From positions 248,001-312,000 of the forward strand of contig NZ_JACHIO010000001.1 in the NCBI RefSeq assembly GCF_014203225.1: DNA of 64,000 bases. The letters run 5' to 3'. Below the pieces are notes generated by a model. The model was not told the DNA's origin. It saw only the letters and a program-made list of their open reading frames with translations, and did no database searches. Below are positions 1 to 64,000 of the stretch, in pieces (positions within the stretch are counted from its first letter, which is position 1; the number at the start of each line of letters is the position of its first letter). The stretch comes from Granulicella mallensis (GTDB taxonomy: Bacteria > Acidobacteriota > Terriglobia > Terriglobales > Acidobacteriaceae). The position numbers were made by a program, and so were the translations under genes.

Positions 1-3000
1 ATATGCCTCCTCGGTCTTTTCTGTGCGCCTCTCGTTCGAGCCCAGATCGTTCAACCGCCGGAACCAGTTGATCCAAGCCCGATCAATGGCGAAACTTATT
101 ACCTCATCAATCGAGTCTCCGGCTTGCAGATGGATCTCAATAGCAATTCCGTAACGGCTGGCGACAAGATACTTCAGGAGACAAGAAGCTTCTCCAGCCT
201 GAGCCAGAGGTGGGCCTTCACCAAGATGCCCGATGGTAACTGGAAATTCAGCAACATCGAGAACAATCTCTGCCTGGACAGCTCCTCTTCCGGCGGCTCC
301 GCCTTAACGGTGCAGAATCCTTGCACCGTCAACACCCCGTCACAGGAATGGACCTTCACGTATGTGAACAATGGCTACAACACGATTACCAACGTCGCCA
401 CCGGCAATGTGCTGGATAGCGTCGGCGAGTCCGCCTCCGTCGGAGCGCAACTCAATCAAACGCCACTCTCCGGTTCTCCCACCGCCAATCAGCAATGGTT
501 GTTCCGCGCTGCCTACTGGCGCGGAAATGACATGTCTACCGCTGAAGTGGAAGAGTACGACCGCTCCACACCGGCTGAGAATACCGGAAACCTTCCCTGG
601 TGGCACGATGCCTATCTTCCCGGACAGGACATGCTGCAAATCTTCAAGAACGCAGGGTTGAACTCCATCCGCATCCGTCCAGCTTCGATCAGCACGACAT
701 ACCAGTACGGAAGCCTCACCTACTCGATGTCAACCGGTCCCTATACCAAATACACCCTCTCTACCGGTACCTCGACAACCTTCCCGATTAACAAGACAAG
801 CCAGGTCTTTGCGCTGACGAATCCGGGATTTGGCGCCGTCGAGTCAGATTGGTCAGGTGTTGATCTGGCTGTGCGTGCGAAGAAACTGGGGATGTCGGTC
901 TTCCTCACTCTCTTCTATGATGGCAACGGTGGCAGCAATCCTGGCAATTGGCTGAATCAGCCTCTCGCCTCGCTGGAAGGTTCTCCGGAGAATCCGAACG
1001 GAGGCAACGGCCAATACCTCGTCTACAACTACGTCAAGCAGTTGCTCGAGTTCTATCGCGCAGCCGGTGCCATGCCAGACATGGTTGCTCTGGGCAATGA
1101 AGCCAATCTCGGCCTGTTCACCAACCTCGACGGCAGCAACTACACGCCAAACGGGCCTACCATGTCGGCCGCAGCTACCGCTTTCCAACTGGCGGGATTG
1201 CAGGCCGTTGCCGATGCCGCAACTGACACCTCAAACCCGGTTCTTGGGTCGCCCGTGGCGGTGCCCCTCCGCTGCGTCGACATTGACGGCACTCCGGCCC
1301 TGGACACATTTTTCAAGGGACCGAAGACTGCCAACCTTCCCATCGATGTCGCTTGCCAGAGCTACTATCCCGGCTGGGACGGTGCTATGACTCAGGCACA
1401 GTTCAGCTACTCGCCTCACGGCGACACAAACAACAGCTTCAAGAATCCCCAGAACATTGAAGAGACAACAATGAACGCCGAAATAGCGGATCCAAACGCT
1501 GGATACCCGGTATTCACCGCAGAAGACGGCGTGGCGTACACCAATGTCGGCGGTGACACTCCGCTGGACGATTATTACGGGAGCCAGTTGAATATCACGC
1601 CTAATCCTGCAAGCCGGGGATTTGAGCGTGAATACTATATCGACCTCGAGACCGTGCAGCATAACGCTACCAACCACATGGGCATGGGCATGGACTGCTG
1701 GGCTTGCGAGTCAACGCCCATGAGCGGGGACTTCTACTCTGGTACAGGCAACGGTAACCCCGGCCAGTACTGGCTTAGCGCCCAGCTTGGTCTCTTCGAT
1801 AACTCGACTTCGACGGTGGCCGGCAGTGGGGCTGGTGAAGCTGCTCTCGACAATGCCACGTTGCCGGCCATGATGGGACTGGGCGGCAAAACGGACCCCA
1901 CGCTTAGCTACATGCTGGTAAGTGCGGTCAACGGAAACATTCTGGAGACAGCGCTGGCATCGACTGCTCCCAAGGCATCGCTCGATGTGGCTACCTATAC
2001 CGGAATCGTGAGCCAGAATCAGCAATGGCAGATTCTGGCACAGGGCGCCGATGTCGAACAGTACGGCGGGCCTGCGTACAACGGTACAAACGGGTCGAAC
2101 GGCACCATCCTGATGAACAACCTGGGCGATGGCTATTTCCAGATCGTCAACGGAAACCAGACAGGAGGAATCAACGTCCTCGACAACGGAGGTGTCACTA
2201 CCGCCAACAGCCCAGTGGTGCAGAACTCCGAAACGGCTGGCGTGACCGCGATCACCGGCACAAATGCCAGCCAGGAATGGGACATCATGTCGGTCGGAAA
2301 CTGCGGCGACATACCGGCCAACTGCACGAACCCTCCCCTGACAGCGACCGGGGATTACTACATGATCGTCAACAAAAACAGTGGTCTCGTCCTTGCCTTG
2401 TCAGGGTCCGCGATCCAGCAACAAACGCCGACCTCTCCCTCCAACGGCGACTGGATGGTGCCCGCGAACCAGGGACAACTATGGCAGATTGTTCCCGTCC
2501 ATATCAGCGCAACAAGCACCCCTGCGATATTGGCGTTTGCCTCCGCACCACCCACGTCCGTTCCTGTCGGAGGCAACCTCGGTACGATCAATGTCAACGT
2601 TCAGAATACGGCCGGGTCGCTCATTGGATCTCCGTCGGAACCTGTGACGCTGACTGTCACGGGTCCTTCAGGGTTCAACCAGACTGCTGCAAGCTCCGCA
2701 GGTGTAGCCAGCTTCAACCTGAGCGGTGCTCCTCTGAACGTACCCGGTGTTTATTCCCTCTCGGCCAGCAGTCCTAATCTGGTTAGCGCCACGGCCTCCT
2801 TCTCGGTGGTCGTGGCTCCCACATCAATCACTACAACCAGTCTGCCGAGTGGCACGGTGGGAACAACCTATTCGGCCACGCTCGCAGCCACTGGTGGCGT
2901 TCCGCCGTATACCTGGAGTATCCCCAGCGGCCTTCCGCCCGGGCTGACTCTTAACGCCGGTACGGGCGTCATCTCGGGCACTCCGACGCAGGCCGGCACG

Positions 3001-3591
3001 GACAACTTCACGGTACAAATCTCCGACTCTGAGAGCACACCCGCAACCTCATCGGCGAGTCTCTCTATCACGATCGCTCCCGCTCCGTCACCCACGATCA
3101 CGGCAAGCTCGACCACAGTGACCATCTCTGCGCCGGGTGGCTCCGGTTCAACCACGCTGACCGTGGTGAACTTTGCCAACAGCGCTATTACTTTCACCTG
3201 CTCCGGTCTACCGGTGGGAGCCTCCTGCAACCCCGGTGCTCTGAGCAACTCCGATACATCGACCCTTCAGATCACCACAACCGCGGCCAGCATGGCTCTG
3301 GTGTCACCGGCAAAGGATAGCAAGGCGCAAATGATGTATGCGCTGGCGCTACCCGGCCTGCTGGCGATCGGTGGATTGTTCGCCACGAGAAAGCGGCAAT
3401 GGCAACGGTTATTCCTGCTACTGTTGCTGCTCTCCACTGGCATGATGATGACCGCATGCAATGGGAGTAACAACAGTGGCAATAGTGGAGGCGGCACCAG
3501 CGGGACCCCCACGGGTACCAGCACCGTCACCGTAACGGCCACGGATGGCGGCCAGACAGCAACTCTCCCGATCACTCTGGTTGTACAGTAG
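1..3591 (+). CDS. Secreted GH53-type endo-beta-1,4-galactanase with ricin-type and Ig-like domains (5' end outside window)
   Basis: The frame is open from base 1, and its first codons end a signal peptide (hydrophobic run, then ALVRAQ-like cleavage region), so only a few N-terminal residues are missing. Order seen: ricin-type beta-trefoil (about bases 90-510, QQW/QEW repeats), a GH53-like barrel (about 520-1900), a second ricin-type region (about 1905-2500), an Ig-like stretch, a putative-Ig (He_PIG) domain (about 2820-3090, [17 protein letters not shown]), then a hydrophobic segment and low-complexity tail. In the barrel, [11 protein letters not shown] carries the presumed acid/base Glu and VFTAEDG the presumed nucleophile Glu. 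GH53 enzymes cut arabinogalactan-type beta-1,4-galactan. The C-terminal hydrophobic stretch followed by basic residues may hold it at the cell surface. Family call is good; exact substrate is inferred. Confidence 0.82.
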
Positions 3592-3613
3592 CGGCATCTT
3601 CCATCCGGAACAA

Positions 3614-3647
3614 CGCAAAGGCGCTGCACTTGTGCAGCGCCTTTGCG
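3614..3647. terminator. Bidirectional hairpin terminator
   Basis: Perfect inverted repeat with 16-bp arms (3614-3629 and 3632-3647) and a 2-nt centre, lying between two convergent genes that end at 3591 and 3662. GC-rich stem; the AAA/TTT inside the arms gives short U runs in either direction. Likely serves both genes. Confidence 0.75.
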
Positions 3648-3661
3648 CTTCGCAACAAACC

Positions 3662-4762
3662 TTAGTGCTTCGGCTCCGACTCAGCCAACAACTCTACAAG
3701 GTAGTCCTTCCAAATAGCGGCCGCTGTATGTGTGCCATGGCCGCGCGTCACATCGGAGATGGGAATCAACACGAACTTTGCGTGTGGCATCTCCTGCACC
3801 TGCTTCTGCGCGATGCCAAGCTCCGGCGGGTTGATGAAGTCATCCGCGGAGTTGATCCACATCACAGGCACCTTGATCTTTTTCAGGTTCGCACTCGGAT
3901 CGTAGTTCCTCGAAGCGTCGACGTAATAGATCATGTTGTTCGCGTCGGTTGAAGCGACCGTGCGGTCCAGATACTTGTCGACATACCCCTCCGCAGCCAC
4001 TCGTGTGGGGTAGAGCTTCTGCATCTGCAATGGCGCGGACCCCATGATCAGCAACATCTCGTTTGCACTGCGCAGGCCTTCGACAGGCTCACTCGTGTAC
4101 TCGCCCTCTTTCCAGTTTGGGTCCCGCTCGATGTTCTCAATCGCCATATAGCGCGTCATCCGATTCCGCCCGGCAAGTGCGACCGCATTACACGCCAGCG
4201 GCATCAAGGCATCCATGAAGTCAGGATAGGTCTCGCCCCACACAAAACTCTGCATGCAGCCCATCGATGTGCCAAGAATCAGCCGAAGGTGGTCAACGTG
4301 CAAACCTTCCAGCAGCATCTGGTGCTGTGAGCGAACCATGTCGTCGTAGTCATAGTGCGGAAACCGCATGTGCAGTCCATCGGACGGCTTGGAGGAGCCG
4401 CCTTGTCCGATGTCATCCGGAAAGATCAGGAAGTACTTCGTGATGTCCAGCGGTTGACCGGGCCCAAAGAGAACCGTGGAGAACTGCGGCGCAAAGAGCG
4501 TGTGCTCGTCGCCGCCGGTGCCGTGAAGCAGGAGGACTGCATTGTCGACGAGCCCTGCGCTATTCCGATGCGGTGACCCCAGCGTGAGGTAGTGCAGGTT
4601 AAGCTCAGGAATTGTCTCGCCAGTACCGAAGTGAAAGTCCTTCGCCGTATACACGCCCTGCACGCCTTTATAGGCCGGAGTAGCAGGTGTTTGAGCGGAT
4701 AGGGCCTGTGCAGCGACAAGCGAGGAGAGACTGAAGACTGTGAGTGAGAGAAGGTGGCGCAC
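3662..4762 (-). CDS. Secreted alpha/beta hydrolase, homoserine O-acetyltransferase (MetX)-like family
   Basis: 366 aa from a GTG at 4762, which is preceded by TAGGAG at proper spacing and begins a clean signal peptide (RHLLSLTVFSLSSLVAAQALSAQ region). The frame stays open to 4891 but that extension has no coding look. The nucleophile elbow is GTSMGCMQ, the acid is in NSADDF, and the histidine is in RGHGTHT, so a full Ser-Asp-His triad is visible. MetX-like fold proteins with signal peptides are usually annotated only as alpha/beta hydrolases; a periplasmic location argues against a role in methionine synthesis. It is convergent with the galactanase gene and lies downstream of two DUF1080 genes on the same strand. 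Substrate unknown. Confidence 0.8.
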   Translation of the reverse strand: MRHLLSLTVFSLSSLVAAQALSAQTPATPAYKGVQGVYTAKDFHFGTGETIPELNLHYLTLGSPHRNSAGLVDNAVLLLHGTGGDEHTLFAPQFSTVLFGPGQPLDITKYFLIFPDDIGQGGSSKPSDGLHMRFPHYDYDDMVRSQHQMLLEGLHVDHLRLILGTSMGCMQSFVWGETYPDFMDALMPLACNAVALAGRNRMTRYMAIENIERDPNWKEGEYTSEPVEGLRSANEMLLIMGSAPLQMQKLYPTRVAAEGYVDKYLDRTVASTDANNMIYYVDASRNYDPSANLKKIKVPVMWINSADDFINPPELGIAQKQVQEMPHAKFVLIPISDVTRGHGTHTAAAIWKDYLVELLAESEPKH

Positions 4763-4854
4763 GCGGCAAACTCCTATAGGCACAAATATTCCGTAGGCCA
4801 AGCATATCGCAGTCACAACTGCCGAAGTCGTTCCCGTATCGGGAAAGCCGCTAC

Positions 4855-5709
4855 TCACACGAGCGACTTGACTTCGATCCTTCGGAACCAAATCTCCGCA
4901 AACTCAATTTCAATCGCGATCTTCCCACGCGTCAGCGGAATGAATTTGCCCGGATTTTGAGGGTCAGGCTGCTGCAATCCTGAGATCGAATTGACGGCTC
5001 TTCCATTCACAAGATGCGCGGCCTGATCTCCCTGCCAGATCACTTCCACAACGTTCCAGTCATTGAGATTCTCGAAGTTGCCATCCTTCTTCAGTCTCCC
5101 TGTCACTGGCTCGGCGGCGGGCTGCCCCTTCGCGGCGCGCGTCCCATTCACCGTTGGAAACCCGTGTTCCCTGCTAACGCCTTGCGCGAACAGGCCGGCA
5201 CCATGATCCCCTTGAATGCCACGGACTCCGCTGACGAGAAAGAAATCACCAACATCTCCTTCCTCAATCTGGCACTCAACACAGGTAGGCCAAACCTTAT
5301 CGGCACCCACCAGACCGTACAGCAAACCGTTGTCGCGCTTCGAGATACTACGCGGCTCAAACTGCTTCACGCCCCACTTGTACTCCACACGAATGCGAAC
5401 ATTTTCAAACTCCTGGTTCGTCGCCAGGTAGCCGGGTTCGAAGTGCTCGTCCGTCACCTGGTTGCCCAGGATATGAAGCATCTCCTCTTCCATCGTCACC
5501 ATCTTCTTCGCCTCGGCAACGCTCTTCCCGGACTTCTCGAGCATGGTGTACCAGCCCGTCAGGTCGCGGCCATTCAACAACGAAACCCACCCATCCGCAC
5601 CGGCAGGCGGCAACGGCAGAGGCTTCGTTTGAGCCAGTGACCGATGCGGTAAAACCGCACAGCCCAAGGCGAAAGAGGCACCAGTTTTCAGCAAATGACG
5701 ACGGTTCAT
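4855..5709 (-). CDS. Secreted DUF1080 (3-keto-disaccharide hydrolase-like) protein
   Basis: 284 aa starting at the ATG at 5709, which has GGAG six bases upstream; a longer frame begins at 5736 but lacks a site. The N-terminus MNRRHLLKTGASFALGCAV is a Tat-like/Sec signal. The body has the family's WVSLLNGRDLTGWY opening, an internal RVEYKWG strand, and closes with IAIEIEFAEIWFRRIEVK, the usual last strands of the concanavalin-like fold. DUF1080 proteins act on 3-keto-glycosides made by periplasmic Gfo/Idh/MocA oxidoreductases, in known cases. The next gene on this strand belongs to the same family, with 96 bp between them, so they probably work together in oligosaccharide breakdown. Confidence 0.85.
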   Translation of the reverse strand: MNRRHLLKTGASFALGCAVLPHRSLAQTKPLPLPPAGADGWVSLLNGRDLTGWYTMLEKSGKSVAEAKKMVTMEEEMLHILGNQVTDEHFEPGYLATNQEFENVRIRVEYKWGVKQFEPRSISKRDNGLLYGLVGADKVWPTCVECQIEEGDVGDFFLVSGVRGIQGDHGAGLFAQGVSREHGFPTVNGTRAAKGQPAAEPVTGRLKKDGNFENLNDWNVVEVIWQGDQAAHLVNGRAVNSISGLQQPDPQNPGKFIPLTRGKIAIEIEFAEIWFRRIEVKSLV

Positions 5710-5805
5710 AAGTCTCCGGTTCTCACAACTCCACAACGTCTAAGCGATACAGGAGAACTCTACTATCTGACTGCACGAAGCGACAACACCTTAGCCATCG
5801 AAACG

Positions 5806-6642
5806 CTACTTGAGTTCTCTCACCCAGATATTGCGAAAGCTGATCGGTTCGCTATGGTCACCGTGCGCCTGCAGTTTAATCGGAGCGGTATCGTACTTCT
5901 TATACGTGGGCTGGCCCACATATAGTGTCTCTCCCTTTAGCTCGAAGTGGTTCTGCACCAGCACACCATTAAAGAACACGGTGATAAAAGCCGGGCTCTT
6001 CAACGAACCATCGGAATTGAACCGCGGAGCAGTCCACACCACATCGTAACTTTGCCACTCGCCTGGCTTACGCGCCGGATTCACCAGCGGAATACCTTGC
6101 TTATAAATGCTTCCGGCCTGGCCGTTCACATAGGTCTTGTTGATGTACGAGTCGAGTATCTGCAGCTCATATCCGCTATCGCCTGTACCGGTGGAGGCCA
6201 GAAACACACCACTGTTTCCGCGCGCCTGATCGCTACCCGTAATGTTGGATGGAATCCTCCACTCAACGTGAAGTTGATAATCTCTGAAGGTCTTCTTTGT
6301 CTCAATGTTACCGACGCCCTGCGCCTTGCTCACGGTCACGATACCGTCATGAACGATCCACTTCGCAGGCGATTTATCCGAGGTAGATACCCACTCATCA
6401 AGGTTCTTCCCATCAAACAGGACGGTGGCATCCGAGGGAGGCATACTGTTTTCGTTGCCCGGTTGCACCACAGGCGGCACCGGCTCCCACACCTCGGTGT
6501 CTTCATGTTTCGGCACATGTGCCGGCGCCCCAACCTGCTGTCCCGCTCCCTGGGATGCGGCAACTTGTTGTGCCAGTACCGGAGTGGAAACGGCTATCAG
6601 GATAAGAAGTTTGGAGAATCGTAGCGAACCAGTACGCATCAT
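5806..6642 (-). CDS. Secreted DUF1080 (3-keto-disaccharide hydrolase-like) protein
   Basis: 278 aa with signal peptide (LLILIAVSTPVLAQQ). After a short linker comes ATVLFDGKNLDEWVS, the family's opening motif. Further landmarks are DYQLHVEWRIP, GNSGVFLAS, YELQILDSY, GEWQSYDVVW and the closing EPISFRNIWVRELK, all typical of full-length DUF1080 proteins. It precedes the other DUF1080 gene and the MetX-like hydrolase on the minus strand and may form one transcription unit with them. Sequence is closer to the family consensus than its downstream neighbour. The reaction (hydrolysis of 3-keto glycosides) is family knowledge, not shown here. Confidence 0.9.
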   Translation of the reverse strand: MMRTGSLRFSKLLILIAVSTPVLAQQVAASQGAGQQVGAPAHVPKHEDTEVWEPVPPVVQPGNENSMPPSDATVLFDGKNLDEWVSTSDKSPAKWIVHDGIVTVSKAQGVGNIETKKTFRDYQLHVEWRIPSNITGSDQARGNSGVFLASTGTGDSGYELQILDSYINKTYVNGQAGSIYKQGIPLVNPARKPGEWQSYDVVWTAPRFNSDGSLKSPAFITVFFNGVLVQNHFELKGETLYVGQPTYKKYDTAPIKLQAHGDHSEPISFRNIWVRELK

Positions 6643-6871
6643 GTCTAAAACGATACAACGAGTGCCCAGCCCAAATCACTCAGGATCGACCAGCAGGACG
6701 TCAGAGCCATCCACCGCCCCCTGAAGTAGGACTAGCCCCCCTTCTTGCCGGTTGCAGGCGCACCTTCCACGGACGGCTGCGAGCGTAGTTGTTCTACCTG
6801 CGCCTGCGACTCCATCGAGTCCCCACAAGCTTTTCACGGATCGACTTCGCAACATGAAGGTAAAACGAAGT

Positions 6872-9079
6872 TTACGGAAGGTCAATATCGAAACGGTAGA
6901 CCTCGCTCATGCCAGCTTGCTGCAGGACGACGGGCACGCCGTCAGGTGTGACCGAAAGGCGCCACGGGGGGAACCCCGTTCTTCGAAGCTTTTTTGCATC
7001 GAAATATTTCTCCACCTTGCCAGTGGAAGGGTATGCAGCAAAGATGCCATTGTCGGCACCCTGCCGCGTATCGAAAAAAACAGTCTTCGAATCAGGGCTC
7101 CAGATAAGATCATTCACCGGCTGGTCAGTTAGTTTTGACCAATGGCCCGTCTGGAAATCAAGGAGCATAAGTGCCTGGGTACCCGATGCCGTCGCGGCAA
7201 TGTATCTTCCGTCAGGGGACCAGCGAGCATTGTAGAGGCCCTCGGAGCCTGAGAGCTTTTCTTGCTGCCCGCTTTTGATGTCCCTGATTGTTATGAAGAT
7301 ATCTCCCTGCAACTGAAAGCCCCGGTCAACATCTTGTCCGTATGCGACTTTATCTCCCTTGGCGGAGAAGGTCGCGACCCCGCTAACCTGGGCAGCATTC
7401 GTGAGGTTGCTCACCGAAAGTCCGTCCACTGATACCTCACAGATCTGCCATGCCTCACCTGGGATTGCGCATTGATAGACGAGGTTGGCGCTGTCCGGTG
7501 ACCATTGCGGCGCCCGCGTCATCCTGCCAGGTCGACTCAACTGGAGTTTCTCCGAGCCATCGGGCCGGCTTCGCCATAGGCTTCCTCCCGGAAACAAGGT
7601 GTACGCGATCCAATGGCCGTCGCGGGAGAACGTCACCGTATCGGCTGAAAGATCTTCAGGGAGTGGCTGGACATAACTGCCTTCACCTCTCGGGAGTCGA
7701 ATTAATTCTCCTCTCGCCTCATGTCCGATTGCGTACAGACGTTTATTGTCGTGACTGATGATCGGTGCATTCCAGAAGTCAACAGGACCAGAGACGAGTT
7801 CCTGTTCAGTTTCCTTGAGCAGGAACTTGATATTTCGTCTTTCGTCTCGAATCCATAGAGAACTTCGATACCCCTCATCGACGACGTAGACAAAATATTT
7901 GCCATCGGAACTCCACGATCCGCAACATACCGTGTGTTCATGGGGACTACCAGCGAGAAGCGGTGTCAAAGAACCGTCGGCAACATTAATATCCAAGAGA
8001 CTTTGTCGATAGTCGCCCGCCCAGGTTGTGAGGCGGATGTGCTTTCCATCAGGAGACCACTCCGGCCAATATGCAACATTCGGCAGCGTAGCGAGCGTTC
8101 TTACGTTCCCTCCCGCTTGATCGGCGAGCAAAAGCTGCCTTCCCTTGATGACAGCGAGCGTATTCTCATCGGGAGAGACCGCGATGGTTCTCCCGCTCAG
8201 ACCGTCGAGATGGGACGCGCCCCCGGACGCAGACAACACGGTAAAGGGCGAAGCGGAATCCCACGGAACTCCAAAGAGCAGTCTGTAGGGTTCATGCACG
8301 ATGCTCAATCCTCGCCCTCCCGTCACCGGCGACGGAATGCGCATGATGCGTTCGCCATCCGTGTTGTACAGGGCAAGGTAATTAAGGTTGTCAATTGTTT
8401 CATTCACATAGAGGTAATCGCCGTTGAGTAGAAGCGGTAGATGTATGCTCTTCTGCATCCCGTCGTTTGTAACCCCTACTGATCGAAGAATCGTCGGGTG
8501 GGGTATGGATACGTGTCCAAGATTCCATCCGGCCAGACCAAGACACACAAGGAGTCCAATAATGAGGGTGAGGAGGAGCCTTTCGCGCGTAAGGAGCACC
8601 TTCACGTCTGAATACGCGCCGGGTCTCACCTGCTTCAATATTGTGGCGAAAGGCGACCGAACGTCTTCTCTTCCCTCGTTGACCGCAGGCTTTGAGAGCT
8701 GGTCGGCTTCAATACTGGTGGCTTCAGTATTTGTAGCTTCACTACTTGTGTAGCCCACACTATTCGGAACCAGAGCTGTCGGCGCCAGGCGATACCCCTG
8801 ACGTGAAACCGTCTCGATGAACTCTCCTCCATCCGGAAGCCTCCCCAGGGCTTTGCGCAAAAGGAAGATGGTTTGCGTTAGATTGCCATCTTCAACGATG
8901 GCATCCTTCCAAACAACCTCGAAGAACTTCTCCTTTGGAACGATGCGACCACGGGCGCTGACGATCAACTCAAGGGTCTCAAGTTGTCTCGTAGTAAGAC
9001 TAATGATCTCAAAATCTCTGCGTAATCTCAGTGGAGATCGTTCTAGCGAGAATGGTCCAAAGCGCTCTAAATTCTTCAT
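6872..9079 (-). CDS. CadC-like winged-helix regulator with TM segment and periplasmic WD40/TolB-type beta-propeller
   Basis: 735 aa from the ATG at 9079 (AAGGG eight bases upstream); in-frame starts at 9097 and 9112 are possible. Residues ~5-100 form an OmpR/CadC-type winged helix (LERFGPFSLE, LTTRQLETLELIV, VWKDAIVEDGNLTQTIFLLRKAL, FIETVSRQGYRL). A single membrane segment follows (LLLTLIIGLLVCLGLAGW), then about 500 residues of propeller blades with repeated WSPDGK/WSPDSK motifs (PEWSPDGKH, PQWSPDSAN, ARWSPDGRY, LIWSPDSKT). This is a common architecture in acidobacteria: a one-component membrane regulator whose outer part presumably senses a ligand. It is divergent from the sigma-54 activator at 9449. 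Target genes are unknown; the DUF1080 genes directly downstream are candidates. Confidence 0.88.
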   Translation of the reverse strand: MKNLERFGPFSLERSPLRLRRDFEIISLTTRQLETLELIVSARGRIVPKEKFFEVVWKDAIVEDGNLTQTIFLLRKALGRLPDGGEFIETVSRQGYRLAPTALVPNSVGYTSSEATNTEATSIEADQLSKPAVNEGREDVRSPFATILKQVRPGAYSDVKVLLTRERLLLTLIIGLLVCLGLAGWNLGHVSIPHPTILRSVGVTNDGMQKSIHLPLLLNGDYLYVNETIDNLNYLALYNTDGERIMRIPSPVTGGRGLSIVHEPYRLLFGVPWDSASPFTVLSASGGASHLDGLSGRTIAVSPDENTLAVIKGRQLLLADQAGGNVRTLATLPNVAYWPEWSPDGKHIRLTTWAGDYRQSLLDINVADGSLTPLLAGSPHEHTVCCGSWSSDGKYFVYVVDEGYRSSLWIRDERRNIKFLLKETEQELVSGPVDFWNAPIISHDNKRLYAIGHEARGELIRLPRGEGSYVQPLPEDLSADTVTFSRDGHWIAYTLFPGGSLWRSRPDGSEKLQLSRPGRMTRAPQWSPDSANLVYQCAIPGEAWQICEVSVDGLSVSNLTNAAQVSGVATFSAKGDKVAYGQDVDRGFQLQGDIFITIRDIKSGQQEKLSGSEGLYNARWSPDGRYIAATASGTQALMLLDFQTGHWSKLTDQPVNDLIWSPDSKTVFFDTRQGADNGIFAAYPSTGKVEKYFDAKKLRRTGFPPWRLSVTPDGVPVVLQQAGMSEVYRFDIDLP

Positions 9080-9448
9080 TTTATTACCCTTAGCCATCCA
9101 AACAAGCGTCAAACCATCAATTCCTTACCATTTGAGGACTTGCTAAGAACGTGATGCTACTTTGGGATCAATCAACGTTCGTATTAACCACAACCGTGAT
9201 GCCTAGTAGCAAAAGCTATGCCATTTCAAGATTTGCAGGTATGGAAGAGTTGAAATGTGTCCTGTATTGATATCGAGATCTGGTACGTATTTGAGATTAG
9301 GTGTAACTGCCGCTCACCTATGTGACATTCGTCACATGTCACAAGCGATACGTGTGTCAAGCTCCAAGCTGGATTTTCAGGGGTCGGAGATTAGTTCCGG
9401 CCTGTATTCGGGCCCAAAGGCAAAGAACTTTCTCGTAAAGGTGGTCCA
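9080..9448. other. Divergent control region between the CadC-like regulator and the sigma-54 activator
   Basis: 369 bp without a credible gene. It contains the Crp-type palindrome at 9321-9336 and, just after it, a further TGTCACA half-site. No GG-N10-GC sigma-54 promoter with good context was found towards the activator gene. Confidence 0.6.
9321..9336. promoter_or_regulatory. Crp/Fnr-family operator, TGTGA-N6-TCACA
   Basis: The 16-bp TGTGACATTCGTCACA matches the TGTGA-N6-TCACA consensus at all ten fixed positions. It lies 113 bp before the start codon of the sigma-54 activator at 9449 and 242 bp before the divergent regulator. The Crp-type protein at 53197 has a recognition helix of the type that reads TGTGA, so it is the natural candidate binder. 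Confidence 0.72.
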
Positions 9449-10912
9449 ATGCACACTCACTTAGCGGTAATCACTGCTAGTTCTGACGATGTAGTAACTA
9501 CGCGCTGTATGTCTGTATTTGAGGCGGAGGGTCACTCCTACCAAACGATCATCGATCCACAGAAGATCCTTCTTCTGCTTCGCGATGAGCATTCATGCGA
9601 CGTCTTACTTGTTGATATGGAACTTCCGTCTTTGCGTACCGGCAGGTTTCTAGAGGAGGTGGCCAGCAAAATGGACGTATCACGGCTATGGATCATCAGC
9701 CCGATGGGGACGACCTACTGGAGAAATGACGCTGAACGATTGGGAATACGAAATGTTATCTGGAAGCCTGTGCAACGGCATGATTTTGAGCGGGTTTTAG
9801 AGACAGTTTCCGTTCGCAAAGCAGCGATATTACCGGCACCTGCCGTTAGCCAAATCTCGAGCAAGCGACACGATACGCCTTGCTACATTGAAGACTTGCC
9901 CGGTGGGCGCTACTTTCTGGCAGCATGCCCAGCCATGATGAAACTCTACGAAACGGTTTGCCTGCTTGCGGCAGTGGACGTACCGGTCCTGATTCTGGGA
10001 GAAAGTGGTGTCGGAAAGGATGTTGTCGCAGCTCTCCTCCATAAGCACTCGCTACGCTCGTCCGCCTGCTACTCGTCCTTGAACTGTGCAGCTCTGCCAC
10101 CGGATCTGCTGGAAAGCGAGTTGTTCGGATACGAGGCAGGAGCCTTTACCGGGGCGATCAAAGCGAAGGCCGGAAAGTTTGAATTGGCTGACCATGGGAC
10201 GTTGCTTCTCGATGAGATCGGAGAAATGAGTGCACCCATGCAGGCCAAGCTGTTGCACGTTTTGCAGGACGGTCGCTATTCGCGCTTAGGAGCGCGCACC
10301 GAGTCTCATGTTGACGTCCGGGTGATCGCAGCAACCAATGTCGATATCGAGACGGCGATCGCACAGAATGCCTTTCGGGAAGACCTCTATTACAGAATTA
10401 GCGCCTTTACGATAGAAATTCCTCCACTTCGGGAGCGGAGAGAAGAGATTCCCTTTTTGATTGAACAACTCGTGCTCCACCATGCTGGTAGTCTGCGCCG
10501 CGACCCTGTTTATATCTCTCCAGAGGTGATGACGTTGATGATGGAATACCGCTGGCCAGGCAACCTGAGAGAGCTTTCCAATTACGTCATTCGTATCCAG
10601 GTACTTGGCAACACAGACAGAGTCAAGGCAGACTTGGAGGAGCGTATCCGTGGAACACGTGGGATCCACGCGGCACCTGTACCAGTGGTTGGAGAGGATT
10701 CGCAGGAGATAGCTGGCATGCGATTAATTGTCCGGACCCAGAGGGATCGGACAGAAAGCCGGCTTATTCAACAGGCACTAGAGGAATCTGGTTGGAATCG
10801 CCGTCATGCCGCTGTGGATCTCAACATCAGCTACCGTTCCTTGTTGTATAAGATCCAACAGTATGGGCTAACCCAGAACCGGCATCACATGACACACGCG
10901 CGAAGCGCCTAA
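9449..10912 (+). CDS. Sigma-54-dependent transcriptional activator (bEBP): degenerate receiver, AAA+, Fis-type HTH
   Basis: 487 aa; AAGGTGG precedes the ATG. Residues 1-125 are receiver-like: LLVDMELP offers the phospho-acceptor Asp and VIWKPV the conserved Lys, but the acidic pair expected after the first strand is replaced (VITASSDD). The AAA+ domain has Walker A GESGVGKD (~residue 183), GAFTGA loop intact (231-236), Walker B LLLDEIGE, and the arginine-finger region REDLYYRI. The C-terminus (~430-475) is a Fis-type helix-turn-helix (WNRRHAAVDLNISYRSLLYKI). GAFTGA marks true contact with sigma-54. It sits at the edge of the EPS locus and no partner histidine kinase is adjacent. It probably binds the TGCAA-N4-TTGC palindromes at 11002, 17036, 23746 and 30784; that link is inference. 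Confidence 0.93.
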   Translation: MHTHLAVITASSDDVVTTRCMSVFEAEGHSYQTIIDPQKILLLLRDEHSCDVLLVDMELPSLRTGRFLEEVASKMDVSRLWIISPMGTTYWRNDAERLGIRNVIWKPVQRHDFERVLETVSVRKAAILPAPAVSQISSKRHDTPCYIEDLPGGRYFLAACPAMMKLYETVCLLAAVDVPVLILGESGVGKDVVAALLHKHSLRSSACYSSLNCAALPPDLLESELFGYEAGAFTGAIKAKAGKFELADHGTLLLDEIGEMSAPMQAKLLHVLQDGRYSRLGARTESHVDVRVIAATNVDIETAIAQNAFREDLYYRISAFTIEIPPLRERREEIPFLIEQLVLHHAGSLRRDPVYISPEVMTLMMEYRWPGNLRELSNYVIRIQVLGNTDRVKADLEERIRGTRGIHAAPVPVVGEDSQEIAGMRLIVRTQRDRTESRLIQQALEESGWNRRHAAVDLNISYRSLLYKIQQYGLTQNRHHMTHARSA

Positions 10913-11262
10913 TAATAAATTTGCTCTGTATTTCAGGACACATCACCGGTAGACCTCCAGATTTACCCCTACAACCTCGGTTTTCCAATCAACCGCAACA
11001 ATGTGCAAAAACTTGCACATTGTTGCGGTTTGAGCTATGGTTTTCCTAACGCCGAAAGACGTGGTGATACTACCGCCATGTGCAATCAGGGCTTAGGTCT
11101 GGATCTTCTCCCCTTCAGCTAAGCGCCCCCCTCCCCCTTCCCCATAGTCTCTTTAGATCAGCGTCACTGTTCCTATACGCTCACGCCTCGTAGCGTGACA
11201 CATGGGCCATCCACAGTGCGTCACGCCGGCGCTGTGTCTGAAGAGTCTTCTCCGGAGTGCAA
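10913..11262. other. Intergenic region before the first beta-helix lipoprotein gene
   Basis: 350 bp with no credible gene. It holds the large palindrome at 10991-11030, a lone TGTGCAA half-site at 11079-11085 and a pyrimidine-rich stretch at about 11125-11145. A GG-N10-GC pattern with good sigma-54 context was looked for between 11090 and 11250 and not found; the nearest patterns (around 11038 and 11062) match the consensus poorly. Confidence 0.5.
10991..11030. promoter_or_regulatory. Large palindrome containing upstream-activator-like site (copy 1: 11002-11019)
   Basis: Perfect inverted repeat, arms 10991-11008 and 11013-11030, 4-nt centre AAAC. Its inner part, TGTGCAA-AAAC-TTGCACA, has the same core and spacing as three other palindromes in the EPS locus. 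It follows the activator gene by 78 bp and precedes the beta-helix lipoprotein gene by about 240 bp. It could also fold as a terminator for the activator gene, but no U-tract follows. Confidence 0.65.
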
Positions 11263-13203
11263 ATGAAGAACATCACAATATTACTTGCCTGCCTTCTGGC
11301 AGGCACTCAACTCGGTTGCACGCAGTCGCTGTCGCCCCAAAGCAATTCTCAAACCCTCACAGCAACGCCCCCCACAGCAACAATCACCACCACCCCCAGT
11401 ACGGTAACCGCCGGCCAGTCAATCGTACTGAAATGGACAGTCACGAACGCAACATCAGTCACTATCAATGGTGAAAAAAAAGCACTCACCGGCCTCACCT
11501 TAGGAATCCCCTCAAAAAGTACTAGTTTCACACTCGTAGCGACTAATTCTACGAAGTCTGTGACCGCCGTTGCGACCGTCACGGTAAAGGCAGCGACGCA
11601 AACTACTCCGCCGCCAACAACACCACCTCCAACGACACCGCCCCCAACTACACCACCGCCAACAACAGGAAGTACCACAGCCGGTGCACCGCACATCGAC
11701 TATACCGACATTAATGTCGGATCAGGAACCGGTGGAGACAATGGCAATGGCGCTTACGTACGGATCTTTGGGGATCACTTCGGCACCTCACAAGGTAGTA
11801 GCACGGTGAAGCTTGGGGGCAATCTGGTGACAGACTGCAGCCTGTGCAGTTGGAGCAATACAGCCATCATCGCCCAGCTTGGTAGTGCAGCAACCACCGG
11901 TTCGCTCCAGGTAACTGTAGACGGACTGCCCTCCAATGGATACCCATTTACCGTCGCTCCGACGACGATCGTCTTCGTTTCGGCAAAGGGCCTCGACACC
12001 AATACCGGGACCTTTAGTGCTCCATTCAAGACGTGGAGAGCAGCCTTCAATTCGCTCACATCCAAGGACAATAGCTCACCTGCTCAAAACGCGATCATCT
12101 ACCTCGAGCCTGGCGTGGCAGTTAATGTAGATGATGGTCGGGGTTATAACGCTACTGTCTCGACAGACCTCGGAGGTAGTTCTCCGACAAAGCAACTCGC
12201 GATCGTGGGTTACCCTGGCGGAACGGTTAATGTTGGCAGTACATCTGTAGCAAATGGAATTCACGGCTGGGGAAAATACCTCACCATCGCAAACCTGACA
12301 ATCATTGGTGGCAACTCCGCCATCGACGATGAGGCTGGCAATGTCCGCATCATCAACAACAGTCTCTCTTGCCCGGCGCCACCCGCTGGACTTGGTGGCA
12401 CGGCCTGCGTGCTTGGAGAAACGGGTACACCAACGGATACATGGGTTTTTCAGGGCAACAATGTCAACAATACAGGCGGCAACGTTGATAAGACCTATCA
12501 CGCCGTTTACTTCTCTTCCAATGTGAATCATGCAGACGTTGGATGGAACAATATTGGACAGAACTTCAAGGGCTACTGCCGCAGCATTATGTTCCATGCC
12601 ACAACAGGAGCGAATCTATACGACCTTCATGTACATGACAACGTCATTACAGGCGGGTACTGCGACGGCATAGGCTTTGCATCGGTCGATCCGTCGAAGG
12701 GAGTGGTGGAAGCCTACAACAATGTGCTTTCTCACATCGCACTTGCATCGAACCCGTACGGTGTTGCAAATGAAGTCGGCATTGCAGTTAACTCCGACCC
12801 CGCTGGTTCATCAAGCGGTACTGTGCAGGTTTACAACAATACGGTTGTGGACGCTGGGCAATACACCACCGGGAACCAGAATGGCTGCTTTGGTGTGGTA
12901 ACAGCAGGGGCAGGCTTAGTCCTTACCAACAACATCTGCTCTCAAACCAGCAGTGCAGAGCCTTACATCGAATCGGGAAGCCAGAACGTAAGTGGGACAA
13001 ATAATCTGTGGTTTGGTGCAGGGACATCCCCGAGTTGGGATGCTCGGCCCGTCTCTACAAACCCGGCATTCGTCTCCACGACTAACTTCGATCTGCAATC
13101 CAATTCACCAGCGCTTAAGGCGGGATCGACTTCCAAGCTGTCCACAACAGACATCTTAGGAGACGTCCACCCGAATCCACCCGCCATTGGGGCCTACGAA
13201 TAA
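11263..13203 (+). CDS. Secreted right-handed beta-helix protein with IPT/TIG-like region, probable lipoprotein
   Basis: 646 aa from ATG 11263, five bases after GGAG; an in-frame GTG at 11257 overlaps that site and is less likely. Signal peptide runs to Cys19 (AGTQLGC), a weak lipobox. Then an Ig-like segment (~40-115), a TPPPT x4 linker (~115-135), an IPT/TIG-like region (VRIFGDHFGTSQGSSTVKLGG), and from ~residue 250 a parallel beta-helix with Asn ladders (IINNSLSC, FQGNNV, VYNNTVV, LTNNIC). Such folds occur in polysaccharide lyases and epimerases; no catalytic residues could be assigned. A close paralogue without the N-terminal Ig/linker part lies at 50055, so the two bracket the EPS genes. 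A role in polymer modification or binding at the surface is inferred. Confidence 0.82.
   Translation: MKNITILLACLLAGTQLGCTQSLSPQSNSQTLTATPPTATITTTPSTVTAGQSIVLKWTVTNATSVTINGEKKALTGLTLGIPSKSTSFTLVATNSTKSVTAVATVTVKAATQTTPPPTTPPPTTPPPTTPPPTTGSTTAGAPHIDYTDINVGSGTGGDNGNGAYVRIFGDHFGTSQGSSTVKLGGNLVTDCSLCSWSNTAIIAQLGSAATTGSLQVTVDGLPSNGYPFTVAPTTIVFVSAKGLDTNTGTFSAPFKTWRAAFNSLTSKDNSSPAQNAIIYLEPGVAVNVDDGRGYNATVSTDLGGSSPTKQLAIVGYPGGTVNVGSTSVANGIHGWGKYLTIANLTIIGGNSAIDDEAGNVRIINNSLSCPAPPAGLGGTACVLGETGTPTDTWVFQGNNVNNTGGNVDKTYHAVYFSSNVNHADVGWNNIGQNFKGYCRSIMFHATTGANLYDLHVHDNVITGGYCDGIGFASVDPSKGVVEAYNNVLSHIALASNPYGVANEVGIAVNSDPAGSSSGTVQVYNNTVVDAGQYTTGNQNGCFGVVTAGAGLVLTNNICSQTSSAEPYIESGSQNVSGTNNLWFGAGTSPSWDARPVSTNPAFVSTTNFDLQSNSPALKAGSTSKLSTTDILGDVHPNPPAIGAYE
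11605..11664 (+). repeat. Four 15-bp repeats encoding a TPPPT linker
   Basis: Four in-frame 15-bp units (each reading Thr-Pro-Pro-Pro-Thr, with silent differences) form the flexible linker between the N-terminal Ig-like region and the beta-helix part of the surrounding gene. The paralogue at 50055 lacks it. Such tracts can change copy number by slippage. Confidence 0.85.
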
Positions 13204-13220
13204 CTCTTGCCCCTTCAGAT

Positions 13221-13255
13221 GGGGAGCGGGTTCTACCAAGCCCGTTCCCCTTTTT
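13221..13255 (+). terminator. Rho-independent terminator of the beta-helix gene
   Basis: Stem GGGGAGCGGG (13221-13230) with CCCGTTCCCC (13241-13250, one G-U pair), 10-nt loop, followed by TTTTT. It begins 17 bp after the stop codon at 13203. The remaining bases up to 13492 show no credible gene. Confidence 0.88.
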
Positions 13256-13492
13256 CAAAAACCTTGCATCACGCCGGCTCTGGCTATTCTCGTTTGGAAC
13301 CTTTCGCGCGAAATATCATGACGTACATCGGGCACGGAATATCAATGCCTGAGCTAACTACAGTTGCCGCTCGCACTCTATCCCCCTCGTCTCTATGACG
13401 CGAATATCGACGAGGTCCGCCTTCATCTACGAGCTATCTTTCGCTTCCCTTTGCAAGCATGGGACAGACGCACAAAAGATGGCGCAATTCAC

Positions 13493-14314
13493 CTAGGTGG
13501 ATAGGATCAGAACCGGGAATCGTATACGCATGATCAGATCTTTTATGAGATGCAGTTGCTCTTGTTGCACAAGATTCTTCTTCTGAGACAGACTGCAAAT
13601 AAGAATGTCTGCATTGTGCGCCTCGATAACATCTACAACGTTCTGCAAAGCTGCCTCTCGATTCGTCGTCGACTCTGTCTCCCCCACCCCTTCCGATAAA
13701 GGCCATTCCAAGCCAAGTTGGAGAGTATATAGAACTGCCCCAGCCTTCTCCGCAAATGCCTGGCTATACGATGAAGCTAAAACGCTAACATCGTCCAGCC
13801 CGGTTTCAACGTACAGAACACTTGCGAGACCAGCAGGAAGTCCGTATTCATTCGCCCGCACGCCGACTACAAAGAGCGAACATTGGTATGCGGGCAGAAC
13901 ATCTTCCAACAGAGCCTGTGCAGTGAGTTCGGCTTTCGTCAAGTCATGATTTGCAGTAACCACGAGCAGGTCTGCTTTGCGGTGTCGCGCCAACATGACG
14001 AGAATTGAGTTGACCGGGTGTCCCTCGTATAAGATCACCCGCGTTTGAATACCAGCCCCGGATAGCTTTGTCTTAACTCGCAACAAGTTCTTCCTCTTCG
14101 TATTTCGTATTCGAAGGATCTCAGGCGGGCTCATTGTCGTCGCAGGCTCGGTGGGAAGAACATTATCGATGATGTGAACGATGAGAACGAGAGAATGAAA
14201 CGTCCGCGCCAGGACTTTAGCGTAATCTATCGCCGCATCTGAATTAGCCGTAAGGTCGGTCGCCAGGAGTATCCTGGACAGGCTGAAATCCTTGCGGTGA
14301 GGGTCTAAGGTCAT
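13493..14314 (-). CDS. Universal stress protein (UspA-like), two-domain
   Basis: 273 aa from ATG 14314, which has GAGGTGG just upstream; the ATG at 14326 lacks a site. The first half shows the USP fold: RILLATDLTANSDAAIDYAKVLA, LVLIVHIID, and RKADLLVVTANHD, a variant of the usual nucleotide-loop strand. The second half (ASVLYVETGLDDVSVLASSYSQAFA, ADILICSLSQ, RFPVLILST) repeats the fold more loosely. The G-x2-G-x9-G ATP-binding motif is not recognisable, so ATP binding is doubtful. It is the last gene of a leftward unit with the aminotransferase and the initiating sugar transferase, 40 bp after the latter. Its role in EPS production is unknown. Confidence 0.8.
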   Translation of the reverse strand: MTLDPHRKDFSLSRILLATDLTANSDAAIDYAKVLARTFHSLVLIVHIIDNVLPTEPATTMSPPEILRIRNTKRKNLLRVKTKLSGAGIQTRVILYEGHPVNSILVMLARHRKADLLVVTANHDLTKAELTAQALLEDVLPAYQCSLFVVGVRANEYGLPAGLASVLYVETGLDDVSVLASSYSQAFAEKAGAVLYTLQLGLEWPLSEGVGETESTTNREAALQNVVDVIEAHNADILICSLSQKKNLVQQEQLHLIKDLIMRIRFPVLILST

Positions 14315-14354
14315 GTACCACCTCATCCGAATGACTCAATTGGAACCCTAAGTA

Positions 14355-15695
14355 TCAGAGAGCTCCACGCCCTACGAGAACAACCTTAACTGTCTCAAGA
14401 AGAATTGCGCAGTCTATCCCAAAGGAGAGATGCTTCACGTAAAACAGATCAAACTCCGTCTTGCGCCGCGATTCTTCAATGCTTGCGCCGTAGTGATAAC
14501 GAACCTGCGCCCAGCCTGTCAGGCCCGGGAGTACAGCATGCCTCTGTGCATAGAAGGGAATGTGTTCTGCCAACAGGCGACAAAACTCGGGTTGTTCCGG
14601 CCTTGGTCCAACCAGGCTCATCTCACCCTTCAAAATATTCACTAGCTGCGGAAGCTCGTCGAAGCGATACTTTCGCAGAAATTGGCCAACAGGAGTAATG
14701 CGATCTACTTCTTCCGTTGCCCATTTCGGTGAATGATCCCCGACGGGAGATCGCATCGTCCTGAACTTATAAATCTGAAATACTTTCCCATTGAGACCAA
14801 CGCGACCTTGGCGAAAGATCACCGGTCCGTCATGCTGCAGGACAATCAACAGAGCGACAAGAGCGATGATTGGCGCAAACAGCAGAAGGAGAATAGACCC
14901 AAGACATACGTCGAGCATCCGCTTCAACCGGCGCGTTACTATCCCGTGGCTATATTCGGTAGAAAAGAGGCACTGATCCAAAGTAAGATCATGCATCCTT
15001 ATGCGGCCGCGCGCACGTTCGTAAAAGGTCTGAATGCTTTCGACCGGTAGTCCCTTCAACTTCCACTCCAGCATGCGCTCCAATAAATCTGTGTCTTGTC
15101 GAAAACCTTCTGCAACGATGATCCGATCGAATCTCTCGGTTGGCTCCATCCCAAGTGGAACAACTGTGTCCAGTTTGGACGGATGAGCAATCTGCGCGAT
15201 CTCGAGATTCCATTCCGGGCAATCGATCACTGTCTGCTGGAGTTCCGCTGCCTCTTCAGCGGGTGACAGGATGAGCAGCCGTTCGCGTTCTCGAGGTAAA
15301 GCCAGAACGCGAGCCACAAACGCAAGAGCGGCCAGACATATTGCCACTAACAGGACACGCGAGAGCATAGGTGCCGTAGCTGGGAAAGCAATCGATCCGA
15401 CGGCTAATATTAGAAAAATGAGAGCAAAGGCTCGGAGCAATCCAGTGAGAGTCGCCACATGCTGGCGAACGATCTGCAGATTATAAAGCTCGTTGTAATA
15501 GAACACAGCCTGGCAGGCGAGTCCCATCGCAACAACACGCAAAGTTGAAACCACAACGGATGCGACTGACTTTCCCTCCGGATGCATAAAGCTTGCGAGC
15601 ATAAATAAAAAGGGCGTTGCTACCACCAGAGCCATAAAATCGAAGATCAGCAAACCGGCGGCGCGGGGTGGAAGTGCTTTTCCGGATATTTTCAT
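14355..15695 (-). CDS. Initiating polyprenyl glycosylphosphotransferase (EpsB/WcaJ-type)
   Basis: 446 aa. The N-terminal half carries about four hydrophobic segments, a middle part resembles the CoA-binding-like region of the PNPT family, and one more helix ([23 protein letters not shown]) enters the catalytic domain. Catalytic landmarks: [44 protein letters not shown], and [17 protein letters not shown]. The end ([31 protein letters not shown]) matches the sugar transferase type associated with PEP-CTERM/EpsB systems, although no exosortase or PEP-CTERM protein is seen in the window. It moves the first sugar-1-phosphate from a UDP-sugar to undecaprenyl phosphate at the inner membrane. Three bases separate it from the aminotransferase gene upstream. 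Confidence 0.93.
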
Positions 15696-15698
15696 TTC

Positions 15699-16856
15699 TC
15701 ATGCCTCAATAGGTAACAGAACTTCCATTTGTGACTCGACGGCTGCCCGTAAAGCCAGGCTAATTCTCTCAATCTGACTATCTTCAAGTTCGGGATAGAC
15801 CGGGAGAGATAACACTTGCTCGGCTGCCCTTTCAGCTACTGGCAAATCCCCCTTTCGATACCCAAGCGATCTGTACATCGGCTGAAGGTGCAGCGGTATC
15901 GGATAGTGAACCGCCGTCTCGATCCCGGACTCCAGCATCATCGTGCGAATAGCATCGCGATTGGCAACGCGTACCGTGTATTGATGAAAAACATGGGTGC
16001 GGTCACTCATTGTCTTTGGGATGACTAACCCGTCGATGTCCCCGAGTATTTGGTTGTACATCGCTGCGTGCTCAGCGCGAATCAAATTCCACTGATCCAG
16101 ATAGGGCAGCTTGACGCGGAGTATTGCAGCCTGAAGTTCATCAAGCCGGCTGTTCCAGCCTTGGATTTCGCTACAGTACTTCACAGAACTTCCATGGCTT
16201 CGTAATTTCTTCAGCAGATCAGCCTGTTCCTTCTGCTTCACGACGATCATTCCACCATCGCCGTAACCGCCAAGATTCTTGCTGGGGAAAAACGAGATGC
16301 AACCGAAATCACCGAAAGAGCAAACGGGCGATTCGTGATAATCAGCTCCTAGTGCTTGAGCAGTGTCTCCAATCAAGATCAGTCCGTGCTCTTCGCAAAT
16401 GGTAAGCAGCTCCGCCATGTTCGCAGGCTGGCCGTAAAGATGGACCGGAATCACGGCTCGCGTATTCGAAGTGATCGACGCTTTTACCTGGGAGACATCG
16501 ATTGTGTACGAAGTTGGATCGATATCCACAAATACTGGAATGGCGCCCAATAGGCCTACCACATCGGCAGTAGCGACAAAGCTAAACGCTGGCACGATGA
16601 CCTCATCGCCCGGACCTACCCCTGCAGCTTTCAGTGCGAGAAGAAGAGCGTCGGTTCCCGAAGCTACGCCGACTCCATACCCAACGCCGCAGTACTGAGC
16701 AATTTCTTCCTCCAGGGCTGCCACATTCTCACCCAAAATAAAGCTCTGGGTAGACAGTACCTTCTGTATGGCCAGTTGAATCTCATCTTGCAACGCCAGA
16801 TATTGCCCTTTTAGATTGAGGACCGGGATCACAGCGCCCTGCGGATTTTTTCCCAT
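15699..16856 (-). CDS. wbpE: DegT/DnrJ/EryC1 sugar aminotransferase, probable WbpE/WlbC-type
   Basis: 385 aa from ATG 16856; the frame runs open to 16970, but that part overlaps a promoter candidate and has no family similarity. The start of the protein (VIPVLNLKGQYLALQDEI, FILGENVAALEEEIA) is like WbpE enzymes. The PLP lysine is in SFFPSKNLGGYGDGG; GDTAQALGA and HLYGQPANM are the other PLP-site landmarks. WbpE adds the 3-amino group to UDP-3-keto-GlcNAcA. The other four enzymes of that route are encoded at 19381, 20496, 22244 and 23979, which is the main reason for this assignment over other DegT-type substrates. First gene of the leftward unit with the initiating transferase. Confidence 0.85.
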   Translation of the reverse strand: MGKNPQGAVIPVLNLKGQYLALQDEIQLAIQKVLSTQSFILGENVAALEEEIAQYCGVGYGVGVASGTDALLLALKAAGVGPGDEVIVPAFSFVATADVVGLLGAIPVFVDIDPTSYTIDVSQVKASITSNTRAVIPVHLYGQPANMAELLTICEEHGLILIGDTAQALGADYHESPVCSFGDFGCISFFPSKNLGGYGDGGMIVVKQKEQADLLKKLRSHGSSVKYCSEIQGWNSRLDELQAAILRVKLPYLDQWNLIRAEHAAMYNQILGDIDGLVIPKTMSDRTHVFHQYTVRVANRDAIRTMMLESGIETAVHYPIPLHLQPMYRSLGYRKGDLPVAERAAEQVLSLPVYPELEDSQIERISLALRAAVESQMEVLLPIEA

Positions 16857-16940
16857 GAGATTGGGCTCCAGTATTAGATATCGATATTTGAAGGCTGCCA
16901 ACCGCTTGTAGAACCTGTGCGCCCTCTTCGGGGATATATA

Positions 16941-16956
16941 TGCATTTCGCCTTCCA
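16941..16956 (-). promoter_or_regulatory. Candidate sigma-54 promoter (leftward, aminotransferase operon)
   Basis: Minus-strand TGGAAGGCGAAATGCA has GG-N10-GC spacing and matches about 9 of 12 informative positions of TGGCACG-N4-TTGCW. Predicted start near 16931, about 75 nt before the ATG at 16856. The palindrome at 17036-17053 is about 113 bp upstream of it. Confidence 0.45.
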
Positions 16957-17035
16957 ATCTTCGGCCTCATGACCCTGTTCGGGACCCTGGCGATGCAGCA
17001 TCTGTAACGTCCTACATTCCCCCGTAACTACAAGC

Positions 17036-17053
17036 GATGCAATCAGTTGCATA
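17036..17053. promoter_or_regulatory. Upstream-activator-like palindrome, copy 2
   Basis: GATGCAA-TCAG-TTGCATA: inner arms ATGCAA/TTGCAT are a perfect inverted repeat with a 4-bp centre, the same core and spacing as copies at 11002, 23746 and 30784. It lies in the middle of the divergent region between the aminotransferase operon and the epimerase gene. A half-site TGTGCAA follows at 17058. The rest of 16857-17233 shows no credible gene. Confidence 0.68.
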
Positions 17054-17166
17054 TCTATGTGCAAGAGCGAGGGCGGTCTTTGCGCAAGCGTTCTTTCATG
17101 CAGCCATACGGAGCACTCTAGCCTTATCACTCGGTGCATTCAGATCTACACACCTCAGAGCATGAT

Positions 17167-17182
17167 TGGCAGGGCACATGCA
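17167..17182 (+). promoter_or_regulatory. Candidate sigma-54 promoter (rightward, epimerase gene)
   Basis: TGGCAGGGCACATGCA keeps GG-N10-GC spacing and matches about 10 of 12 informative positions of the -24/-12 consensus. The predicted start is near 17192, about 40 nt before the ATG at 17234 and about 148 bp from the centre of the palindrome at 17036-17053. Confidence 0.6.
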
Positions 17183-17233
17183 ACTTCGTATCTTCGATCG
17201 ACAATTTTTCATCGAGACGAGGCGCTGAAACAG

Positions 17234-18220
17234 ATGGCTCGCTATTTAGTTACTGGGATCGCAGGATTTATTGGATCGTCGCTCGCACGAGCACTTCTAG
17301 CTTCGGGTCACGAAGTGAGAGGAGTCGACAACCTTAGCTGTTCCGACATCTCAAACTTGTCGGACATTCTGTCGGATATTGATTTTTGCCAGATGGACAT
17401 CAACGAGACAGATCGTCTTTGCGATTTCATGCGTGGCATTGATTTTGTGCTGCACGAAGCAGCTCTTGCGTCAGTACCTCGATCGATCAATGATCCAATG
17501 AGCAGCCATACGGCTAACGCTACCGGCACTCTAAGCGTTCTGATGGCCGCGCAGGCGGCCGGTGTCTCCCGTGTAGTCTATGCAGCGTCGTCTTCGGCAT
17601 ATGGCGATCAAGAGGCTCATCCAAAGCACGAATCCATGTGCCCAGCACCGCTGTCACCGTATGCCGTACAAAAACTAGCAGGCGAAAATTATGTCAAAAG
17701 CTTTTGGGCTGTACATGGTCTGGAAGGAGTATGCCTGCGCTATTTCAATGTTTTTGGACCGGGGCAGGCTGCGGACTCACCCTACTCAGGAGTCATCGCC
17801 AGATTCATCACAGATATGTTGGCCGGAGAGCAGTCAACAATCTTTGGCGACGGATTTCAAAGCCGGGACTTCACTTATGTAGCAAACGTCGTATCGGCGA
17901 ACCTGCTCGCGTGCGAGGCCCCTCGCGAGGTCGTTGCAGGAGAAGTCTTCAACATAGGCACTGGCAGGAGTCAGACGTTGAATACGCTTTACGGCACCCT
18001 TGCGCGGATCTTGGACTTTCGAGCATCCCCGGCCTACAAGGAGATGCGTGCTGGTGATGTATTTCAGTCACAGGCAGATATCTCCAGAGCTCGCTCCGCC
18101 TTCGGATATTCGCCCACTCACACCTTCGAACAGGGCCTGGAAGAGACCGTGTCGTGGTATATCCAAAAGACATTGAAGGTAGCACCAAAGCACTTCGAAC
18201 AGATGGCTATCAGTCGCTAA
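17234..18220 (+). CDS. NAD-dependent nucleotide-sugar epimerase/dehydratase (UDP-GlcNAc/UDP-Glc 4-epimerase-like)
   Basis: 328 aa from ATG 17234; the longer frame to 17057 would run through the promoter and palindrome, and the Rossmann start MARYLVTGIAGFIGSSLA fits the later start. It is an extended SDR enzyme: TGxAGFIG for NAD, the serine of the active site in AASSSAYGD, and the Y-x3-K pair in SPYAVQKLAGENY. GVCLRYFNVFGPGQ and GDGFQSRDFTYVANVV are typical of 4-epimerases of the WbpP/GalE type. Length is normal for the family. It is transcribed away from the aminotransferase operon and ends inside a MITE-like repeat, which supplies its stop codon. Which UDP-sugar it acts on cannot be told. 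Confidence 0.88.
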   Translation: MARYLVTGIAGFIGSSLARALLASGHEVRGVDNLSCSDISNLSDILSDIDFCQMDINETDRLCDFMRGIDFVLHEAALASVPRSINDPMSSHTANATGTLSVLMAAQAAGVSRVVYAASSSAYGDQEAHPKHESMCPAPLSPYAVQKLAGENYVKSFWAVHGLEGVCLRYFNVFGPGQAADSPYSGVIARFITDMLAGEQSTIFGDGFQSRDFTYVANVVSANLLACEAPREVVAGEVFNIGTGRSQTLNTLYGTLARILDFRASPAYKEMRAGDVFQSQADISRARSAFGYSPTHTFEQGLEETVSWYIQKTLKVAPKHFEQMAISR

Positions 18221-18330
18221 AGCAGTTTCCCTGTAGGTGTAGGGCGAGTCACAGTCCTGAGTGCGGTTTTTCCCCAAGAAAAGCGGCACTCGCTTGCTTT
18301 ATCTGCTCCCAGTAACAGGGAACTACTCTA
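18218..18330. repeat. MITE-like palindromic repeat, copy A
   Basis: 113-bp element beginning TAAAGCAGTTTCCCTGT and ending with the imperfect inverse of this (ACAGGGAACTACTCTA). It begins and ends with TA, as expected for TA-duplicating elements such as IS630/Tc1 relatives. It contains an inner hairpin around a TTTTT/AAGAAAA centre. A second copy is at 53931-54044 with the same ends and internal AGGTGTA. The first TAA is the stop codon of the epimerase gene. Confidence 0.75.
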
Positions 18331-18349
18331 ATCAAAGCGATTAAAATGC

Positions 18350-18378
18350 ATAGCCCCCGTCCAGTGGACGGGGGCTAT
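18350..18378. terminator. Bidirectional terminator between convergent genes
   Basis: ATAGCCCCCGTCCA (18350-18363) is followed by its exact inverse (18365-18378) around a single G; in RNA a small loop of about 3-5 nt would form. It separates the epimerase gene from the opposing gene ending at 18392. Confidence 0.75.
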
Positions 18379-18391
18379 ATCTGTTTCTCTC

Positions 18392-19384
18392 CTAGTCGGC
18401 ATGGACCAGAGGCGTAATCCACTGACGTTGCCAGGCAATTGTCTCAAGCAGGCCCTGCTCGAGAGGAATTTTCGCCTCGAAATTCAAAAGCTCCTTCGCC
18501 TTTCGCGTGTCCGGAATCCGGCGACGAACGTCTTCGTATTTGCGGTTTGCGATCTCATCATACGGAATCAGTTTGATTGCGGGTGACCCCGACTTACCAC
18601 ACATCCGATAAATACGACTCGCAAGATCCAGAATGCTAACTTCTTCGTTTGCTCCGATATTGATGATCTCCTGATTGCAATTGGACGATTCCGCAGCGGC
18701 AGCGATACCACGCACGGTGTCGCTGACAAACGTGAATGACCTGGTTTGCTGGCCATCGCCATGGATAGGAATAACCTCATCACGAAGAATAGCGTCAATA
18801 AAGACGGATTGAGGACCACCCCACCAGCTCAGGTTCTGGCGAGGACCATAAGATCCGAAGATGCGCAGAACTGTCGTGTAGATCCCGCAGTCCTCTGCCA
18901 TGGCCAGCACAAGATGTTCGTCATAGCGCTTAGAAGTAGCGTACGCCCAGCGGCCAACGGTTGGGGAACCCAGAACAGAATCCGCATCTTCAGAGAACGG
19001 CACATTTGGATTCTTGCCGTACACATCAGAAGTTGAGGTGATGACAAATTTTGCAGACTTCTCGCAAGCTAGCTGCAGCGCGTTCATCGTCCCTTGTGAA
19101 TTGACCAGAAGCGTCTTGGTAGCTGTTCCATAGCGCGGAATCTTGTAAGCCGCAAGATGGATAACGGTATCGACTTTGTCGACGCAACGCCGCATTGCGC
19201 TCATATCGCAGACATCTACCTGGCAAAAGTGAAACCGGCTATCCCGCAAAGCCCCGTCAAGGTTCTGCACATTTCCGTGCGACAAATCGTCGACACCCGT
19301 TACGTCATAGCCGCGACTCAACATCAGGTCAACAAGATGTGATGCCAGGAAACCGGCTGCTCCAGTAATTAGTAGTTTGCTCAT
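18392..19384 (-). CDS. NAD-dependent epimerase/dehydratase (extended SDR)
   Basis: 330 aa from ATG 19384, with GGAG eight bases upstream and a 4-bp ATGA overlap with the preceding 2-epimerase gene. NAD site TGAAGFLASHL; active-site STSDVYG; and YATSK as the Y-x3-K pair. FGSYGPRQNLSWWGGPQ and GDGQQTRSFTFVSDTVRG are typical for UDP-glucuronate decarboxylase- and dTDP-glucose dehydratase-like SDRs. It is the last gene of the leftward nucleotide-sugar operon. It may make a second sugar nucleotide for the repeat unit. The substrate is not predictable from motifs alone. Confidence 0.87.
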   Translation of the reverse strand: MSKLLITGAAGFLASHLVDLMLSRGYDVTGVDDLSHGNVQNLDGALRDSRFHFCQVDVCDMSAMRRCVDKVDTVIHLAAYKIPRYGTATKTLLVNSQGTMNALQLACEKSAKFVITSTSDVYGKNPNVPFSEDADSVLGSPTVGRWAYATSKRYDEHLVLAMAEDCGIYTTVLRIFGSYGPRQNLSWWGGPQSVFIDAILRDEVIPIHGDGQQTRSFTFVSDTVRGIAAAAESSNCNQEIINIGANEEVSILDLASRIYRMCGKSGSPAIKLIPYDEIANRKYEDVRRRIPDTRKAKELLNFEAKIPLEQGLLETIAWQRQWITPLVHAD

Positions 19385-20499
19385 TTCTTTTTCTCCATAA
19401 ACTTCATAATCTCGTCGATGCAATGAGCTGCGGCTTGCCCACCTCCGAATGCAGCGAGGTTCCTTGGCTGTTCAACAGCCCTTGACGAGCGCTCCAGTGC
19501 GTGCCTGACGGCCCTAAGAATCGTCTCTGATTCACTGCCTGCAAGTACGTTCCAATCATCGTGAAGCGTTTCGGTCCATTCAGTCTCGTCACGAAGCGTG
19601 ACGCAGGGAGTGCCAAGGAAATAAGCTTCCTTCTGCATTCCGCCCGAATCGGTGACGATGACATCCGCCCGTTGTTCGAGCACTAGCATCTCAAGATATC
19701 CGACCGGTTCGACCAGGTGGATGTGGTCGTGACTCGACAGCATCCTTCTCCCTTCAACTCCAAGTAAGCGTGAGAGCCTCGGATGAAGGGGCAGCACAAT
19801 GGGTATCGGAAACTTCGCCAGTGAAGACAGAATGGCCGTAAGCCGCTTGAAGGAATCGGTGTTCTCCGCACGATGCATCGTGACCAACGCATAGCTCTTG
19901 CCGTCAAGGCCATATTTGTCAAGCACCGCACTGGTCCGATCCGAGCTCGTGTAGTGTGCAACGGCGTCCAGCATGAGGTCGCCAACCAACGCCGCGCGGC
20001 CGCCCAATCCCTCGGCCTTCAACTGATCTATCGATGCCGTCGTCGGAGCAAGGAGAAGGTCAGAGACATGATCACTGACGATGCGGTTGATCTCTTCTTG
20101 CATCTCACGGTTGAAGCTTCTCAAACCGGCTTCAATGTGAACAAGCGGGATATGAAGTTTCGAGGCTGCAAGCGCAGCGGCGAGCGTAGAGTTAGTGTCA
20201 CCGTAGATCAAAACAAGATCGGGCGTTTCTCTCATCAGTTCAACTTCAATGCTGGCCAGCATTGCCGCAGTTTGAACCCCTGGAGTTCCTGATGATGTAC
20301 CAATGATCGGATGCGGCATCGCCAATCCCAGTTCTTCGAAGAAGATGTCCGACATCAGTGGATCGTAGTGCTGCCCTGTGTGCAAAATAGCGTGATCGAT
20401 GCTGCAGTGATTCCGTGCTTTGTAGGCCTCTATCCCATGAAACATCATGGCCATCTTTACGAATTGTGGCCGGGCTCCCCCAATCGACATAATTTTCAC
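19381..20499 (-). CDS. wbpI: UDP-GlcNAc 2-epimerase family, probable WbpI-type UDP-2,3-diacetamido-glucuronate 2-epimerase
   Basis: 372 aa from a GTG at 20499 in a GTGA overlap with the acetyltransferase gene; the true second codon region reads [12 protein letters not shown]. All family catalytic residues are in place: Asp in YGDTNST, Glu in HIEAGLRSF, Glu in QEEINR and His in VTMHRAEN. The enzyme inverts C2 of UDP-GlcNAc-type sugars. WecB and WbpI share these motifs; WbpI is preferred because a WbpA, WbpB, WbpD and WbpE homologue are all present in the locus. Product would then be UDP-2,3-diacetamido-2,3-dideoxy-mannuronate. A plain WecB role with the dehydrogenase (UDP-ManNAcA) is the alternative. 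Confidence 0.9.
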
Positions 20500-21281
20500 T
20501 GAGAACCACCTGACCGAGGAGTAGTAGCACTCAGCAGTTGATCGGCTGGAACCTGCCGAATTACACGAGCCGGCGACCCCATCACGATCGCACGGCTCGG
20601 AACGTCTTTGGTGACAATGGAGCCGGCGGCAACTAATGCATCCTCACCGATCACTATTCCAGGGAGAACGGTTGCATTTGCTCCAATGCGAGAGCCAATT
20701 TGCATCGTTACGCCCTTGAAGTGTTTAAAGCGCTCCTCCGTACGGCCAACGTAATTGTCATTTGTGAAAGTAACTTCCGGCGCCACAAAGCAAAAGTCCC
20801 CGATCGACGACATTGCAGTAATGTAGGCACCTGTCTCAATCTTGCACTTTCTCCCAATGGTCACCATGTTTTCGACTGCCACACCGCGCCCAATAATCGA
20901 CATTTCGCCGATCGTAACCTGCTCTCGTACTGTAGCGAGATCTGCGATCAGTACGCTATTGCCCACCGTTGCTCCTCGATAAATCACGGCGTGGGTACCA
21001 ATCAGAACTTCATCTCCAATCGAAGCGGGCTCTAGGTCGACGTGGGAAGCCATCGCGCTAAGTCTTGAACGCAACGGCTCCTTGCCGATAACAACGCCAT
21101 CATCAATCCGAACATCGCAGCCGATACTTGAGCCATCATGGACAACAACATTATTTCCCAATACGGTCCCAGCGCCGATGGTGACATCCTCACCAATCAC
21201 GACATACCGACCAAAGAGCACCCCTGGATACTCTGAACGAAAAGTCATCGTCATACAGTCTTGCCTTGTCAGCGCGTTCAC
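20496..21281 (-). CDS. wbpD: Left-handed beta-helix sugar N-acetyltransferase, probable WbpD/WlbB-type
   Basis: 261 aa from GTG 21281; AAGGAG lies seven bases upstream and the start overlaps the previous stop as GTGA. In-frame ATGs nine and eleven codons in are alternatives. The protein is nearly all hexapeptide repeats ([68 protein letters not shown]). [11 protein letters not shown] resembles the active-site loop of WbpD/WlbB enzymes, which acetylate the 3-amino group of UDP-GlcNAc3NA using acetyl-CoA. It is longer than WlbB (about 190 aa) through additional N-terminal repeats. Sits between the GT2 and the 2-epimerase, with overlaps on both sides, so tightly coupled translation is expected. 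Confidence 0.85.
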
Positions 21282-22192
21282 AGAGTTGCTCCTTTTTTTG
21301 CCTTACTCATCTCTTGAGAATGTTGGCCCACTGTTACCGGATCCCATGTCTGCAAGGCCTTGGATCGTTGCATCTGGTGCTCTTCCGCCGAAGCTCCAAT
21401 TTCAACTGAAGCTTTCGGATAAATTAGCTGCTTGCCTGCTTTGAGAGAAGCCGGATATCCATGGCCAAGGATGCACTGAGAAAGAAGCCCCAGATGTCCC
21501 GAAATCGTCTTAGCGATCCGCATCTTGCTACTTCCCGTACACCGCCGGTGTAGAACAAGTGGTGCTTCTTCTATCTTGCAACCCATCGAAGACGCACTCA
21601 GTAATAGCTCGACCGCGGCGACAAAATCCCTCCTGGATGACCGCAACTCCTTGACAACAGATCCTCGGTAGGCACGGAAGATACTGGTATAGGTGTACAA
21701 CTTCAAGGGTGTGAACGCGCGGTAGAGCCGAGAACATCCGCTGCTGAGGGCAAGCCTCCAGCCCTGTACCCCCTGCACGTCACCCAGAGGATGGTATGGT
21801 GACGCAACAACAATATCCGCATGACCAGAAAGAACTCTCAGAATCATTGCAAACAAATCCGACGGCTTATAGCTGCAATCACCATCAATCGTGCAAACAA
21901 TATCTGCATTTGCATGGCGGAATGCCGTGCGAAACGCTTCTCCAAGGCCGCGATTTTCAGGGTGCCTGTAGGCTTCGTACTCTGCACCAGGAGGAACGGT
22001 ACTGCGGATCCGGCTGAATGTTTCGTCCTGACTTCCATCGTCTACAAAGAGGTAGCAAACTTTGAAGCTTCCCGACAGGCGGCGGTGCAAGCTTAGCAGC
22101 GCCCTGCCCAGGACTTCCATAGTCTGCTCCTCGTTGTAGAGAGGGACCATGATACAAACGCTCGGAACTATTCGAAGCGGAGTTTTATTCAT
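21278..22192 (-). CDS. Family 2 glycosyltransferase (DPM1/ArnC-like)
   Basis: 304 aa. GT-A landmarks: [13 protein letters not shown] at the N-terminus, [23 protein letters not shown], and [17 protein letters not shown] as the metal-binding DxD region. There is no strong C-terminal membrane pair, unlike ArnC, so it is probably a peripheral enzyme of the inner membrane. It follows the dehydrogenase gene by 51 bp and overlaps the acetyltransferase gene by 4 bp. It likely adds a sugar to the lipid-linked repeat unit, perhaps the uronic acid made by its neighbours. Donor and acceptor are unknown. Confidence 0.88.
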
Positions 22193-22243
22193 CGAAATCC
22201 ACCCAAGGCATCATGTGCCTCCATGTTAGAGAGAGGTCTCGTT

Positions 22244-23611
22244 TTAGCAGCGAACGATCTTCGGTGAGTTGATTCCCTTAGTCGCATTTCGAGTATCGAC
22301 AACGAGATTCGCACCTTCAACGATCGCTTCGTAGTCATAGTCTGAGTGATCCGTCACGATAACAACACAGTCGTAGTCGCCAATCGTATCCAGCGACGTG
22401 TTCTTCATACCCAGGTTGTAGTGACGTCCTCTCCCTACGGTTGGGAAGTAAGGATCGTTGTAATCTACCTTCGCCTGCTCCTGCTGCAGCAACTCAATGA
22501 TCTGCAAAGACGGTGACTCTCGAAGGTCGTCGATGTCCTTCTTGTAGGCAATACCCAAAACAAGGATCTTAGACCCGCTCAGAGACTTACAACGCCGGTT
22601 CAGCGCCTCTGATACCGATTGCAACACGTGGCGCGGCATACCTTCATTGATTTCACCCGCGAGCTCAATGAACTTGGTATGGAAATCCCACTCGCGCGCC
22701 TTCCAGCTCAGGTAAAACGGGTCGATCGGAATACAGTGACCACCAAGACCCGGACCAGGATAGAAGGGTTGGAAACCAAACGGTTTCGTTGCGGCCGCAT
22801 CAATCACTTCCCAGATATCGATACCCATGCGGAGCGAAAGTAGTTTCAACTCGTTCACTAGGGCAATATTTACGCAGCGGTAGATATTCTCGAGCAGCTT
22901 CGTCATCTCAGCCGCTTGCGTGGTAGAAACCTTCACCACACGACCAAAGATGTTTTCGTAGAGAGCGCCCGCCAACTGGCCCGCGATCGGCTCATGTCCG
23001 CCGACAACCTTAGGGATGTCACGCCGGGCTACGGTATTGTTGCCCGGGTCTTCGCGTTCGGGCGAGAATGCCACGTAGAACACGTTATCGCTTACATCCT
23101 TATCGGACTCCCGGGCATGGAGTCCGATGCGGCTACCCCTGTTGAGGATCGGAATCAAGATCTCTTCAGTAGTTCCCGGATACGTCGTGCTCTCAAGGAT
23201 CACTAACTGGCCAACACGGAGGTGCGGAGCGATGGCTTGCGCCGTCTTCTCAATGAAGCTCAGATCTGGCTCACGATGCTCCGTGAGGGGTGTAGGAACG
23301 CAAAGGATGATCACATCCTGATCAGAGATCACGGAGAAGTCTTTGGTTGCGCTGAAACCGCGCTCGGCAGCAACCTGAATGTCTGTGTGAGGAATGCGTT
23401 GAATATAGCTGCGTCCTTCGGACAGAGACGAGACTTTTTTGGCGTCAATATCAAAACCCTGGACGACAAAGCCAGCTTCACTGAACAGGAGCGAGAGAGG
23501 TAGACCGACGTAGCCAAGACCGATGACGCCAACTTTCGCTGTCCGGTTATTCAGTTTCAGCAGTTGGTGTTCGGCGACGGAAGGGAGTGGGACTGCGATA
23601 GTGGTTGTCAT
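22244..23611 (-). CDS. wbpA: Nucleotide-sugar 6-dehydrogenase, probable WbpA-type UDP-GlcNAc 6-dehydrogenase
   Basis: 455 aa. NAD-binding start KVGVIGLGYVGLPLSLLFSEAGF; LCVPTPLTEHREPDLS; SPEREDPGN; the KLLENIYRCVNIALVNE helix; catalytic cysteine in GPGLGGHCIPIDPFYL; and the C-terminal LGIAYKKDIDDLRESPSLQI. The PIDPFYL form after the cysteine is common to WbpA and WecC-type enzymes rather than UDP-glucose dehydrogenase. The reaction is the four-electron oxidation of C6 to the carboxylate. It is the first gene of the leftward nucleotide-sugar operon and its upstream gap carries an activator-like palindrome. WecC-type activity on UDP-ManNAc is the alternative. Confidence 0.92.
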   Translation of the reverse strand: MTTTIAVPLPSVAEHQLLKLNNRTAKVGVIGLGYVGLPLSLLFSEAGFVVQGFDIDAKKVSSLSEGRSYIQRIPHTDIQVAAERGFSATKDFSVISDQDVIILCVPTPLTEHREPDLSFIEKTAQAIAPHLRVGQLVILESTTYPGTTEEILIPILNRGSRIGLHARESDKDVSDNVFYVAFSPEREDPGNNTVARRDIPKVVGGHEPIAGQLAGALYENIFGRVVKVSTTQAAEMTKLLENIYRCVNIALVNELKLLSLRMGIDIWEVIDAAATKPFGFQPFYPGPGLGGHCIPIDPFYLSWKAREWDFHTKFIELAGEINEGMPRHVLQSVSEALNRRCKSLSGSKILVLGIAYKKDIDDLRESPSLQIIELLQQEQAKVDYNDPYFPTVGRGRHYNLGMKNTSLDTIGDYDCVVIVTDHSDYDYEAIVEGANLVVDTRNATKGINSPKIVRC

Positions 23612-23623
23612 GTCCGGTGTTAG

Positions 23624-23639
23624 GGCATGCAGGATGCCA
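23624..23639 (-). promoter_or_regulatory. Weak candidate sigma-54 promoter (leftward, wbpA operon)
   Basis: Minus-strand TGGCATCCTGCATGCC has GG-N10-GC spacing and about 8 of 12 consensus matches. The predicted start would be about two bases before the ATG at 23611, giving an almost leaderless mRNA, which lowers confidence. Confidence 0.3.
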
Positions 23640-23745
23640 AATGATTATGACGCTGGAGAAAACCAGGTTTCCCTCAGCTCATTCACTATCATCCCGGCAG
23701 ATACTAACCGAACAGCAGCACTCTGCCCTACCCCAGTCAAACGAG

Positions 23746-23763
23746 TATGCAAAGCTTTGCGTG
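23746..23763. promoter_or_regulatory. Upstream-activator-like palindrome, copy 3
   Basis: TATGCAA-AGCT-TTGCGTG keeps the TGCAA-N4-TTGC core. It lies in the divergent gap 23612-23978, about 111 bp from the predicted rightward start and about 141 bp from the leftward one. A looser partner with a 5-bp centre (TATGCAA-ACAGG-TTGCAAA) follows at 23801-23819. No credible gene is seen in this gap. Confidence 0.6.
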
Positions 23764-23839
23764 AGCTACGCAATCCGATATTCCTTCGGCGATCAAGTTG
23801 TATGCAAACAGGTTGCAAATACTTGCTCTTCTTCCTCTA

Positions 23840-23855
23840 TGGCAGCTAAAAGGCA
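23840..23855 (+). promoter_or_regulatory. Candidate sigma-54 promoter (rightward, oxidoreductase operon)
   Basis: TGGCAGCTAAAAGGCA: perfect TGGCA at -24 and GC at -12 with N10 spacing, but a G in place of the usual T before GC. The predicted start is near 23866, leaving a leader of about 113 nt. A short hairpin (ACCGCTC/GAGCGGT, 23864-23879) would be at the very 5' end of that leader. Confidence 0.42.
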
Positions 23856-23946
23856 AAGCTAATACCGCTCAGGAGCGGTGGCGCGGCGACTTGGCCGCCT
23901 AATTGCTATCTCCGTCATCAGGATTCTTCTGAAATTACTCAATGGA

Positions 23947-23969
23947 CTTCGGGCAAAATGCCCTTGAAG
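23947..23969 (+). promoter_or_regulatory. Leader hairpin touching the ribosome site of the oxidoreductase gene
   Basis: CTTCGGGCA pairs with TGCCCTTGAAG across a 3-nt loop, with small bulges. The right arm runs into AAGGAGG (23967-23973), the ribosome site for the ATG at 23979. It could tune translation of the first gene of the operon; equally it may be incidental. Confidence 0.3.
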
Positions 23970-23978
23970 GAGGCAGGA

Positions 23979-25118
23979 ATGGCGCAAGTCAAAGTTGGAG
24001 TGGTGGGCCTGGGAGCGTGGGGTCGTAATGTTGCGCGCTGCCTACACGAACTAAATGAGTGCGACCTGGTGGCTTGCTGCGACACGAATCCTGCGTCGCG
24101 CGCATTGGCCGAGCTGAACTGGAACGTCAAGACGTGCGAAACCCTGGATGAGATGCTGGAACGCTACCCGTCTATCCAGGCTATCGTTATCAGTTCACCC
24201 GCTATCACCCATTATCCCCTCGCAAAAAAGGCTCTTCTCGCGGACAAAGACGTGTTTGTAGAGAAGCCTTTTACGCTCGAGGTTGCACACGCTGAAGAAC
24301 TGCTTCACCTCTCAGAGGTCCGCGACCGCGTTCTTATGGTTGGCCATTTGATGGAGTATCACCCGGCCGTGAACTATATACGCGATATCGTTCGCTCCGG
24401 AGAGCTTGGTGACATCTACTACGTGTATACCCAGCGAGTGAACCTTGGCCGGATCCGCGGTGACGAAAACGCCCTGTGGAGCTTCGCACCACACGACATC
24501 TCCCAAATCCTCTACATGCTCGGCGGAACGCCCACCGACGTAAGCGCTCGAGGACAGAGCTTTATCCAGAACTCAATCGAGGACGTGGTATTCCTGAGCC
24601 TATACTTCAGCAACCGCGTCATGGCTCACATCCATATTTCATGGCTCGATCCACACAAGGTTCGCAGCACTACCATCGTCGGAAGCAAGAAGATGGTGGT
24701 CTTCGACGACGCGGCCGCCACTGAAAAGCTCCGCATCTATGACAGTCGCGCCGAAATGCACCCGACTACTTCGTACGGTGAAGCGACACAGGTTCGTTTT
24801 GGCGACATTCACATCCCCCGAATCTCCAGCACAGAGCCCTTGAAGATCGAGTTCCAGCATTTTCTGGACTGCGTCGTACGGAGGCTCCGTCCTCGCAGCG
24901 ACGCATACGACGGACTGCAGGTAGTTCGGATACTTGATTCAGCCCAACGGTCCCTCGATATGGATGGCATTCCCGTGGCACTCCAACCTGAGGAAGAGAG
25001 ACTACATGCCCCGAGCCTCCCCTTGAAGAACCGTAGCTGGAGACCGGCCCCTGATGTATCCATCAGTTTGCCTGCCTTCGCCTATATGTCAGAGCTCTCA
25101 CAAAAAGGCCCCCAATGA
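23979..25118 (+). CDS. wbpB: Gfo/Idh/MocA oxidoreductase, probable WbpB/WlbA-type UDP-GlcNAcA 3-dehydrogenase
   Basis: 379 aa from ATG 23979, six bases after AAGGAGG; the ATG at 23958 is seven codons upstream without a site. NAD(H)-binding start KVGVVGLGAWGRNVARC, VISSPAITHYPLAKKAL, and VEKPFT with the catalytic-type Lys of the family; MVGHLMEYHPAV is also found in WlbA-type enzymes; HDISQILYMLGG holds the conserved His. The reaction is oxidation of C3 of UDP-GlcNAcA ahead of transamination by the WbpE-type enzyme. It is first in a rightward operon whose members overlap by 1-4 bp. The long C-terminal tail after residue ~330 is unusual and unassigned. Confidence 0.87.
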   Translation: MAQVKVGVVGLGAWGRNVARCLHELNECDLVACCDTNPASRALAELNWNVKTCETLDEMLERYPSIQAIVISSPAITHYPLAKKALLADKDVFVEKPFTLEVAHAEELLHLSEVRDRVLMVGHLMEYHPAVNYIRDIVRSGELGDIYYVYTQRVNLGRIRGDENALWSFAPHDISQILYMLGGTPTDVSARGQSFIQNSIEDVVFLSLYFSNRVMAHIHISWLDPHKVRSTTIVGSKKMVVFDDAAATEKLRIYDSRAEMHPTTSYGEATQVRFGDIHIPRISSTEPLKIEFQHFLDCVVRRLRPRSDAYDGLQVVRILDSAQRSLDMDGIPVALQPEEERLHAPSLPLKNRSWRPAPDVSISLPAFAYMSELSQKGPQ

Positions 25119-25516
25119 TAGTGATCACTAGAATGCGCACAGCGCTCACTCGGCCGGAGCTCATGGTAATCGCCTCCGCTTTATTCGCTACGGCCGGTCA
25201 GGTGATCCTCAAGTACAGCCTGCATCGCGATCCTGCATCATTTGGCGCCCACGGCCAGGAGTTAACAGTCTTACGGGGTGTTTTGCTCGGCTTGTCTGTC
25301 TATGGGATTGGAACAGTGCTGTGGCTTCTTGCTGTCTCGAAACGTGAGATCAGCTATCTTTACCCGCTTGCCTCCATCAGTTATTTACTCGTCGTACTTT
25401 CTGCACATTTCTTCCTCAACGAGCCTATCCACGCAGATCGGTGGGTCGGCATCGGATTGATGACACTAGGGATCGGGTTGCTCACCTATGGAGCACCGGA
25501 GGAGCAGCCACGATGA
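25115..25516 (+). CDS. SMR/EamA-type small membrane transporter, first of a pair
   Basis: 133 aa with four predicted membrane helices: residues ~14-34, 52-74, 79-100 and 107-126. ATLFATAGQVILKYSL-like first helix, and the ISYLYPLASISYLLVVLSAHFFLNEPI segment is the hallmark shared with ArnE/ArnF and EamA half-proteins. ATGA overlap with the oxidoreductase before it and with the second transporter gene after it. Paired ArnE/ArnF-like proteins form a heterodimer that flips polyprenyl-phosphate sugars across the inner membrane. By context this pair could flip a lipid-linked single sugar used to decorate the EPS. Drug export is less likely here. Confidence 0.85.
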   Translation: MIVITRMRTALTRPELMVIASALFATAGQVILKYSLHRDPASFGAHGQELTVLRGVLLGLSVYGIGTVLWLLAVSKREISYLYPLASISYLLVVLSAHFFLNEPIHADRWVGIGLMTLGIGLLTYGAPEEQPR

Positions 25517-25884
25517 CAACATCCAGTAAGGCAGCCCTCATTCCCTGGCTGTCATTGGTCGGCAGCATTGTGATCGGTGCCGGCGCCCAGGTTTCGCTAA
25601 AGTACGGCACCAACTCCCGCAAAAACGCGACCGGGACTCTGTCGCGATACCTATCTCCATGGGTTGGGTTGTGGGCAGCAGGTTTCGTGGCCGCGACCAT
25701 ACTTTGGCTGATCGCCCTCGCCCACCTCGATCTCTCTTATGCCTATCCGATGCTGGGCCTTAGCTACGTCCTTGTGACGGGGATGGCCGCTTTCATCCTC
25801 AAAGAACCCATATCGCGCTTGCATTGGGTTGCCGTTCTTATGATCGGTGCCGGCGCAGCCTGCATAGCGAGGAGCGGACTTTAA
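25513..25884 (+). CDS. SMR/EamA-type small membrane transporter, second of a pair
   Basis: 123 aa from ATG 25513, in an ATGA overlap with the first transporter gene; a longer frame to 25441 is only overlap. Four helices (IPWLSLVGSIVIGAGAQVSLKY, WVGLWAAGFVAATILWLIALA, LSYAYPMLGLSYVLVTGMAAFI, LHWVAVLMIGAGAACIA). The helix-3 motif SYAYPMLGLSYVLV parallels SYLYPLASISYLLV of its partner, which suggests an old gene duplication and a heterodimer. Its stop is immediately followed by the ATG of the FAD oxidoreductase. Confidence 0.85.
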   Translation: MTTSSKAALIPWLSLVGSIVIGAGAQVSLKYGTNSRKNATGTLSRYLSPWVGLWAAGFVAATILWLIALAHLDLSYAYPMLGLSYVLVTGMAAFILKEPISRLHWVAVLMIGAGAACIARSGL

Positions 25885-27327
25885 ATGAGCCATTCAGAGA
25901 CCAGGGCGTCGCATATCGTTATCGTTGGCTCAGGATTTACCGGGATGGTCTGTGCCTTGGACCTGCTCAAAGCCGGCTACCGCGTTACGCTGCTTGAAGC
26001 CGGCCTTGAACCCGGAGGATTGACATGCGGCCAGAACTTCGGTGACTTCACGTGGGATCGGTTTTATCACTGCATCCTGACTTCGGATGCTGCCCTGTTA
26101 TCCCTCCTTGACGAGCTTGGGTTGAGCAACAAACTTCGCTGGACTGCAACCGAAGTTGGCTTCTTTTCACATGGCAAGCTTTACAAGCTCACGAGCCCCC
26201 TGGATCTCCTCCACTTCCCTCTTTTGTCCCTGCTAGACAAGCTCCGGCTCGGACTTGGGACGTTGTATATCTCGCATCTGAGCAATGGGAAGGTGCTCGA
26301 GGACATCCCGCTCGGCCCCTGGACTCAGCGAATATTCGGCAAGAAAGTCTACACAGAGATGTGGGAGCCCCTGTTCCGGTGCAAGCTGGGCGAAATGCGC
26401 CATTCCGCTTCTGCAGCATTTCTCTGGGGAACGATCCGCAGGCTCTACTCGACTCGCGAAAACGGTCCACAGAAACAGGAAAAACTCGGCTATGTGGCCG
26501 GCGGCTACACTACAGTCTTCAAAAAACTCTACGACAGTATCACAGCTCGCGGTGGCGAGATCATGACCTCGACCCCAGTGACATCCGTCGCGTCTCTGCC
26601 GAGCGGCTCAGGACAATCCGGCCGCGTCAGAATCACCTCTGGGAACAAACAAAGCGACTGTGACGGAGTTATCATCACAGCGCCTAACCGCGCCATTCTT
26701 GGCTTCCTCCAGACGGACGATGTCACCTACACCGAGAATCTCTCCCGCGTGCAATATCTAGGATTGATCTGTGTTGTGCTGATACTCAGGAAGCCTCTCA
26801 GCGAGTTCTACGTAACCAACATCACCGAGGAGAGCCCTTTTACAGGCGTCATCGAGATGACAAACCTTATCTCGACGATGGACGAAACCGCTGGGCATCA
26901 TCTCGTATACCTGCCTCGCTACACCCAATTTGATGACCCTCTCTTCAGCGCTGACGAGGACTCCGTGTGGGCCACCTTTGAGCCTGCCCTCAAGCGCATG
27001 CACCCCGGGCTTGAGGATGCCGACATCAGCAGGCGCTTTGTATTCAGAGAGCGCTCCGTTCAGCCCGTACCGACCCTCGGATACTCCCGAATAGCACCAC
27101 CGGCCGCAACTCCACTGGCAGGTGTTTATGTGGCGAACACGGCGCAGATCATCAATAACACCCTGAATAACAATGCAATGACGGAAATCGCTCATGCGTC
27201 AGCTCGGCGCTTGATGCAGGATATCCCGCCTACTCTGGCAGCCACGGCCAGCAGTTCTCAAGCGGACTCGGTTCTCGTACCCCGTTCAGAACAACAGATC
27301 GCCTTTGCAGGAGGTGGGCGCTCATGA
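25885..27327 (+). CDS. FAD-dependent amine-oxidase-like oxidoreductase (protoporphyrinogen oxidase/UDP-Galp mutase-like fold)
   Basis: 480 aa; the ATG directly follows the previous stop. The FAD-binding start is IVIVGSGFTGMVCALDLLKAGYRVTLLEAGLEPGG, continued by TWDRFYHCILTSD. VAGGYTTVFKKLYDSITARGGEI and the late APPAATPLAGVYVANTAQI, NNNAMTEIAHASARRL complete the two-part FAD domain. Such enzymes are frequent in EPS clusters beside deacetylases and EamA pairs, where the function is not established. UDP-galactopyranose mutase keeps a different set of arginines, so that name is not used. It may oxidise or rearrange a lipid-linked sugar. Overlaps the 65-aa gene by 4 bp. Confidence 0.85.
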   Translation: MSHSETRASHIVIVGSGFTGMVCALDLLKAGYRVTLLEAGLEPGGLTCGQNFGDFTWDRFYHCILTSDAALLSLLDELGLSNKLRWTATEVGFFSHGKLYKLTSPLDLLHFPLLSLLDKLRLGLGTLYISHLSNGKVLEDIPLGPWTQRIFGKKVYTEMWEPLFRCKLGEMRHSASAAFLWGTIRRLYSTRENGPQKQEKLGYVAGGYTTVFKKLYDSITARGGEIMTSTPVTSVASLPSGSGQSGRVRITSGNKQSDCDGVIITAPNRAILGFLQTDDVTYTENLSRVQYLGLICVVLILRKPLSEFYVTNITEESPFTGVIEMTNLISTMDETAGHHLVYLPRYTQFDDPLFSADEDSVWATFEPALKRMHPGLEDADISRRFVFRERSVQPVPTLGYSRIAPPAATPLAGVYVANTAQIINNTLNNNAMTEIAHASARRLMQDIPPTLAATASSSQADSVLVPRSEQQIAFAGGGRS

Positions 27328-27521
27328 GCTTTATCGATGCACTTGTACAACATTTAGCTACCCGTTTTTTTTCTCAACGGCCAGCGCTGGCATTCCTGAC
27401 ATTGTCCGTCGTACTTTACCTCCTCTCCGTCATCATTCGGTGGTTGTCCCGAAATAACGGGTGGATGAAGAGGCGTGTTGACGCACGGATTATTCCTGGC
27501 GTGAAAGATCCCTCTCAATGA
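27324..27521 (+). CDS. Small single-pass membrane protein, 65 aa
   Basis: Residues ~20-40 (LAFLTLSVVLYLLSVIIRWL) form one hydrophobic helix, preceded by a short amphipathic stretch and followed by a basic tail (KRRVDARIIPG). The start codon overlaps the preceding stop (ATGA) and its own stop overlaps the start of the deacetylase gene in the same way. This double coupling argues that it is real and needed in step with its neighbours. No family is recognised. It might anchor or assist the FAD oxidoreductase or the transporter pair at the inner membrane. Confidence 0.7.
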   Translation: MSFIDALVQHLATRFFSQRPALAFLTLSVVLYLLSVIIRWLSRNNGWMKRRVDARIIPGVKDPSQ

Positions 27522-28303
27522 TGCTTCATAGCCCAACGACTTCTACGACTCACAGGCGACGAGTTCTCGCGTATCACGAGTTCTCTCAGCAAGTGTCTTC
27601 CGACGTCTACGAGATGACTCCGGATGCCTTCTCCAGACAGCTTGAGGTCGCGAAGACTGCGGCGCAGCGGACAGGGACGCACTTGGAAGTCACCTTCGAT
27701 GACGCCCATCGCTCGCAATTGACGCTGGCGGTTCCCATACTGGAGAAACATGGGATATTGGGGCACTTTTTCGCTCCTGCCGCCTGGATAGGTGCGCGCA
27801 AGGAAACGGCTAGTTGGAGAGAACTACGAGATCTCGTTGCTGCTAAACATCGCGTAGGTTCCCACGGAAACACCCATACTTTGCTCACCCAATGCTCTCC
27901 GCAGGATCTCTTGTCGGAGCTTGTAGATTCACGCCGTTGTCTCGAAGATAAGTTAGGCAATGCCGTCGATACGATCTCTATGCCAGGCGGTCGATGGAAT
28001 ACGGCGGTCTGCGCAGCCTGCATCGGAGCTGGCTATAAAGAGCTCTATGTTTCGGAGCCGGTCCTCGGGCTTCATCCCATTCCCTCAGCCCTCAGTGGAA
28101 GCATCGCTCTTGTTGGCCGCCTGGTTGTGCGCCGAACCATGACAGATCAAACTGTAGCCAACTACGTGGCTCACCGCTGGGCTACAAACGCCAAACTGCT
28201 TGCAGAATCCGCAGTAAAACGGCTCCTCAAATATTCGATAGGCGAAGCCCGATATCAAGCCCTCTGGGCAACGATCCTCCGGTCGCCAAATCAAACGACT
28301 TAA
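27518..28303 (+). CDS. Polysaccharide deacetylase (NodB-type, CE4-like)
   Basis: 261 aa; starts at ATGATG right in the overlap with the small membrane protein gene. NodB landmarks: LEVTFDDAHRS (motif 1, TFDD metal and base Asp pair) and VGSHGNTHTLL (motif 2, H-x3-H metal ligands). SMPGGRWNTAV takes the place of motif 3, with Arg and Trp kept. No signal peptide, so it probably acts on the cytoplasmic face or on a lipid-linked precursor rather than on the finished polymer. It fits beside the FAD oxidoreductase and SMR pair as part of a sugar-modifying module. Confidence 0.88.
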   Translation: MMLHSPTTSTTHRRRVLAYHEFSQQVSSDVYEMTPDAFSRQLEVAKTAAQRTGTHLEVTFDDAHRSQLTLAVPILEKHGILGHFFAPAAWIGARKETASWRELRDLVAAKHRVGSHGNTHTLLTQCSPQDLLSELVDSRRCLEDKLGNAVDTISMPGGRWNTAVCAACIGAGYKELYVSEPVLGLHPIPSALSGSIALVGRLVVRRTMTDQTVANYVAHRWATNAKLLAESAVKRLLKYSIGEARYQALWATILRSPNQTT

Positions 28304-28315
28304 TCAGTTCTCACG

Positions 28316-29473
28316 ATGGGGGCTAACTTGCGTGTCCTTCACCTCATGTCGAGTGCAGGCTTCTACGGAGCCGAGAACGTAGTAGCGGTTCTTTGCTCAC
28401 AACTCCGGGCCGTGGGACACCATGCGAACATTGCGCTTTTCGATAGCAGCAATCTACCAACCTCGGACCTGGAGAGGCTGACAACTGTCTGCGGTCACGT
28501 TCCTGTAGACCTGCGCTTCACGGGACGTTTCGACATCCGTGCCCTCATACGGCTAGCTAGATATCTCCGCTCCGAACGGGTGGATATTCTGCACACTCAC
28601 GGCTATAAGGCGGACATCTACGGCTTCATCGTGGCAAAGCTTAGCGGTTGCGCGATTGTGGCGACCTGTCACAATTGGACTAATCGAACAGACTCTCTGC
28701 AGTCCTATGCAAAGTATGATCGCCTCATACTGCGCTGGTTCAACGCCGTGGTTGCGGTTTCAGAAAATGTCGCGTCGATTGTCGATGACAGTGGCGTATC
28801 GAAATCAAATATTCGGCTCATCTATAACGGCATCGAAACGAAGACATATCAAGCTTGCGCTCCCGGAACCGAATCCGGCGTGCCAGTCATTGGTGTGCTA
28901 TCACGGCTGTCTGAAGAGAAGGGCGTCGACGTCCTCGTCCGCGCTCTTCCATCGATCTTGAAAGACTATGGAAGAGTTCATTGCATCATTGCCGGAGACG
29001 GTCCGGATCGCACATCCCTCGTCCAACTCGGCATTGAATTAGGTGTCGACCAACACGTTCAATATCCTGGTTTCTGTGCAAACGTACCGGCTCTTCTTGG
29101 TCGTTGCACCATCGTCGCTCATCCTTCACGCATCGACGGAATGCCCATCGCAGTCCTGGAAGCGATGGCAGCTGGCGCGCCGATTGCCGCCTCCGCCGTA
29201 GGAAGCATCCCCTATCTACTTGATCATGGGCACGCGGGAGTTCTTGTCCCGAGTGAAGATCCCGCAGCTCTTGCCGAAGCGCTCCTTCATCTGCTGAAAA
29301 ACCCCGAACTACGCCGAGATCTGGGAGAAAGAGCACGTGCGCGGGCTATCGCGGAGTTCGATGCCGCAGTCATGACTCAGAAATACATTGAACTCTATAG
29401 AACACTCCTTCCAGGACAACGGCTTCGGCCAACCGAAGTAGTGACAGATCAACCTGCCTGGTGGGCCCAATGA
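28316..29473 (+). CDS. Family 4 glycosyltransferase
   Basis: 385 aa. N-terminal domain starts LRVLHLMSSAGFYGAENVVAVL, with DILHTHGYKADIYGFIVAKL. The C-terminal half has IGVLSRLSEEKGVDVLVRALP, HCIIAGDGPDRTSL and the E-x7-E region HPSRIDGMPIAVLEAMAAGAPIAAS, where the two glutamates bind the nucleotide sugar in retaining GT-B enzymes. SRIDGMP replaces the usual S-x-x-EG-MP; an Asp stands at the first acidic position. No membrane segment. It lies 12 bp after the deacetylase gene and overlaps the next GT4 gene by 4 bp. Confidence 0.92.
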   Translation: MGANLRVLHLMSSAGFYGAENVVAVLCSQLRAVGHHANIALFDSSNLPTSDLERLTTVCGHVPVDLRFTGRFDIRALIRLARYLRSERVDILHTHGYKADIYGFIVAKLSGCAIVATCHNWTNRTDSLQSYAKYDRLILRWFNAVVAVSENVASIVDDSGVSKSNIRLIYNGIETKTYQACAPGTESGVPVIGVLSRLSEEKGVDVLVRALPSILKDYGRVHCIIAGDGPDRTSLVQLGIELGVDQHVQYPGFCANVPALLGRCTIVAHPSRIDGMPIAVLEAMAAGAPIAASAVGSIPYLLDHGHAGVLVPSEDPAALAEALLHLLKNPELRRDLGERARARAIAEFDAAVMTQKYIELYRTLLPGQRLRPTEVVTDQPAWWAQ

Positions 29474-30774
29474 TCACCTCATCCATCGTCGAAGACGCCA
29501 CAAACGTCACTGAACAGCCACCTCACTTACGCGTTTGGCTGATAGACGCCTTCTGCTATACACCTTGGTATACCGCTGAACTGTCTTGGGCATTGAGAAA
29601 CACCGGAGTAAACCTAAAGCTCATCTGCACCCCCCACCTGAAGGAACCTGCATTTTTCGCACAGCAGGACATCACGCTCGACCCTGCGTGCGAGCAAGTA
29701 TCCAGGTGGTTCCGAAAGACTCCTTCGATCATTCGAAGGGCGGCTCGTAACGCCGACGTATGGCGGACGATGCAACGGCTCATCGGAGAGTTGAACGCAG
29801 GAGATCAGGCAAAACCTGACATCATCCACCTGCAGCAGACTCCTCTCCTCAATCGTGGCATCTGCCTGGACTTCAAGCTATTAGAAGCCGCGAAAAAGGC
29901 TGGTGTCCCGGTATTGCATACGGTTCACAACGTGTTGCCCCATGATAGCGGGGACCATCTACGCAACATCTACGGACAACTCTACAACGGTGTAGATCAT
30001 TTGATCTGCCATGACATCACGGCAGCACACCGCTTGAACGAGGAGTTTTCGATTCCGCTGAAGAAGATCTCCGTGATCGGCCATGGGCCTCTCTTCGCCC
30101 CTGCTCATGCCCCTAAGGAGTGGGAGATCCACAATGCACGCCGGCTATTGAATCTGCCCGAGAATGCATCCATCGTTTTGTGGCAAGGCATACACGCACC
30201 CTATAAAGGCGTAGACGTGCTTCTTGAGGCCTGGAAGCTCGCCCTGGCCCAGGGTCTCCAAGACGTCGTGCCTTCCCCACTCCTTCTGATTGCTGGCTCC
30301 GGACCGAAAGACTTCGAGGCCACTATCCGTCTGGCCGCCCAGCATCTTGGGGGCACCGTTAGAGCCGACCTGCGCTATATCGAAACTCGTGAATTGCCTC
30401 TGTACTACACAGCCGCCGACATACTGGCTTATCCGTATCGAGCGATCACTACAAGCGGAGCCTTGCTCACCGGCCTGACCTACGCCAAACCAATCATCGC
30501 CTCTCGATTGCCCGCGTTTGAAGGCTATCTTGATGACCGGGGAAATGCCATCCTTGTTGAGCCCGGCAACGCCGAACAGCTCGGAATGGCAATTCTATGT
30601 CTTCTCAAAAGCCATGCCGCAGCAAACATTGGGAATGTCGGAGGTGAGGCTGTCTGCTACTTACAGCTAAAATCCGCTGCTCTCAAAAACACATCCAGAT
30701 ACATAAGCTGGGGCCAGATTGGAAATGACACAGTAGCCGTCTATCAACGCTGTGTTGCATCTTCCCGCAGATAG
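29470..30774 (+). CDS. Family 4-like glycosyltransferase
   Basis: 434 aa from ATG 29470 (ATGA overlap); an in-frame GTG at 29461 is also possible. GT-B organisation with LRVWLIDAFCYTPWYTAELSWAL at the start, PDIIHLQQTPLL and VLHTVHNVLPHDS in the acceptor domain, then IVLWQGIHAPYKGVDVLLEAW, LLIAGSGPKDFEAT and YYTAADILAYPYRAITTSGALLTGL in the donor domain. The AYPYRAITTSGAL stretch differs from the standard E-x7-E motif, as in several EPS glycosyltransferases. It is the last gene before a promoter region, thus the probable end of the oxidoreductase operon. Confidence 0.85.
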   Translation: MITSSIVEDATNVTEQPPHLRVWLIDAFCYTPWYTAELSWALRNTGVNLKLICTPHLKEPAFFAQQDITLDPACEQVSRWFRKTPSIIRRAARNADVWRTMQRLIGELNAGDQAKPDIIHLQQTPLLNRGICLDFKLLEAAKKAGVPVLHTVHNVLPHDSGDHLRNIYGQLYNGVDHLICHDITAAHRLNEEFSIPLKKISVIGHGPLFAPAHAPKEWEIHNARRLLNLPENASIVLWQGIHAPYKGVDVLLEAWKLALAQGLQDVVPSPLLLIAGSGPKDFEATIRLAAQHLGGTVRADLRYIETRELPLYYTAADILAYPYRAITTSGALLTGLTYAKPIIASRLPAFEGYLDDRGNAILVEPGNAEQLGMAILCLLKSHAAANIGNVGGEAVCYLQLKSAALKNTSRYISWGQIGNDTVAVYQRCVASSRR

Positions 30775-30783
30775 ATCAAAGCA

Positions 30784-30801
30784 TGTGCAACGTATTGCAT
30801 A
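30784..30801. promoter_or_regulatory. Upstream-activator-like palindrome, copy 4
   Basis: TGTGCAA-CGTA-TTGCATA, identical in the first half to copy 1 and in the second half to copy 2. It begins 10 bp after the end of the GT4 gene and is centred about 106 bp upstream of the predicted start at the sigma-54 candidate 30873-30888, the usual enhancer distance for a bEBP. Confidence 0.68.
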
Positions 30802-30872
30802 GTGCAGCTGCAAATAGGTCTATTTACAAGCACTCGACGTGAATGTCCCAAGCTTTTCCCAGGTTTAATGTT

Positions 30873-30888
30873 TGGTCAGCGAATTGCC
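30873..30888 (+). promoter_or_regulatory. Candidate sigma-54 promoter of the assembly operon
   Basis: TGGTCAGCGAATTGCC has GG-N10-GC spacing and an intact TTGC at -12, with about 8 of 12 informative matches overall. Predicted start near 30899, about 22 nt before ATG 30921 and just upstream of its GAGGG ribosome site, so the geometry is good. Confidence 0.48.
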
Positions 30889-30920
30889 TCCATCCATCTC
30901 ATCAAGAGGGAGCAAAGCGT

Positions 30921-31592
30921 ATGAAGGTCCAGAGAAATGACTTGGGTAAAGCCGCAGCGCTACTCGCACTTTATCTCCTGTGCCACGCTGTCGGCGCACA
31001 GTCTCCTCGAGTTGAAACACCCGGATCGCATGCAATGGCCAGCGGCAGCAAGGCTACCGCAAGTTCAAACGCATCTACCACACCCCTCACCGTCGTAGAT
31101 CTCCCCATCGTAGAGCCCTACAAGATTGGCTGCGGAGACGTATTAAATATCTCGGTTTGGAAAGAGCACGACCTTAGTCCTACGGTGACAGTTCGCCCTG
31201 ATGGAAAGATCTCGATGCCTCTGGTCGGCGAGATGACCGTGACCGGACTGACACCCAACGATATTGAGCAACTGTTACGGACACGCCTCGCTAGCATCGT
31301 GGTAGATCCAAGGGTTACAGTCACAGTCGCGGAGATTCACAGCCGGATGGTCTACATCACCGGCGAGGTAGCACGCCCAGGGGCCTACCCTCTCAACTCA
31401 CCTCTGAATGTATTGCAGCTTATTGCGCAGGCTGGGGGGCTCACCCAATTTGCGGCTCGTAAAAAAATCACGGTCATTGCACCTAACTCATCTGGGGCCG
31501 GCGTAAGGCTTGACTACAACAAGCTCATTCATTCGCCTAACTCCAGCCAGGCCATGTGGCTTACACCGGGAACGACGGTGGTTGTTCCATGA
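30921..31592 (+). CDS. Polysaccharide export protein (Wza/OPX family)
   Basis: 223 aa from ATG 30921 with GAGGG upstream; the GTG/ATG-led longer frame to 30843 would overlap the promoter candidate. Signal peptide AALLALYLLCHAVGAQ. Then the export-protein domain: YKIGCGDVLNISVWKEHDLSPTVTVRPDGKISMPLVGEM, DIEQLLRTRLASIVVDPRVTVTVAEIHSRMVYITGEVARPGAYPL, and one SLBB domain (LNVLQLIAQAGGLTQFAARKKITVI). No lipobox cysteine. OPX proteins form the periplasmic or outer-membrane conduit for EPS. First gene of the assembly operon; ATGA overlap with the next. Confidence 0.93.
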   Translation: MKVQRNDLGKAAALLALYLLCHAVGAQSPRVETPGSHAMASGSKATASSNASTTPLTVVDLPIVEPYKIGCGDVLNISVWKEHDLSPTVTVRPDGKISMPLVGEMTVTGLTPNDIEQLLRTRLASIVVDPRVTVTVAEIHSRMVYITGEVARPGAYPLNSPLNVLQLIAQAGGLTQFAARKKITVIAPNSSGAGVRLDYNKLIHSPNSSQAMWLTPGTTVVVP

Positions 31593-32860
31593 ACAACCAC
31601 CAACATCGTCGTCACTCCTGGAGCAGTCTCGGAGGGCTGTCTATTTCTTTGCTAGCGCTCTCTAGTGTTGCGATATCGGCAGCGCAGTTGCCTGTAATTG
31701 CCGATACCCACAGCATGCCTCGTGTCGCCGAGGGAAGCTACTACACGATGCAATGGTTAGAGCCATCGCTATCGGTGAGCTCCGGATATGACACCGCCGC
31801 CGATGACATCCCGGATGCATCGGGAGGTTTAGTCACGGTAGAAGGAAAGCTCGGTGTTAATCTTCGACACGAACGGTCGAACCTGATGCTCCAACACGAC
31901 GGTCAGGTCGTCGACTCAATCGATACCGGCATTGGCGTACAGCAGTATCAGAGAACATCCTTAGTCTTTGCGGATCGGGCATCGCGTTCTACCTCGTGGA
32001 GCTTCCTGGCGGAAAACGGCTATGGGTCAGACGCGGCACGCGATGTCGGCAACCTGAATACCGCAACGCTGAATACGGTCAAAGTTCCCGACACCAACAC
32101 AGTCGCCTTCGGCAACGTGACCGGCAACACTCTCACTGACCGTGCCCTCCTTGCTCTCGATCATCAACTGACCGCGGTGCGGACACTGTCGCTTGGTGGT
32201 GATGCGACCTTTCATCATTACTTTGATCAGGGCGTGTCCGATCAGCGTTACAGCGTCAATCTTGGACTGCGGACGGATCTTAGGAATGACATCACCGTCG
32301 GTGTCAGAGCAGAGGGGGTTCGAGAAAGCTACAACCATCTGGACTGCACAACGGCATCGATAACGGCATTTACAGACCTTTCTTTCAATCGAGACACACT
32401 CCTGCAGGGAGGCATCGGACCGATCCTGGGCTCAGCTGAGTGCTCAGGAAACTATCAGTACAACGTCACGCTAAGTAAGAGCACAATGCGTGGAACGACC
32501 GTCTATCTCGGCAGTACGCGCCAGGTCAGCGATGGATTCGTGAATCAATCCACGTGGGAAACCGCAAACTTCGGTGGAGTCTCTTTGGGACAAACACGAA
32601 CTGCATTAATCAATTTAGACGCAGGTTATGCACATTATGAGATCGGTAATCCCACGCCGGCCAATCCCAACCTTCATGGCTATTTTGTTTCCGGTGAGCT
32701 CCGGCACCGGCTCAGCAATGATTCCGAATTGTCATTAACAGCACGGTACTTCTCTCGTGGCCCCAGCCCAGTAGAGCTTTCCCGTGGAGTCTTCTTACTC
32801 ACATACCGCTGGGCGCGGGAAGAGCGGCCAACGAGAACGTTCGATTCTGGAGGTAGGTAA
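31589..32860 (+). CDS. Outer-membrane beta-barrel protein of EPS export
   Basis: 423 aa from ATG 31589 (ATGA overlap with the export protein gene). Signal peptide LGGLSISLLALSSVAISAAQ. The rest alternates polar and hydrophobic residues in strands ending in aromatic residues (MQWLEPSLSVSSGYD, FFNRDTLLQGGIGPILG-like runs, ELSLTARYFSR, GVFLLTYRWAREERP), as in beta-barrels associated with EPS loci of the PEP-CTERM/Eps type. The position between the export protein and Wzz supports a pore through which the polymer leaves. No enzymatic motif. The TAATG overlap links it to the next gene. Confidence 0.78.
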   Translation: MNNHQHRRHSWSSLGGLSISLLALSSVAISAAQLPVIADTHSMPRVAEGSYYTMQWLEPSLSVSSGYDTAADDIPDASGGLVTVEGKLGVNLRHERSNLMLQHDGQVVDSIDTGIGVQQYQRTSLVFADRASRSTSWSFLAENGYGSDAARDVGNLNTATLNTVKVPDTNTVAFGNVTGNTLTDRALLALDHQLTAVRTLSLGGDATFHHYFDQGVSDQRYSVNLGLRTDLRNDITVGVRAEGVRESYNHLDCTTASITAFTDLSFNRDTLLQGGIGPILGSAECSGNYQYNVTLSKSTMRGTTVYLGSTRQVSDGFVNQSTWETANFGGVSLGQTRTALINLDAGYAHYEIGNPTPANPNLHGYFVSGELRHRLSNDSELSLTARYFSRGPSPVELSRGVFLLTYRWAREERPTRTFDSGGR

Positions 32861-34335
32861 TGAGAAATTCTAGTCCTCCCCTTGAAGTAGGGATAGCGCG
32901 ATGGATTGAAGTGATGCGGAGGAATCTGCTTCTTGCTTCTATCGTTGCACTTGGAGTCTTCGGCATCGCGGCTGTGGTCATCGCAAAGCTTCCAAACGTT
33001 TATCGTGCGGAGACCCGCATCCTGGTTAATCCTCAGCGCATTTCAGACAAGTACGTAAGCTCGACTGTTTCGATGGGCCCTGCGGAGCGCCTCAATACGC
33101 TTAGCCAGCAAATTCTCAGCACATCACGGCTCGAAGCCATCACAACCGAGCTGAATCTTTATCCCAAAGAGCGGCAGGCGTTAGGGCGCGATCGGGTGAT
33201 AGATCTCATGCGGCACCACATCACCATCGATCTGAAACAAAGCTCTGACGGTCCAAGCGCCTTCACGATCTCATACACAGGTGGCTCCGCTCAGGAGGTT
33301 GCCACCGTCACCAATCGTCTCGCCGCATCCTTCATCGATTGGAATCTTCGCGACCGGGAGCAGGAGGCCCAGGGCACGACGTTGTTTTTGGAAAAAGAGT
33401 TAGCAACCAGCAAATCTGAGTTAGACGCCCTCGAAGAGCGGCTAAGGGTCTACAAGGTGCAGCACCTCGGCCAGCTTCCCAACGAGCTCGACGCCAACCT
33501 GCAGACGCTCTCACGTTTACAAGTTCAGCTCCAGGCAAACTCCGACGCTCAAAACCGGCTTGACCAGCAAGCTCTGCTGTCCAGATCCGGATCGTATGAT
33601 GCTTCGGGCGAACAAGGCGAAAATCCGCAGGCCGGCCTCCGTAGTCAGCTCGTCGCCCGTGACGTACAGGCTCATCGTGACCTTGCCGAGTTGCATTCCC
33701 ACTACACAGCTGCTCACCCGGACGTTATCAGCAAAGAAGCGGAAGTAGCTTCGCTAGACGCCCAACTAACACAAACTCCAGCGTCGGTATCGAGCAGAAC
33801 CAGGCGCTCTGGTTCCGTTGCCTCTCCCGCCGATGCGCAGGAAACCTCAATCCATCACAGTAGGGATCACCTCGCTGCCGAGCAGCGCCAGATAGAGTCA
33901 TCGATTAATAACTATCAATCTCGAGTCAACGGTGTTCCAATCCGCGAACAAGAGATCTCACAACTGCTTCGCGACTACGATACCGCGAAAGAGCACTACC
34001 GTTCCCTGCTCGAAAAGACTTACACGGCGCAAATGTCTATGGAACTGGAGCGTGGCCAGGAGGGCGGCAGCTTTACATTGCTCGATCCTGCGCAGGTACC
34101 AGATGCGCCGATTGGACCGAATCGTCCTGTCTTGTATTCGATGTTCCTGGTCGCATCCCTTGTGGCTGGTCTTCTAGTGATCGCTCTTCGCGAGCGGCTG
34201 GATAGCACCGTCAAGTCGGACGGAGAACTTCATGACATCTTGCCCCACATCCCTGTATTGGGACTCATCCCTCGTATATCCAAAACCATTGTCAACCGCT
34301 CCCCAGCGCAACCAACTCTTCGGAGGGCCTCATGA
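32860..34335 (+). CDS. Wzz/GumC-type chain-length and export regulator (PCP)
   Basis: 491 aa; start in TAATG with GGAGGT upstream. Membrane helix at residues ~24-44 (LLLASIVALGVFGIAAVVIA) followed by the Wzz motif YRAETRILVNPQRISDKYVSS. The middle ~170-370 is predicted coiled coil rich in Gln/Glu/Leu (FLEKELATSKSELDALEERLRVYK). GNVR-like region near LLEKTYTAQMSMELERGQEGGSFTLLDPAQVPDAP, then a second helix VLYSMFLVASLVAGLLVIAL. Such proteins set chain length together with a bacterial tyrosine kinase, encoded here by the next gene in a 4-bp overlap. Confidence 0.93.
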   Translation: MRNSSPPLEVGIARWIEVMRRNLLLASIVALGVFGIAAVVIAKLPNVYRAETRILVNPQRISDKYVSSTVSMGPAERLNTLSQQILSTSRLEAITTELNLYPKERQALGRDRVIDLMRHHITIDLKQSSDGPSAFTISYTGGSAQEVATVTNRLAASFIDWNLRDREQEAQGTTLFLEKELATSKSELDALEERLRVYKVQHLGQLPNELDANLQTLSRLQVQLQANSDAQNRLDQQALLSRSGSYDASGEQGENPQAGLRSQLVARDVQAHRDLAELHSHYTAAHPDVISKEAEVASLDAQLTQTPASVSSRTRRSGSVASPADAQETSIHHSRDHLAAEQRQIESSINNYQSRVNGVPIREQEISQLLRDYDTAKEHYRSLLEKTYTAQMSMELERGQEGGSFTLLDPAQVPDAPIGPNRPVLYSMFLVASLVAGLLVIALRERLDSTVKSDGELHDILPHIPVLGLIPRISKTIVNRSPAQPTLRRAS

Positions 34336-35180
34336 TCACTCTCAACCTCAGGGAGTATCAAACCATTGCACCGCATCTGGTGATCGCCTCGGCGTCGAAC
34401 GGAGACGCGGGATCGCCCCACAAACATCAGGACACAATCGTTGACCGCCCTGCCGGCGATCGATCCGATGCGACCAATTGGCTGAACATGGTTCCGAAGC
34501 TGGAACGCCCGCCGCAAAAACACAGGACAACTCTCGCCTTCGAGTCCGGCGCAGACAGTCGCGCTTGTGAGCAGTTTCGCCTCATGCAGCATCGCCTTGT
34601 CACTGCCAGGCCGACGGGTGGCGTTGTGCTGATTACCAGCCCCGGTGCTGAAGATGGCAAGAGTCTTAACTGTCAAAATCTGGCGTGGGCGCTGGCGGAG
34701 GCCGGGCACAAAACCCTTCTGTTGGATCTCGATCTACGACGCCCGTCGCTACTGACGTCTTTAGGCGGTGTCTGTCCACAGAGTATCGAGCAGGTCCTTA
34801 AGGGAGAGGTCACGCCCGAAGCAGCGATTCGAGCAGTTGGCGATCTGCCGCTTTACATTATTGGTCTCGATAAAGCGGTATCTAAACCAGTCCCGCTCTT
34901 GAGAGCACCGGAACTATCGAATTTATTGAAGTGGGCCCAGAAGAACTTTCAATGGGTTCTCCTGGATGCGCCGCCCGTTCTCCCCGTTGCAGACGTTGAA
35001 CAGTTGCTTCCACGTGCAGATCTCGTACTTATGGTCGTTCGCGAACGTGTTACTCGACGGGCAGCGGTGCAACGCTCTGCTGAAATGCTCGGCGAACATC
35101 TCAGCTCTTTAATCTTCAACGATGTCACCATGTCCATCGCCGCTGGCTACGGAGCCAACTACGACCGCGGCTACAGATAA
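34332..35180 (+). CDS. Bacterial tyrosine kinase (BY-kinase, CpsD/CapB-like), cytoplasmic
   Basis: 282 aa. Walker A VLITSPGAEDGKSLN, Walker A' TLLLDLDLRRPSLL, and Walker B region FQWVLLDAPPVLPVAD are the three hallmarks of BY-kinases. There is no membrane helix, so it pairs with the separate Wzz protein encoded just upstream, as CpsD with CpsC. The first ~75 residues are a poorly conserved extension. The tail has only three tyrosines (GYGANYDRGYR), a short version of the usual Tyr cluster that is autophosphorylated. Its start lies behind GGAGGGCCTC in the Wzz gene. Confidence 0.9.
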   Translation: MITLNLREYQTIAPHLVIASASNGDAGSPHKHQDTIVDRPAGDRSDATNWLNMVPKLERPPQKHRTTLAFESGADSRACEQFRLMQHRLVTARPTGGVVLITSPGAEDGKSLNCQNLAWALAEAGHKTLLLDLDLRRPSLLTSLGGVCPQSIEQVLKGEVTPEAAIRAVGDLPLYIIGLDKAVSKPVPLLRAPELSNLLKWAQKNFQWVLLDAPPVLPVADVEQLLPRADLVLMVVRERVTRRAAVQRSAEMLGEHLSSLIFNDVTMSIAAGYGANYDRGYR

Positions 35181-35232
35181 ATCTTTCAACGACCGGTATC
35201 CGGCCGTAAGTCACAGCAATTCGAGGCGCCAA

Positions 35233-38200
35233 ATGAAAGCACTCATTAACACCTTCATACGGGTCACATCCATCCGCAACGGAGGCATCCTAGCCGCACT
35301 CCTGGTTCTACTGGGCATGGGGAGCCAGGTCCTGGCTCAAACTCAAGACCTGACCGTCGTCGTCCTCGTCAACTCCACGGCGACGAGCGACTACAACACC
35401 AATAAAACTACGCCGGGCACCTATCAAATGGGGCCGGAGCGCTATTTCGTCCATCTTCAGATACCTTATCGAATTATCGATGTTAGCCAGACCGCTCCTC
35501 CCGATCTCACAACCGTTCAGCTCATCATCGCCGGCCACGCTCATCTCTCGCTCAACGCCACCTGGCAGAACGCCATCGCGACGGCAGTGCAGGGCGGCAC
35601 CGGCTTCGTGAACCTTGATACCGACCCTTCGGTCGGACTTCAATCCCACATTCAGAGGATCTTTGGAGCCACCGGCTCTACTGTCGGCGATGATCAAACA
35701 AGTGTGGTCATCCCCGCCGCAGTGCAAGTCGGCGGAGCCACGCCACACTACATCGCCGCACTTCAGATGCACTGGGCAGGCGATCCCGCTGGCGACATCA
35801 CCTACACGTACCACGGCAACGGTGTCACCGTCGTTCCGTCTGATGCGACGCTACTCACCGGCGCCACGGGAACAGTCGTCGCTCGTCTCGGCACGGATCC
35901 GCTCATCATCGCCACGACCTTTGGAGCAGGTCGTGCCGTCGACTTCACTGACTACGACTACATGCGCCAGGATCGCTTCGGCTTCGTCGAAGGTGCCGAC
36001 GATCTCTTCTGGCGGAGCATCGTCTGGGCAGCTCGGAAACCATTTGTTCTTCGTGGATACCCACGTCTTTCCGCCATCCAGATGGATGACAACGAGACCG
36101 GCATCATGTCTCGCATTCCTGATATGTGGAGCACCACGCTTACTGGAGCCGTCGCAAGCGATGGTACAGGCGGCCCATGGAAGCCGCAGATTAACATGCA
36201 GCTATCGGGACTTACTGGGCCTGGCGGTGAGCGCGCGCAGATGATCACCGCTATCCAGGCCGGTCAAGTACACGCCTCAGCTCACGGATTGAACTATGGC
36301 TCCGGCGGAGATTTGTACTGGAATCTCACCGTCCCCAACACAGACGCGCAGTGGCAGGCAAACGTCACCTCAGCGCTGCAGTGGATCACCGAAAATGGTG
36401 GAACCGATACGTTCCCAACCCTCAGCCGTTCGATGGTGGCCCACTACTGGGACATCTCCAACAACGCCGGCTACGAGATGTACAACAGTCTCGGGATACG
36501 TTACGTTACCTCGCCACAGGCTCCCGGGGCATACTATTTCACAGTTCCTAAAACACCCGCGCAACGTATACCGCTTGGTCCCTTCCGCATCTATGAGCAG
36601 CCGCCCATCTATACAGGAGATGAGGAAGAGACCTTCCCTTTCTTCTTTGCCGACGACCTCACCATCGGCAGCGTGAGCGGAAAGCCCGCTCAAACCTTCT
36701 TTGCCTTCGGCAGCCAGGTGGGCTTGTCCGCGGGGCGCTTCGCACGTCCCGATGCGCTTTGGCCCAGCACAACCAACGACTCCACCGTGGCCCAAAGCCT
36801 CAATCAGTGGGAGTACTACATGTGGCGCTTCTGGTCTGGGATGGCACCGGTTCAGATCTACACGCACGATGGCGATAACCTGGAATACTCCACCGTCGCA
36901 GATCGCCAGTCCTTCATAAAGCAGTTGTCCCAGTGGTTCAGCACGAACCACGGCCAACATACTTTTATGGACAACATGGGTGACTATCTGCGCGCACGCA
37001 ATCATTCACTGCTGTCGACTGCCTCACTCAACAGTACATCGATTACGCTGAACTTCACCGGGGCTGCAACAGATGCCGATGGCCATCTCATCGACACCAA
37101 AACTTACATCTTCTATGGAGATAACGAAGGAACATTTCTCGATATACCAGGCTTCGCCAACGGCGCTACCTACAGCTTCCCCAACACGTATCCGGCCAAG
37201 CTTCAGCTTGATCCGCTCACGCTTTCGTTCGCCGCAACCACAGGCACTTCCGCCCCAAGTCAGACGATCACAGTAGCGAATGCCGGTTCTGGTGCTATCA
37301 GTTGGACCGTAACCAGCAACGCCGCCTGGTTGACTGCGACTCCGAGCAGCCGTACATCGGCCGGAACTACTGTAGTCAGTGTCGCCAGCAGTACTCTTGC
37401 CGCCGGCACCTACACCGGGACACTAACGTTCACTGCAACCGGCGCGCTCAGCAGCCCGCAGACGGTTCCAGTTACGCTTGTGGTCGCCACACCATCCCTT
37501 GTTCCTTCTCCCACGTCCGTTTCCTTTAGTGGAACCGTTGGCGGCGCTGCTCCGACTGCCCAGACTGTCGCCATCAACAATCCAGCCGGAACAAGCCTCA
37601 CATGGACCGCCAGCTCCGATTCAACATGGCTCAGTGCGACTGTAGTTACTGCCGGAACACCGGGCTCAATTTCGGTGTCGGTTGTACCAGGCACGCTTAC
37701 GCTTGGCACTTACACAGGTAACATCACGCTCACACCATCGTTGAAGACCATAGCAACCGTCAAGATCCCCGTCACCTTCCTGCTGTCTGGCGTGATCGAT
37801 GCGCCATCAACAGCAAACCTTAACGCCTGGACAGTGTCTCCACTCGGCAACTCCGCCGGCTGGACATCCTCTGGTGGTTCCATTCACTACAACGGAGGCG
37901 GCGAATCCCAGTTGTACACCGGCTCCTCAACCTGGACCGACTACGACCTCAACGTAAACCTGACGCTCGCTAACCTGTCGGATTATCCAGGCGGCATTCG
38001 GGCCCGCGTCAATCCAGCGACCGGGGCAGGATATGCGCTCTGGATGTATCCGGCAGAACACACTCTCACGATATACAGCGTTGTTAACTGGGCGATCGGC
38101 AACGGATATACCACGCTGTCCAGCACAAGTAACATCACGTTCGACACCAACCCGCACACACTCCGCTTGAGTGTCCACGGCACGCAAATTTCCGCTTACT

Positions 38201-39456
38201 TTGACGGCGTTCAGGTTCTGACCGTCGCCGATAGTACCTACTCTTCCGGAGAGATTGCGCTCGATCCATCCAATCAGCCACTGGCCTACAACAGCGTGAC
38301 TGTAAATAGCACATCAACGCAACCTGCATCGTTCTCGGCTTCGCCCACGCCTCTTAGCTTCACCGCAACGGCCGGCACGGCGAACCCACCAACCCAAACG
38401 GTAGCACTTACCTCTTCCCCTTCTCCTGTTACATGGACAGTCACAAGCAATGCAAGCTGGCTAACCGCATCGCCTACTTCAGGAACCACGACACCAGGCA
38501 GTACTTCGGCAGCAGTCAATATCTCTGGACTCACAACAGGAAGCTACAACGGCATACTGACCTTCACCCCGTCAGCGGGCTCGCCGGTCCAGGTACCCGT
38601 CACACTCACGCTCACGGCAACGTCGTCCGCAACGCTCGCCGTAACTCCAACAACGCTGGATATCTTCAGCGCTGTCGGTTCATCCCCTCCACCAGTCACG
38701 CTTACGGTCGCCAACACGGGTACTGGGAGCATGCCTTGGACAGCTTCGAGTAATCTCGTTTGGCTAACACCTTCGCCTGCCAGTTCGAGCGGAGCGGGAC
38801 CCCTGACACTGACGCCATCCACTGGAAACCTACCCAGCGGTAACCAAATGGCAAATGTAACGGTAACGGCTCCGGGCGCTGCAATGAGCCCCATCACCGC
38901 GACCATCACACTTCACCTCGGTACGTTGATCTTTAGCGACAACTTCGCCAACGGATCTACACAGTGGTCTCCGTCTCCTCTTGGTCTGGCAAGCAACTGG
39001 ACCGTAGCAAACAATGCCTTCAACTACAACGGCAACGGTCACACGCAACAGTATGCGGGCAGCCAGTCGTGGGCGAATTACATCGTCTCCACAGGCTACA
39101 AGCTCTCAAATCTCTCGGACTACCCGGGCGGTCTGCGAGCACGCGTGAATCTCACCAGCGGTGCTTCCTATACGGCATGGGTCTACCCTGCCGACCACGT
39201 CATCAAGCTGTTCCTGACCAGCGGCTGGAATATCGACACAAGTCCACTCACGCTCCTGGGCACATCGCCGGTGATCTTGTTCGACACGAACGTGCACATG
39301 CTCCGCATCGCCGCGATCGGCAATCAGATCACGGTCTACTACGACAACACCGCGGTCATCACGGCCACGGATTCCACTCTACCGACCGGAGCAATTGCGT
39401 TGGATGTCTCATCGCAGCCGGTCAGCTTCAGCACCGTAAGCGTAATTCAGCAGTAA
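35233..39456 (+). CDS. Large secreted protein: deacetylase-like N-terminal part, BACON-like and LamG/DUF1080-like repeats
   Basis: 1407 aa from ATG 35233; the frame extends to 35122 but overlaps the kinase gene. Signal peptide ILAALLVLLGMGSQVLAQ. Residues ~20-640 form an unusual region (YFVHLQIPYRIIDVS, LIIAGHAHLSL, YPRLSAIQMDDNETG, QVHASAHGLNYG, VQIYTHDGDN) with the look of a divergent NodB-type deacetylase; similarity to Agd3-like (CE18) enzymes is suspected, not verified. Then BACON-like repeats (SWTVTSNAAWLTATP, TWTVTSNASWLTASP and others) and two ~150-residue LamG/DUF1080-like domains that resemble each other (LSDYPGGIRARVNP / LSDYPGGLRARVNL). It probably binds and trims the polymer outside the cell. 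52 bp after the kinase gene. Confidence 0.75.
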   Translation: MKALINTFIRVTSIRNGGILAALLVLLGMGSQVLAQTQDLTVVVLVNSTATSDYNTNKTTPGTYQMGPERYFVHLQIPYRIIDVSQTAPPDLTTVQLIIAGHAHLSLNATWQNAIATAVQGGTGFVNLDTDPSVGLQSHIQRIFGATGSTVGDDQTSVVIPAAVQVGGATPHYIAALQMHWAGDPAGDITYTYHGNGVTVVPSDATLLTGATGTVVARLGTDPLIIATTFGAGRAVDFTDYDYMRQDRFGFVEGADDLFWRSIVWAARKPFVLRGYPRLSAIQMDDNETGIMSRIPDMWSTTLTGAVASDGTGGPWKPQINMQLSGLTGPGGERAQMITAIQAGQVHASAHGLNYGSGGDLYWNLTVPNTDAQWQANVTSALQWITENGGTDTFPTLSRSMVAHYWDISNNAGYEMYNSLGIRYVTSPQAPGAYYFTVPKTPAQRIPLGPFRIYEQPPIYTGDEEETFPFFFADDLTIGSVSGKPAQTFFAFGSQVGLSAGRFARPDALWPSTTNDSTVAQSLNQWEYYMWRFWSGMAPVQIYTHDGDNLEYSTVADRQSFIKQLSQWFSTNHGQHTFMDNMGDYLRARNHSLLSTASLNSTSITLNFTGAATDADGHLIDTKTYIFYGDNEGTFLDIPGFANGATYSFPNTYPAKLQLDPLTLSFAATTGTSAPSQTITVANAGSGAISWTVTSNAAWLTATPSSRTSAGTTVVSVASSTLAAGTYTGTLTFTATGALSSPQTVPVTLVVATPSLVPSPTSVSFSGTVGGAAPTAQTVAINNPAGTSLTWTASSDSTWLSATVVTAGTPGSISVSVVPGTLTLGTYTGNITLTPSLKTIATVKIPVTFLLSGVIDAPSTANLNAWTVSPLGNSAGWTSSGGSIHYNGGGESQLYTGSSTWTDYDLNVNLTLANLSDYPGGIRARVNPATGAGYALWMYPAEHTLTIYSVVNWAIGNGYTTLSSTSNITFDTNPHTLRLSVHGTQISAYFDGVQVLTVADSTYSSGEIALDPSNQPLAYNSVTVNSTSTQPASFSASPTPLSFTATAGTANPPTQTVALTSSPSPVTWTVTSNASWLTASPTSGTTTPGSTSAAVNISGLTTGSYNGILTFTPSAGSPVQVPVTLTLTATSSATLAVTPTTLDIFSAVGSSPPPVTLTVANTGTGSMPWTASSNLVWLTPSPASSSGAGPLTLTPSTGNLPSGNQMANVTVTAPGAAMSPITATITLHLGTLIFSDNFANGSTQWSPSPLGLASNWTVANNAFNYNGNGHTQQYAGSQSWANYIVSTGYKLSNLSDYPGGLRARVNLTSGASYTAWVYPADHVIKLFLTSGWNIDTSPLTLLGTSPVILFDTNVHMLRIAAIGNQITVYYDNTAVITATDSTLPTGAIALDVSSQPVSFSTVSVIQQ

Positions 39457-39479
39457 CGTAACCGGCGGAGGCCAGCGGC

Positions 39480-41426
39480 ATGAGCAACCCGACCCAATTG
39501 AAAACCGAACCGGAACACCAATACCAAGCCGGTTCGAGTGGATCGGGTGCTCAGCCGCGAGTGCTGGCACCGATCATCGTGTCCGCCCTCCTCTCTTCCG
39601 CCTGGATCTATCTGGCCTTCTTCAAGCCGTTACCTCGGGTAGAAGGTCTCCTCTTCACTTCGCTCGCCGCGCTGTGGTGCGGCGGACTCTTCACCGCAGT
39701 AACCGCAAGCGCACGTTACTGGAGCCCACAGCCTGCTTCCCTCGGTCCTCTACGTACTGACCTCGCCAGATGCTCATTTGCCTCCGTAGTCTTTCTTATA
39801 TTCATCCCCGAATACGTTGCGCGTGTTCCACCAACCGCTCTCCGCTCCAGCCTGCTTCTGGCATCCGTCGCTATACTCTGGATTACCCTCTGTATCTGTA
39901 ATATTCAACGCGCGCGCGGAGAGCGACTCCAAGCAAAAACTGCACACGCGTTCGGGCTTACAGCGATCGCCGTTTTGTTTACCGCAGTCACGGCTTTGGC
40001 GATTCGAAAGTATTGGGCTTTCTCTTACGTTGGCCAGGACCTCGCCTACTTCGGCCAGTTGATGCACACTACGCTTCACGGTCATCTGTTTTGGGGAAAC
40101 TTACTCCAGGACCTCCTTTATTCCCGCCCAGTCACGACTGATTTCGCCGGTCACAACTCGCCGATCATGTTTCTCCTGCTACCGTTTTACGCAGTCGCAC
40201 CCAGCCCGGTCACTTTGATCGTCGTTAGAAATATAGTTCTCTTTAGTTGTGCCCTACCTGTATTCCTTATTGCACGCAGCAGGATGTCCACCACCACTGC
40301 GTATCTGTGGGTCTTCGCATTTCTACTCACACCCGCCATCCTGTATCAGTCAGTCTTTGACTTCTATCCCCTGACTTTGGTCGCGCTTCCATTACTCTTC
40401 GCAATTTATTTCTTTCTGGAAGACCGCTTCATGGCTTTCACGATCGCGATCGCACTCACGCTACTCGTTCGTGAAGATCTCGTCTTCGTTGTCTTCGGCT
40501 TGGGGTTGCTGGCTATCGTTCGCCGTCGCCTAATAAAGTGGGCACTCCTGCCAATCGTCGCTGCAACGCTCTGGGCGATACTGTCTTTCCTTGTCGTCCT
40601 TCCCAAAGGCCTTCATGGTGCCAGCTTCGTAACAGATACGTGCTTCGCTCATCTGGGCAAGTCACCCTCTTCCATGCTGCATAACATCCTCCACGACCCG
40701 CGAGGCACTGTTCTCATTCACGCCAACATCGTCTACCTCAAGACGCTATTAAGTCCGACCGCGATTATCGAATCCGTCGTAAATCCGATCTCTTCCCTCT
40801 CGCTTCCGTACCTCGGCATCAATCTCCTGGCTGGCGGAGGCCGTTGCATCACGACTGTAATCTACGCACAATACTCGGTTATTCCAGCAACATTGCTGTT
40901 CGTAAGCGCTCTCCTCACAGTGATCTCCCGGCAGAGGTCGAGCCGGGTCGCCACGGCGGCCCGGCTCGGAACACGTTCGGACAACGCCGCTCCGCTTCTC
41001 CTTATTGCCCTTAGCTTTTGCAGTCTCGTCTTCGTAACCGGAGCGCAGCAGGTCGACGATCTGAGAGAGCATCCCTGGAATCCCGAGGCCCGCAAGGTCT
41101 TGGCACTCATCCCAGCGAATGCCTCCGTCGCCGCTCCTCGTTATATGCTCCCTCACCTCGCCAATCGCGACTGCCTGTACCAGACGCACCGGCTTCTCGA
41201 ATATCACACCGCCCACTACGAGTACCTTATCGTCGATAGAGATTGGGAACACATCAACGCAGCGGAGCAGTATGCTGCCGAGTACAAAGCCGTAATCTCC
41301 GACGCATCCACAAATCCGGCACTGCAGACCATCTACTCCAGCCCGCAGTTTCTGGTCTACAAAGACCCCTCCATGCATGGCCTATCCTGCTGGCCTGATG
41401 CCGGCATTCATCGGGGGCAACCATGA
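39480..41426 (+). CDS. DUF2079 multi-pass membrane protein
   Basis: 648 aa with about 12 hydrophobic segments. DUF2079 landmarks: DLAYFGQLMHTTLHGHLFWGNLLQD, TDFAGHNSPIMFLLLPFYAVAPSP, DFYPLTLVALPLLFAIYFFLEDRFMAF, and LLVREDLVFVVFGLGLLAI. The C-terminal ~120 residues are soluble and close with HYEYLIVDRDW and VYKDPSM. The family resembles GT-C type enzymes that use polyprenyl-linked sugars, with acidic residues in the first outer loop, but no activity is proven. It is co-transcribed with Wzx and Wzy (4-bp overlap with the former) and may decorate the chain on the periplasmic face. Confidence 0.85.
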   Translation: MSNPTQLKTEPEHQYQAGSSGSGAQPRVLAPIIVSALLSSAWIYLAFFKPLPRVEGLLFTSLAALWCGGLFTAVTASARYWSPQPASLGPLRTDLARCSFASVVFLIFIPEYVARVPPTALRSSLLLASVAILWITLCICNIQRARGERLQAKTAHAFGLTAIAVLFTAVTALAIRKYWAFSYVGQDLAYFGQLMHTTLHGHLFWGNLLQDLLYSRPVTTDFAGHNSPIMFLLLPFYAVAPSPVTLIVVRNIVLFSCALPVFLIARSRMSTTTAYLWVFAFLLTPAILYQSVFDFYPLTLVALPLLFAIYFFLEDRFMAFTIAIALTLLVREDLVFVVFGLGLLAIVRRRLIKWALLPIVAATLWAILSFLVVLPKGLHGASFVTDTCFAHLGKSPSSMLHNILHDPRGTVLIHANIVYLKTLLSPTAIIESVVNPISSLSLPYLGINLLAGGGRCITTVIYAQYSVIPATLLFVSALLTVISRQRSSRVATAARLGTRSDNAAPLLLIALSFCSLVFVTGAQQVDDLREHPWNPEARKVLALIPANASVAAPRYMLPHLANRDCLYQTHRLLEYHTAHYEYLIVDRDWEHINAAEQYAAEYKAVISDASTNPALQTIYSSPQFLVYKDPSMHGLSCWPDAGIHRGQP

Positions 41427-42928
41427 GCCAGTCCCCCTCTCTTCTGCGAGACGTCAGGCACTATCTTTCGGGTAAGGTCTTCCTCATCCTTCTCGGCTTC
41501 ATCTCATTCCCCATCATGACGCGCATGCTCTCTGTCGCGGATTTTGGAATCGTGTCGCTAACCTTGCGCATCGCCCTCCTGCTGACAGTCCTCTCCAAAT
41601 GCGGCCTGCAGTACTCCGCTGCACGTTTCTACGATCATCAAGTAGCAACCCCGTCCCACGCGGCCTCGCAGAAGTTCTACACCACGCTGGTCTCTGCTCC
41701 CGCTCTCATCACCTTTGTAGTCGTAGCAATCTACTATCTCCTCATCGCCTCGATCAGGCATCGCATTGCGGATCCTCTCTTCTACAACTGTCTGCTTCTG
41801 GTTCCGGCAGTCGTTGTTCCGCGCACCCTGCAATCCGTCCTCCTCTCGTTCCTTCGCAACGAAGGCCGCAGCCTGCTCCATAGTGTGCTTGAAGTATGTA
41901 CAAAGGCCCTCACCATATGCGGGTTCTTCGCCCTGATCTTTGGGAATCTCCGCAGCGCGTTCTACGTGCTTGCGATCACCGCAATCGCTGAAGGAACGAT
42001 CGTCCTCTGGCAGCTCGGAACGCTTGTATGGCGTCGCATGATCCACTTCAGCGCGTTGGATGTTGGGTTCGTTCGCTCGGCAGTGCTCTTCGGAGCTCCA
42101 CTGATTGCATACGAGCTTTCGAGCATCGTGCTCGATTCAGGCGATCGTCTCCTCATCCGCCACTACCTCGGAGACATCTCTCTCGGCTACTACTCCGCCG
42201 CCTACAACGTCTCCAGCTATTTACAGGACACTCTGGTTACGCCGCTAAATCTTGCGATCGTTCCTATCTATATGCGCCTATGGAACCCCAAGGATAGTTC
42301 ACCCATCCGCCGCTTTCTCTCCCAGGGGCTTTCATGGTTTGCGGTAGCAGCCTGTGCGATGACAGGCCTCGCTATCCTCTGCTCAAAAGATGCCATTGTC
42401 ATCGTTGCATCGGCCAAGTTTATTGAAGCCAGGCATCTGCTTCCAATTCTCATTCCAAGCCTGATGATCTACGGCGCCCACATCTTTCTTACTGTCGGCC
42501 TCATCCTTGAGAAGCGCACCGCAGCGATGGCAGGCCTTGTAGCTCTGGCGGCGGTGGTCAACGTGCTTCTGAATATCATTCTCATTCCGCGCATCGGTCT
42601 GGCCGGCGGCGCCTGGAGCACGCTTCTGAGCTACGCACTCCTCATCGGACTTTTGGCCGTCATCAATCAACGGATACTCCCTCTTCAGTTAAACTTTCGG
42701 CTCATGCTCCAGGCTGCACTCGCAACAGTTGTAGCCGCCGTGCCCGCGTCGCTGATTCACACAGGCTTCCCCATTGTCAGTCTCGCACTGAGGTCCTCAC
42801 TGTTTCTCCTTTGCTTCACACTTGCGCTCGCAGTCATGTCTCTGCCCTTCCGAGAGGCTGCCCGTGCCATCCTCATGCGTAAAAGCATGCCATTAGCGCT
42901 ACCCCTCGGTACTGGAGGCAATGCATGA
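41423..42928 (+). CDS. wzx: Wzx-type polysaccharide flippase (MOP superfamily)
   Basis: 501 aa with about 12-14 hydrophobic helices. The start is typical: LSGKVFLILLGFISFPIMTRMLSVADFGIVSLTLRI, with later AAYNVSSYLQDTLVTPLNLAIVPIYMRLW and LEKRTAAMAGLVALAAVVNVLLNIILIPRIGLAGGAWSTLLSY, the latter a signature region of Wzx/RfbX proteins. It moves the undecaprenyl-linked repeat unit to the periplasmic side. Its gene overlaps DUF2079 before and Wzy after, each by 4 bp. GGAGG precedes the next start inside its end. Confidence 0.93.
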   Translation: MSQSPSLLRDVRHYLSGKVFLILLGFISFPIMTRMLSVADFGIVSLTLRIALLLTVLSKCGLQYSAARFYDHQVATPSHAASQKFYTTLVSAPALITFVVVAIYYLLIASIRHRIADPLFYNCLLLVPAVVVPRTLQSVLLSFLRNEGRSLLHSVLEVCTKALTICGFFALIFGNLRSAFYVLAITAIAEGTIVLWQLGTLVWRRMIHFSALDVGFVRSAVLFGAPLIAYELSSIVLDSGDRLLIRHYLGDISLGYYSAAYNVSSYLQDTLVTPLNLAIVPIYMRLWNPKDSSPIRRFLSQGLSWFAVAACAMTGLAILCSKDAIVIVASAKFIEARHLLPILIPSLMIYGAHIFLTVGLILEKRTAAMAGLVALAAVVNVLLNIILIPRIGLAGGAWSTLLSYALLIGLLAVINQRILPLQLNFRLMLQAALATVVAAVPASLIHTGFPIVSLALRSSLFLLCFTLALAVMSLPFREAARAILMRKSMPLALPLGTGGNA

Positions 42929-44403
42929 CGCTGCTCGCATTCATATTCGAGTCAGCGCCTTCAGCTGGTAACTTCAGCGGCCGTGCGCTTGTCCTCTACG
43001 CTCTCGTGGTGATCTGTGCGTTTCTGGCGCTCACCTGGAAGGCTGAGATCGGTATCTACATCCTCACGCTGCTTCTCCCGCTGCAAACAACCAGGTACCA
43101 CCTGCACGCATTTCCACTTGGCGCGAACATCGTCGATATTCTTCTCGCATGCTCACTCCTCGGTCTGTGGATGAGGCCAAACAAACTCAAGGAACCGCAT
43201 CCCTTTGTACTGCGCTTCGTCATTGCCCTCGCCATTTTCTACTACATATCGCTCTGGCGCGGGGCTTTCTTCCTTGGTACTCCCCTTCCATTCTGGTTCA
43301 AGGACGCACGGTTAGTTGACTACAAGAACTTCATGGTTCTCCCACTCCTCGCATACACCACCTATCGGATTATCCGTACCAGGCAACAGGTTGCAATCGT
43401 AATCTTTTTAGCGTGCGTATCCTCTCTCCTGGTCGACTACAGCTACCTCAAGAGTTCCCTGGGACGCGACTTCACTCACTACTCCGAAGAGGCACGTGAC
43501 GCTGGCCCCCTGGGCTACGCTGGAGAAAACGGCCTGGCCTCTTACGTCGTCGAGATCACGGCTTTCATGATCCCGATGCTCGCCCTGAAACGCCGGTGGC
43601 TAGCAGTTCCAGTCAGCTTTCTTTTGGCGGCAAATTTCTGTTGCATCCTCTACTCCTACTCAAGGGAAGCCTACCTGGCTATCGCGTTGGCCTTGCTCTT
43701 TCTTGCCGTCGCCAAATTCCGATGGCTTCTCATACCTCTGCTCGCTGTTGCGTTTACGTGGCAGGCAGTCATGCCCGTCGCGGTGCAGGAGCGCATCAAC
43801 ATGAGCTACGCACAGAAGGACAGCGGAGAGGCAGCTCAGCTCGACGCATCGGCACAGGAGCGCGTGATGCTCTGGACCGATGCCCTGACAATCTTCCACG
43901 AAAACCCAGTCGTTGGTACAGGTTTTCTGACCTACGCGAACATGAACCGCGTGGGCTCCTACAAGGACACACACAACTTCTACCTCAAGATGCTCGTGGA
44001 AACCGGCATCGTCGGACTCGCTCTATTCATTGCACAACTGTTTCTCTTCTGCCGGCAGGGTTTCAAGCTCTACCTGTCGAAGTCGTCCCACTTCTTATCG
44101 CTCATCGGGCTCGGATTCGCTGCCTTGATCCTGGCAGCGGCGGTCGTAAACATCTTCGGCGATCGTTGGATGTTCACCCAGGTCGATTCCAACCTATGGA
44201 TCTTCCTAGGCTGCGTCATGGCAGCCCCCGCCATGACGCAGCAGACCGCTACAGAGGAATCCGAATCGGTTCTTGCTGGTGTTCAGCCTTCTCTTCCTCC
44301 CCCCAGATTTGTCAGGGTTAAATCTGCATCTCTGCCCGGCGATCGAGCACACGCCACCCCCTACGTCCTCGCTTCGCCAAAACTGACGAGGGATGGACTA
44401 TGA
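42925..44403 (+). CDS. wzy: Wzy-type polymerase / O-antigen ligase-like membrane protein
   Basis: 492 aa with about 11-12 helices. The long periplasmic loop near residues 300-350 ends in THNFYLKMLVETGIVGLALFIAQLFLF, the best conserved part of the Wzy_C/O-antigen ligase family; EKTAFHENPVVGTGFLTYANMN-like sequence precedes it (IFHENPVVGTGF). A soluble C-terminal tail of ~70 residues follows the last helix. In a locus with Wzx, Wzz and an OPX protein this is the likely polymerase. Gene symbols for Wzy are by role, not sequence identity. Confidence 0.9.
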   Translation: MTLLAFIFESAPSAGNFSGRALVLYALVVICAFLALTWKAEIGIYILTLLLPLQTTRYHLHAFPLGANIVDILLACSLLGLWMRPNKLKEPHPFVLRFVIALAIFYYISLWRGAFFLGTPLPFWFKDARLVDYKNFMVLPLLAYTTYRIIRTRQQVAIVIFLACVSSLLVDYSYLKSSLGRDFTHYSEEARDAGPLGYAGENGLASYVVEITAFMIPMLALKRRWLAVPVSFLLAANFCCILYSYSREAYLAIALALLFLAVAKFRWLLIPLLAVAFTWQAVMPVAVQERINMSYAQKDSGEAAQLDASAQERVMLWTDALTIFHENPVVGTGFLTYANMNRVGSYKDTHNFYLKMLVETGIVGLALFIAQLFLFCRQGFKLYLSKSSHFLSLIGLGFAALILAAAVVNIFGDRWMFTQVDSNLWIFLGCVMAAPAMTQQTATEESESVLAGVQPSLPPPRFVRVKSASLPGDRAHATPYVLASPKLTRDGL

Positions 44404-45623
44404 CCGCCCCCACAAGCACCGATCTCCGCGCACCGTCTCGCGCTTCAGGCGTAGCGGATACTGATTTATCGGATACCCAGAACCTCCCCTGCATCCTCTT
44501 TATCGTGGATCAACTCACAGAATTAGGTGGGGGTGAGCGTTCGCTCTTCGAGATCGCAAAGGGGCTTCCGGCCTTCGGCTACCGGAGCCTGATCGTTACC
44601 TTCCGCGACAATCCTGCGCCTGCGGCATATTTTCTCTGCGACAACATCACCATTCTTCCACTTGCATCCTGCTTCAGCTTCAAGGCGCTTTTCACGGCGC
44701 TCCAACTACGGCGGATCATCCTTCGTGAACAGGTCACGGTGGTCCATACTTTTTTCGAAAGCTCCGACATTTTCGGTGCCGTGGTAGCCCGGATCAGCGG
44801 CGTCAAACATCTCATCTCAAGCCGCCGCGACATGGGTATCCTGCGTTCTTCCAAACACCAAATTGCCTATCGATTATTGGCCCCCCTTTATAGCGCTGTC
44901 ATTACCGTCTCGGACACTGTGCGCGATTGGCACAGGCAAACAGACAATATAGCGGAAGACAAGATCAAAACGATTCATAACGGTTTAGCTCTCGACCGTC
45001 TCCAGCCACGGCAGCCGGCTAAGACAGTTCGCGATCAACTGGGGGTAGCATGCAGCTCGCCACTCGTCACAACCATTTCGAATATCAATCCATGGAAAGG
45101 CGTGGACGTCTTTGTCTCGACCGCCGCTATCGTCCTAGAACAGCATCCTGAAGCCATGTTCGCCGTCGCCGGTGACTGGACGGATCTGGACCACCTCCAT
45201 GCGCTTCAAGCGGCGGCCTCAACTCTTGGCATCGCTGACCGCATGCTCTTTCTTGGTCGCGTCGATGACATAGCAGCTCTCCTGCTTGCCAGTGACGTCT
45301 TTGCACTTCTGTCCCGCTCTGAAGGCATGCCGAATGTGGTTCTCGAAGCCATGGCGGCCGGTCTGCCCGTTGTCGCAACCGCCGTTGGAGGAACCCCGGA
45401 GGTAGTCGTCGATGGGGTCACCGGCTATTTAGTCCCCAACGAAGACTCCGAAGCTGCCGCAGAGCACATCGGACAGCTGATCTCCGATCCGTACTTGCGC
45501 GCTCGCATAGGAGACGCCGGGATCACGCGTATTCACAACCACTTCAGCCTGGAAAAGATGATACGTTCCCACGTCGATCTTTACGATTCACTGCTTGCAA
45601 GGCAATCAAAGGAGCAACCATAA
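44400..45623 (+). CDS. Family 4 glycosyltransferase
   Basis: 407 aa. LFIVDQLTELGGGERSLFEIAKGL is the typical GT4 start; VVHTFFESSDIFGAVVARI and HLISSRRDMGIL follow. The donor domain has TISNINPWKGVDVFVSTAAIVL, MFAVAGDWTDLDHL, and LLSRSEGMPNVVLEAMAAGLPVVATAVGGTPEVVVDG with both glutamates of the E-x7-E motif. 4-bp overlap with the polymerase gene, and one base separates its stop from the next start. Probably adds one residue of the repeat unit at the cytoplasmic face of the membrane. Confidence 0.93.
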   Translation: MTAPTSTDLRAPSRASGVADTDLSDTQNLPCILFIVDQLTELGGGERSLFEIAKGLPAFGYRSLIVTFRDNPAPAAYFLCDNITILPLASCFSFKALFTALQLRRIILREQVTVVHTFFESSDIFGAVVARISGVKHLISSRRDMGILRSSKHQIAYRLLAPLYSAVITVSDTVRDWHRQTDNIAEDKIKTIHNGLALDRLQPRQPAKTVRDQLGVACSSPLVTTISNINPWKGVDVFVSTAAIVLEQHPEAMFAVAGDWTDLDHLHALQAAASTLGIADRMLFLGRVDDIAALLLASDVFALLSRSEGMPNVVLEAMAAGLPVVATAVGGTPEVVVDGVTGYLVPNEDSEAAAEHIGQLISDPYLRARIGDAGITRIHNHFSLEKMIRSHVDLYDSLLARQSKEQP

Positions 45624-45624
45624 G

Positions 45625-46782
45625 ATGGCACGCATCGTCTTCCTGACATCCTTCGGCCTTCTCCTCTACACCTATTTGGGATATCCATTGTTCCTTGCAC
45701 TCCTCAGCCTCTTGTTTCGCAGGCAGGCAACGCTCCCCTCTACAGATTTCACGATCAGCGTGGTCATCTGTGCTCGTAACGAAGCACATGGTATAGGCAA
45801 CAAGCTTGAGGACACGCTCTTACTCAACTATCCCTCTGACCAGCTTCAAATGATCGTCGTATCGGATGGATCTACAGATGAGACCTGCAAGATCGTAGAA
45901 GGCTTCGCGGATCGCGGCGTCGAACTTATCGTGCTTCCTCATCAGCGTGGCAAGACCCATGCGCAGAACGTGGCAGTCCGCCAGGTTCGCGGCGACATCG
46001 TCGTTTTTTCTGACGCTACAACAAAGTACTCGGCGGATGCACTGCAGTATCTCGCAGGAGTATTTATGGATTCCGATGTCGGTGCTGTCTCCGGTCGCTA
46101 CCTCTACGTAAACCCGAAGACTCACTCCACAACCACCGCGGGAGCAAAGACCTACGCCGGCTTCGACAACACCATCCGCTCGCTGCAATCCCGCGTCAAC
46201 AGCATCACTGGCTGCTGTGGCTGCATCTATGCGGTTCGCCGCGCCCTCTATACAGATCTTCGCGATGACATTATCAGCGATCTGGTGCAGCCGTTATATG
46301 TGCTGCGCAAAGGATTTCGCGTGAAGTATGAACCCAGAGCCATCGCGTCAGAAAGTGCCACCAGCTCGCCCAGACAAGAGTTCTCCATGCGTGCTCGCGT
46401 GGTCGCCCGCGCTCTCATGGGCCTCCTCAGCGTCTACGAACTTCTGCTGCCGTGGCCGCATCCCTGGTATGCATTTCAATTGTGGTCGCACAAACTACTC
46501 CGCTTTGCAACGCCTCTCCTCTGCATGGGCATCTTTCTCTCATCTCTTCTGCTTTGGCACTCACACATCATTCAGTTGTTCCTGGCTCTCGAGGCGTCCT
46601 TGCTTGTGCTGGCATTTATTGCGGCATTGGTCCCTCGAAGCAACCGCCCTCGCATTCTCGCGCTTCCACTCTATTTCATGACCGTAAATGCGGGCATGGT
46701 GGCAGGCATCGTCCAACTGCTTCGCGGAAATCGGCATGTGATCTGGCAACCAGAAAGAGAGAAAGCGAATGCGAACAGCTGA
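45625..46782 (+). CDS. Membrane-bound family 2 glycosyltransferase
   Basis: 385 aa from ATG 45625, behind AAAGGAG; an upstream TTG at 45595 lies in the previous gene. N-terminal helix FLTSFGLLLYTYLGYPLFLALLSLLF, then GT-A motifs TISVVICARNEAHGI, IVVSDGSTDET, and DIVVFSDATTKY (DxD equivalent SDA), and near the end of the domain DLVQPLYVLRKGFRVKYEPRA, a changed form of ED...L..G. Three or four C-terminal helices follow (LLRFATPLLCMGIFLSSLLLW and others). The layout matches processive or EPS-type GT2 enzymes such as those in IcaA/hyaluronan synthase-like groups, but the QxxRW motif is not seen (SSPRQEFSMRARV instead). Confidence 0.9.
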   Translation: MARIVFLTSFGLLLYTYLGYPLFLALLSLLFRRQATLPSTDFTISVVICARNEAHGIGNKLEDTLLLNYPSDQLQMIVVSDGSTDETCKIVEGFADRGVELIVLPHQRGKTHAQNVAVRQVRGDIVVFSDATTKYSADALQYLAGVFMDSDVGAVSGRYLYVNPKTHSTTTAGAKTYAGFDNTIRSLQSRVNSITGCCGCIYAVRRALYTDLRDDIISDLVQPLYVLRKGFRVKYEPRAIASESATSSPRQEFSMRARVVARALMGLLSVYELLLPWPHPWYAFQLWSHKLLRFATPLLCMGIFLSSLLLWHSHIIQLFLALEASLLVLAFIAALVPRSNRPRILALPLYFMTVNAGMVAGIVQLLRGNRHVIWQPEREKANANS

Positions 46783-47917
46783 ACATTTTGCATCCAAATC
46801 CAGTAAGTCCAGTCCCAGCATATTGGGCCATCTCCGCTCCTCGCTTCGACACGCATCCGTTCAGGCATTGAGAATCGCGGGTGAACTCCGGGCCGCCCGT
46901 AAGTCGGTTGCTGCTTCCGGGGATCGGGTCGTACTTACATTTCATCGCATCGTACCCGACAAGGAAATCGCTCTCTGCCGTTCCCCGCGCGGCATGGTCT
47001 TGCGCGAATCGATCTTCGCCCAGGTCATTGAATATCTCAAATTCTCAACGTCTATTGAGGCTCCCGAGAGAGTGGAGTGGCCCCACTACCGAACGGGACG
47101 TCCGCAGGTCATCCTTACATTCGATGATGGGTGGATCGACAATCTGGATATCGCTCTCCCCTATCTCACGTCCGCCGGGATACGCGCTTGTTTTTTTATG
47201 ACGACCGGATTCGCAGGTCAAGCTGAGCCCTTCTGGCCTGAGCGTCTGCACGGGATATTCGACTCATTGCGTCGGGCAAACATGCTCCCTCTCCTCCAGG
47301 AAGAGATGCATGAACTGGAATCTCGGTCGGACATCCCCAGCCCTGCGATGAATGGCTCGACTAAGTTCGAAGAGATACTGACCTGGCTAAAGCAATTTCC
47401 CACCGACACAATATCTCAATGGCTTGACTCACTTCAAAACCACCTTTCGCCGATCGTACCGAATCTTCCGGCTGGCACTATCTTCGATCCACGCGAGCGC
47501 CTCATGGACTGGGATGAACTCCAGCAGTTGGCAGCCGCCGGCCACACCATCGGATCTCATACCCGCAGTCACGCGCTACTCACTCGGCTTGATCCCCATG
47601 CCATCCGCGAAGAGCTACTAGTCTCCCGAGAACATCTGCGTGAACATCTTCATCCCAGTAACGACGCTCCAATTTGGCTCTCCTATCCCAATGGAGACGC
47701 GTCTCACGCCATCGCCGCTTCTGCCCTGCGGACCGGCTACAGTCGTGCCTTCCTTAACTCGCCGGGTCTCTGGCGCAAGAGGACGTCACAGATGCTGATA
47801 CCCCGCGTCAACGTATGGGATGGGACGGTCACGGGCCGCTCAGGAGACTTCAGCCCGGAGCACCTCGAGTATTCGCTCTTCTGGAAGACAGCCCGCACTC
47901 ACACGAAATATAAATAA
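46769..47917 (+). CDS. Polysaccharide deacetylase (NodB-type)
   Basis: 382 aa; its start lies 14 bp inside the end of the GT2 gene. VVLTFHRIVPDKE opens the domain; motif 1 is QVILTFDDGWIDN (Asp pair), motif 2 HTIGSHTRSHALL (H-x3-H), and a motif 3-like APIWLSYPNGDAS. A ~75-residue insertion sits between motifs 1 and 2. No signal peptide is seen, only a basic N-terminus, so it may act inside on lipid-linked intermediates, as the other deacetylase at 27518. Last gene of the assembly operon; the 35 bases to the next, opposing gene are very AT-rich and show no hairpin. Confidence 0.9.
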   Translation: MRTAEHFASKSSKSSPSILGHLRSSLRHASVQALRIAGELRAARKSVAASGDRVVLTFHRIVPDKEIALCRSPRGMVLRESIFAQVIEYLKFSTSIEAPERVEWPHYRTGRPQVILTFDDGWIDNLDIALPYLTSAGIRACFFMTTGFAGQAEPFWPERLHGIFDSLRRANMLPLLQEEMHELESRSDIPSPAMNGSTKFEEILTWLKQFPTDTISQWLDSLQNHLSPIVPNLPAGTIFDPRERLMDWDELQQLAAAGHTIGSHTRSHALLTRLDPHAIREELLVSREHLREHLHPSNDAPIWLSYPNGDASHAIAASALRTGYSRAFLNSPGLWRKRTSQMLIPRVNVWDGTVTGRSGDFSPEHLEYSLFWKTARTHTKYK

Positions 47918-47952
47918 ATAATATTAGATAAATGAATATAAATAATAGGGGT

Positions 47953-49272
47953 CTAAGAATGCGACAGCGCATCCGCAGCTGGAGCCAGTTGCAGCTTTCC
48001 TCGATCTTCCAGTAATCCCTTCAACATGGCTTCGAAACGTTTCGCGGCCTGCTCCACCGTAAACTCCTCCACCGCTCTCTTCGCACCCGCTCGTCCCATC
48101 CTGCTACGAAGTTCAGAGTCAGTACAAAGTTTATGAACGGCCGCAGCAATCGACTCGACGGAATCCCCATCGCAACGCAGCCCGGTGATTCCGTCCTCGA
48201 TCGCAGCAGCGGTCCCTCCTGCCGTTCCACCAATCACGGGAAGACCGCAGGCATTCGCCTCTAGAAAAACCACTCCAAAACCTTCTGTATCGCCATCGAT
48301 CTCGCGATTTGGTTGCAGAAAGAGGTCCGCGGCCTGGTAGAGCCCGGCAACCGCATCGTCTTCCACAAATCCCCTAAAGTCGACTCGGCCTTCGATCCCC
48401 AACTCCTTCGCCAGACGAACTAGATTCCCCTGTTCTTTCCCGCGCCCGGCGATGACATAAATCCAGTTCTCAGGCAGCCCGTTCGCCGTATGAAGATGAG
48501 CCAAAGCTCGCAGCGCTTGATCGATCCCCTTTCGCGGGTCCAGCCGCGCGAGCGTCAGGATCACACATTTGTCTTCCCACCCGATCACTCGCCGCAAGGC
48601 CGTTCGATCCTCCGGCACACGAAACCTTCGTGTATCCACAAAGTTCGCCAACAACTTCATCTTGTGGGGATCGCAGCCTGACAACTCACAACTTAGCGAA
48701 GCGGTGTAGTCGCTGACCGCGATGTTCAAGGCCGCCGACCGCAGAGAGCGCATCTGCACCCATCGCATCCAATGCATCAGCACCGCCGGACGCACCTGCA
48801 TCGTCAGTTCTTCCCCATGCAAATAGTTCACCATCGGCGTCCCCTCTGAATGCCGCATCGCTAACCATGCCGCCGAGTAGGTTCCTCCGCACACAATCAA
48901 ATCCGGCTGCAACTCCCGCACCAGGGCGTCCCATTCGCTTCGGCCGCGCTGAAAGAATCCATACAGTTGCACAAGCAAGCCGACCAAAGGGAGATCCCGC
49001 AGTCCGCGCCTCTTCCCCGCCGCGTGGCGCAGATGAAACTCAAAGGCGTCGATTCTTCTTACCTCAAATCCGAAGTCGCGTCGCGCGATCTCATCCCACC
49101 CGGTCGCGTCTTCGTCACGCAAACCATGGCGGTCAGCTACGACTACGATTCGATAGCCGGGAAGCCGCTGCAGCAAACCAAGATATACCTGCACCACGCC
49201 ACCATAGTAGACAGGCGGAAAGTAAGGCGCCGCAAACAGTAGCACAGGACGAGCGTCCGTCCCAGCGTTCAA
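47953..49272 (-). CDS. Family 4 glycosyltransferase
   Basis: 439 aa, starting at a TTG (49272) in a TTGA overlap with the acetyltransferase gene upstream. N-terminal PVLLFAAPYFPPVYYGGVVQVYLGLLQRL; PDLIVCGGTYSAAWLAM; then ILTLARLDPRKGIDQALRAL, YVIAGRGKEQGNL and FLQPNREIDGDTEGFGVVFLEANACGLPVIGGTAGGTAAAI with the E-x7-E region. A good GT-B enzyme, likely the last sugar-adding enzyme of the locus. TTG starts are rare, but the coupling to the preceding stop makes this one credible; the next in-frame ATG would cut into the first strand. Confidence 0.9.
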   Translation of the reverse strand: MNAGTDARPVLLFAAPYFPPVYYGGVVQVYLGLLQRLPGYRIVVVADRHGLRDEDATGWDEIARRDFGFEVRRIDAFEFHLRHAAGKRRGLRDLPLVGLLVQLYGFFQRGRSEWDALVRELQPDLIVCGGTYSAAWLAMRHSEGTPMVNYLHGEELTMQVRPAVLMHWMRWVQMRSLRSAALNIAVSDYTASLSCELSGCDPHKMKLLANFVDTRRFRVPEDRTALRRVIGWEDKCVILTLARLDPRKGIDQALRALAHLHTANGLPENWIYVIAGRGKEQGNLVRLAKELGIEGRVDFRGFVEDDAVAGLYQAADLFLQPNREIDGDTEGFGVVFLEANACGLPVIGGTAGGTAAAIEDGITGLRCDGDSVESIAAAVHKLCTDSELRSRMGRAGAKRAVEEFTVEQAAKRFEAMLKGLLEDRGKLQLAPAADALSHS

Positions 49273-49838
49273 TTCACACCGCCCGTCGATAAAACACTTG
49301 TAACGACAGGCGTTTGTCTCTGGCTCACCACCTGCGCCGGCACTCCCATTACCGTCGAATACTCAGGCACATCCTGATTCACCATCGAGTTCGCTCCGAT
49401 CCTCGCTCCATCTCCCACGATGATCGGCCCTATGAGCACAGCACCCGTGCCGATGAACACGCCATCTCCAACGATGGGAACACCGATGCCGCCGACGCCC
49501 CGCGTTCCCATCGTCACCCGATGCGCGAGATCGCAGTTTTTCCCAATCACGACCTCGGGATGCAAGGTGATACCTCCTGCATGCGCAATCAGTAGCCCCG
49601 GACCAATCTTCGCTCCCACATTCAGCCTCATCTCCAACAAAACCTCAAGAACTAAAGCCCCTGCGGAATGCAGAATACGGAACGGCATTGAAAAGACTCT
49701 CGATCTGTCTCTTCTATAAATGACTCGTCCTAAGCGATACCAGAATATGCACCACACCGCAGGATTGCGCAAAATCGTGCAAGTACCTTCTCCATAGGCA
49801 CGATAGCGAGACATATCCTGCTTAAAGTCATTCAGCAT
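49269..49838 (-). CDS. Serine O-acetyltransferase-like hexapeptide acyltransferase
   Basis: 189 aa. N-terminal helical part (DFKQDMSRYRAYG, WYRLGRVIYRR) followed by left-handed beta-helix repeats: IGPGLLIAHAGGITLHPEVVIGKNCDLAHRVTMGTRG, with the histidines typical of CysE-type active sites, then IGTGAVLIGPIIVGDGARIGANSMVNQDVPEYSTVMGVPAQVV. In EPS loci such proteins O-acetylate sugars instead of serine (compare the EpsM/colanic acid acetyltransferases). First gene of a two-gene leftward unit with the best sigma-54 promoter match of the window 93-108 bp upstream of its start codon. Confidence 0.88.
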   Translation of the reverse strand: MLNDFKQDMSRYRAYGEGTCTILRNPAVWCIFWYRLGRVIYRRDRSRVFSMPFRILHSAGALVLEVLLEMRLNVGAKIGPGLLIAHAGGITLHPEVVIGKNCDLAHRVTMGTRGVGGIGVPIVGDGVFIGTGAVLIGPIIVGDGARIGANSMVNQDVPEYSTVMGVPAQVVSQRQTPVVTSVLSTGGVN

Positions 49839-49930
49839 CGTAAGCCGTACTCCTATAACTTCAGGGCCTCTCAGAGTCTTCGACCGCGAGATGTAACAAC
49901 ATCCTTAGCGGAGATCTTTACTTGAAGTTC

Positions 49931-49946
49931 TGCAAGTGACGTGCCG
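49931..49946 (-). promoter_or_regulatory. Near-consensus sigma-54 promoter (leftward, acetyltransferase/GT4 operon)
   Basis: Minus-strand CGGCACGTCACTTGCA matches TGGCACG-N4-TTGCW at 11 of 12 informative positions, only the first T being C. Predicted start near 49921, giving a leader of about 83 nt before ATG 49838. No TGCAA-N4-TTGC palindrome was found within the 200 bp upstream. Confidence 0.75.
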
Positions 49947-50018
49947 AATCCTCTCTCCTCTACTATGTTTCGCAATACTCGATCTTTTTATTCGGTGAGA
50001 CCGCCGTATTGAGCTCTT

Positions 50019-50034
50019 TGGCCGCTAACCTGCA
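50019..50034 (+). promoter_or_regulatory. Weak candidate sigma-54 promoter (second beta-helix gene)
   Basis: TGGCCGCTAACCTGCA has GG-N10-GC spacing and about 8 of 12 matches, but the predicted start (about 50045) would fall inside the AGGTGAG ribosome site of the gene at 50055. Kept only because its gene is the paralogue of the other EPS-flanking gene. Confidence 0.25.
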
Positions 50035-50054
50035 GCGGAACAGGTGAGAGACTT

Positions 50055-51710
50055 ATGCGGATCACTTCTTACCGGGGGGATGTCCTACCCCTATTCGTGC
50101 TCATCGTATTCATTGCGAGTTGCGCAAGGGTAATCCACCCCAGCGCATTGGCCATGTCGTCGGACACGAGCGGCACGACCAGCACAGGAAGTCCGCCTCA
50201 CATCAACTACACCGACATCAACGTCGGCTCGAACACCGGCGGAGATACAGGAAACGGCGTCTACGTTCGGATCTTCGGGGCGAACTTTGGTTCGTCGCAA
50301 GGCTCAAGCCTGCTCACGTTGGGCGGAAAACTCATCACGAATTGCAGGCTCTGCTCCTGGACCAACAATCAAATCATTGCCCAGCTGGGACCAGCCGCAA
50401 AGACCGGAGACATCCATGTCGACGTCGCTGGTGCCCATTCGAATGGCGTACCCTTCACCGTCACCCCCACAACAATCCTCTTCGTCGCTGCAAACGGATC
50501 AGACTCAAACCGGGGAACCTTTGCCACGCCCTTCAAGACCTGGCGCGCTGCCTTTAACTCCGTCACCGATACTGACTCACACCCTCCGAAACAAAACACT
50601 GTCATCTACCTCGAACCTGGAGCCGTTGTGAACTTCGACGATGGACGCGGATATAGCGCAGTCCTATCGACCGATATCGGTGGCACTTCGCCCATCAAAC
50701 AGCTCTCCATCGTTGGATTCCCCGGTGGCACCGTCAACGTCGGCAGCACCTCTGTCACAGACGGCGTTCATGGCTGGGGTTCCTATCTCACCATCGCGGA
50801 TCTCACCATCGTTGGAAAGGTCTCCGCGATCGACGCTGAGAAAGGGAATGTACGCATCATCAACAACAGCCTGTCCTGTCCCTCACCTCCAACCGGCGTC
50901 GGAGGAGCCGCCTGCATCCTTGCTGAAACCGACACCCCAACCGACAGTTGGGTCTTCCAGGGCAACAATGTCCATGACACCGGGGGTAACGTCGACAAGA
51001 CTTATCACGCCATCTACTTCTCTTCAAATGCCAATCACGTGGAGTTCGGGTGGAACAACATCGGTGCAAACTTCCTGGGATACTGCCGCAGTGTCCTCTT
51101 CCACGCCACCACAGGCGCCAACCTCTTCGATCTGCACGTGCATGACAATCAGATCGCCGGCGGCTACTGCGACGCTATCAGCTTCGCCTCGGTCAATCCA
51201 TCCGCAGGCACCGTCGAGGCCTACAACAACGTAATCACGCACGTCGCTATCGCTTCAAATCCCTATGGAACCGCAAACGAAGCCGGCATCGCCATCAACT
51301 CCGATGCCTCGCCAGGAGCGAGCGGCACCGTCTACGCCTACAACAACACGGTTGTCGACGCCGGCGAATACACCATCGGCCACCAGAACGGCTGCTTTGG
51401 CGTGGTCAGCCCAGGGGTATCTCTCGTCCTTACAAACAACATCTGCATGCAGCCCAGTGCCGCTCAGCCGTACATCGAACCGAACAGCACAGGAGTCAGC
51501 GGCACCAACAATCTATGGTACGGAGCGGGACCTGCACCCAGGTTCGATCCACAACCAGTCATTCTTGCTCCACGCCTGGTATCGGCAACCGGCTTCGCCC
51601 TGCAGGCAGGATCTCCCGCCCATGCCGCGGGGACGATGACTCGGGTATCTATCTTCGACATCATCGGGACACAGCGAAGTCCCGCCCCGTCCATCGGCGC
51701 CTACGAGTAG
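50055..51710 (+). CDS. Secreted right-handed beta-helix lipoprotein, paralogue of the 11263 gene
   Basis: 551 aa. Lipoprotein signal with a good lipobox IASC ending at Cys23. After a short linker come HINYTDINVGSNTGG and an IPT/TIG-like segment (VRIFGANFGSSQGSSLLTLGG), then the parallel beta-helix with Asn-rich turns (IINNSLSC, FQGNNVHDTGG, AYNNTVV, LTNNICMQ). By eye it is about two-thirds identical to the protein at 11263 across their shared ~520 residues, and lacks that protein's Ig/TPPPT extension. Catalytic residues were not identified. Its position at the right border of the EPS locus, same strand as the left copy, suggests a duplicated accessory factor for the polymer. Confidence 0.82.
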   Translation: MRITSYRGDVLPLFVLIVFIASCARVIHPSALAMSSDTSGTTSTGSPPHINYTDINVGSNTGGDTGNGVYVRIFGANFGSSQGSSLLTLGGKLITNCRLCSWTNNQIIAQLGPAAKTGDIHVDVAGAHSNGVPFTVTPTTILFVAANGSDSNRGTFATPFKTWRAAFNSVTDTDSHPPKQNTVIYLEPGAVVNFDDGRGYSAVLSTDIGGTSPIKQLSIVGFPGGTVNVGSTSVTDGVHGWGSYLTIADLTIVGKVSAIDAEKGNVRIINNSLSCPSPPTGVGGAACILAETDTPTDSWVFQGNNVHDTGGNVDKTYHAIYFSSNANHVEFGWNNIGANFLGYCRSVLFHATTGANLFDLHVHDNQIAGGYCDAISFASVNPSAGTVEAYNNVITHVAIASNPYGTANEAGIAINSDASPGASGTVYAYNNTVVDAGEYTIGHQNGCFGVVSPGVSLVLTNNICMQPSAAQPYIEPNSTGVSGTNNLWYGAGPAPRFDPQPVILAPRLVSATGFALQAGSPAHAAGTMTRVSIFDIIGTQRSPAPSIGAYE

Positions 51711-51732
51711 ACCGCCGTGCGCCGCAGCCTCT

Positions 51733-51934
51733 TCGGCGAGCGGAAAGTGGATACTTCTCCTCTGCACAAAACGAATGGTATCGGCGCCTGCTGATCGACC
51801 TGAAAGGGTACGACTCGGGCCATATCCGCCGCAGTGCGCCTGAAAGTTTATTCGATCCAACTCAATATATCTTCTCGAAAGCCCATCAAGCACATGACGA
51901 GGGGATCGAGATTGTGACAAAGATCACTGCATGA
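51733..51934 (+). pseudogene. Possible remnant of a gene 3' end, unidentified
   Basis: An open frame ending in TGA at 51934 has coding-like composition after the beta-helix gene (FSSAQNEWYRRLLIDLKGY, then SLFDPTQYIFSKAHQAHDEG), but no start codon with a ribosome site. I do not recognise the family. It may be the tail of a gene lost by deletion; it may also be chance. Confidence 0.3.
51913..51928. promoter_or_regulatory. Imperfect Crp-like site
   Basis: TGTGACAAAGATCACT matches 9 of 10 fixed positions of TGTGA-N6-TCACA. It overlaps the possible gene remnant and is about 350 bp before the PAS gene, so its function is doubtful. Confidence 0.3.
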
Positions 51935-51989
51935 CCGGTCGAGTAGTATGAGGATTGGGGAATGACAGGTAATGCTTTACTCCATCCAC

Positions 51990-52029
51990 TGAAGCCATAT
52001 TGCCGAATTTGAAGCCATATTGCCGAATT
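51990..52029 (+). repeat. 20-bp perfect tandem duplication
   Basis: TGAAGCCATATTGCCGAATT occurs twice back to back. Too short and too few copies for an array; a slippage product or the scar of an excised element. Confidence 0.85.
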
Positions 52030-52274
52030 CTGATTGTTTCCTCTCTCTTCGCCTGCCGTAGAATGCAGCTCAGATAGCCGATCAGGCTCGCGCAGCAGAC
52101 GACTCCGACGCTTCGTTACGCTGGCCCCTCACAACCGGGATGAAAAACTGGGCTTGGAAACAACCGCAATCAAAAAGAAATACCCTGCAGCGCCCACGAT
52201 CGAACGCGCTCTATCCAGCGCATGTACGAATTACGAATAGTGCTGGGCGGCTTTAGAGAGAAAGCTGACGAACA

Positions 52275-52913
52275 ATGAGCAATAGACTCAACATCAATGT
52301 AGACGCAATCAAAAAGCGACTTAACAGCCCAGACGAACTTCTTGAGCCAGCAGGGGAGCGGGCGGCCACTCTCTCGGAAAACGAGAATGAACGATTCTCC
52401 AAGGCAATCCAGGCTCTGCAGAAAGCATCACCCGCCCTAGAAGTCTTAGTCTCTGCCGTTGAACACGCTCACGATGCAATCATCGTGACTGAAGCCGGCC
52501 AACTCGATCCGCCGGGGCCGCGCATCGTATACGTAAATGAGACCTTCACGAAGACAACAGGTTACACCTTTGATGAAGCGTTTGGACGCTCACCGCGCAT
52601 GCTCCACGGACCAAAGACCGATCGGGCTGCTCTCGACCGTATCCGCAAGGCGTTGACCTGTGGGGAGTCAATCCGAATAGAACTCGTCAACTATCGGAAA
52701 GATGGGAGCGAATTCAACGTGGATCTATCGATAGCGCCGATGAAGGACGAAAATGGGTGGTTTTCTCATTTTGTGTCGATCCGGCGAGACGTTACAGAAC
52801 GGGACTACCTTCGCAAGAGACTGCAAGAGAGTGAAGACCGGGTACGCGCTCTAACGGAGGCCATCCCTCAACTCTCGGAAACAGCTATCATACCTAAACA
52901 AATTAAGCAATAA
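52275..52913 (+). CDS. PAS-domain protein with LOV-like sequence lacking the photoactive cysteine
   Basis: 212 aa. Residues ~60-175 are a PAS domain very like LOV domains: IVYVNETFTKTTGYTFDEAFGRSPRMLHGPKTD, then VNYRKDGSEFNVDLSIAPMKDENGWFSHFVSIRRDVTERD. In LOV photoreceptors the matching segment is GRNCRFLQG with a cysteine that bonds to flavin; here that position is a proline (GRSPRMLHG). A short coiled coil follows (LRKRLQESEDRVRAL), and there is no kinase or other output domain, so it may act on a partner protein. It precedes the Crp-type gene by 283 bp on the same strand. Flavin binding without the light reaction, or another ligand, is possible. Confidence 0.85.
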   Translation: MSNRLNINVDAIKKRLNSPDELLEPAGERAATLSENENERFSKAIQALQKASPALEVLVSAVEHAHDAIIVTEAGQLDPPGPRIVYVNETFTKTTGYTFDEAFGRSPRMLHGPKTDRAALDRIRKALTCGESIRIELVNYRKDGSEFNVDLSIAPMKDENGWFSHFVSIRRDVTERDYLRKRLQESEDRVRALTEAIPQLSETAIIPKQIKQ

Positions 52914-52979
52914 AAATTAGATAGAAATCCAAACAACCCAAATTAGCGTTGTTAATAATAGGAATTTGTATGCTTTTCT

Positions 52980-53015
52980 TGTTGCTTATAGTGTAAGTTG
53001 ACTGTTGCTTATAGT
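52980..53015 (+). promoter_or_regulatory. Pair of 13-bp direct repeats upstream of the Crp-type gene
   Basis: TGTTGCTTATAGT at 52980-52992 and again at 53003-53015, a 23-bp period or about two helical turns. They lie 180-217 bp before the Crp-type start codon in an AT-rich stretch. Could be tandem regulator sites on one face of the DNA. The rest of 52914-53196 shows no convincing gene. Confidence 0.4.
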
Positions 53016-53196
53016 AGAATCTGGCCTACCAGCAGACAAAGAGAGGGATTTTTACTCTTAGAAGAGTTTGTGGACACAATCCTCCCCAACCCCTTCCTGG
53101 TGGGACATTCGGCTTCCATTGCAGAGCAAACGAGTGCTGACAGTACGTTTTTAGCCACAATGTTTCTGCAGTTCAGGCCGAACTCGGGAGTTTCTT

Positions 53197-53889
53197 ATGC
53201 TGAAATGTCTCAACTGCCCACAACTTGGGAAGAATCCGTTTTGTAGTCTCGGTTCCGACGCACAAGCATTCCTGGAAGAGTCCTCAACAGAACTCAGCTA
53301 TCCCCAGGGAAGCATCATCTTTCGCGAAGGCGATCAAAGTCACGCTGTATACTTCCTCTGTTCTGGGAAGGTCAAGCTTTGTGCGTCCTCGAAAGATGGT
53401 CGAACCATGATTCTCCGCATTGCGCAGGCCGGCGAGGTCCTGGGTATAAGTGCCGCACTTGCAAAGGGAGAATTTGAGGTGACGGCCGAAGTATTGGAAC
53501 CGTCTTCTGTTCGTGTTCTAAAAAGCAAAGATTTTGATCAAATGCTCCACCGTTATGAGGAAGCGGGCGCTGCAGCCGCAAAGTCGCTGGTACGCGACTA
53601 TAAGGCAGCCTTCGACGATGCCAGGATGCTTGCCTTATCCAGCTCTGCGAAAAGTCGACTAGCTATGCTAATCCTTAGTTGGAGCGCCACGAATGCGAAA
53701 CTTCCGGTCCCCGCAGCCTTCATTAAAATGACATTTACTCATGACGACCTTGGGGCAATGACCGCAACGTCCCGAGAAACCATGACCCGAGCTCTGGGAC
53801 AACTGCAAAGGGACAAAATCATTGCGGTCCACGGAATTGCTCTCACGGTGCTGAATCCATCGGCTCTTGAAGCGTATGCCACGTCATGA
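53197..53889 (+). CDS. Crp/Fnr-family transcriptional regulator
   Basis: 230 aa; GGGAG precedes the ATG. N-terminus has three close cysteines, C4, C7 and C16 (CLNCPQLGKNPFC). Effector domain ~20-125 with the beta-roll (SIIFREGDQSHAVYFLCSGKVKL, GRTMILRIAQAGEVLGISAAL); the R and S residues that bind cAMP in Crp are not clearly kept. Long central helix, then a winged helix at ~175-215: FTHDDLGAMTATSRETMTRALGQLQRDKIIAVHG. The recognition helix SRETMTR carries the R-E-x-x-x-R pattern of Crp, which reads TGTGA, and not the E-x-x-S-R of Fnr. The perfect TGTGA-N6-TCACA site at 9321 is a likely target. Effector unknown; the cysteines could bind a metal or an iron-sulphur cluster. Confidence 0.92.
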   Translation: MLKCLNCPQLGKNPFCSLGSDAQAFLEESSTELSYPQGSIIFREGDQSHAVYFLCSGKVKLCASSKDGRTMILRIAQAGEVLGISAALAKGEFEVTAEVLEPSSVRVLKSKDFDQMLHRYEEAGAAAAKSLVRDYKAAFDDARMLALSSSAKSRLAMLILSWSATNAKLPVPAAFIKMTFTHDDLGAMTATSRETMTRALGQLQRDKIIAVHGIALTVLNPSALEAYATS

Positions 53890-53930
53890 GCCCGTTTCTT
53901 CATGCCACAACGGTGACGGCAGCACACGGC

Positions 53931-54044
53931 TAAAGCAAATCTCCTGTAGGTGTATAGCGAAACCACGGCACTTATGGCCGTTTTTCGCCAGAAAACGGCA
54001 CTGCACGCCCGATTCAACTCCCCGCTAACAGGAGATTTGCTCTA
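53931..54044. repeat. MITE-like palindromic repeat, copy B
   Basis: 114 bp from TAAAGCAAATCTCCTGT to its near-exact inverse ACAGGAGATTTGCTCTA (16 of 17 positions). TA at both ends. An inner hairpin pairs AGTGCCGTTTTC with GAAAAACGGC-type sequence. Copy A is at 18218-18330. No transposase gene is present in the window, so it would be mobilised in trans. It lies 41 bp after the Crp-type gene and may act as its terminator. Confidence 0.78.
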
Positions 54045-54098
54045 GAGCATCGTCTCGCGCATGGATCTAAGCCAGGTCCGAGCGATCTGCGCTCCGAT

Positions 54099-55595
54099 CT
54101 AGCGAGACGAAGAGCAGCTAAAATTCGATGCCTCGTCGATGCTGCCAACACCCTTGTAGCGGGCAACCTGAGGATAGGGACAGAGAGGGCGGGTCCGGTC
54201 GATCTTACCCGCAGTCTTGTGGGCAGCGATGATCTGCTCAGGAGCCTTGCCTAATTCCACCCATTGCTCCATCACGTTGATCTTGTCGAAATTATCGGGG
54301 CCCTCGCCACCTGAGCAGTGTGCCATGCCGGGCGCCATGAAAAGACGGACCCAGTTTTGTTCTGTAACTTTGCTCTCTTCCAGCACCGCCTTGTAGAACT
54401 CAACGCTAGAGCCCGGGGCTACCTGCTGGTCGGCCCAGCCGTGATAGAGGAGCAGCTTCCCGCCGTGTTTCGCGAACGCTGTAAGGTTTGGATTGAGTTC
54501 GTCGATATCCTTATCGATTGCGTGCGCCTTGGCAGAATCACGTTCAAGGTCGAAGGTGCGCCAGTCCCAATTGGGATCCTGGTACACAACGTAGCGGAAC
54601 TCATCCAGAAACAGATCCGCTGGTTGAGGCCCACCAGCGAGGCGGCCCCAGCGAAGTTCAGTTCCCGGCTCCACCCGTGGAAATAGAATCTGCCCTGTCC
54701 TGGTCGCAACGGGACTCGTTATAGTTTGGGCGGTTTGGACCTGACGTGTTGTAAGGCAATCGATGCCGTCCGCCGCTTTGCATTGCAAGCTCTTGAAGTC
54801 CACATTACAACTCTCTGGAGCTTCGATTAGCCCGTCCTTCAATCCGTCCTTTGCATCGCAGGCCTCAAGAACAGCGCGATGGATCATGGGGTACTTCGCC
54901 GCGGGGATATAGGCTTCAGGATCCTTAAAAGTCTGAACAGCCAACTCGAGCGCCCAGGAGTTTCGGCGGATGTTGGCTGGATCGCCCGCGATAATGCCGT
55001 TGAATTCATCCGGATAACGGGAGGCCTGCAGCAGACCTTCGCGTCCTCCGCCAGAGCAGCCGTTCCAAAAAGAGTAGCGCGGGTCACGACCGTAGAACGC
55101 ATGGATGAGGGTCTTCGCTTCGACGGTCATCTCATGATCGGCGCGGTAGGCGAAATCGATGAGCTTCTCCGGATGGTTAACAATGAACGAAGCACTTGGG
55201 CCAGTGTGGCCATCGTCGGTGGCGCTTGTTGCATAGCCTCGACGTAGCGCGTCGGCCATCTCTCCGTAGGAGATGGAGCCACCCCAGCCGCCACTGCCTA
55301 CGGCGATAAACTTACCGTTCCAGCGTACGGTGGGAAGCCATACTTCGATGCGAATGTCTGAGTCGGAAGTCGGCTTCAGATCTGCAGCGACACGACAGAA
55401 AGATGGCAGATCGCGAAGCGCATTTTCGCTTCCAGCAGGAGTCAAGTTGCCAGCTTCCACAATCTTTGCAAACGTGATTGATACTTTCGGCGAAACGAGT
55501 TGCAGAAGCCTCTCACAAGGTTCTGCGTATAGCGCAGCCGGCAGAAGCATCATGAGAAATAGAACAATCTTGTAGGGCTTGCGTCCAGTAAACAT
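54099..55595 (-). CDS. Secreted tannase/feruloyl esterase family protein
   Basis: 498 aa from ATG 55595, which begins a signal peptide (YKIVLFLMMLLPAALYAEP); no clear ribosome site, and a TTG at 55634 is an alternative. Family landmarks: CxxL after the signal (PCERLLQL), nucleophile serine in FWNGCSGGGREGLLQASRYP, IIAGDPANIRRNSW, late Asp in LLYHGWADQQVAPGSSVEFY and His in MAPGMAHCSGGEGPDNFD; the C-S-x and H-C cysteines form the CS-D-HC motif of the family. It cleaves ester links of gallic or ferulic acid in plant material. Calcium-binding loop residues (DAKDGLKDGLI) are present. It points towards use of plant polysaccharides, as the GH53 and GH13 enzymes of the window do. Confidence 0.92.
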   Translation of the reverse strand: MFTGRKPYKIVLFLMMLLPAALYAEPCERLLQLVSPKVSITFAKIVEAGNLTPAGSENALRDLPSFCRVAADLKPTSDSDIRIEVWLPTVRWNGKFIAVGSGGWGGSISYGEMADALRRGYATSATDDGHTGPSASFIVNHPEKLIDFAYRADHEMTVEAKTLIHAFYGRDPRYSFWNGCSGGGREGLLQASRYPDEFNGIIAGDPANIRRNSWALELAVQTFKDPEAYIPAAKYPMIHRAVLEACDAKDGLKDGLIEAPESCNVDFKSLQCKAADGIDCLTTRQVQTAQTITSPVATRTGQILFPRVEPGTELRWGRLAGGPQPADLFLDEFRYVVYQDPNWDWRTFDLERDSAKAHAIDKDIDELNPNLTAFAKHGGKLLLYHGWADQQVAPGSSVEFYKAVLEESKVTEQNWVRLFMAPGMAHCSGGEGPDNFDKINVMEQWVELGKAPEQIIAAHKTAGKIDRTRPLCPYPQVARYKGVGSIDEASNFSCSSSR

Positions 55596-55703
55596 ACACA
55601 GAACTATATATCTCGTGATTTGCCGCCAGAGCAAATGAGGTTCCTGTTGTCACAAACTTCGACTTGTTTCAAAGTCAATGCAGCACGAACAAAGCAAAAT
55701 GAG

Positions 55704-57437
55704 CTACTGAACGCACTCCGCCACAAGAACCCCAAACGGTGCGAGCGTTATATGCTCCAGCGAAAAGTTCTCTCCGCTGGTCGACGGCGATGCATAAAGA
55801 ACTTTTGCGGAATGAGCATGCACATCCCCTCTCAGTGAAAGGTGCTGCGTCTGCGCGCTCATGTTGAGCGCTATCACCACCGTGGAATGGTCGCTCTTCC
55901 TCAGATACGCAAAGGTGTTCGGATCATCGCGATCGATGGACTCCTGCGTACCGTCCCGCAGAGCGGGCACCGACTTACGCAGCGCAAGCAGGGTCTTATA
56001 GGTATTGAAGATGGATTCAGGGTCCCGCTCTTCCGCGGCTACGTTGTAGGTGGCCGCGCTCGGAGGAACCGGCAGCCAGGGCTCCTTCGACGAGGTGAAT
56101 CCAGCTTCAGGAGCGGCACTCCATTGCATCGGAGTACGCTCGCCGTCGCGCCCCTTTTCTTTGGGCCAGCCCAACTTGCCGATGGGGTCGCGCACGTCTT
56201 CTTTCCGAGCAGGATCGGTGGTTCTCATCCCAAGCTCTTCACCGTAGTACATCTGCGGGGTTCCGCGCGTCGTTAGCAGAAGCGTAGCCAGCAGCTTTGC
56301 GATCTGATCGTTATGTACGCCGTCGCCATAACGGTCCCATTGCCGAGGCTGATCGTGATTGCTGAAAAAGTACTCAGGCTGTCCGTGAGCGGTATTGTTT
56401 TCAACCTCATCGAAGAGTCGTCGAAAGATGGGTGCAGATAGCTTGTTGACATCCGCTATCTGAAAATCCATCGGGAGTTGTATCTCGTCGCCGTTGCCGT
56501 AGACCTTCGTCAGTTCGGCTATGTTCGGCTCATCCGCTTCTGTGAGCAGGACGGGATCGCCGGGATACTTGTTGACGGTCCGGCGCAGTTCCTTGAGCAC
56601 ATCGTTTACCTCTGGAAAGTTATCGGTGTACTTGTGCTCGATATTGCGGTCGCCATAGGCATTCCGGCCCGGCAGGTAGGGATCGTCACGCAGTTGGGGA
56701 TCTTCAAACAGCCGGGAAACTGCATCGATGCGAAAGCCGGAGACGCCGCGTTGCAGCCAGAAATCGAGAACGCCTTCCATCGCCTTATGTACTTCCGGAT
56801 TGCGCCAGTTCAGATCGGGTTGCTGAACGTAGAAATAGTGATAGTAGAACTGCTTCGTGGCCGGATCGTAGGTCCATGCAGAGTGGCCAAACCAGGATTG
56901 CCAGTTATTGGGCGGCCCCCACCCGGGCTTGCCGTCGTGCCAGATGTACCAGTCGCGTTTTGGATTGGTGAGCGAGGAGCGGGATTCCCTGAACCACGGG
57001 TGCTGGTCGGAGGTGTGGTTGATGACGTAGTCCATGATGACGCGGATATCGCGTTTCCTGGCCTCTGCCACGAGCCGTTCAAAGTCGGCCATCGTTCCGT
57101 AAAGCGGGTCGATCGCTGTGTAATCCGAGACATCGTAGCCGTTATCGATGCCGGGCGAAGGATACATCGGCGAGATCCAGATAGCATCGATTCCGAGATC
57201 GTGCAGATAATCCAGGCGCGATGCGATGCCATTGATATCGCCGACACCGTCGCCGTTAGAGTCCTGAAAGCTTTTGGGATTGATCTCATAGATGACAGCG
57301 TGTTTCCACCACTCGTCATGCGAATCGGGCAGAACAGACGGCTGTTGTGCAACGGCTGCTGTTCCTAGAAAGAAAGCCGGTAGGAAGGTAAAAAGGCGCA
57401 ACACAAATCGCCGGATTGCCGTCTGTTTCAATTTCAT
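55704..57437 (-). CDS. Secreted GH13 alpha-glucosidase (oligo-1,6-glucosidase-like)
   Basis: 577 aa from ATG 57437, six bases after GAGGTG; a GTG at 57446 is possible. Signal peptide LRLFTFLPAFFLGTAAVAQQ. All four GH13 regions: DYVINHTSDQH, GFRIDAVSRLFEDP (nucleophile Asp), LLTEADEP (acid/base Glu), and FFSNHDQPR (transition-state Asp). MNDWWK-like opening DEWWKHAVIYEINPKSFQDSNGDGVGDINGI with QDSNGDGVGD, the calcium-site loop, places it with oligo-1,6-glucosidase/alpha-glucosidase types. Most relatives are cytoplasmic; the signal peptide is notable. It lies 153 bp downstream of the TonB-dependent receptor gene on the same strand, so the pair may take up and cleave alpha-glucosides. Confidence 0.94.
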   Translation of the reverse strand: MKLKQTAIRRFVLRLFTFLPAFFLGTAAVAQQPSVLPDSHDEWWKHAVIYEINPKSFQDSNGDGVGDINGIASRLDYLHDLGIDAIWISPMYPSPGIDNGYDVSDYTAIDPLYGTMADFERLVAEARKRDIRVIMDYVINHTSDQHPWFRESRSSLTNPKRDWYIWHDGKPGWGPPNNWQSWFGHSAWTYDPATKQFYYHYFYVQQPDLNWRNPEVHKAMEGVLDFWLQRGVSGFRIDAVSRLFEDPQLRDDPYLPGRNAYGDRNIEHKYTDNFPEVNDVLKELRRTVNKYPGDPVLLTEADEPNIAELTKVYGNGDEIQLPMDFQIADVNKLSAPIFRRLFDEVENNTAHGQPEYFFSNHDQPRQWDRYGDGVHNDQIAKLLATLLLTTRGTPQMYYGEELGMRTTDPARKEDVRDPIGKLGWPKEKGRDGERTPMQWSAAPEAGFTSSKEPWLPVPPSAATYNVAAEERDPESIFNTYKTLLALRKSVPALRDGTQESIDRDDPNTFAYLRKSDHSTVVIALNMSAQTQHLSLRGDVHAHSAKVLYASPSTSGENFSLEHITLAPFGVLVAECVQ

Positions 57438-57544
57438 TGTTTTCACCTCTATCTTTATGCAGGCCTATTCCAAGCCGAGACCGCGTAACACCAGTGAGAA
57501 TTTTCTGACACGAAGGAGGGCGCCATTCCTCGCGGTGTTTGCGC

Positions 57545-57580
57545 GAGGAGTGGGAAGCGGGAATGATCCGGCTCCCCACT
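57545..57580 (-). terminator. Hairpin between TonB-dependent receptor and GH13 genes
   Basis: GGAGTGGGAAGC (57545-57556) and GCTCCCCACTCC (57569-57580) pair at 11 of 12 positions around a 12-nt loop. It begins 10 bp after the receptor's stop codon in the direction of transcription. No U-tract, so it may be an attenuating or mRNA-stabilising hairpin rather than a full terminator. Confidence 0.5.
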
Positions 57581-57589
57581 CCAGGGTTG

Positions 57590-60500
57590 CTAGAACGAGA
57601 CCCTCACCGCGAACTGCAACTGCCGCATGTTCACATTCTGGTCGAGTCCTACGATCTGCCCCGGCGTTCCACCGGCACTAAGCGAGCAGTCGATACAGGG
57701 ACCGTTCGTTTCATTGCTGGCGGTTGGCAGACTGAGCGCAGGATGGTTGAAGAGATTGCTCGCCTGAAAGATGAACTGCCCATTGACACGTTGAGTGATC
57801 GGAAACGTCTTGGACAGCGAAGCGTTTGCCAGGAACTCACGCGGCCCCGTAAAAGAGTTCCTTCCGGAGTTGCCGACGATGCCGAAGGCCGGTCTCTGAA
57901 ACGGCCCTGAGGACGAACCGTTCTGGCTCAAAGGAGCGACGGGAGTAAAGAACGTAACCGTGTGCGTGGCAGTGTTGAACGCCTGCGCCCCATGAGGAAG
58001 GCTCATTGGCGAGCCGTTCGGGCGACAGAGAACACCGCTGCTGACGCTGGTATCGACATCTTCGTCGGCATTGCACTCCGCATAGGTCGGGGTGAAGGGC
58101 AGACCGCTCATCCAGGTTGAAGTTCCGCTCAACTCCCATCCGCCGATGGCATAGTTCACGAGCCTGTTCGCGCCGCCCGCGTACTTCTGCCCATGACCGA
58201 AGGGCAGGTCATATACACCGTACAAGTTGAAGACATTGGTGCGGTTCAGGTCGTTGCGAGAGTAGGTCAACGCAGGGTCCTGATTGAAGTAGGTTCCCGA
58301 GTTATTCATGGCCTTGGACCAGGTGTAATTAGCATTGAGCGAAAGCCCGCCTCTCAATTGCTCTTTAAGGGATGTCTGCAAGCCGTTATAGTTGGCGTGA
58401 GCGGAGGGTGCAACGCTGTTAAGGCTGGTGTTGCAGCAGACCACGCCATTGTTGTTGAAACGGTTGAAGAGGGGCATGCGAGCGTTCACATTTCCCAGTT
58501 CCGCTGGAGTCGTCGGCAGACGCTGCGTATTCAGGTTGTACCCTTCGGTGGTACCGGGATAGGTTCTCTCCGCCAGGTTGCCGACGTAGGCAATATCGAC
58601 GGTCAGTCGCGATCCCATCTGTTGTTGCAGGCTGACATTCCACTGGTCCACCCGGGCAAGCTCGAGAGTCAGGGGGCGAACCGAGGGATAGCTTGTGTTA
58701 TTCGCCATAGGAATAAGTCCATTCGGTGGAACCACCGGAGGCGCAGGCAGGGTGGGGCCGTTGGCCAGGTTGAAGACGGAGCCGTTGGGGCCAAAGGACG
58801 CCGCCGCTGTCAGGCTCTGGGTTGTGTAGACGGGCGTATCTTCCGTCAGCGCCGTTCCGAACAGCGTTCCGTAGAACCCTTCGGAGTCGTACATGATCGC
58901 CGCTCCGGCCCGCAGAACCAGACTTGGGTTGACGTTATAGGCAATGCCTACACGCGGAGAAAAGTTCTTGTAATCCATCTTTTCGCCACCGTTGGTGCCG
59001 ATGCCGCCAACTCCTGCAACCTGCACATATCCTGTGCTCAGGTTTACGAAACCGCCATTGCCCGCGGCGTTCACCGTTTCGGGGAAGGTCAACTCCCAGC
59101 GCAGACCATAGGTCAGGGTCAATGCAGGCGTGACGCGCCAAGTGTCCTGTCCATAGTAGGCCATGCGCTTTTGGTTGCTGGCTGCAGCGTTGTTATAGAC
59201 GATGAAGCGCTGGAAGCTCGTGACGTCGCCAAGCAGCGCCGTTCCAAGATCGAGACCACCAGAACCCGCCGACGCTGTGCCCGGCAGGCCGGAGGAACTT
59301 GTGCTCGATGCATTGAATTGAAGCACGCCGGTGCGATTGGTGTCGCTCGCACTGCGGAGCTGCGTCGCATAACGAATATCTCCACCGAAACGGATCGTAT
59401 GGTTGCCGGCTGTGCGGGTCCAATTGTTTGTGACCTGGTACTCGTGCTCGCTCTGCTTGAGCGGGCAGTTGCAGATCTGGGTGCCGTTGTAGGTGACGTT
59501 CGCTCCCAGATTGGTCAACGTACCGCTGTTGAAGAGATAGTCGGGATTTCCTGAGGTGTCCAGCGTTCCAGTATTCAGCCCCGGAATGCCAAGGGTCGTC
59601 GCAGGCTCTGCGCCGATGTCAGGCTTATTCTGATTTACCTGGTATTTCATCAGGCCGAAGCGGAAGTCGGTCGCCATTTTGGGGGTCAGCGCCATATCGA
59701 ATCCCGCTGAAACACTCTGGTCCTGCGACCAGTCGGTTCCGGCAAAGTAGGAGCCGTCCAATCCAACGCCTCCGGCCGCCCCAAAGATATTGGATCCGCT
59801 CAGGGTGTAGCGCGCATAGTCGTAACGGGCAAACGTGTGCATCTTCTGCGTCGTCTGATCGTCGAGGCGAATGTCTGCCTGATTTGCATTGTTGGGGCCG
59901 AATCCGGATGCGGCGTAGTTGTTTGCGGTTCCTGCTCCCGCGACGTTAGGAGCCGGCAACTCTGAAAGGAGCCCAACGGCCTGGGGTGCAAGCTGGCTTG
60001 TGGGAATCATGTTGCCTGCGTAAGCCACTCCGGTGATTGGGTTGTATACCTGCCCCACATTCCCCGAGCCGAGATACTCACTCAGGTTGCACATAGTCGA
60101 TGTAGGAGAAAGACAGGTACTGCGCACCAGGTTGGTGGGCACGTTGACGAGCAGGCTCTGGCCGCTCTTTTGCCGGGTCCCCTGATAATCCGCGAAGAAG
60201 AACGTCCGATTCTTGATAATGGGCCCACTGATCGAACCGCCAAATCGAGCGTAGACATTGGGTGGCAGGTACCTGCCAGTCAAAGGATTGGGCTGAAACT
60301 GCGTGAAGGGGTTGCGGGCCTGTTGGGCATCCGAGTAGCGATAGAAGTAGACATCACCATGGAGGGCGTTGCTACCGGACCTCGTCTCTGCCGTGATGAT
60401 GCCTCCCGAAGCGCCTCCGAACTCTGCGTTGTAGTTCTGGGTGAGCACCTGCATGCCTTGTACGGAGTCCAGGGTCGGATTGATGACGATGATACCGAGC

Positions 60501-61126
60501 ACGGGGTCGCGGTCGTCCGTTCCATCCAATATCCAGCTCTGGGTGCCGAAGTTCTGGCCGTTGATCGAATAACTCGCCGATCCCTGGGGATCCTGCGAGG
60601 CACTGTTGTTGCCAGTCGACGGAGAGGTCCCTGCTGTCAGCGCCTGAGTCTGCATAAAGTTGCCGGTCAGATTGGGAAGATTGGCGATCGTCTTTTCGTC
60701 GACTCGATCGGAGATCTGTGCGGAATCGGTTTGGAGGGCTGGGGGCGCGGACGTGACCGTGACCTGCTGGCTGGTTCCGGCGACCGACAGGGTCTCGTCG
60801 ACCTTGGGCGCTCCGTTTGCCGTGACTACAATTCCCTTCGTCTCTACATCGGCGAAACCGTTAGCCGAGACTTTGACCATATACGTATCGGGAACCAGAC
60901 GGTCGATACGGTAATTTCCACTCTCATTGGATTGAACGGTCTGGTTGATACCTTTGTCGACGTCGGTGACAGTTACCGTGGCGTTTGGGATGGCAGCACC
61001 GCTGCTGTCGGCGACTGTGCCGTAGATTGAGCCGAAGACCGCTTGTGCCCTGGCCCGGTTGCCGGCGCACAGGACCAGCGCAAGCATCAGGTATAAGCCG
61101 GTGGAAATACCTTTTTTGAATATCAT
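57590..61126 (-). CDS. Oar-like TonB-dependent outer-membrane receptor
   Basis: 1178 aa from ATG 61126, eight bases after AGGAGG; the frame extends to 61186 without support. Signal peptide GLYLMLALVLCAGNRARAQ, then a carboxypeptidase-regulatory-like domain (~25-115: GSIYGTVADSSGAAIPNATVTVTD, GNYRIDRLVPDTYMVKVSANGF). Plug domain: SYSINGQNFGTQSWILDGTDDRD and NPTLDSVQGMQVLTQNYNAEFGGASGGIITAETRSGSN. A ~900-residue barrel ends in NMRQLQFAVRVSF with the terminal Phe. This is the acidobacterial counterpart of SusC/Oar proteins that import oligosaccharides. With the GH13 gene next to it, alpha-gluco-oligosaccharide uptake is a reasonable guess. Two palindromes lie in its upstream region. Confidence 0.93.
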   Translation of the reverse strand: MIFKKGISTGLYLMLALVLCAGNRARAQAVFGSIYGTVADSSGAAIPNATVTVTDVDKGINQTVQSNESGNYRIDRLVPDTYMVKVSANGFADVETKGIVVTANGAPKVDETLSVAGTSQQVTVTSAPPALQTDSAQISDRVDEKTIANLPNLTGNFMQTQALTAGTSPSTGNNSASQDPQGSASYSINGQNFGTQSWILDGTDDRDPVLGIIVINPTLDSVQGMQVLTQNYNAEFGGASGGIITAETRSGSNALHGDVYFYRYSDAQQARNPFTQFQPNPLTGRYLPPNVYARFGGSISGPIIKNRTFFFADYQGTRQKSGQSLLVNVPTNLVRSTCLSPTSTMCNLSEYLGSGNVGQVYNPITGVAYAGNMIPTSQLAPQAVGLLSELPAPNVAGAGTANNYAASGFGPNNANQADIRLDDQTTQKMHTFARYDYARYTLSGSNIFGAAGGVGLDGSYFAGTDWSQDQSVSAGFDMALTPKMATDFRFGLMKYQVNQNKPDIGAEPATTLGIPGLNTGTLDTSGNPDYLFNSGTLTNLGANVTYNGTQICNCPLKQSEHEYQVTNNWTRTAGNHTIRFGGDIRYATQLRSASDTNRTGVLQFNASSTSSSGLPGTASAGSGGLDLGTALLGDVTSFQRFIVYNNAAASNQKRMAYYGQDTWRVTPALTLTYGLRWELTFPETVNAAGNGGFVNLSTGYVQVAGVGGIGTNGGEKMDYKNFSPRVGIAYNVNPSLVLRAGAAIMYDSEGFYGTLFGTALTEDTPVYTTQSLTAAASFGPNGSVFNLANGPTLPAPPVVPPNGLIPMANNTSYPSVRPLTLELARVDQWNVSLQQQMGSRLTVDIAYVGNLAERTYPGTTEGYNLNTQRLPTTPAELGNVNARMPLFNRFNNNGVVCCNTSLNSVAPSAHANYNGLQTSLKEQLRGGLSLNANYTWSKAMNNSGTYFNQDPALTYSRNDLNRTNVFNLYGVYDLPFGHGQKYAGGANRLVNYAIGGWELSGTSTWMSGLPFTPTYAECNADEDVDTSVSSGVLCRPNGSPMSLPHGAQAFNTATHTVTFFTPVAPLSQNGSSSGPFQRPAFGIVGNSGRNSFTGPREFLANASLSKTFPITQRVNGQFIFQASNLFNHPALSLPTASNETNGPCIDCSLSAGGTPGQIVGLDQNVNMRQLQFAVRVSF

Positions 61127-61173
61127 TTGGCGTGCCTCCTCAAAAAGTTCCACACCAGAACAAGAGAAGCTTC

Positions 61174-61194
61174 CCGGTTGAACCATTCAACCGG
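61174..61194. promoter_or_regulatory. Palindrome in the leader of the receptor gene
   Basis: CCGGTTGAA-CCA-TTCAACCGG, 9-bp perfect arms, 48 bp before the receptor's start codon. It could be an operator for a sugar-responsive repressor or an mRNA hairpin. No regulator of LacI or GntR type is encoded in the window. Confidence 0.45.
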
Positions 61195-61352
61195 AACTCC
61201 AGACCTGTATCATCATGGTTCCGACTACGGCTGGATCTACTGTTATCGTGCGAAGAGCATCTTTATCGGAACACGCAAGCATGGGGAAGTTTCTCGTAGT
61301 ATGTAGCTTTTCCTATCCATCAAGTCGTTATTCTTCAATAAGATATGTTGAA

Positions 61353-61369
61353 GTTACATCACATGTAAC
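61353..61369. promoter_or_regulatory. Palindrome GTTACAT-CAC-ATGTAAC upstream of the receptor gene
   Basis: Perfect 7-bp arms with a 3-bp centre, in an AT-rich stretch about 230 bp before the receptor start and about 115 bp before the decayed regulator gene on the other strand. A plausible operator for a dimeric regulator. Nothing else of note is seen in 61195-61482. Confidence 0.4.
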
Positions 61370-61482
61370 ATGTTTTTGATGGGGGCGCTGGCAGAACAGG
61401 AACAGGAGAGCGCACAACTTTTTAGGAGCATGGACAGTCCCTCTGCGCACTGCTAGAATCGCCATTCCTGAAAGAAGTCCAT

Positions 61483-62051
61483 ATGGCGGGTGCGGCTGTT
61501 TACATGTCATCGGTCGAAGACTCCCAGCGGATGATGGCGCAGGTTGAAAAGATCATTCGCAGTTCGGTCTTCTTTGGAGCCGAAACCTCCAGCAAGCTTC
61601 TCCTCTTTCTGGCAAATCGCGCCCTCAATACTCCGGAGTCCTCCGGCTCTTCGTTGAAAGAGTATGAGATCGCGACAGGGAACTGACCTCGGGGCCACGC
61701 ACCGGACAGGTTGTCATTGACAACCACACTCCGCAGGCCGGTGAGCCTGCAATGTACATGGCCAGCAATACCCCGGATCATCCGCTGATCGACGACTATG
61801 CCCTGATCACCCGTATGCCCATTGATGCCACACACGAAGCACTTGTGGCGGCGGGAACGACTACGATCGGAACCGAGGCGGCCGTGGAATATCTCTGCGA
61901 TCCCGCTACCCTGATGCATATCCGGCAAAAGATCGCTTCATCCAGCCATGAGGATGCTTACGAATTGATCCTCCACATCAGGATCGTGGACGAGGTTCCC
62001 ATGCATGCCGATATCGTTGCTGTTCGGCAGTACCGGTTGTCTAATAAATAG
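61483..62051 (+). pseudogene. Decayed acidobacterial regulator: N- and C-terminal pieces in different frames
   Basis: The first piece (61483-61686) reads like the N-terminal ~60 residues of a protein family common in acidobacteria (QVEKIIRSSVFFGAETSSKLLLFLANRAL, then SSLKEYEIA) and stops at TGA 61684. The second piece, in another frame from about 61683 to 62051, reads like the C-terminal end of the same kind of protein (GPRTGQVVIDNHTPQAGEP, HPLIDDYALITRMP, TTTIGTEAAVEYLCDP). The ~200 or more residues expected between them are missing. Most simply this is one gene with an internal deletion and frame change at about 61680. The family match is from memory and should be checked. The 210 bases after it, to 62261, show no credible gene; a short open stretch there is the antisense of nothing recognised. 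Confidence 0.6.
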
Positions 62052-62261
62052 CCGGCCCTGAAAAACCGGCACGAACAATAGAAATCTGTTGCAGAGGGAG
62101 AGAGATTCAAATCACCCTGCAAATACATTGGCATTACGCAGTGTGAACTACGCAAACCGGAGAGTTATCCCAATCCATCGATCTTTTCTTCCAGTGACAG
62201 CAGGGCCTCCTGGATGACTGCAAAATCCGGCGGCTCGCGAGCGCTGCGTAGTGAGTATGCC

Positions 62262-63704
62262 TCAGGGCCTTCCGCTCCTCGCAGCCGGAGGAAGATGTTG
62301 TGGCCATCCGCCGGCAAGCGATTTGTACAGTAGAACGGCAGAGATGGCGCTGTTGGAATGGCTTTCCGCAGAAGCGTCTTCGGCCTGCAGTTGTACTCTC
62401 TGCGCGTCCAGCAAATCCAGTAAACCGGTAGCTCCATTCTTAAAACGAACACTGGCAAGATCGGCTGCACGTTTACTATCGTTGGCCGCGAGCTGGAGTT
62501 GAACGTCACGATCCTGTGACCTCGTATAGCTCACCAGAGCGTTCTCTACATCCTCAAGAGCCAGGAGAACCGACTGCTGATACTGGGCAAGTTGTGCATC
62601 GCCGTCGGCCCGCTTGGCTGCGATTCGAGCGCGAACTCTTCCTGTATCAAGAAAAGACCAATCGATGTTCAATGCCGCCAGATTCACAGCGCTGACTCCA
62701 TCAAACGGTGTATCCCCATGAAACTCGTTCAATCCAAGAAGGCCCGCGAAGTTGACACGCGGGAAAAGATCGGCAGTAGCAATACCGATTTGTTCTGTTG
62801 CAGCATGAAGTCGTTCCTCTGACGCGCTTACATCGGGGCGGCGACGCACAAGATCGGCCGGTGTTCCGGGATCGATACGTTGAGGAAGGTCAGGTAGTGG
62901 CTTTACCACTTCAAGCTCAGAGACGAGAGCCTCTGGGGAGAGCCCGCATAGCACGGCAAGGCGGTGCTCATCGAGTGCGATCGCAGAGAGCAGCTCCGGA
63001 ATGCGCGAGGTCGTCGTCTCCAGAAGAGCGCGTGCTCTCGACGTATCGAACTCTGTTCCTCTGCCAGCTGAGTAAGCTGCCTCAACCAGCCGTACTGTTT
63101 CCTGCTCGTTCTCAACATTCTCACGCGCGATCCGAAGAAGTTCCTGCCGTCCACGGAGATCTATATAAGTGCTCGCGACTTCTCCAACCACGGTAACCTG
63201 CATCGCCGCAAGGTTACTTGCATCCGCAAGAGTCTGCTGGCGTTGCGCCTCTATGTTGTGACGAACGCGACCAAAGAAATCGAGTTCCCAACTTGCATTG
63301 ATCCCTGGGGTAAAAAAGCGATTATTTCGCGGATAGCCAAACGCCTGGTCAGCGCCGAACTTCTGTCTTCCCACGCTCGTGCTCATCGTTACGGTGGGAT
63401 AGCGGTCAAACTTTGCTTCACGCAATAAGGCATTGGCGCTGTCGTAATGAGCCAGCGCGGCGCGCAGATCGTTGTTCGCAGTGAGTGAACGCTGCACAAG
63501 CGAGCTGAGCTCCGGGTCATGGAAGCTATGCCAGAACTCCGGATCATCCGCGTCTGCGTGGGGGCTAACATCAACAGACGCGGTATCGGGAGCGGTGAAC
63601 TGCTGCGGAAATACAAGCGTTGGCTGCTTGTAATGAGGGCCAACGGAACACCCGGTGAGCCCAAGCGAGAGCACCGTCGCCAGAATTGATTTGCGATTAA
63701 GCAT
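62262..63704 (-). CDS. Outer-membrane efflux lipoprotein (NodT family, TolC-like)
   Basis: 480 aa. Lipoprotein signal with LTGC lipobox at residues ~16-19, then CSVGPHYKQPTLVFP, the standard NodT start. WHSFHDPELSSLVQRSLTANNDLRAA opens the first of two coiled-coil halves; the second begins TPADLVRRRPDVSASEERLHAATEQIGIATADLFPRVNFAG, the most conserved stretch of the family. The C-terminal ~20 residues (GGWPQHLPPAARSGRP) are typical. It is the outer duct of a tripartite RND pump. Overlaps the RND permease gene by 8 bp, so one operon. Confidence 0.93.
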   Translation of the reverse strand: MLNRKSILATVLSLGLTGCSVGPHYKQPTLVFPQQFTAPDTASVDVSPHADADDPEFWHSFHDPELSSLVQRSLTANNDLRAALAHYDSANALLREAKFDRYPTVTMSTSVGRQKFGADQAFGYPRNNRFFTPGINASWELDFFGRVRHNIEAQRQQTLADASNLAAMQVTVVGEVASTYIDLRGRQELLRIARENVENEQETVRLVEAAYSAGRGTEFDTSRARALLETTTSRIPELLSAIALDEHRLAVLCGLSPEALVSELEVVKPLPDLPQRIDPGTPADLVRRRPDVSASEERLHAATEQIGIATADLFPRVNFAGLLGLNEFHGDTPFDGVSAVNLAALNIDWSFLDTGRVRARIAAKRADGDAQLAQYQQSVLLALEDVENALVSYTRSQDRDVQLQLAANDSKRAADLASVRFKNGATGLLDLLDAQRVQLQAEDASAESHSNSAISAVLLYKSLAGGWPQHLPPAARSGRP

Positions 63705-64000
63705 TGCTCACCCCCACTCCTCCGCAAGACTCTTCCGTTACTTCGCTAAGCTTTTTCTTCGTCCAGGTACGCAGTGCTACATAAAATACCGGAGTCAGAA
63801 AGAGACCAAACAAGGTCACACCGAGCATTCCAGAGAAGACAGTAATGCCTGTTGCGGCACGAACTTCGCTGCCGGCGCCGTGCCCCAGGAGCAATGGGAC
63901 GGAACCGGCGATAAAGGCGATCGAGGTCATCACAATCGGACGCAGACGCATGCGACAGGCTTCGAGCGCGGCTTCGACGATGCTCTTGCCCTGAATCTCT
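63697..64000 (-). CDS. RND efflux transporter permease, C-terminal part (gene runs off the window)
   Basis: The frame is open to the window edge; the visible ~100 residues read EAALEACRMRLRPIVMTSIAFIAGSVPLLLGHGAGSE, then ITVFSGMLGVTLFGLFLTPVFYVALR, which is the last membrane part of AcrB/MexF-type HAE1 pumps. The cytoplasmic tail is short. Uses proton-motive force to export drugs or other hydrophobic compounds, with the NodT protein as outer duct. Only the 3' part is present because the window ends. Confidence 0.93.
   Translation of the reverse strand, partial: EIQGKSIVEAALEACRMRLRPIVMTSIAFIAGSVPLLLGHGAGSEVRAATGITVFSGMLGVTLFGLFLTPVFYVALRTWTKKKLSEVTEESCGGVGVSNA

What the first reader, a model, noticed from the sequence alone, without database searches (positions are those of the whole stretch)
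9321..9336. Perfect Crp-type operator before the EPS activator gene, with a matching Crp-type protein in the same window
TGTGA-N6-TCACA is exact. The regulator at 53197 has R-E-x-x-x-R in its recognition helix as in Crp, so it should read TGTGA. This suggests a two-step cascade, Crp-like protein to bEBP to EPS promoters, with both regulators bracketing the locus. Its three N-terminal cysteines raise the chance that the signal is redox or metal rather than cAMP.
Basis: partly seen in the sequence, partly recalled or inferred. Interest (0 to 1): 0.65.

Follow-up and report, generated by a model that had tools for sequence, protein, structure and literature searches.

The report
FNR-like operator before EPS activator gene
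A soil acidobacterium carries one perfect binding site for a Crp/FNR-type regulator, probably an oxygen or redox sensor rather than a cAMP sensor, in front of the gene that switches on its exopolysaccharide cluster, so slime production may be tied to oxygen supply.

Summary
The site is real: TGTGACATTCGTCACA at 9321-9336 is exact, the only one in the window (0.06 expected), and the only intergenic exact match in the 6.47-Mb genome. The genome encodes four Crp-family proteins, and only this one has the R-E-x-x-x-R helix. In relatives, genes for this Crp group carry a GTGATTGAAATCAC-type palindrome 12 bp before a sigma-54-type promoter of their own gene. In those genomes TGTGA-N6-TCACA is enriched (17 vs 1, 11 vs 1, 10 vs 2 against a reversed control). 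It lies before universal-stress, pyruvate:ferredoxin oxidoreductase, [NiFe]-hydrogenase, acetate kinase and cytochrome genes, an FNR-like low-oxygen regulon. cAMP-contact residues are lost, no class III adenylate cyclase was found, and four cysteines are invariant, so a redox or Fe-S signal is the better guess. The EPS activator has its own, different putative enhancer site (TGCAA-N4-TTGCA) before EPS promoters, so 9321 is not its UAS. T. roseus has the same kind of site before its orthologous activator; most relatives do not. Bracketing of the EPS locus is not conserved. The sign of control, and binding itself, remain untested.

The parts
9321..9336 (.). Crp/FNR-type operator TGTGACATTCGTCACA, 112 bp upstream of the ATG at 9449
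   Evidence: exact; unique in window; only intergenic exact match in the genome; identical in sister species G002 and the only exact site shared with it
9337..9343 (.). Third half-site TGTCACA, giving an overlapping wider inverted repeat with the left arm
   Evidence: arms 9321-9328 / 9336-9343; meaning unknown
9449..10912 (+). Sigma-54-dependent activator (bEBP) P0002: weak receiver domain, AAA+ with GAFTGA, Fis-type HTH; presumed EPS activator
53197..53889 (+). Crp/FNR-family regulator P0001 with CxxC-x8-C plus C55 and an SRETMTR recognition helix; proposed ligand of the 9321 site
6872..9112 (-). Divergent gene: winged-helix (Trans_reg_C) plus TolB-like propeller; alternative target of the site
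9208..9224 (-). Sigma-54-type -24/-12 element ATGGCATAGCTTTTGCT reading toward the 6872-9112 gene
   Evidence: score 0.97; at least 0.95 in none of 3000 random 260-nt stretches
17036..17053 (.). Putative bEBP enhancer (UAS), core TGCAATCAGTTGCA, between divergent EPS genes
17166..17182 (+). Sigma-54-like promoter TTGGCAGGGCACATGCA downstream of the 17036 UAS (implies a later start for the 17057 ORF)
23801..23821 (.). Putative bEBP UAS TATGCAAACAGGTTGCAAATA between divergent EPS operons
23891..23907 (+). Sigma-54-like promoter TTGGCCGCCTAATTGCT
23624..23640 (-). Sigma-54-like promoter TTGGCATCCTGCATGCC of the divergent UDP-glucose dehydrogenase gene
30784..30801 (.). Putative bEBP UAS TGTGCAACGTATTGCATA before the polysaccharide-export gene
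30872..30888 (+). Sigma-54-like promoter TTGGTCAGCGAATTGCC (weaker; implies a later start for the 30843 ORF)
52275..52913 (+). PAS-domain protein directly upstream of and co-directional with the Crp-type gene

Best explanation
The 9321 palindrome is a genuine operator for the Crp/FNR-family protein encoded at 53197. That protein belongs to an acidobacterial group that works like FNR: a four-cysteine, probably Fe-S or otherwise redox-sensing dimer that reads TGTGA-N6-TCACA and, in relatives, controls low-oxygen and stress genes. In this lineage the group's regulon has shrunk to essentially one site, in front of the gene for the sigma-54 activator (9449). The activator then binds TGCAA-N4-TTGCA enhancers and fires sigma-54 promoters of the EPS operons. 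Shown by sequence: the operator, its uniqueness, the sole matching Crp paralogue, the relatives' operator and targets, and the separate EPS enhancers. Inferred: binding, the O2/redox signal, and the cascade. Unknown: the sign (activation or repression).
For: Exact unique site, conserved in sister G002 as the only shared exact site. Four Crp-family proteins in the genome; the other three have QRSTV, TRPTV or SRPTV helices. 14 of 30 P0001-like loci in relatives have a (T/A)GTGATTGAAATCAC-type palindrome at a fixed spacing before TTTGGCA-N6-TTGC, just upstream of the crp gene. In the genus this composite occurs about once per genome, with 0-1 mismatches in ten genomes. Exact TGTGA-N6-TCACA is enriched over control in relatives: 17:1, 11:1, 10:2, 8:0, 9:0. 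Most sites examined in G005 and G001 lie upstream of genes such as Usp, PFOR, citrate synthase, acetate kinase, NiFe hydrogenase and cytochromes c. G005 has TGTGACGTTCGTCACA before PFOR, one base from the window site. T. roseus has TGTGATTTCAATCACA 38 bp before the orthologous activator and G275 has AGTGATTTATGTCACT at -39; an exact site within 400 bp of any tested orthologue was expected about 0.005 times. Four invariant cysteines in 30/30; CRP's cAMP contacts are lost; no class III cyclase. Precedent for the logic: holo-FNR represses the capsule activators rmpA/rmpA2 in Klebsiella (PMC6828653).
Against: P0001's own promoter lacks the auto-operator found in relatives, and it sits on a long branch (0.8 changes per site), so its specificity could have drifted. 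Activator orthologues in T. albidus-like genomes, G169, G250, G058, G067 and G046 have no such site. No sigma-70-type promoter is recognisable in 9100-9460, so how the site acts is unclear. The fourth FNR ligand (C122) aligns with R106; C55 is an unproven substitute. Binding was not tested. Some relatives carry a second RET-type paralogue, so their regulons need not belong to P0001's orthologue alone.
Confidence: 0.62

Rival explanations
1. The palindrome is the activator's own enhancer (UAS), used for autoregulation or for the divergent sigma-54 promoter at 9224(-).
For: It is an inverted repeat about 97 bp from a strong sigma-54-like element (score 0.97); bEBP sites are often inverted repeats and bEBP genes are often autoregulated (general knowledge).
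Against: The inverted repeat before EPS sigma-54 promoters in the window and in T. roseus and T. albidus is TGCAA-N3/4-TTGCA, quite unlike TGTGA-N6-TCACA. No TGTGA-N6-TCACA is found at the EPS promoters. Relatives' TGTGA sites associate with Crp genes and metabolic genes.
Confidence: 0.1
2. The site is a Crp-type operator but its main target is the divergent winged-helix/propeller gene (6872-9112), not the EPS activator.
For: The site lies between divergent genes, and a strong sigma-54-like promoter faces the 9112 gene. In relatives this Crp group's site is placed next to sigma-54-like promoters.
Against: In T. roseus and G275 the site stands before the activator without that divergent gene. 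Spacing to the 9224 element is about 97 bp, not the 12 bp seen in relatives.
Confidence: 0.12
3. A classical cAMP-CRP operator read by a cAMP-sensing Crp.
For: The sequence equals the E. coli CRP consensus and the helix has R-E-x-x-x-R.
Against: E72, R82 and S83 of CRP become I84, V95 and T96. No class III cyclase in the genome at the family threshold, while the control genomes respond. Four invariant cysteines. The regulon in relatives is anaerobic or stress-related.
Confidence: 0.06
4. A chance match without function, or a decayed remnant.
For: Genome-wide counts equal the reversed control (3 vs 2; 23 vs 19 at one mismatch); most orthologues lack it.
Against: Exact, intergenic and conserved in the sister species. 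The same operator class lies before the same gene in T. roseus, where about 0.005 were expected over all orthologues tested. The core resembles real regulon sites in relatives.
Confidence: 0.1

Closest known systems
E. coli FNR
   Same: Crp-fold regulator with an N-terminal cysteine cluster. Relatives' targets (PFOR, hydrogenase, acetate kinase, cytochromes, Usp) look like an oxygen-limitation regulon.
   Different: CxxC-x8-C instead of CxxC-x5-C. The fourth FNR ligand C122 is R106 here; C55 is the invariant candidate. The operator is CRP-type TGTGA..TCACA, not TTGAT..ATCAA.
E. coli CRP (CAP)
   Same: Same operator pentamers and the R-E-x-x-x-R recognition helix.
   Different: Lacks the cAMP-contact residues; 22% identity; no class III adenylate cyclase found in the genome.
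Klebsiella FNR-RmpA/RmpA2-capsule cascade (PMC6828653)
   Same: Two-step logic: an FNR-type regulator controls a polysaccharide activator gene.
   Different: RmpA is not a sigma-54 activator; the Klebsiella effect is repression, while the sign here is unknown.
DctD2-type/NtrC-family EPS activators (e.g. Vibrio vulnificus, PMC9040800)
   Same: A sigma-54 activator drives EPS gene clusters.
   Different: P0002's receiver domain is weak (below the Pfam cut-off); the inferred input is transcriptional, through a Crp/FNR-type site.

Membership tests
Crp/FNR superfamily (P0001) | cNMP-binding-fold domain plus Crp-type HTH | tested here: met
   PF00027, PF13545 and PF00325 all above their cut-offs
cAMP-CRP | cAMP phosphate/ribose contacts E72, R82, S83 | tested here: not met
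   I84, V95, T96 in the BLASTP alignment
cAMP-CRP | R-E-x-x-x-R recognition helix reading TGTGA | tested here: met
   SRETMTR; relatives' operator is TGTGA-N6-TCACA
FNR (strict) | Three N-terminal cysteines plus a cysteine equivalent to C122 | tested here: not met
   C4, C7, C16 and C55 invariant; the C122 position is R, K or L
FNR (strict) | ExxSR helix / TTGAT-N4-ATCAA operator | tested here: not met
   RETxTR helix; TGTGA-type operator
FNR-like function | Control of anaerobic or micro-oxic genes | tested here: met
   In relatives only, by operator position; not shown in the window's genome
FNR-like function | O2-labile Fe-S cluster | not testable with these tools
   Needs anaerobic purification; the single-sequence structure model was useless (pLDDT 33)
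Sigma-54 enhancer-binding proteins (P0002) | AAA+ domain with GAFTGA and Fis-type HTH | tested here: met
   PF00158, PF02954; GAFTGA in the sequence
Sigma-54 enhancer-binding proteins (P0002) | Inverted-repeat UAS upstream of -24/-12 promoters in the target locus | tested here: met
   TGCAA-N4-TTGCA and -24/-12 elements; also in T. roseus and T. albidus

The most novel reading that the evidence does not exclude
The 53197 protein represents an undescribed acidobacterial oxygen/redox-sensor class: a Crp-fold protein whose cluster is held by CxxC-x8-C plus a cysteine in the beta-roll (C55) instead of FNR's C122. It reads a CRP-type operator and in relatives feeds back on its own sigma-54 promoter next to a paired NtrC-type regulator. 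In the window's lineage this global regulon collapsed to a single operator that puts exopolysaccharide under oxygen control.
Probability: 0.38. Interest if true: 0.68.

Novelty: new variant of a known kind. Interest (0 to 1): 0.52.

Why it matters
I found no paper in the held library that describes an FNR-type regulon in Acidobacteriaceae or how their EPS is regulated. A defined operator, its only matching regulator and the downstream EPS enhancers in one window make the oxygen-to-EPS link testable with one protein and one 16-bp site. The relatives' regulon gives an independent readout (PFOR, hydrogenase, Usp).

Tried and rejected
(1) Genome-wide enrichment of the motif in the window's own genome: none, so a global CRP regulon here is rejected. 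(2) The palindrome as the bEBP's UAS: rejected because EPS promoters carry a different repeat. (3) Phylogenetic footprinting over about 30 activator homologues: the site is found only in the window species, its sister, T. roseus and (looser) G275; I report it as not generally conserved. (4) Class I/II activation geometry: no sigma-70 promoter recognised, so no sign is assigned. (6) The TGCAA-N4-TTGCA at 11004 was dropped from the UAS set because it lies inside a 16-bp perfect hairpin (10993-11028) right after the activator gene and looks like a terminator. (7) The direct partner gene of relatives' Crp (a divergent NtrC-type regulator) has no clear orthologue among the own-genome activators. 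(8) Literature searches for an acidobacterial FNR or EPS regulator found nothing specific.

Full report
What is there. TGTGACATTCGTCACA at 9321-9336 is exact and lies between two divergent genes. These are a winged-helix/propeller protein (6872-9112, minus strand) and a sigma-54 activator (9449-10912, plus strand; AAA+ with GAFTGA and a Fis-type HTH, with a receiver-like N-terminus below Pfam's cut-off). It is the only exact match in the window (0.06 expected). In the whole 6.47-Mb genome there are three exact matches against two for the reversed control, and the other two are inside long ORFs. With one mismatch allowed the count is 23 against 19. So the genome holds no detectable regulon of this consensus, but it holds one perfect intergenic copy. 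A third half-site (9337-9343) overlaps it.

Which protein could read it. The genome has four Crp-family proteins (two weaker hits are LacI- and GntR-like). Three have QRSTV, TRPTV or SRPTV recognition helices; only the 53197 protein (P0001) has SRETMTR. It has 22% identity to E. coli CRP; the residues that hold cAMP (E72, R82, S83) are I84, V95 and T96. No class III adenylate cyclase was found, while the search responded in five control genomes. Other cyclase classes were not searched for.

What relatives say about the operator. Orthologues of P0001 at about 45-56% identity occur in the same genus and in Terriglobus. In 14 of 30 P0001-like loci the intergenic region upstream of the crp gene holds a palindrome of the type (T/A)GTGATTGAAATCAC at a fixed 12-bp spacing before a -24/-12 element TTTGGCA-N6-TTGC. 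In several of these loci the gene on the other side is a divergently read NtrC-type response regulator. A genus-wide scan for the composite found it about once per genome, with 0-1 mismatches in ten genomes and almost none in the control. A looser sister branch has TGTGATTTCAATCACA in the same place. In these genomes exact TGTGA-N6-TCACA is enriched over the reversed control: 17:1, 11:1, 7:1, 7:2, 10:2, 8:0, 9:0, 7:2. Most of the copies I checked in G005 and G001 lie just upstream of genes. The genes include universal stress proteins (several genomes), pyruvate:ferredoxin oxidoreductase (two genomes), citrate synthase (two), acetate kinase, [NiFe] hydrogenase (two sites), an NADH dehydrogenase chain and c-type cytochromes. 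The crp locus itself carries a PAS histidine kinase, a response regulator, Usp genes, phosphoketolase and nitroreductase. This is what an FNR-type regulon looks like. The G005 PFOR site, TGTGACGTTCGTCACA, differs from the window site by one base. Some of these genomes also encode a second RET-type paralogue, so I ascribe the regulon to the group, not strictly to P0001's orthologue.

Signal. All 30 P0001-like proteins have CxxC-x8-C at the N-terminus and a cysteine 51 residues after the first one (C55 in P0001); the position of FNR's fourth ligand C122 is R, K or L. This favours a metal or Fe-S centre with a ligand set that is not FNR's. It is an inference: no structure model of use was obtained.

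What the activator does. In T. roseus and T. albidus, perfect -24/-12 elements in the downstream EPS region are preceded by ATGCAA-N3-TTGC inverted repeats. The window has the same repeat at 17036, 23801 and 30784, all before EPS genes (three exact TGCAA-N{3,4}-TTGCA against 0.16 expected, counting one at 11004; for 23801). Each has a -24/-12-like element downstream. Genome-wide, TGCAA-N{3,4}-TTGCA is found 16 times against 3 for the control, three of them in this 1% of the genome. The copy at 11004 sits in a 16-bp perfect hairpin right after the activator gene and is more likely a terminator. So the activator's probable enhancer is TGCAA-N4-TTGCA, and the 9321 site belongs to someone else.

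Does the operator belong to the activator gene? Among orthologues of the activator at 50-60% identity, T. roseus has TGTGATTTCAATCACA at -38 and G275 has AGTGATTTATGTCACT at -39; those in T. albidus-like genomes, G169, G250, G058, G127, G067 and G046 have no comparable site near the gene (G127 has a one-mismatch copy at -357). The chance of an exact site within 400 bp of any orthologue tested is about 0.005. In T. roseus the neighbouring gene is co-directional, so the activator is the shared downstream gene. In the sister species G002 the site is identical and is the only exact site shared with the window's genome. Against this, a strong sigma-54-like element at 9224(-) faces the divergent gene and leaves that gene as a second candidate.

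How it most likely works. Low oxygen, or another redox cue, sets the state of P0001. P0001 binds 9321-9336 and changes transcription of the activator gene; the activator, with its own input if any, fires the sigma-54 EPS promoters. The steps shown by sequence are the operator, the only matching regulator, the relatives' operator and targets, and the separate EPS enhancers. Binding, signal and sign are inferred. I do not assign activation or repression: no sigma-70 promoter is recognisable near the site, and in T. roseus the site is close to the start codon, which would suit repression. A published parallel is Klebsiella, where holo-FNR represses the capsule activators rmpA and rmpA2 (PMC6828653).

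The operator and its pairing with the 53197 protein hold up, and the redox guess is strengthened. 'Bracketing' is local: the two genes are 44 kb apart here and in G002, but more than 1 Mb apart in T. roseus and on separate contigs in G067. In relatives this Crp gene has, by promoter anatomy, a sigma-54 promoter next to an NtrC-type regulator, so the direction of wiring between Crp-type and bEBP-type proteins has differed between lineages.

Membership. P0001 is a Crp/FNR-superfamily member. It fails the tested defining features of cAMP-CRP (pocket) and of strict FNR (fourth cysteine, helix, operator), so I file it as a variant that works like FNR, not as FNR.

Noticed in passing
9208-9224 (-): Strong sigma-54-type -24/-12 element before the winged-helix/TolB-propeller gene, with no TGCAA-N4-TTGCA enhancer nearby; which activator serves it is unknown.
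   Followed up: partly
10993-11028: 16-bp perfect hairpin with 4-nt loop directly after the activator gene; probably a terminator although it contains TGCAA-N4-TTGCA.
   Followed up: partly
49931-49947 (-): Sigma-54-like element TCGGCACGTCACTTGCA before the acetyltransferase/glycosyltransferase pair (49838-47953), without the enhancer repeat.
   Followed up: no
50055-51934: ORF 50055-51710 appears to continue in another frame as 51515-51934; possible frameshift. The one-mismatch TGTGACAAAGATCACT at 51913 lies in that tail.
   Followed up: no
17057 and 30843 (ORF starts): Sigma-54-like elements lie inside the 5' ends of these ORFs, and the first has a 60-residue extension before its Rossmann fold; true starts are probably later.
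   Followed up: partly
13493-14326 (-): A universal stress protein gene sits inside the EPS locus; in relatives Usp genes are the commonest neighbours and targets of the Crp group.
   Followed up: no
L068-L076 upstream of crp (e.g. L071): Long inverted repeat GGGTGAAATGGCGCAG...CTGCGCCATTTCACCC between crp and the divergent NtrC-type regulator, probably that regulator's enhancer.
   Followed up: no
L136 / G352 C1:2599000-2614000 and about 3060000: T. roseus appears to carry two identical copies of the crp/Usp/kinase region (identical crp hits and identical operator sets about 460 kb apart).
   Followed up: no

Follow-up and report, generated by a model that had tools for sequence, protein, structure and literature searches.

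Does a near-perfect sigma-54 promoter that stands without a recognisable enhancer still serve its gene, and what might activate it? The question is raised by the element CGGCACGTCACTTGCA at positions 49931–49946 (minus strand) of the 64-kb stretch of Granulicella mallensis DNA analysed here (the window), a sigma-54-like −24/−12 element with a predicted transcript start near 49921. We consider, with a probability of about one half, that it represents a sigma-54 promoter that has been parted from its enhancer and is perhaps now activated from solution. This reading is built on sequence comparison, above all with the same gene in a second genus of the family.

The unit in front of which the element lies comprises two leftward genes, a hexapeptide acetyltransferase (49269–49838, minus strand; Pfam Hexapep, PF00132), 98% identical in the close relative G002, and an overlapping GT4 glycosyltransferase (47953–49272, minus strand; Pfam PF00534 and PF13439). 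The first base of CGGCACGTCACTTGCA is 108 nt, and its last base 92 nt, from the acetyltransferase ATG at 49838. Scored against the textbook sigma-54 consensus, TGGCACG-N4-TTGCW, the element matches 11 of 12 positions and has the GG-N10-GC core; a re-scan returned the sequence, location, strand and score given in the preliminary description. That description also called it the best site in the window, which holds for the textbook consensus, by which it is the only 11/12 GG-N10-GC site and the runners-up reach 10/12, and fails for a matrix derived from promoters of the lineage, by which it ranks 9th to 11th. An imperfect 18-nt inverted repeat, recognised by eye, spans the −12 element. Elsewhere in the window, TGGCATAGCTTTTGCT at 9208–9223 (minus strand) scores 10/12, about 95 nt 5′ of a winged-helix-domain gene with β-propeller repeats, and ranks only 100 by the lineage matrix.

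One alternative is that the match is fortuitous, and that in the window lineage the unit lacks sigma-54 control and is transcribed from some other, unrecognised promoter; we regard this as possible, although on the unlikely side. Sites of at least 11/12 were present in 29 of 60 Markov windows, with an average count at 11/12 of 0.58 per 64-kb window, a frequency that favours chance; on the 64-kb scale an 11/12 match is in itself unremarkable, and what counts is its placement in a noncoding sense leader. The number of such sites expected in the noncoding sense leaders of the window is 0.015, calculated with our own gene list in which several genes were given later start codons, and this placement argues against a chance match. 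So does the finding that the element is identical in G002, within an invariant run of 29 nt (49921–49949), although this conservation has little power because G002 is the sole close relative and is 95.6% identical to the window species. A sigma-70-like site was not found in 49700–50120, an absence that says little since only 0.4 such sites would be expected there.

The wider distribution of the pattern is also consistent with chance. GGCACGN4TTGCW is not enriched genome-wide (11 occurrences, compared with 27 for the reversed control pattern), nor across the 28 genomes of the genus (179 compared with 182, summed over per-genome rows). Four of the 11 genomic sites, 49931–49946 among them, fall outside ORFs of at least 100 aa, and the same 15-mer is found in G002 at all four of these, compared with two of the seven ORF-internal sites. 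The other three non-ORF sites lie 87 nt 5′ of a DUF421-like gene, 92 nt 5′ of an EgtB-like gene that adjoins another activator gene, and in front of a conserved noncoding RNA (gene names assigned by eye).

The last of these is an observation in its own right. The 12/12 sigma-54 promoter (L035/L159, C6:92454–92468, minus strand) is followed about 260 nt downstream by the RNA, whose 3′ hairpin core was found in 26 of the 61 genomes searched, all 26 belonging to the 28 of the genus. In the 12 loci examined out of these 26, a GG-N10-GC element of 9–12/12 with an invariant GATTGC is present 153–251 nt upstream of the core in every case, and an OmpH-like gene (by eye) is within reach of the RNA in nine. 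Paired changes can be seen by eye in the hairpin; the L035 copy has no Rfam match at the gathering threshold.

Scoring by promoters of the lineage is less favourable to the element than the textbook consensus. The matrix was made from 21 distinct promoters judged trustworthy by us, which were picked before the target was scored, contain near-identical sequences of related species and omit loci L211 and L212. With it 49931–49946 takes 11th place in the window (9th if the matrix is restricted to promoters lying elsewhere in the genomes), and it scores lower than every one of the 21. The base preceding its GG is C, whereas T is found in 23 of 23 trusted promoters (21 distinct). Both features favour a chance match, and the C weakens the case for membership among sigma-54 promoters but does not exclude it, T being no absolute requirement. 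Among the best ten window sites by the outside-window matrix, five lie in leaders, namely 49931–49946 and four promoters that are linked to palindromes of the form TGCAA-N4-TTGCA; three of these four qualify as leader sites only when translation is taken to begin downstream of the first ATG, at starts (∼16856, 17235 and 30921) chosen from protein sequences.

The palindromes are most simply discussed together with their presumed ligand. Sigma-54 is encoded in the genome of the window species, and the cluster itself encodes an enhancer-binding protein (9449–10912, plus strand; Pfam PF00158 and PF02954) with an intact GAFTGA motif and a receiver-like N-terminal region that falls below the Pfam cut-off. 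We infer that this activator binds the TGCAA-N4-TTGCA palindrome. The strongest copy in the cluster (10994–11027, core 11004–11017) has perfect 15-bp arms around a 4-nt centre, is unchanged in G002 at all 34 bases, and has no GG-N10-GC above 7/12 around it in 10700–11300. This repeat sits 81 nt past the stop of the activator gene and might double as a terminator, yet it lacks a T run. A second palindrome, at 17038–17051, lies between divergent promoters at 16941–16956 (minus strand) and 17167–17182 (plus strand), both in leaders only with the later starts of our choice. Two more (23748–23761 and 23814–23827) precede a promoter at 23892–23907 (plus strand), and another, at 30786–30799, precedes that of a wza-like export gene (30873–30888, plus strand), which counts as a leader site with a start at 30921, our choice, but not with one at 30843.

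Four other exact palindromes exist in the genome outside the window. One of them, on contig C4 (L065, C4:298794), has a counterpart in G002 (L063) with similar flanks, outside the cluster; in one species it precedes a cellulase-like gene (by eye) by ∼500 nt, and in the other the sequence farther downstream is different. We set it aside as a supporting case, given this downstream difference in G002, where the spacing of the sole candidate promoter is also broken (by eye).

Nothing comparable is present at the acetyltransferase promoter. The spacer that separates the gene from the divergent gene to its right (49839–50054; 203 of 216 bases identical in G002) contains neither a TGCAA-N4-TTGCA palindrome nor an IHF-type site, for which the consensus WATCAA-N4-TTR was used, and both are missing at this promoter in the window species and in G002 alike. 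The earlier statement that no TGCAA-N4-TTGC site lies near the element is borne out, the nearest with at most one mismatch being 4.8 kb away at 54784, within a coding frame. Within 260 bp upstream of 49931–49946 the best approach to the palindrome has three mismatches, and in G002 four. By a palindrome matrix whose five training sites score 18.6–28.6, the best value in the spacer is 4.7, a score equalled or exceeded in 40 out of 400 random ∼240-nt sequences. The place at which a palindrome would be expected from the usual spacing in the other genus, transferred by hand, is 50066–50079, inside the neighbouring β-helix gene, and nothing similar is found there. A diverged nearby palindrome, the first of three options raised in the preliminary description, is not supported by matrix scores, nor by mismatch counts in either species. 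Two individual candidates were rejected: 50368, the best non-training site nearby, falls from 11.4 with the five-site matrix to 2.2 with a 24-site matrix, and 49768, inside the acetyltransferase gene, keeps its half-sites in G002 and scores only 0.8. The region 49839–50200 holds seven short inverted-repeat pairs, compared with roughly four expected by chance on a rough estimate.

Close relatives of the acetyltransferase are few. A match at E 1e-25 exists in 10 of the 28 genomes of the genus, near only in G002 (98%), the next being at most 47% identical; a scan of genome contigs found remote relatives only, at up to 49% identity over part of the protein. None of 15 more distant homologues (L003–L017) has a site of at least 9/12 in the region scanned ahead of the alignment, up to 420 nt in length. 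When 299 genomes of the class were searched, the gene was found, besides the window species and G002, at 61–65% identity in six genomes of one other genus, with an additional homologue at 50% in another family (L168). Among 19 genomes of that other genus, eight carry the gene at 61–65% and one a 42% homologue (L213), while ten are unmatched at E 1e-40.

In all eight of these other-genus orthologues, a complete arrangement precedes the gene. TGCAA-N4-TTGCA is exact in seven and has one mismatch in the eighth (L211), an IHF-type site is present in every case, 41–42 bp from the palindrome start (52 in L211), and a GG-N10-GC element of 8–10/12 follows, with 126.5–129.5 bp between palindrome centre and −24 GG in seven and 139.5 bp in L211. 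The IHF-type consensus occurs merely one to three times per 60-kb stretch, with one occurrence in the acetyltransferase spacer in six of six. When the first six genomes are aligned, the palindrome, the IHF-type site and the promoter emerge as conserved blocks against a mean spacer identity of 60%. What singles out these promoters is their constant spacing, because GG-N10-GC sites of at least 8/12 are common in the other-genus stretches (∼1 per 1,000 strand positions) and three of the eight loci (L165, L167 and L212) hold a second 8/12 site closer to the gene. Neither L168 (50%) nor L213 (42%) has such a palindrome, or a GG-N10-GC of at least 8/12, upstream.

In all six mapped genomes of the other genus, a related activator, 56–60% identical and with GAFTGA intact, is encoded at the far end of the cluster, immediately outside the mapped stretches and at a distance of 32–34 kb to the acetyltransferase gene. 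A second activator of about equal similarity (55–57%) is encoded elsewhere in three of these genomes. No palindrome reaching a score of 11 lies less than 1.5 kb from the activator gene in any of these six cluster copies. Because palindrome, IHF-type site and promoter lie upstream of the acetyltransferase, and the activator gene ends the same cluster, the acetyltransferase looks like a target of the cluster activator in the other genus.

Gene order in the cluster is shared. Twenty-two genes, from a hexapeptide gene (20496) to the acetyltransferase, are in the same order in the six mapped genomes, except for one extra β-helix-like gene in the other genus and the small orf133, which was not found in G201; this 60-kb map covers six genomes, to the exclusion of L211 and L212, takes the best protein for each place at a threshold of E 1e-15, and has some end genes beyond some of the stretches. 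Palindromes, exact or by matrix, occur at the same units in both lineages (aminotransferase, UDP-sugar dehydrogenase/oxidoreductase and wza). At the oxidoreductase gene of the other genus (for example at position 4639 of the G174 stretch) an exact palindrome lies inside the protein-aligned span and a weaker one before the gene; in the window both precede it, a contrast that hints at enhancer turnover.

The acetyltransferase end of the cluster differs between the lineages. In the other genus the gene is divergent from a giant β-helix gene (1177–1965 aa by first open start), with the palindrome 87–90 nt before this presumed start in three genomes; the remaining three have a first possible start codon that precedes the palindrome. 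In the window its divergent neighbour (50055–51710, plus strand) encodes a 551-aa β-helix-like protein with a lipoprotein-like start (both by eye), for which Pfam recognises only a TIG domain. This is a copy of a 648-aa β-helix-like protein (11257–13203, plus strand), ∼39 kb from the acetyltransferase, which has a palindrome in front of its gene. The copies are 69% identical over 504 aa and group together as sisters in a phylogeny (UFBoot 88, SH-aLRT 99), the 551-aa copy lying on a long branch.

Taken together, these comparisons suggest that 49931–49946 would drive the acetyltransferase/GT4 unit of an exopolysaccharide cluster as a promoter separated from its enhancer. At the same gene in the other genus the full arrangement would consist of a palindrome bound by the activator, an IHF-type bend site and a promoter ∼127 bp away; in the window lineage, palindrome and bend site may have been parted from the promoter by the rearrangement that duplicated the β-helix gene. 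The closer textbook match of the remaining promoter may suffice for firing on contact with the same activator, arriving from solution or binding weakly, activation from solution at this site being a proposal that rests on precedent. Promoter score and palindrome state do vary together, from 8–9/12 where the palindrome is exact, through 10/12 where it has one mismatch (L211), to 11/12 where there is none (the window species), and this series hints at compensation by the promoter, in few independent lineages. The spacer of L211 (genome G342), with its one-mismatch palindrome, retained IHF-type site and 10/12 promoter, is a possible intermediate. Against this reading, the other-genus promoters are themselves weak, at 8–10 of 12. 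Loss in the window lineage and gain in the other genus fit equally, because L168, from another family, has neither element. The window promoter begins 108 nt 5′ of the start codon, whereas in the other genus the distance to the aligned protein is 40–71 nt; this dissimilarity of position favours a chance match and makes descent of 49931–49946 from the other genus's promoter a matter of conjecture.

The two remaining options of the preliminary description, a distant site and a different activator, both still stand, and the comparison adds a fourth, an enhancer missing here yet present at the same gene in the other genus. The cluster activator could in principle drive 49931–49946 from a remote palindrome, for which 11004, 39 kb away, is the strongest candidate: it is the best by matrix, is wholly conserved in G002, precedes the other β-helix copy and has no good promoter of its own. 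We think this very unlikely, as 39 kb far exceeds the usual 100–150 bp (PMC7057263) and the activator could work from solution without 11004. Fainter still is the chance of the fuller scenario, in which gene duplication would have split the pair, 11004 would activate the enhancer-less promoter over ∼39 kb, and the promoter would have been strengthened to offset the distance.

Control by a different activator, acting on a real sigma-54 promoter through its own unrecognised site, also appears improbable to us. The preliminary description had proposed a search for other enhancer-binding protein genes outside the window, and this search found five strong domains, two with intact GAFTGA. In all, the genome encodes six strong sigma-54-activator domains and seven further weak matches. 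Three of these six retain GAFTGA, namely the 9449–10912 protein, a GAF-type protein on contig C12 and a PspF-like protein on contig C3 (the latter names by eye), while the others have GAFTSA, GAGPGG and GAFTDA in its place. The intact motif makes the C12 and C3 proteins the natural candidates, and the C12 gene adjoins a 12/12 promoter whose distance to the next gene, 92 nt, equals that of 49931–49946 to the acetyltransferase. On the other hand, no motif common to those leaders was seen (by eye only), and the nearest acetyltransferase orthologues bear the palindrome of the cluster activator. The C12 promoter (L038/L161, C12:172872–172886, minus strand), directly 3′ of the GAF-type activator gene and 92 nt before the EgtB-like gene (names by eye), is unchanged in G002.

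If 49931–49946 is indeed a promoter parted from its enhancer, this gene offers a natural experiment on bacterial enhancers, with the palindrome exact in seven genomes, decayed in one and absent in two (the window species and G002), and makes the survival of sigma-54 promoters without a nearby enhancer a testable question. The parts are all of known kinds; the point of interest is the broken pairing of promoter and enhancer. Among the matches listed for literature on sigma-54 promoters or the RpoN regulon, nothing concerned Acidobacteria.

Classical sigma-54 promoters, as summarised in PMC7057263, usually have their enhancer 100–150 bp upstream, with an IHF-assisted loop. The present element resembles them in its GG-N10-GC core, and the other-genus orthologues in having an enhancer-like palindrome, an IHF-type site and a promoter, whereas the window promoter has neither palindrome nor IHF-type site. 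Activation without a nearby site is described in PMC1976401 for Rrp2 at Borrelia rpoS, for Helicobacter FlgR, and for NtrC or DctD in excess. The likeness to Rrp2 and FlgR lies in a sigma-54 promoter with no recognisable activator site nearby; the differences are that the activator here appears to have sites elsewhere in the cluster, that relatives keep the palindrome, and that the window promoter is a predicted one. The palindrome itself is identical to the HrpS site of hrpL, TGCAA-N4-TTGCA at −138/−125 with GG-N10-TGC (PMC8657755), at a spacing similar to that in the other genus, and the motif is also matched in PMC6855506. In contrast to HrpS, the setting here is a polysaccharide cluster, with an activator whose N-terminal region is receiver-like, below the Pfam cut-off. 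The HrpS-type palindrome thus occurs at an exopolysaccharide cluster in another bacterial group, probably Acidobacteriota. Such a setting has parallels, the bacterial exterior, including exopolysaccharide, being a known theme of sigma-54 control (PMC3162934). PrsK/PrsR and RpoN control exopolysaccharide/PEP-CTERM genes (PMC9850573), and the present cluster is like that system in pairing sigma-54 with an activator of the Fis type whose gene neighbours those for polysaccharide, a likeness of gene context to the PrsR family, TIGR02915.
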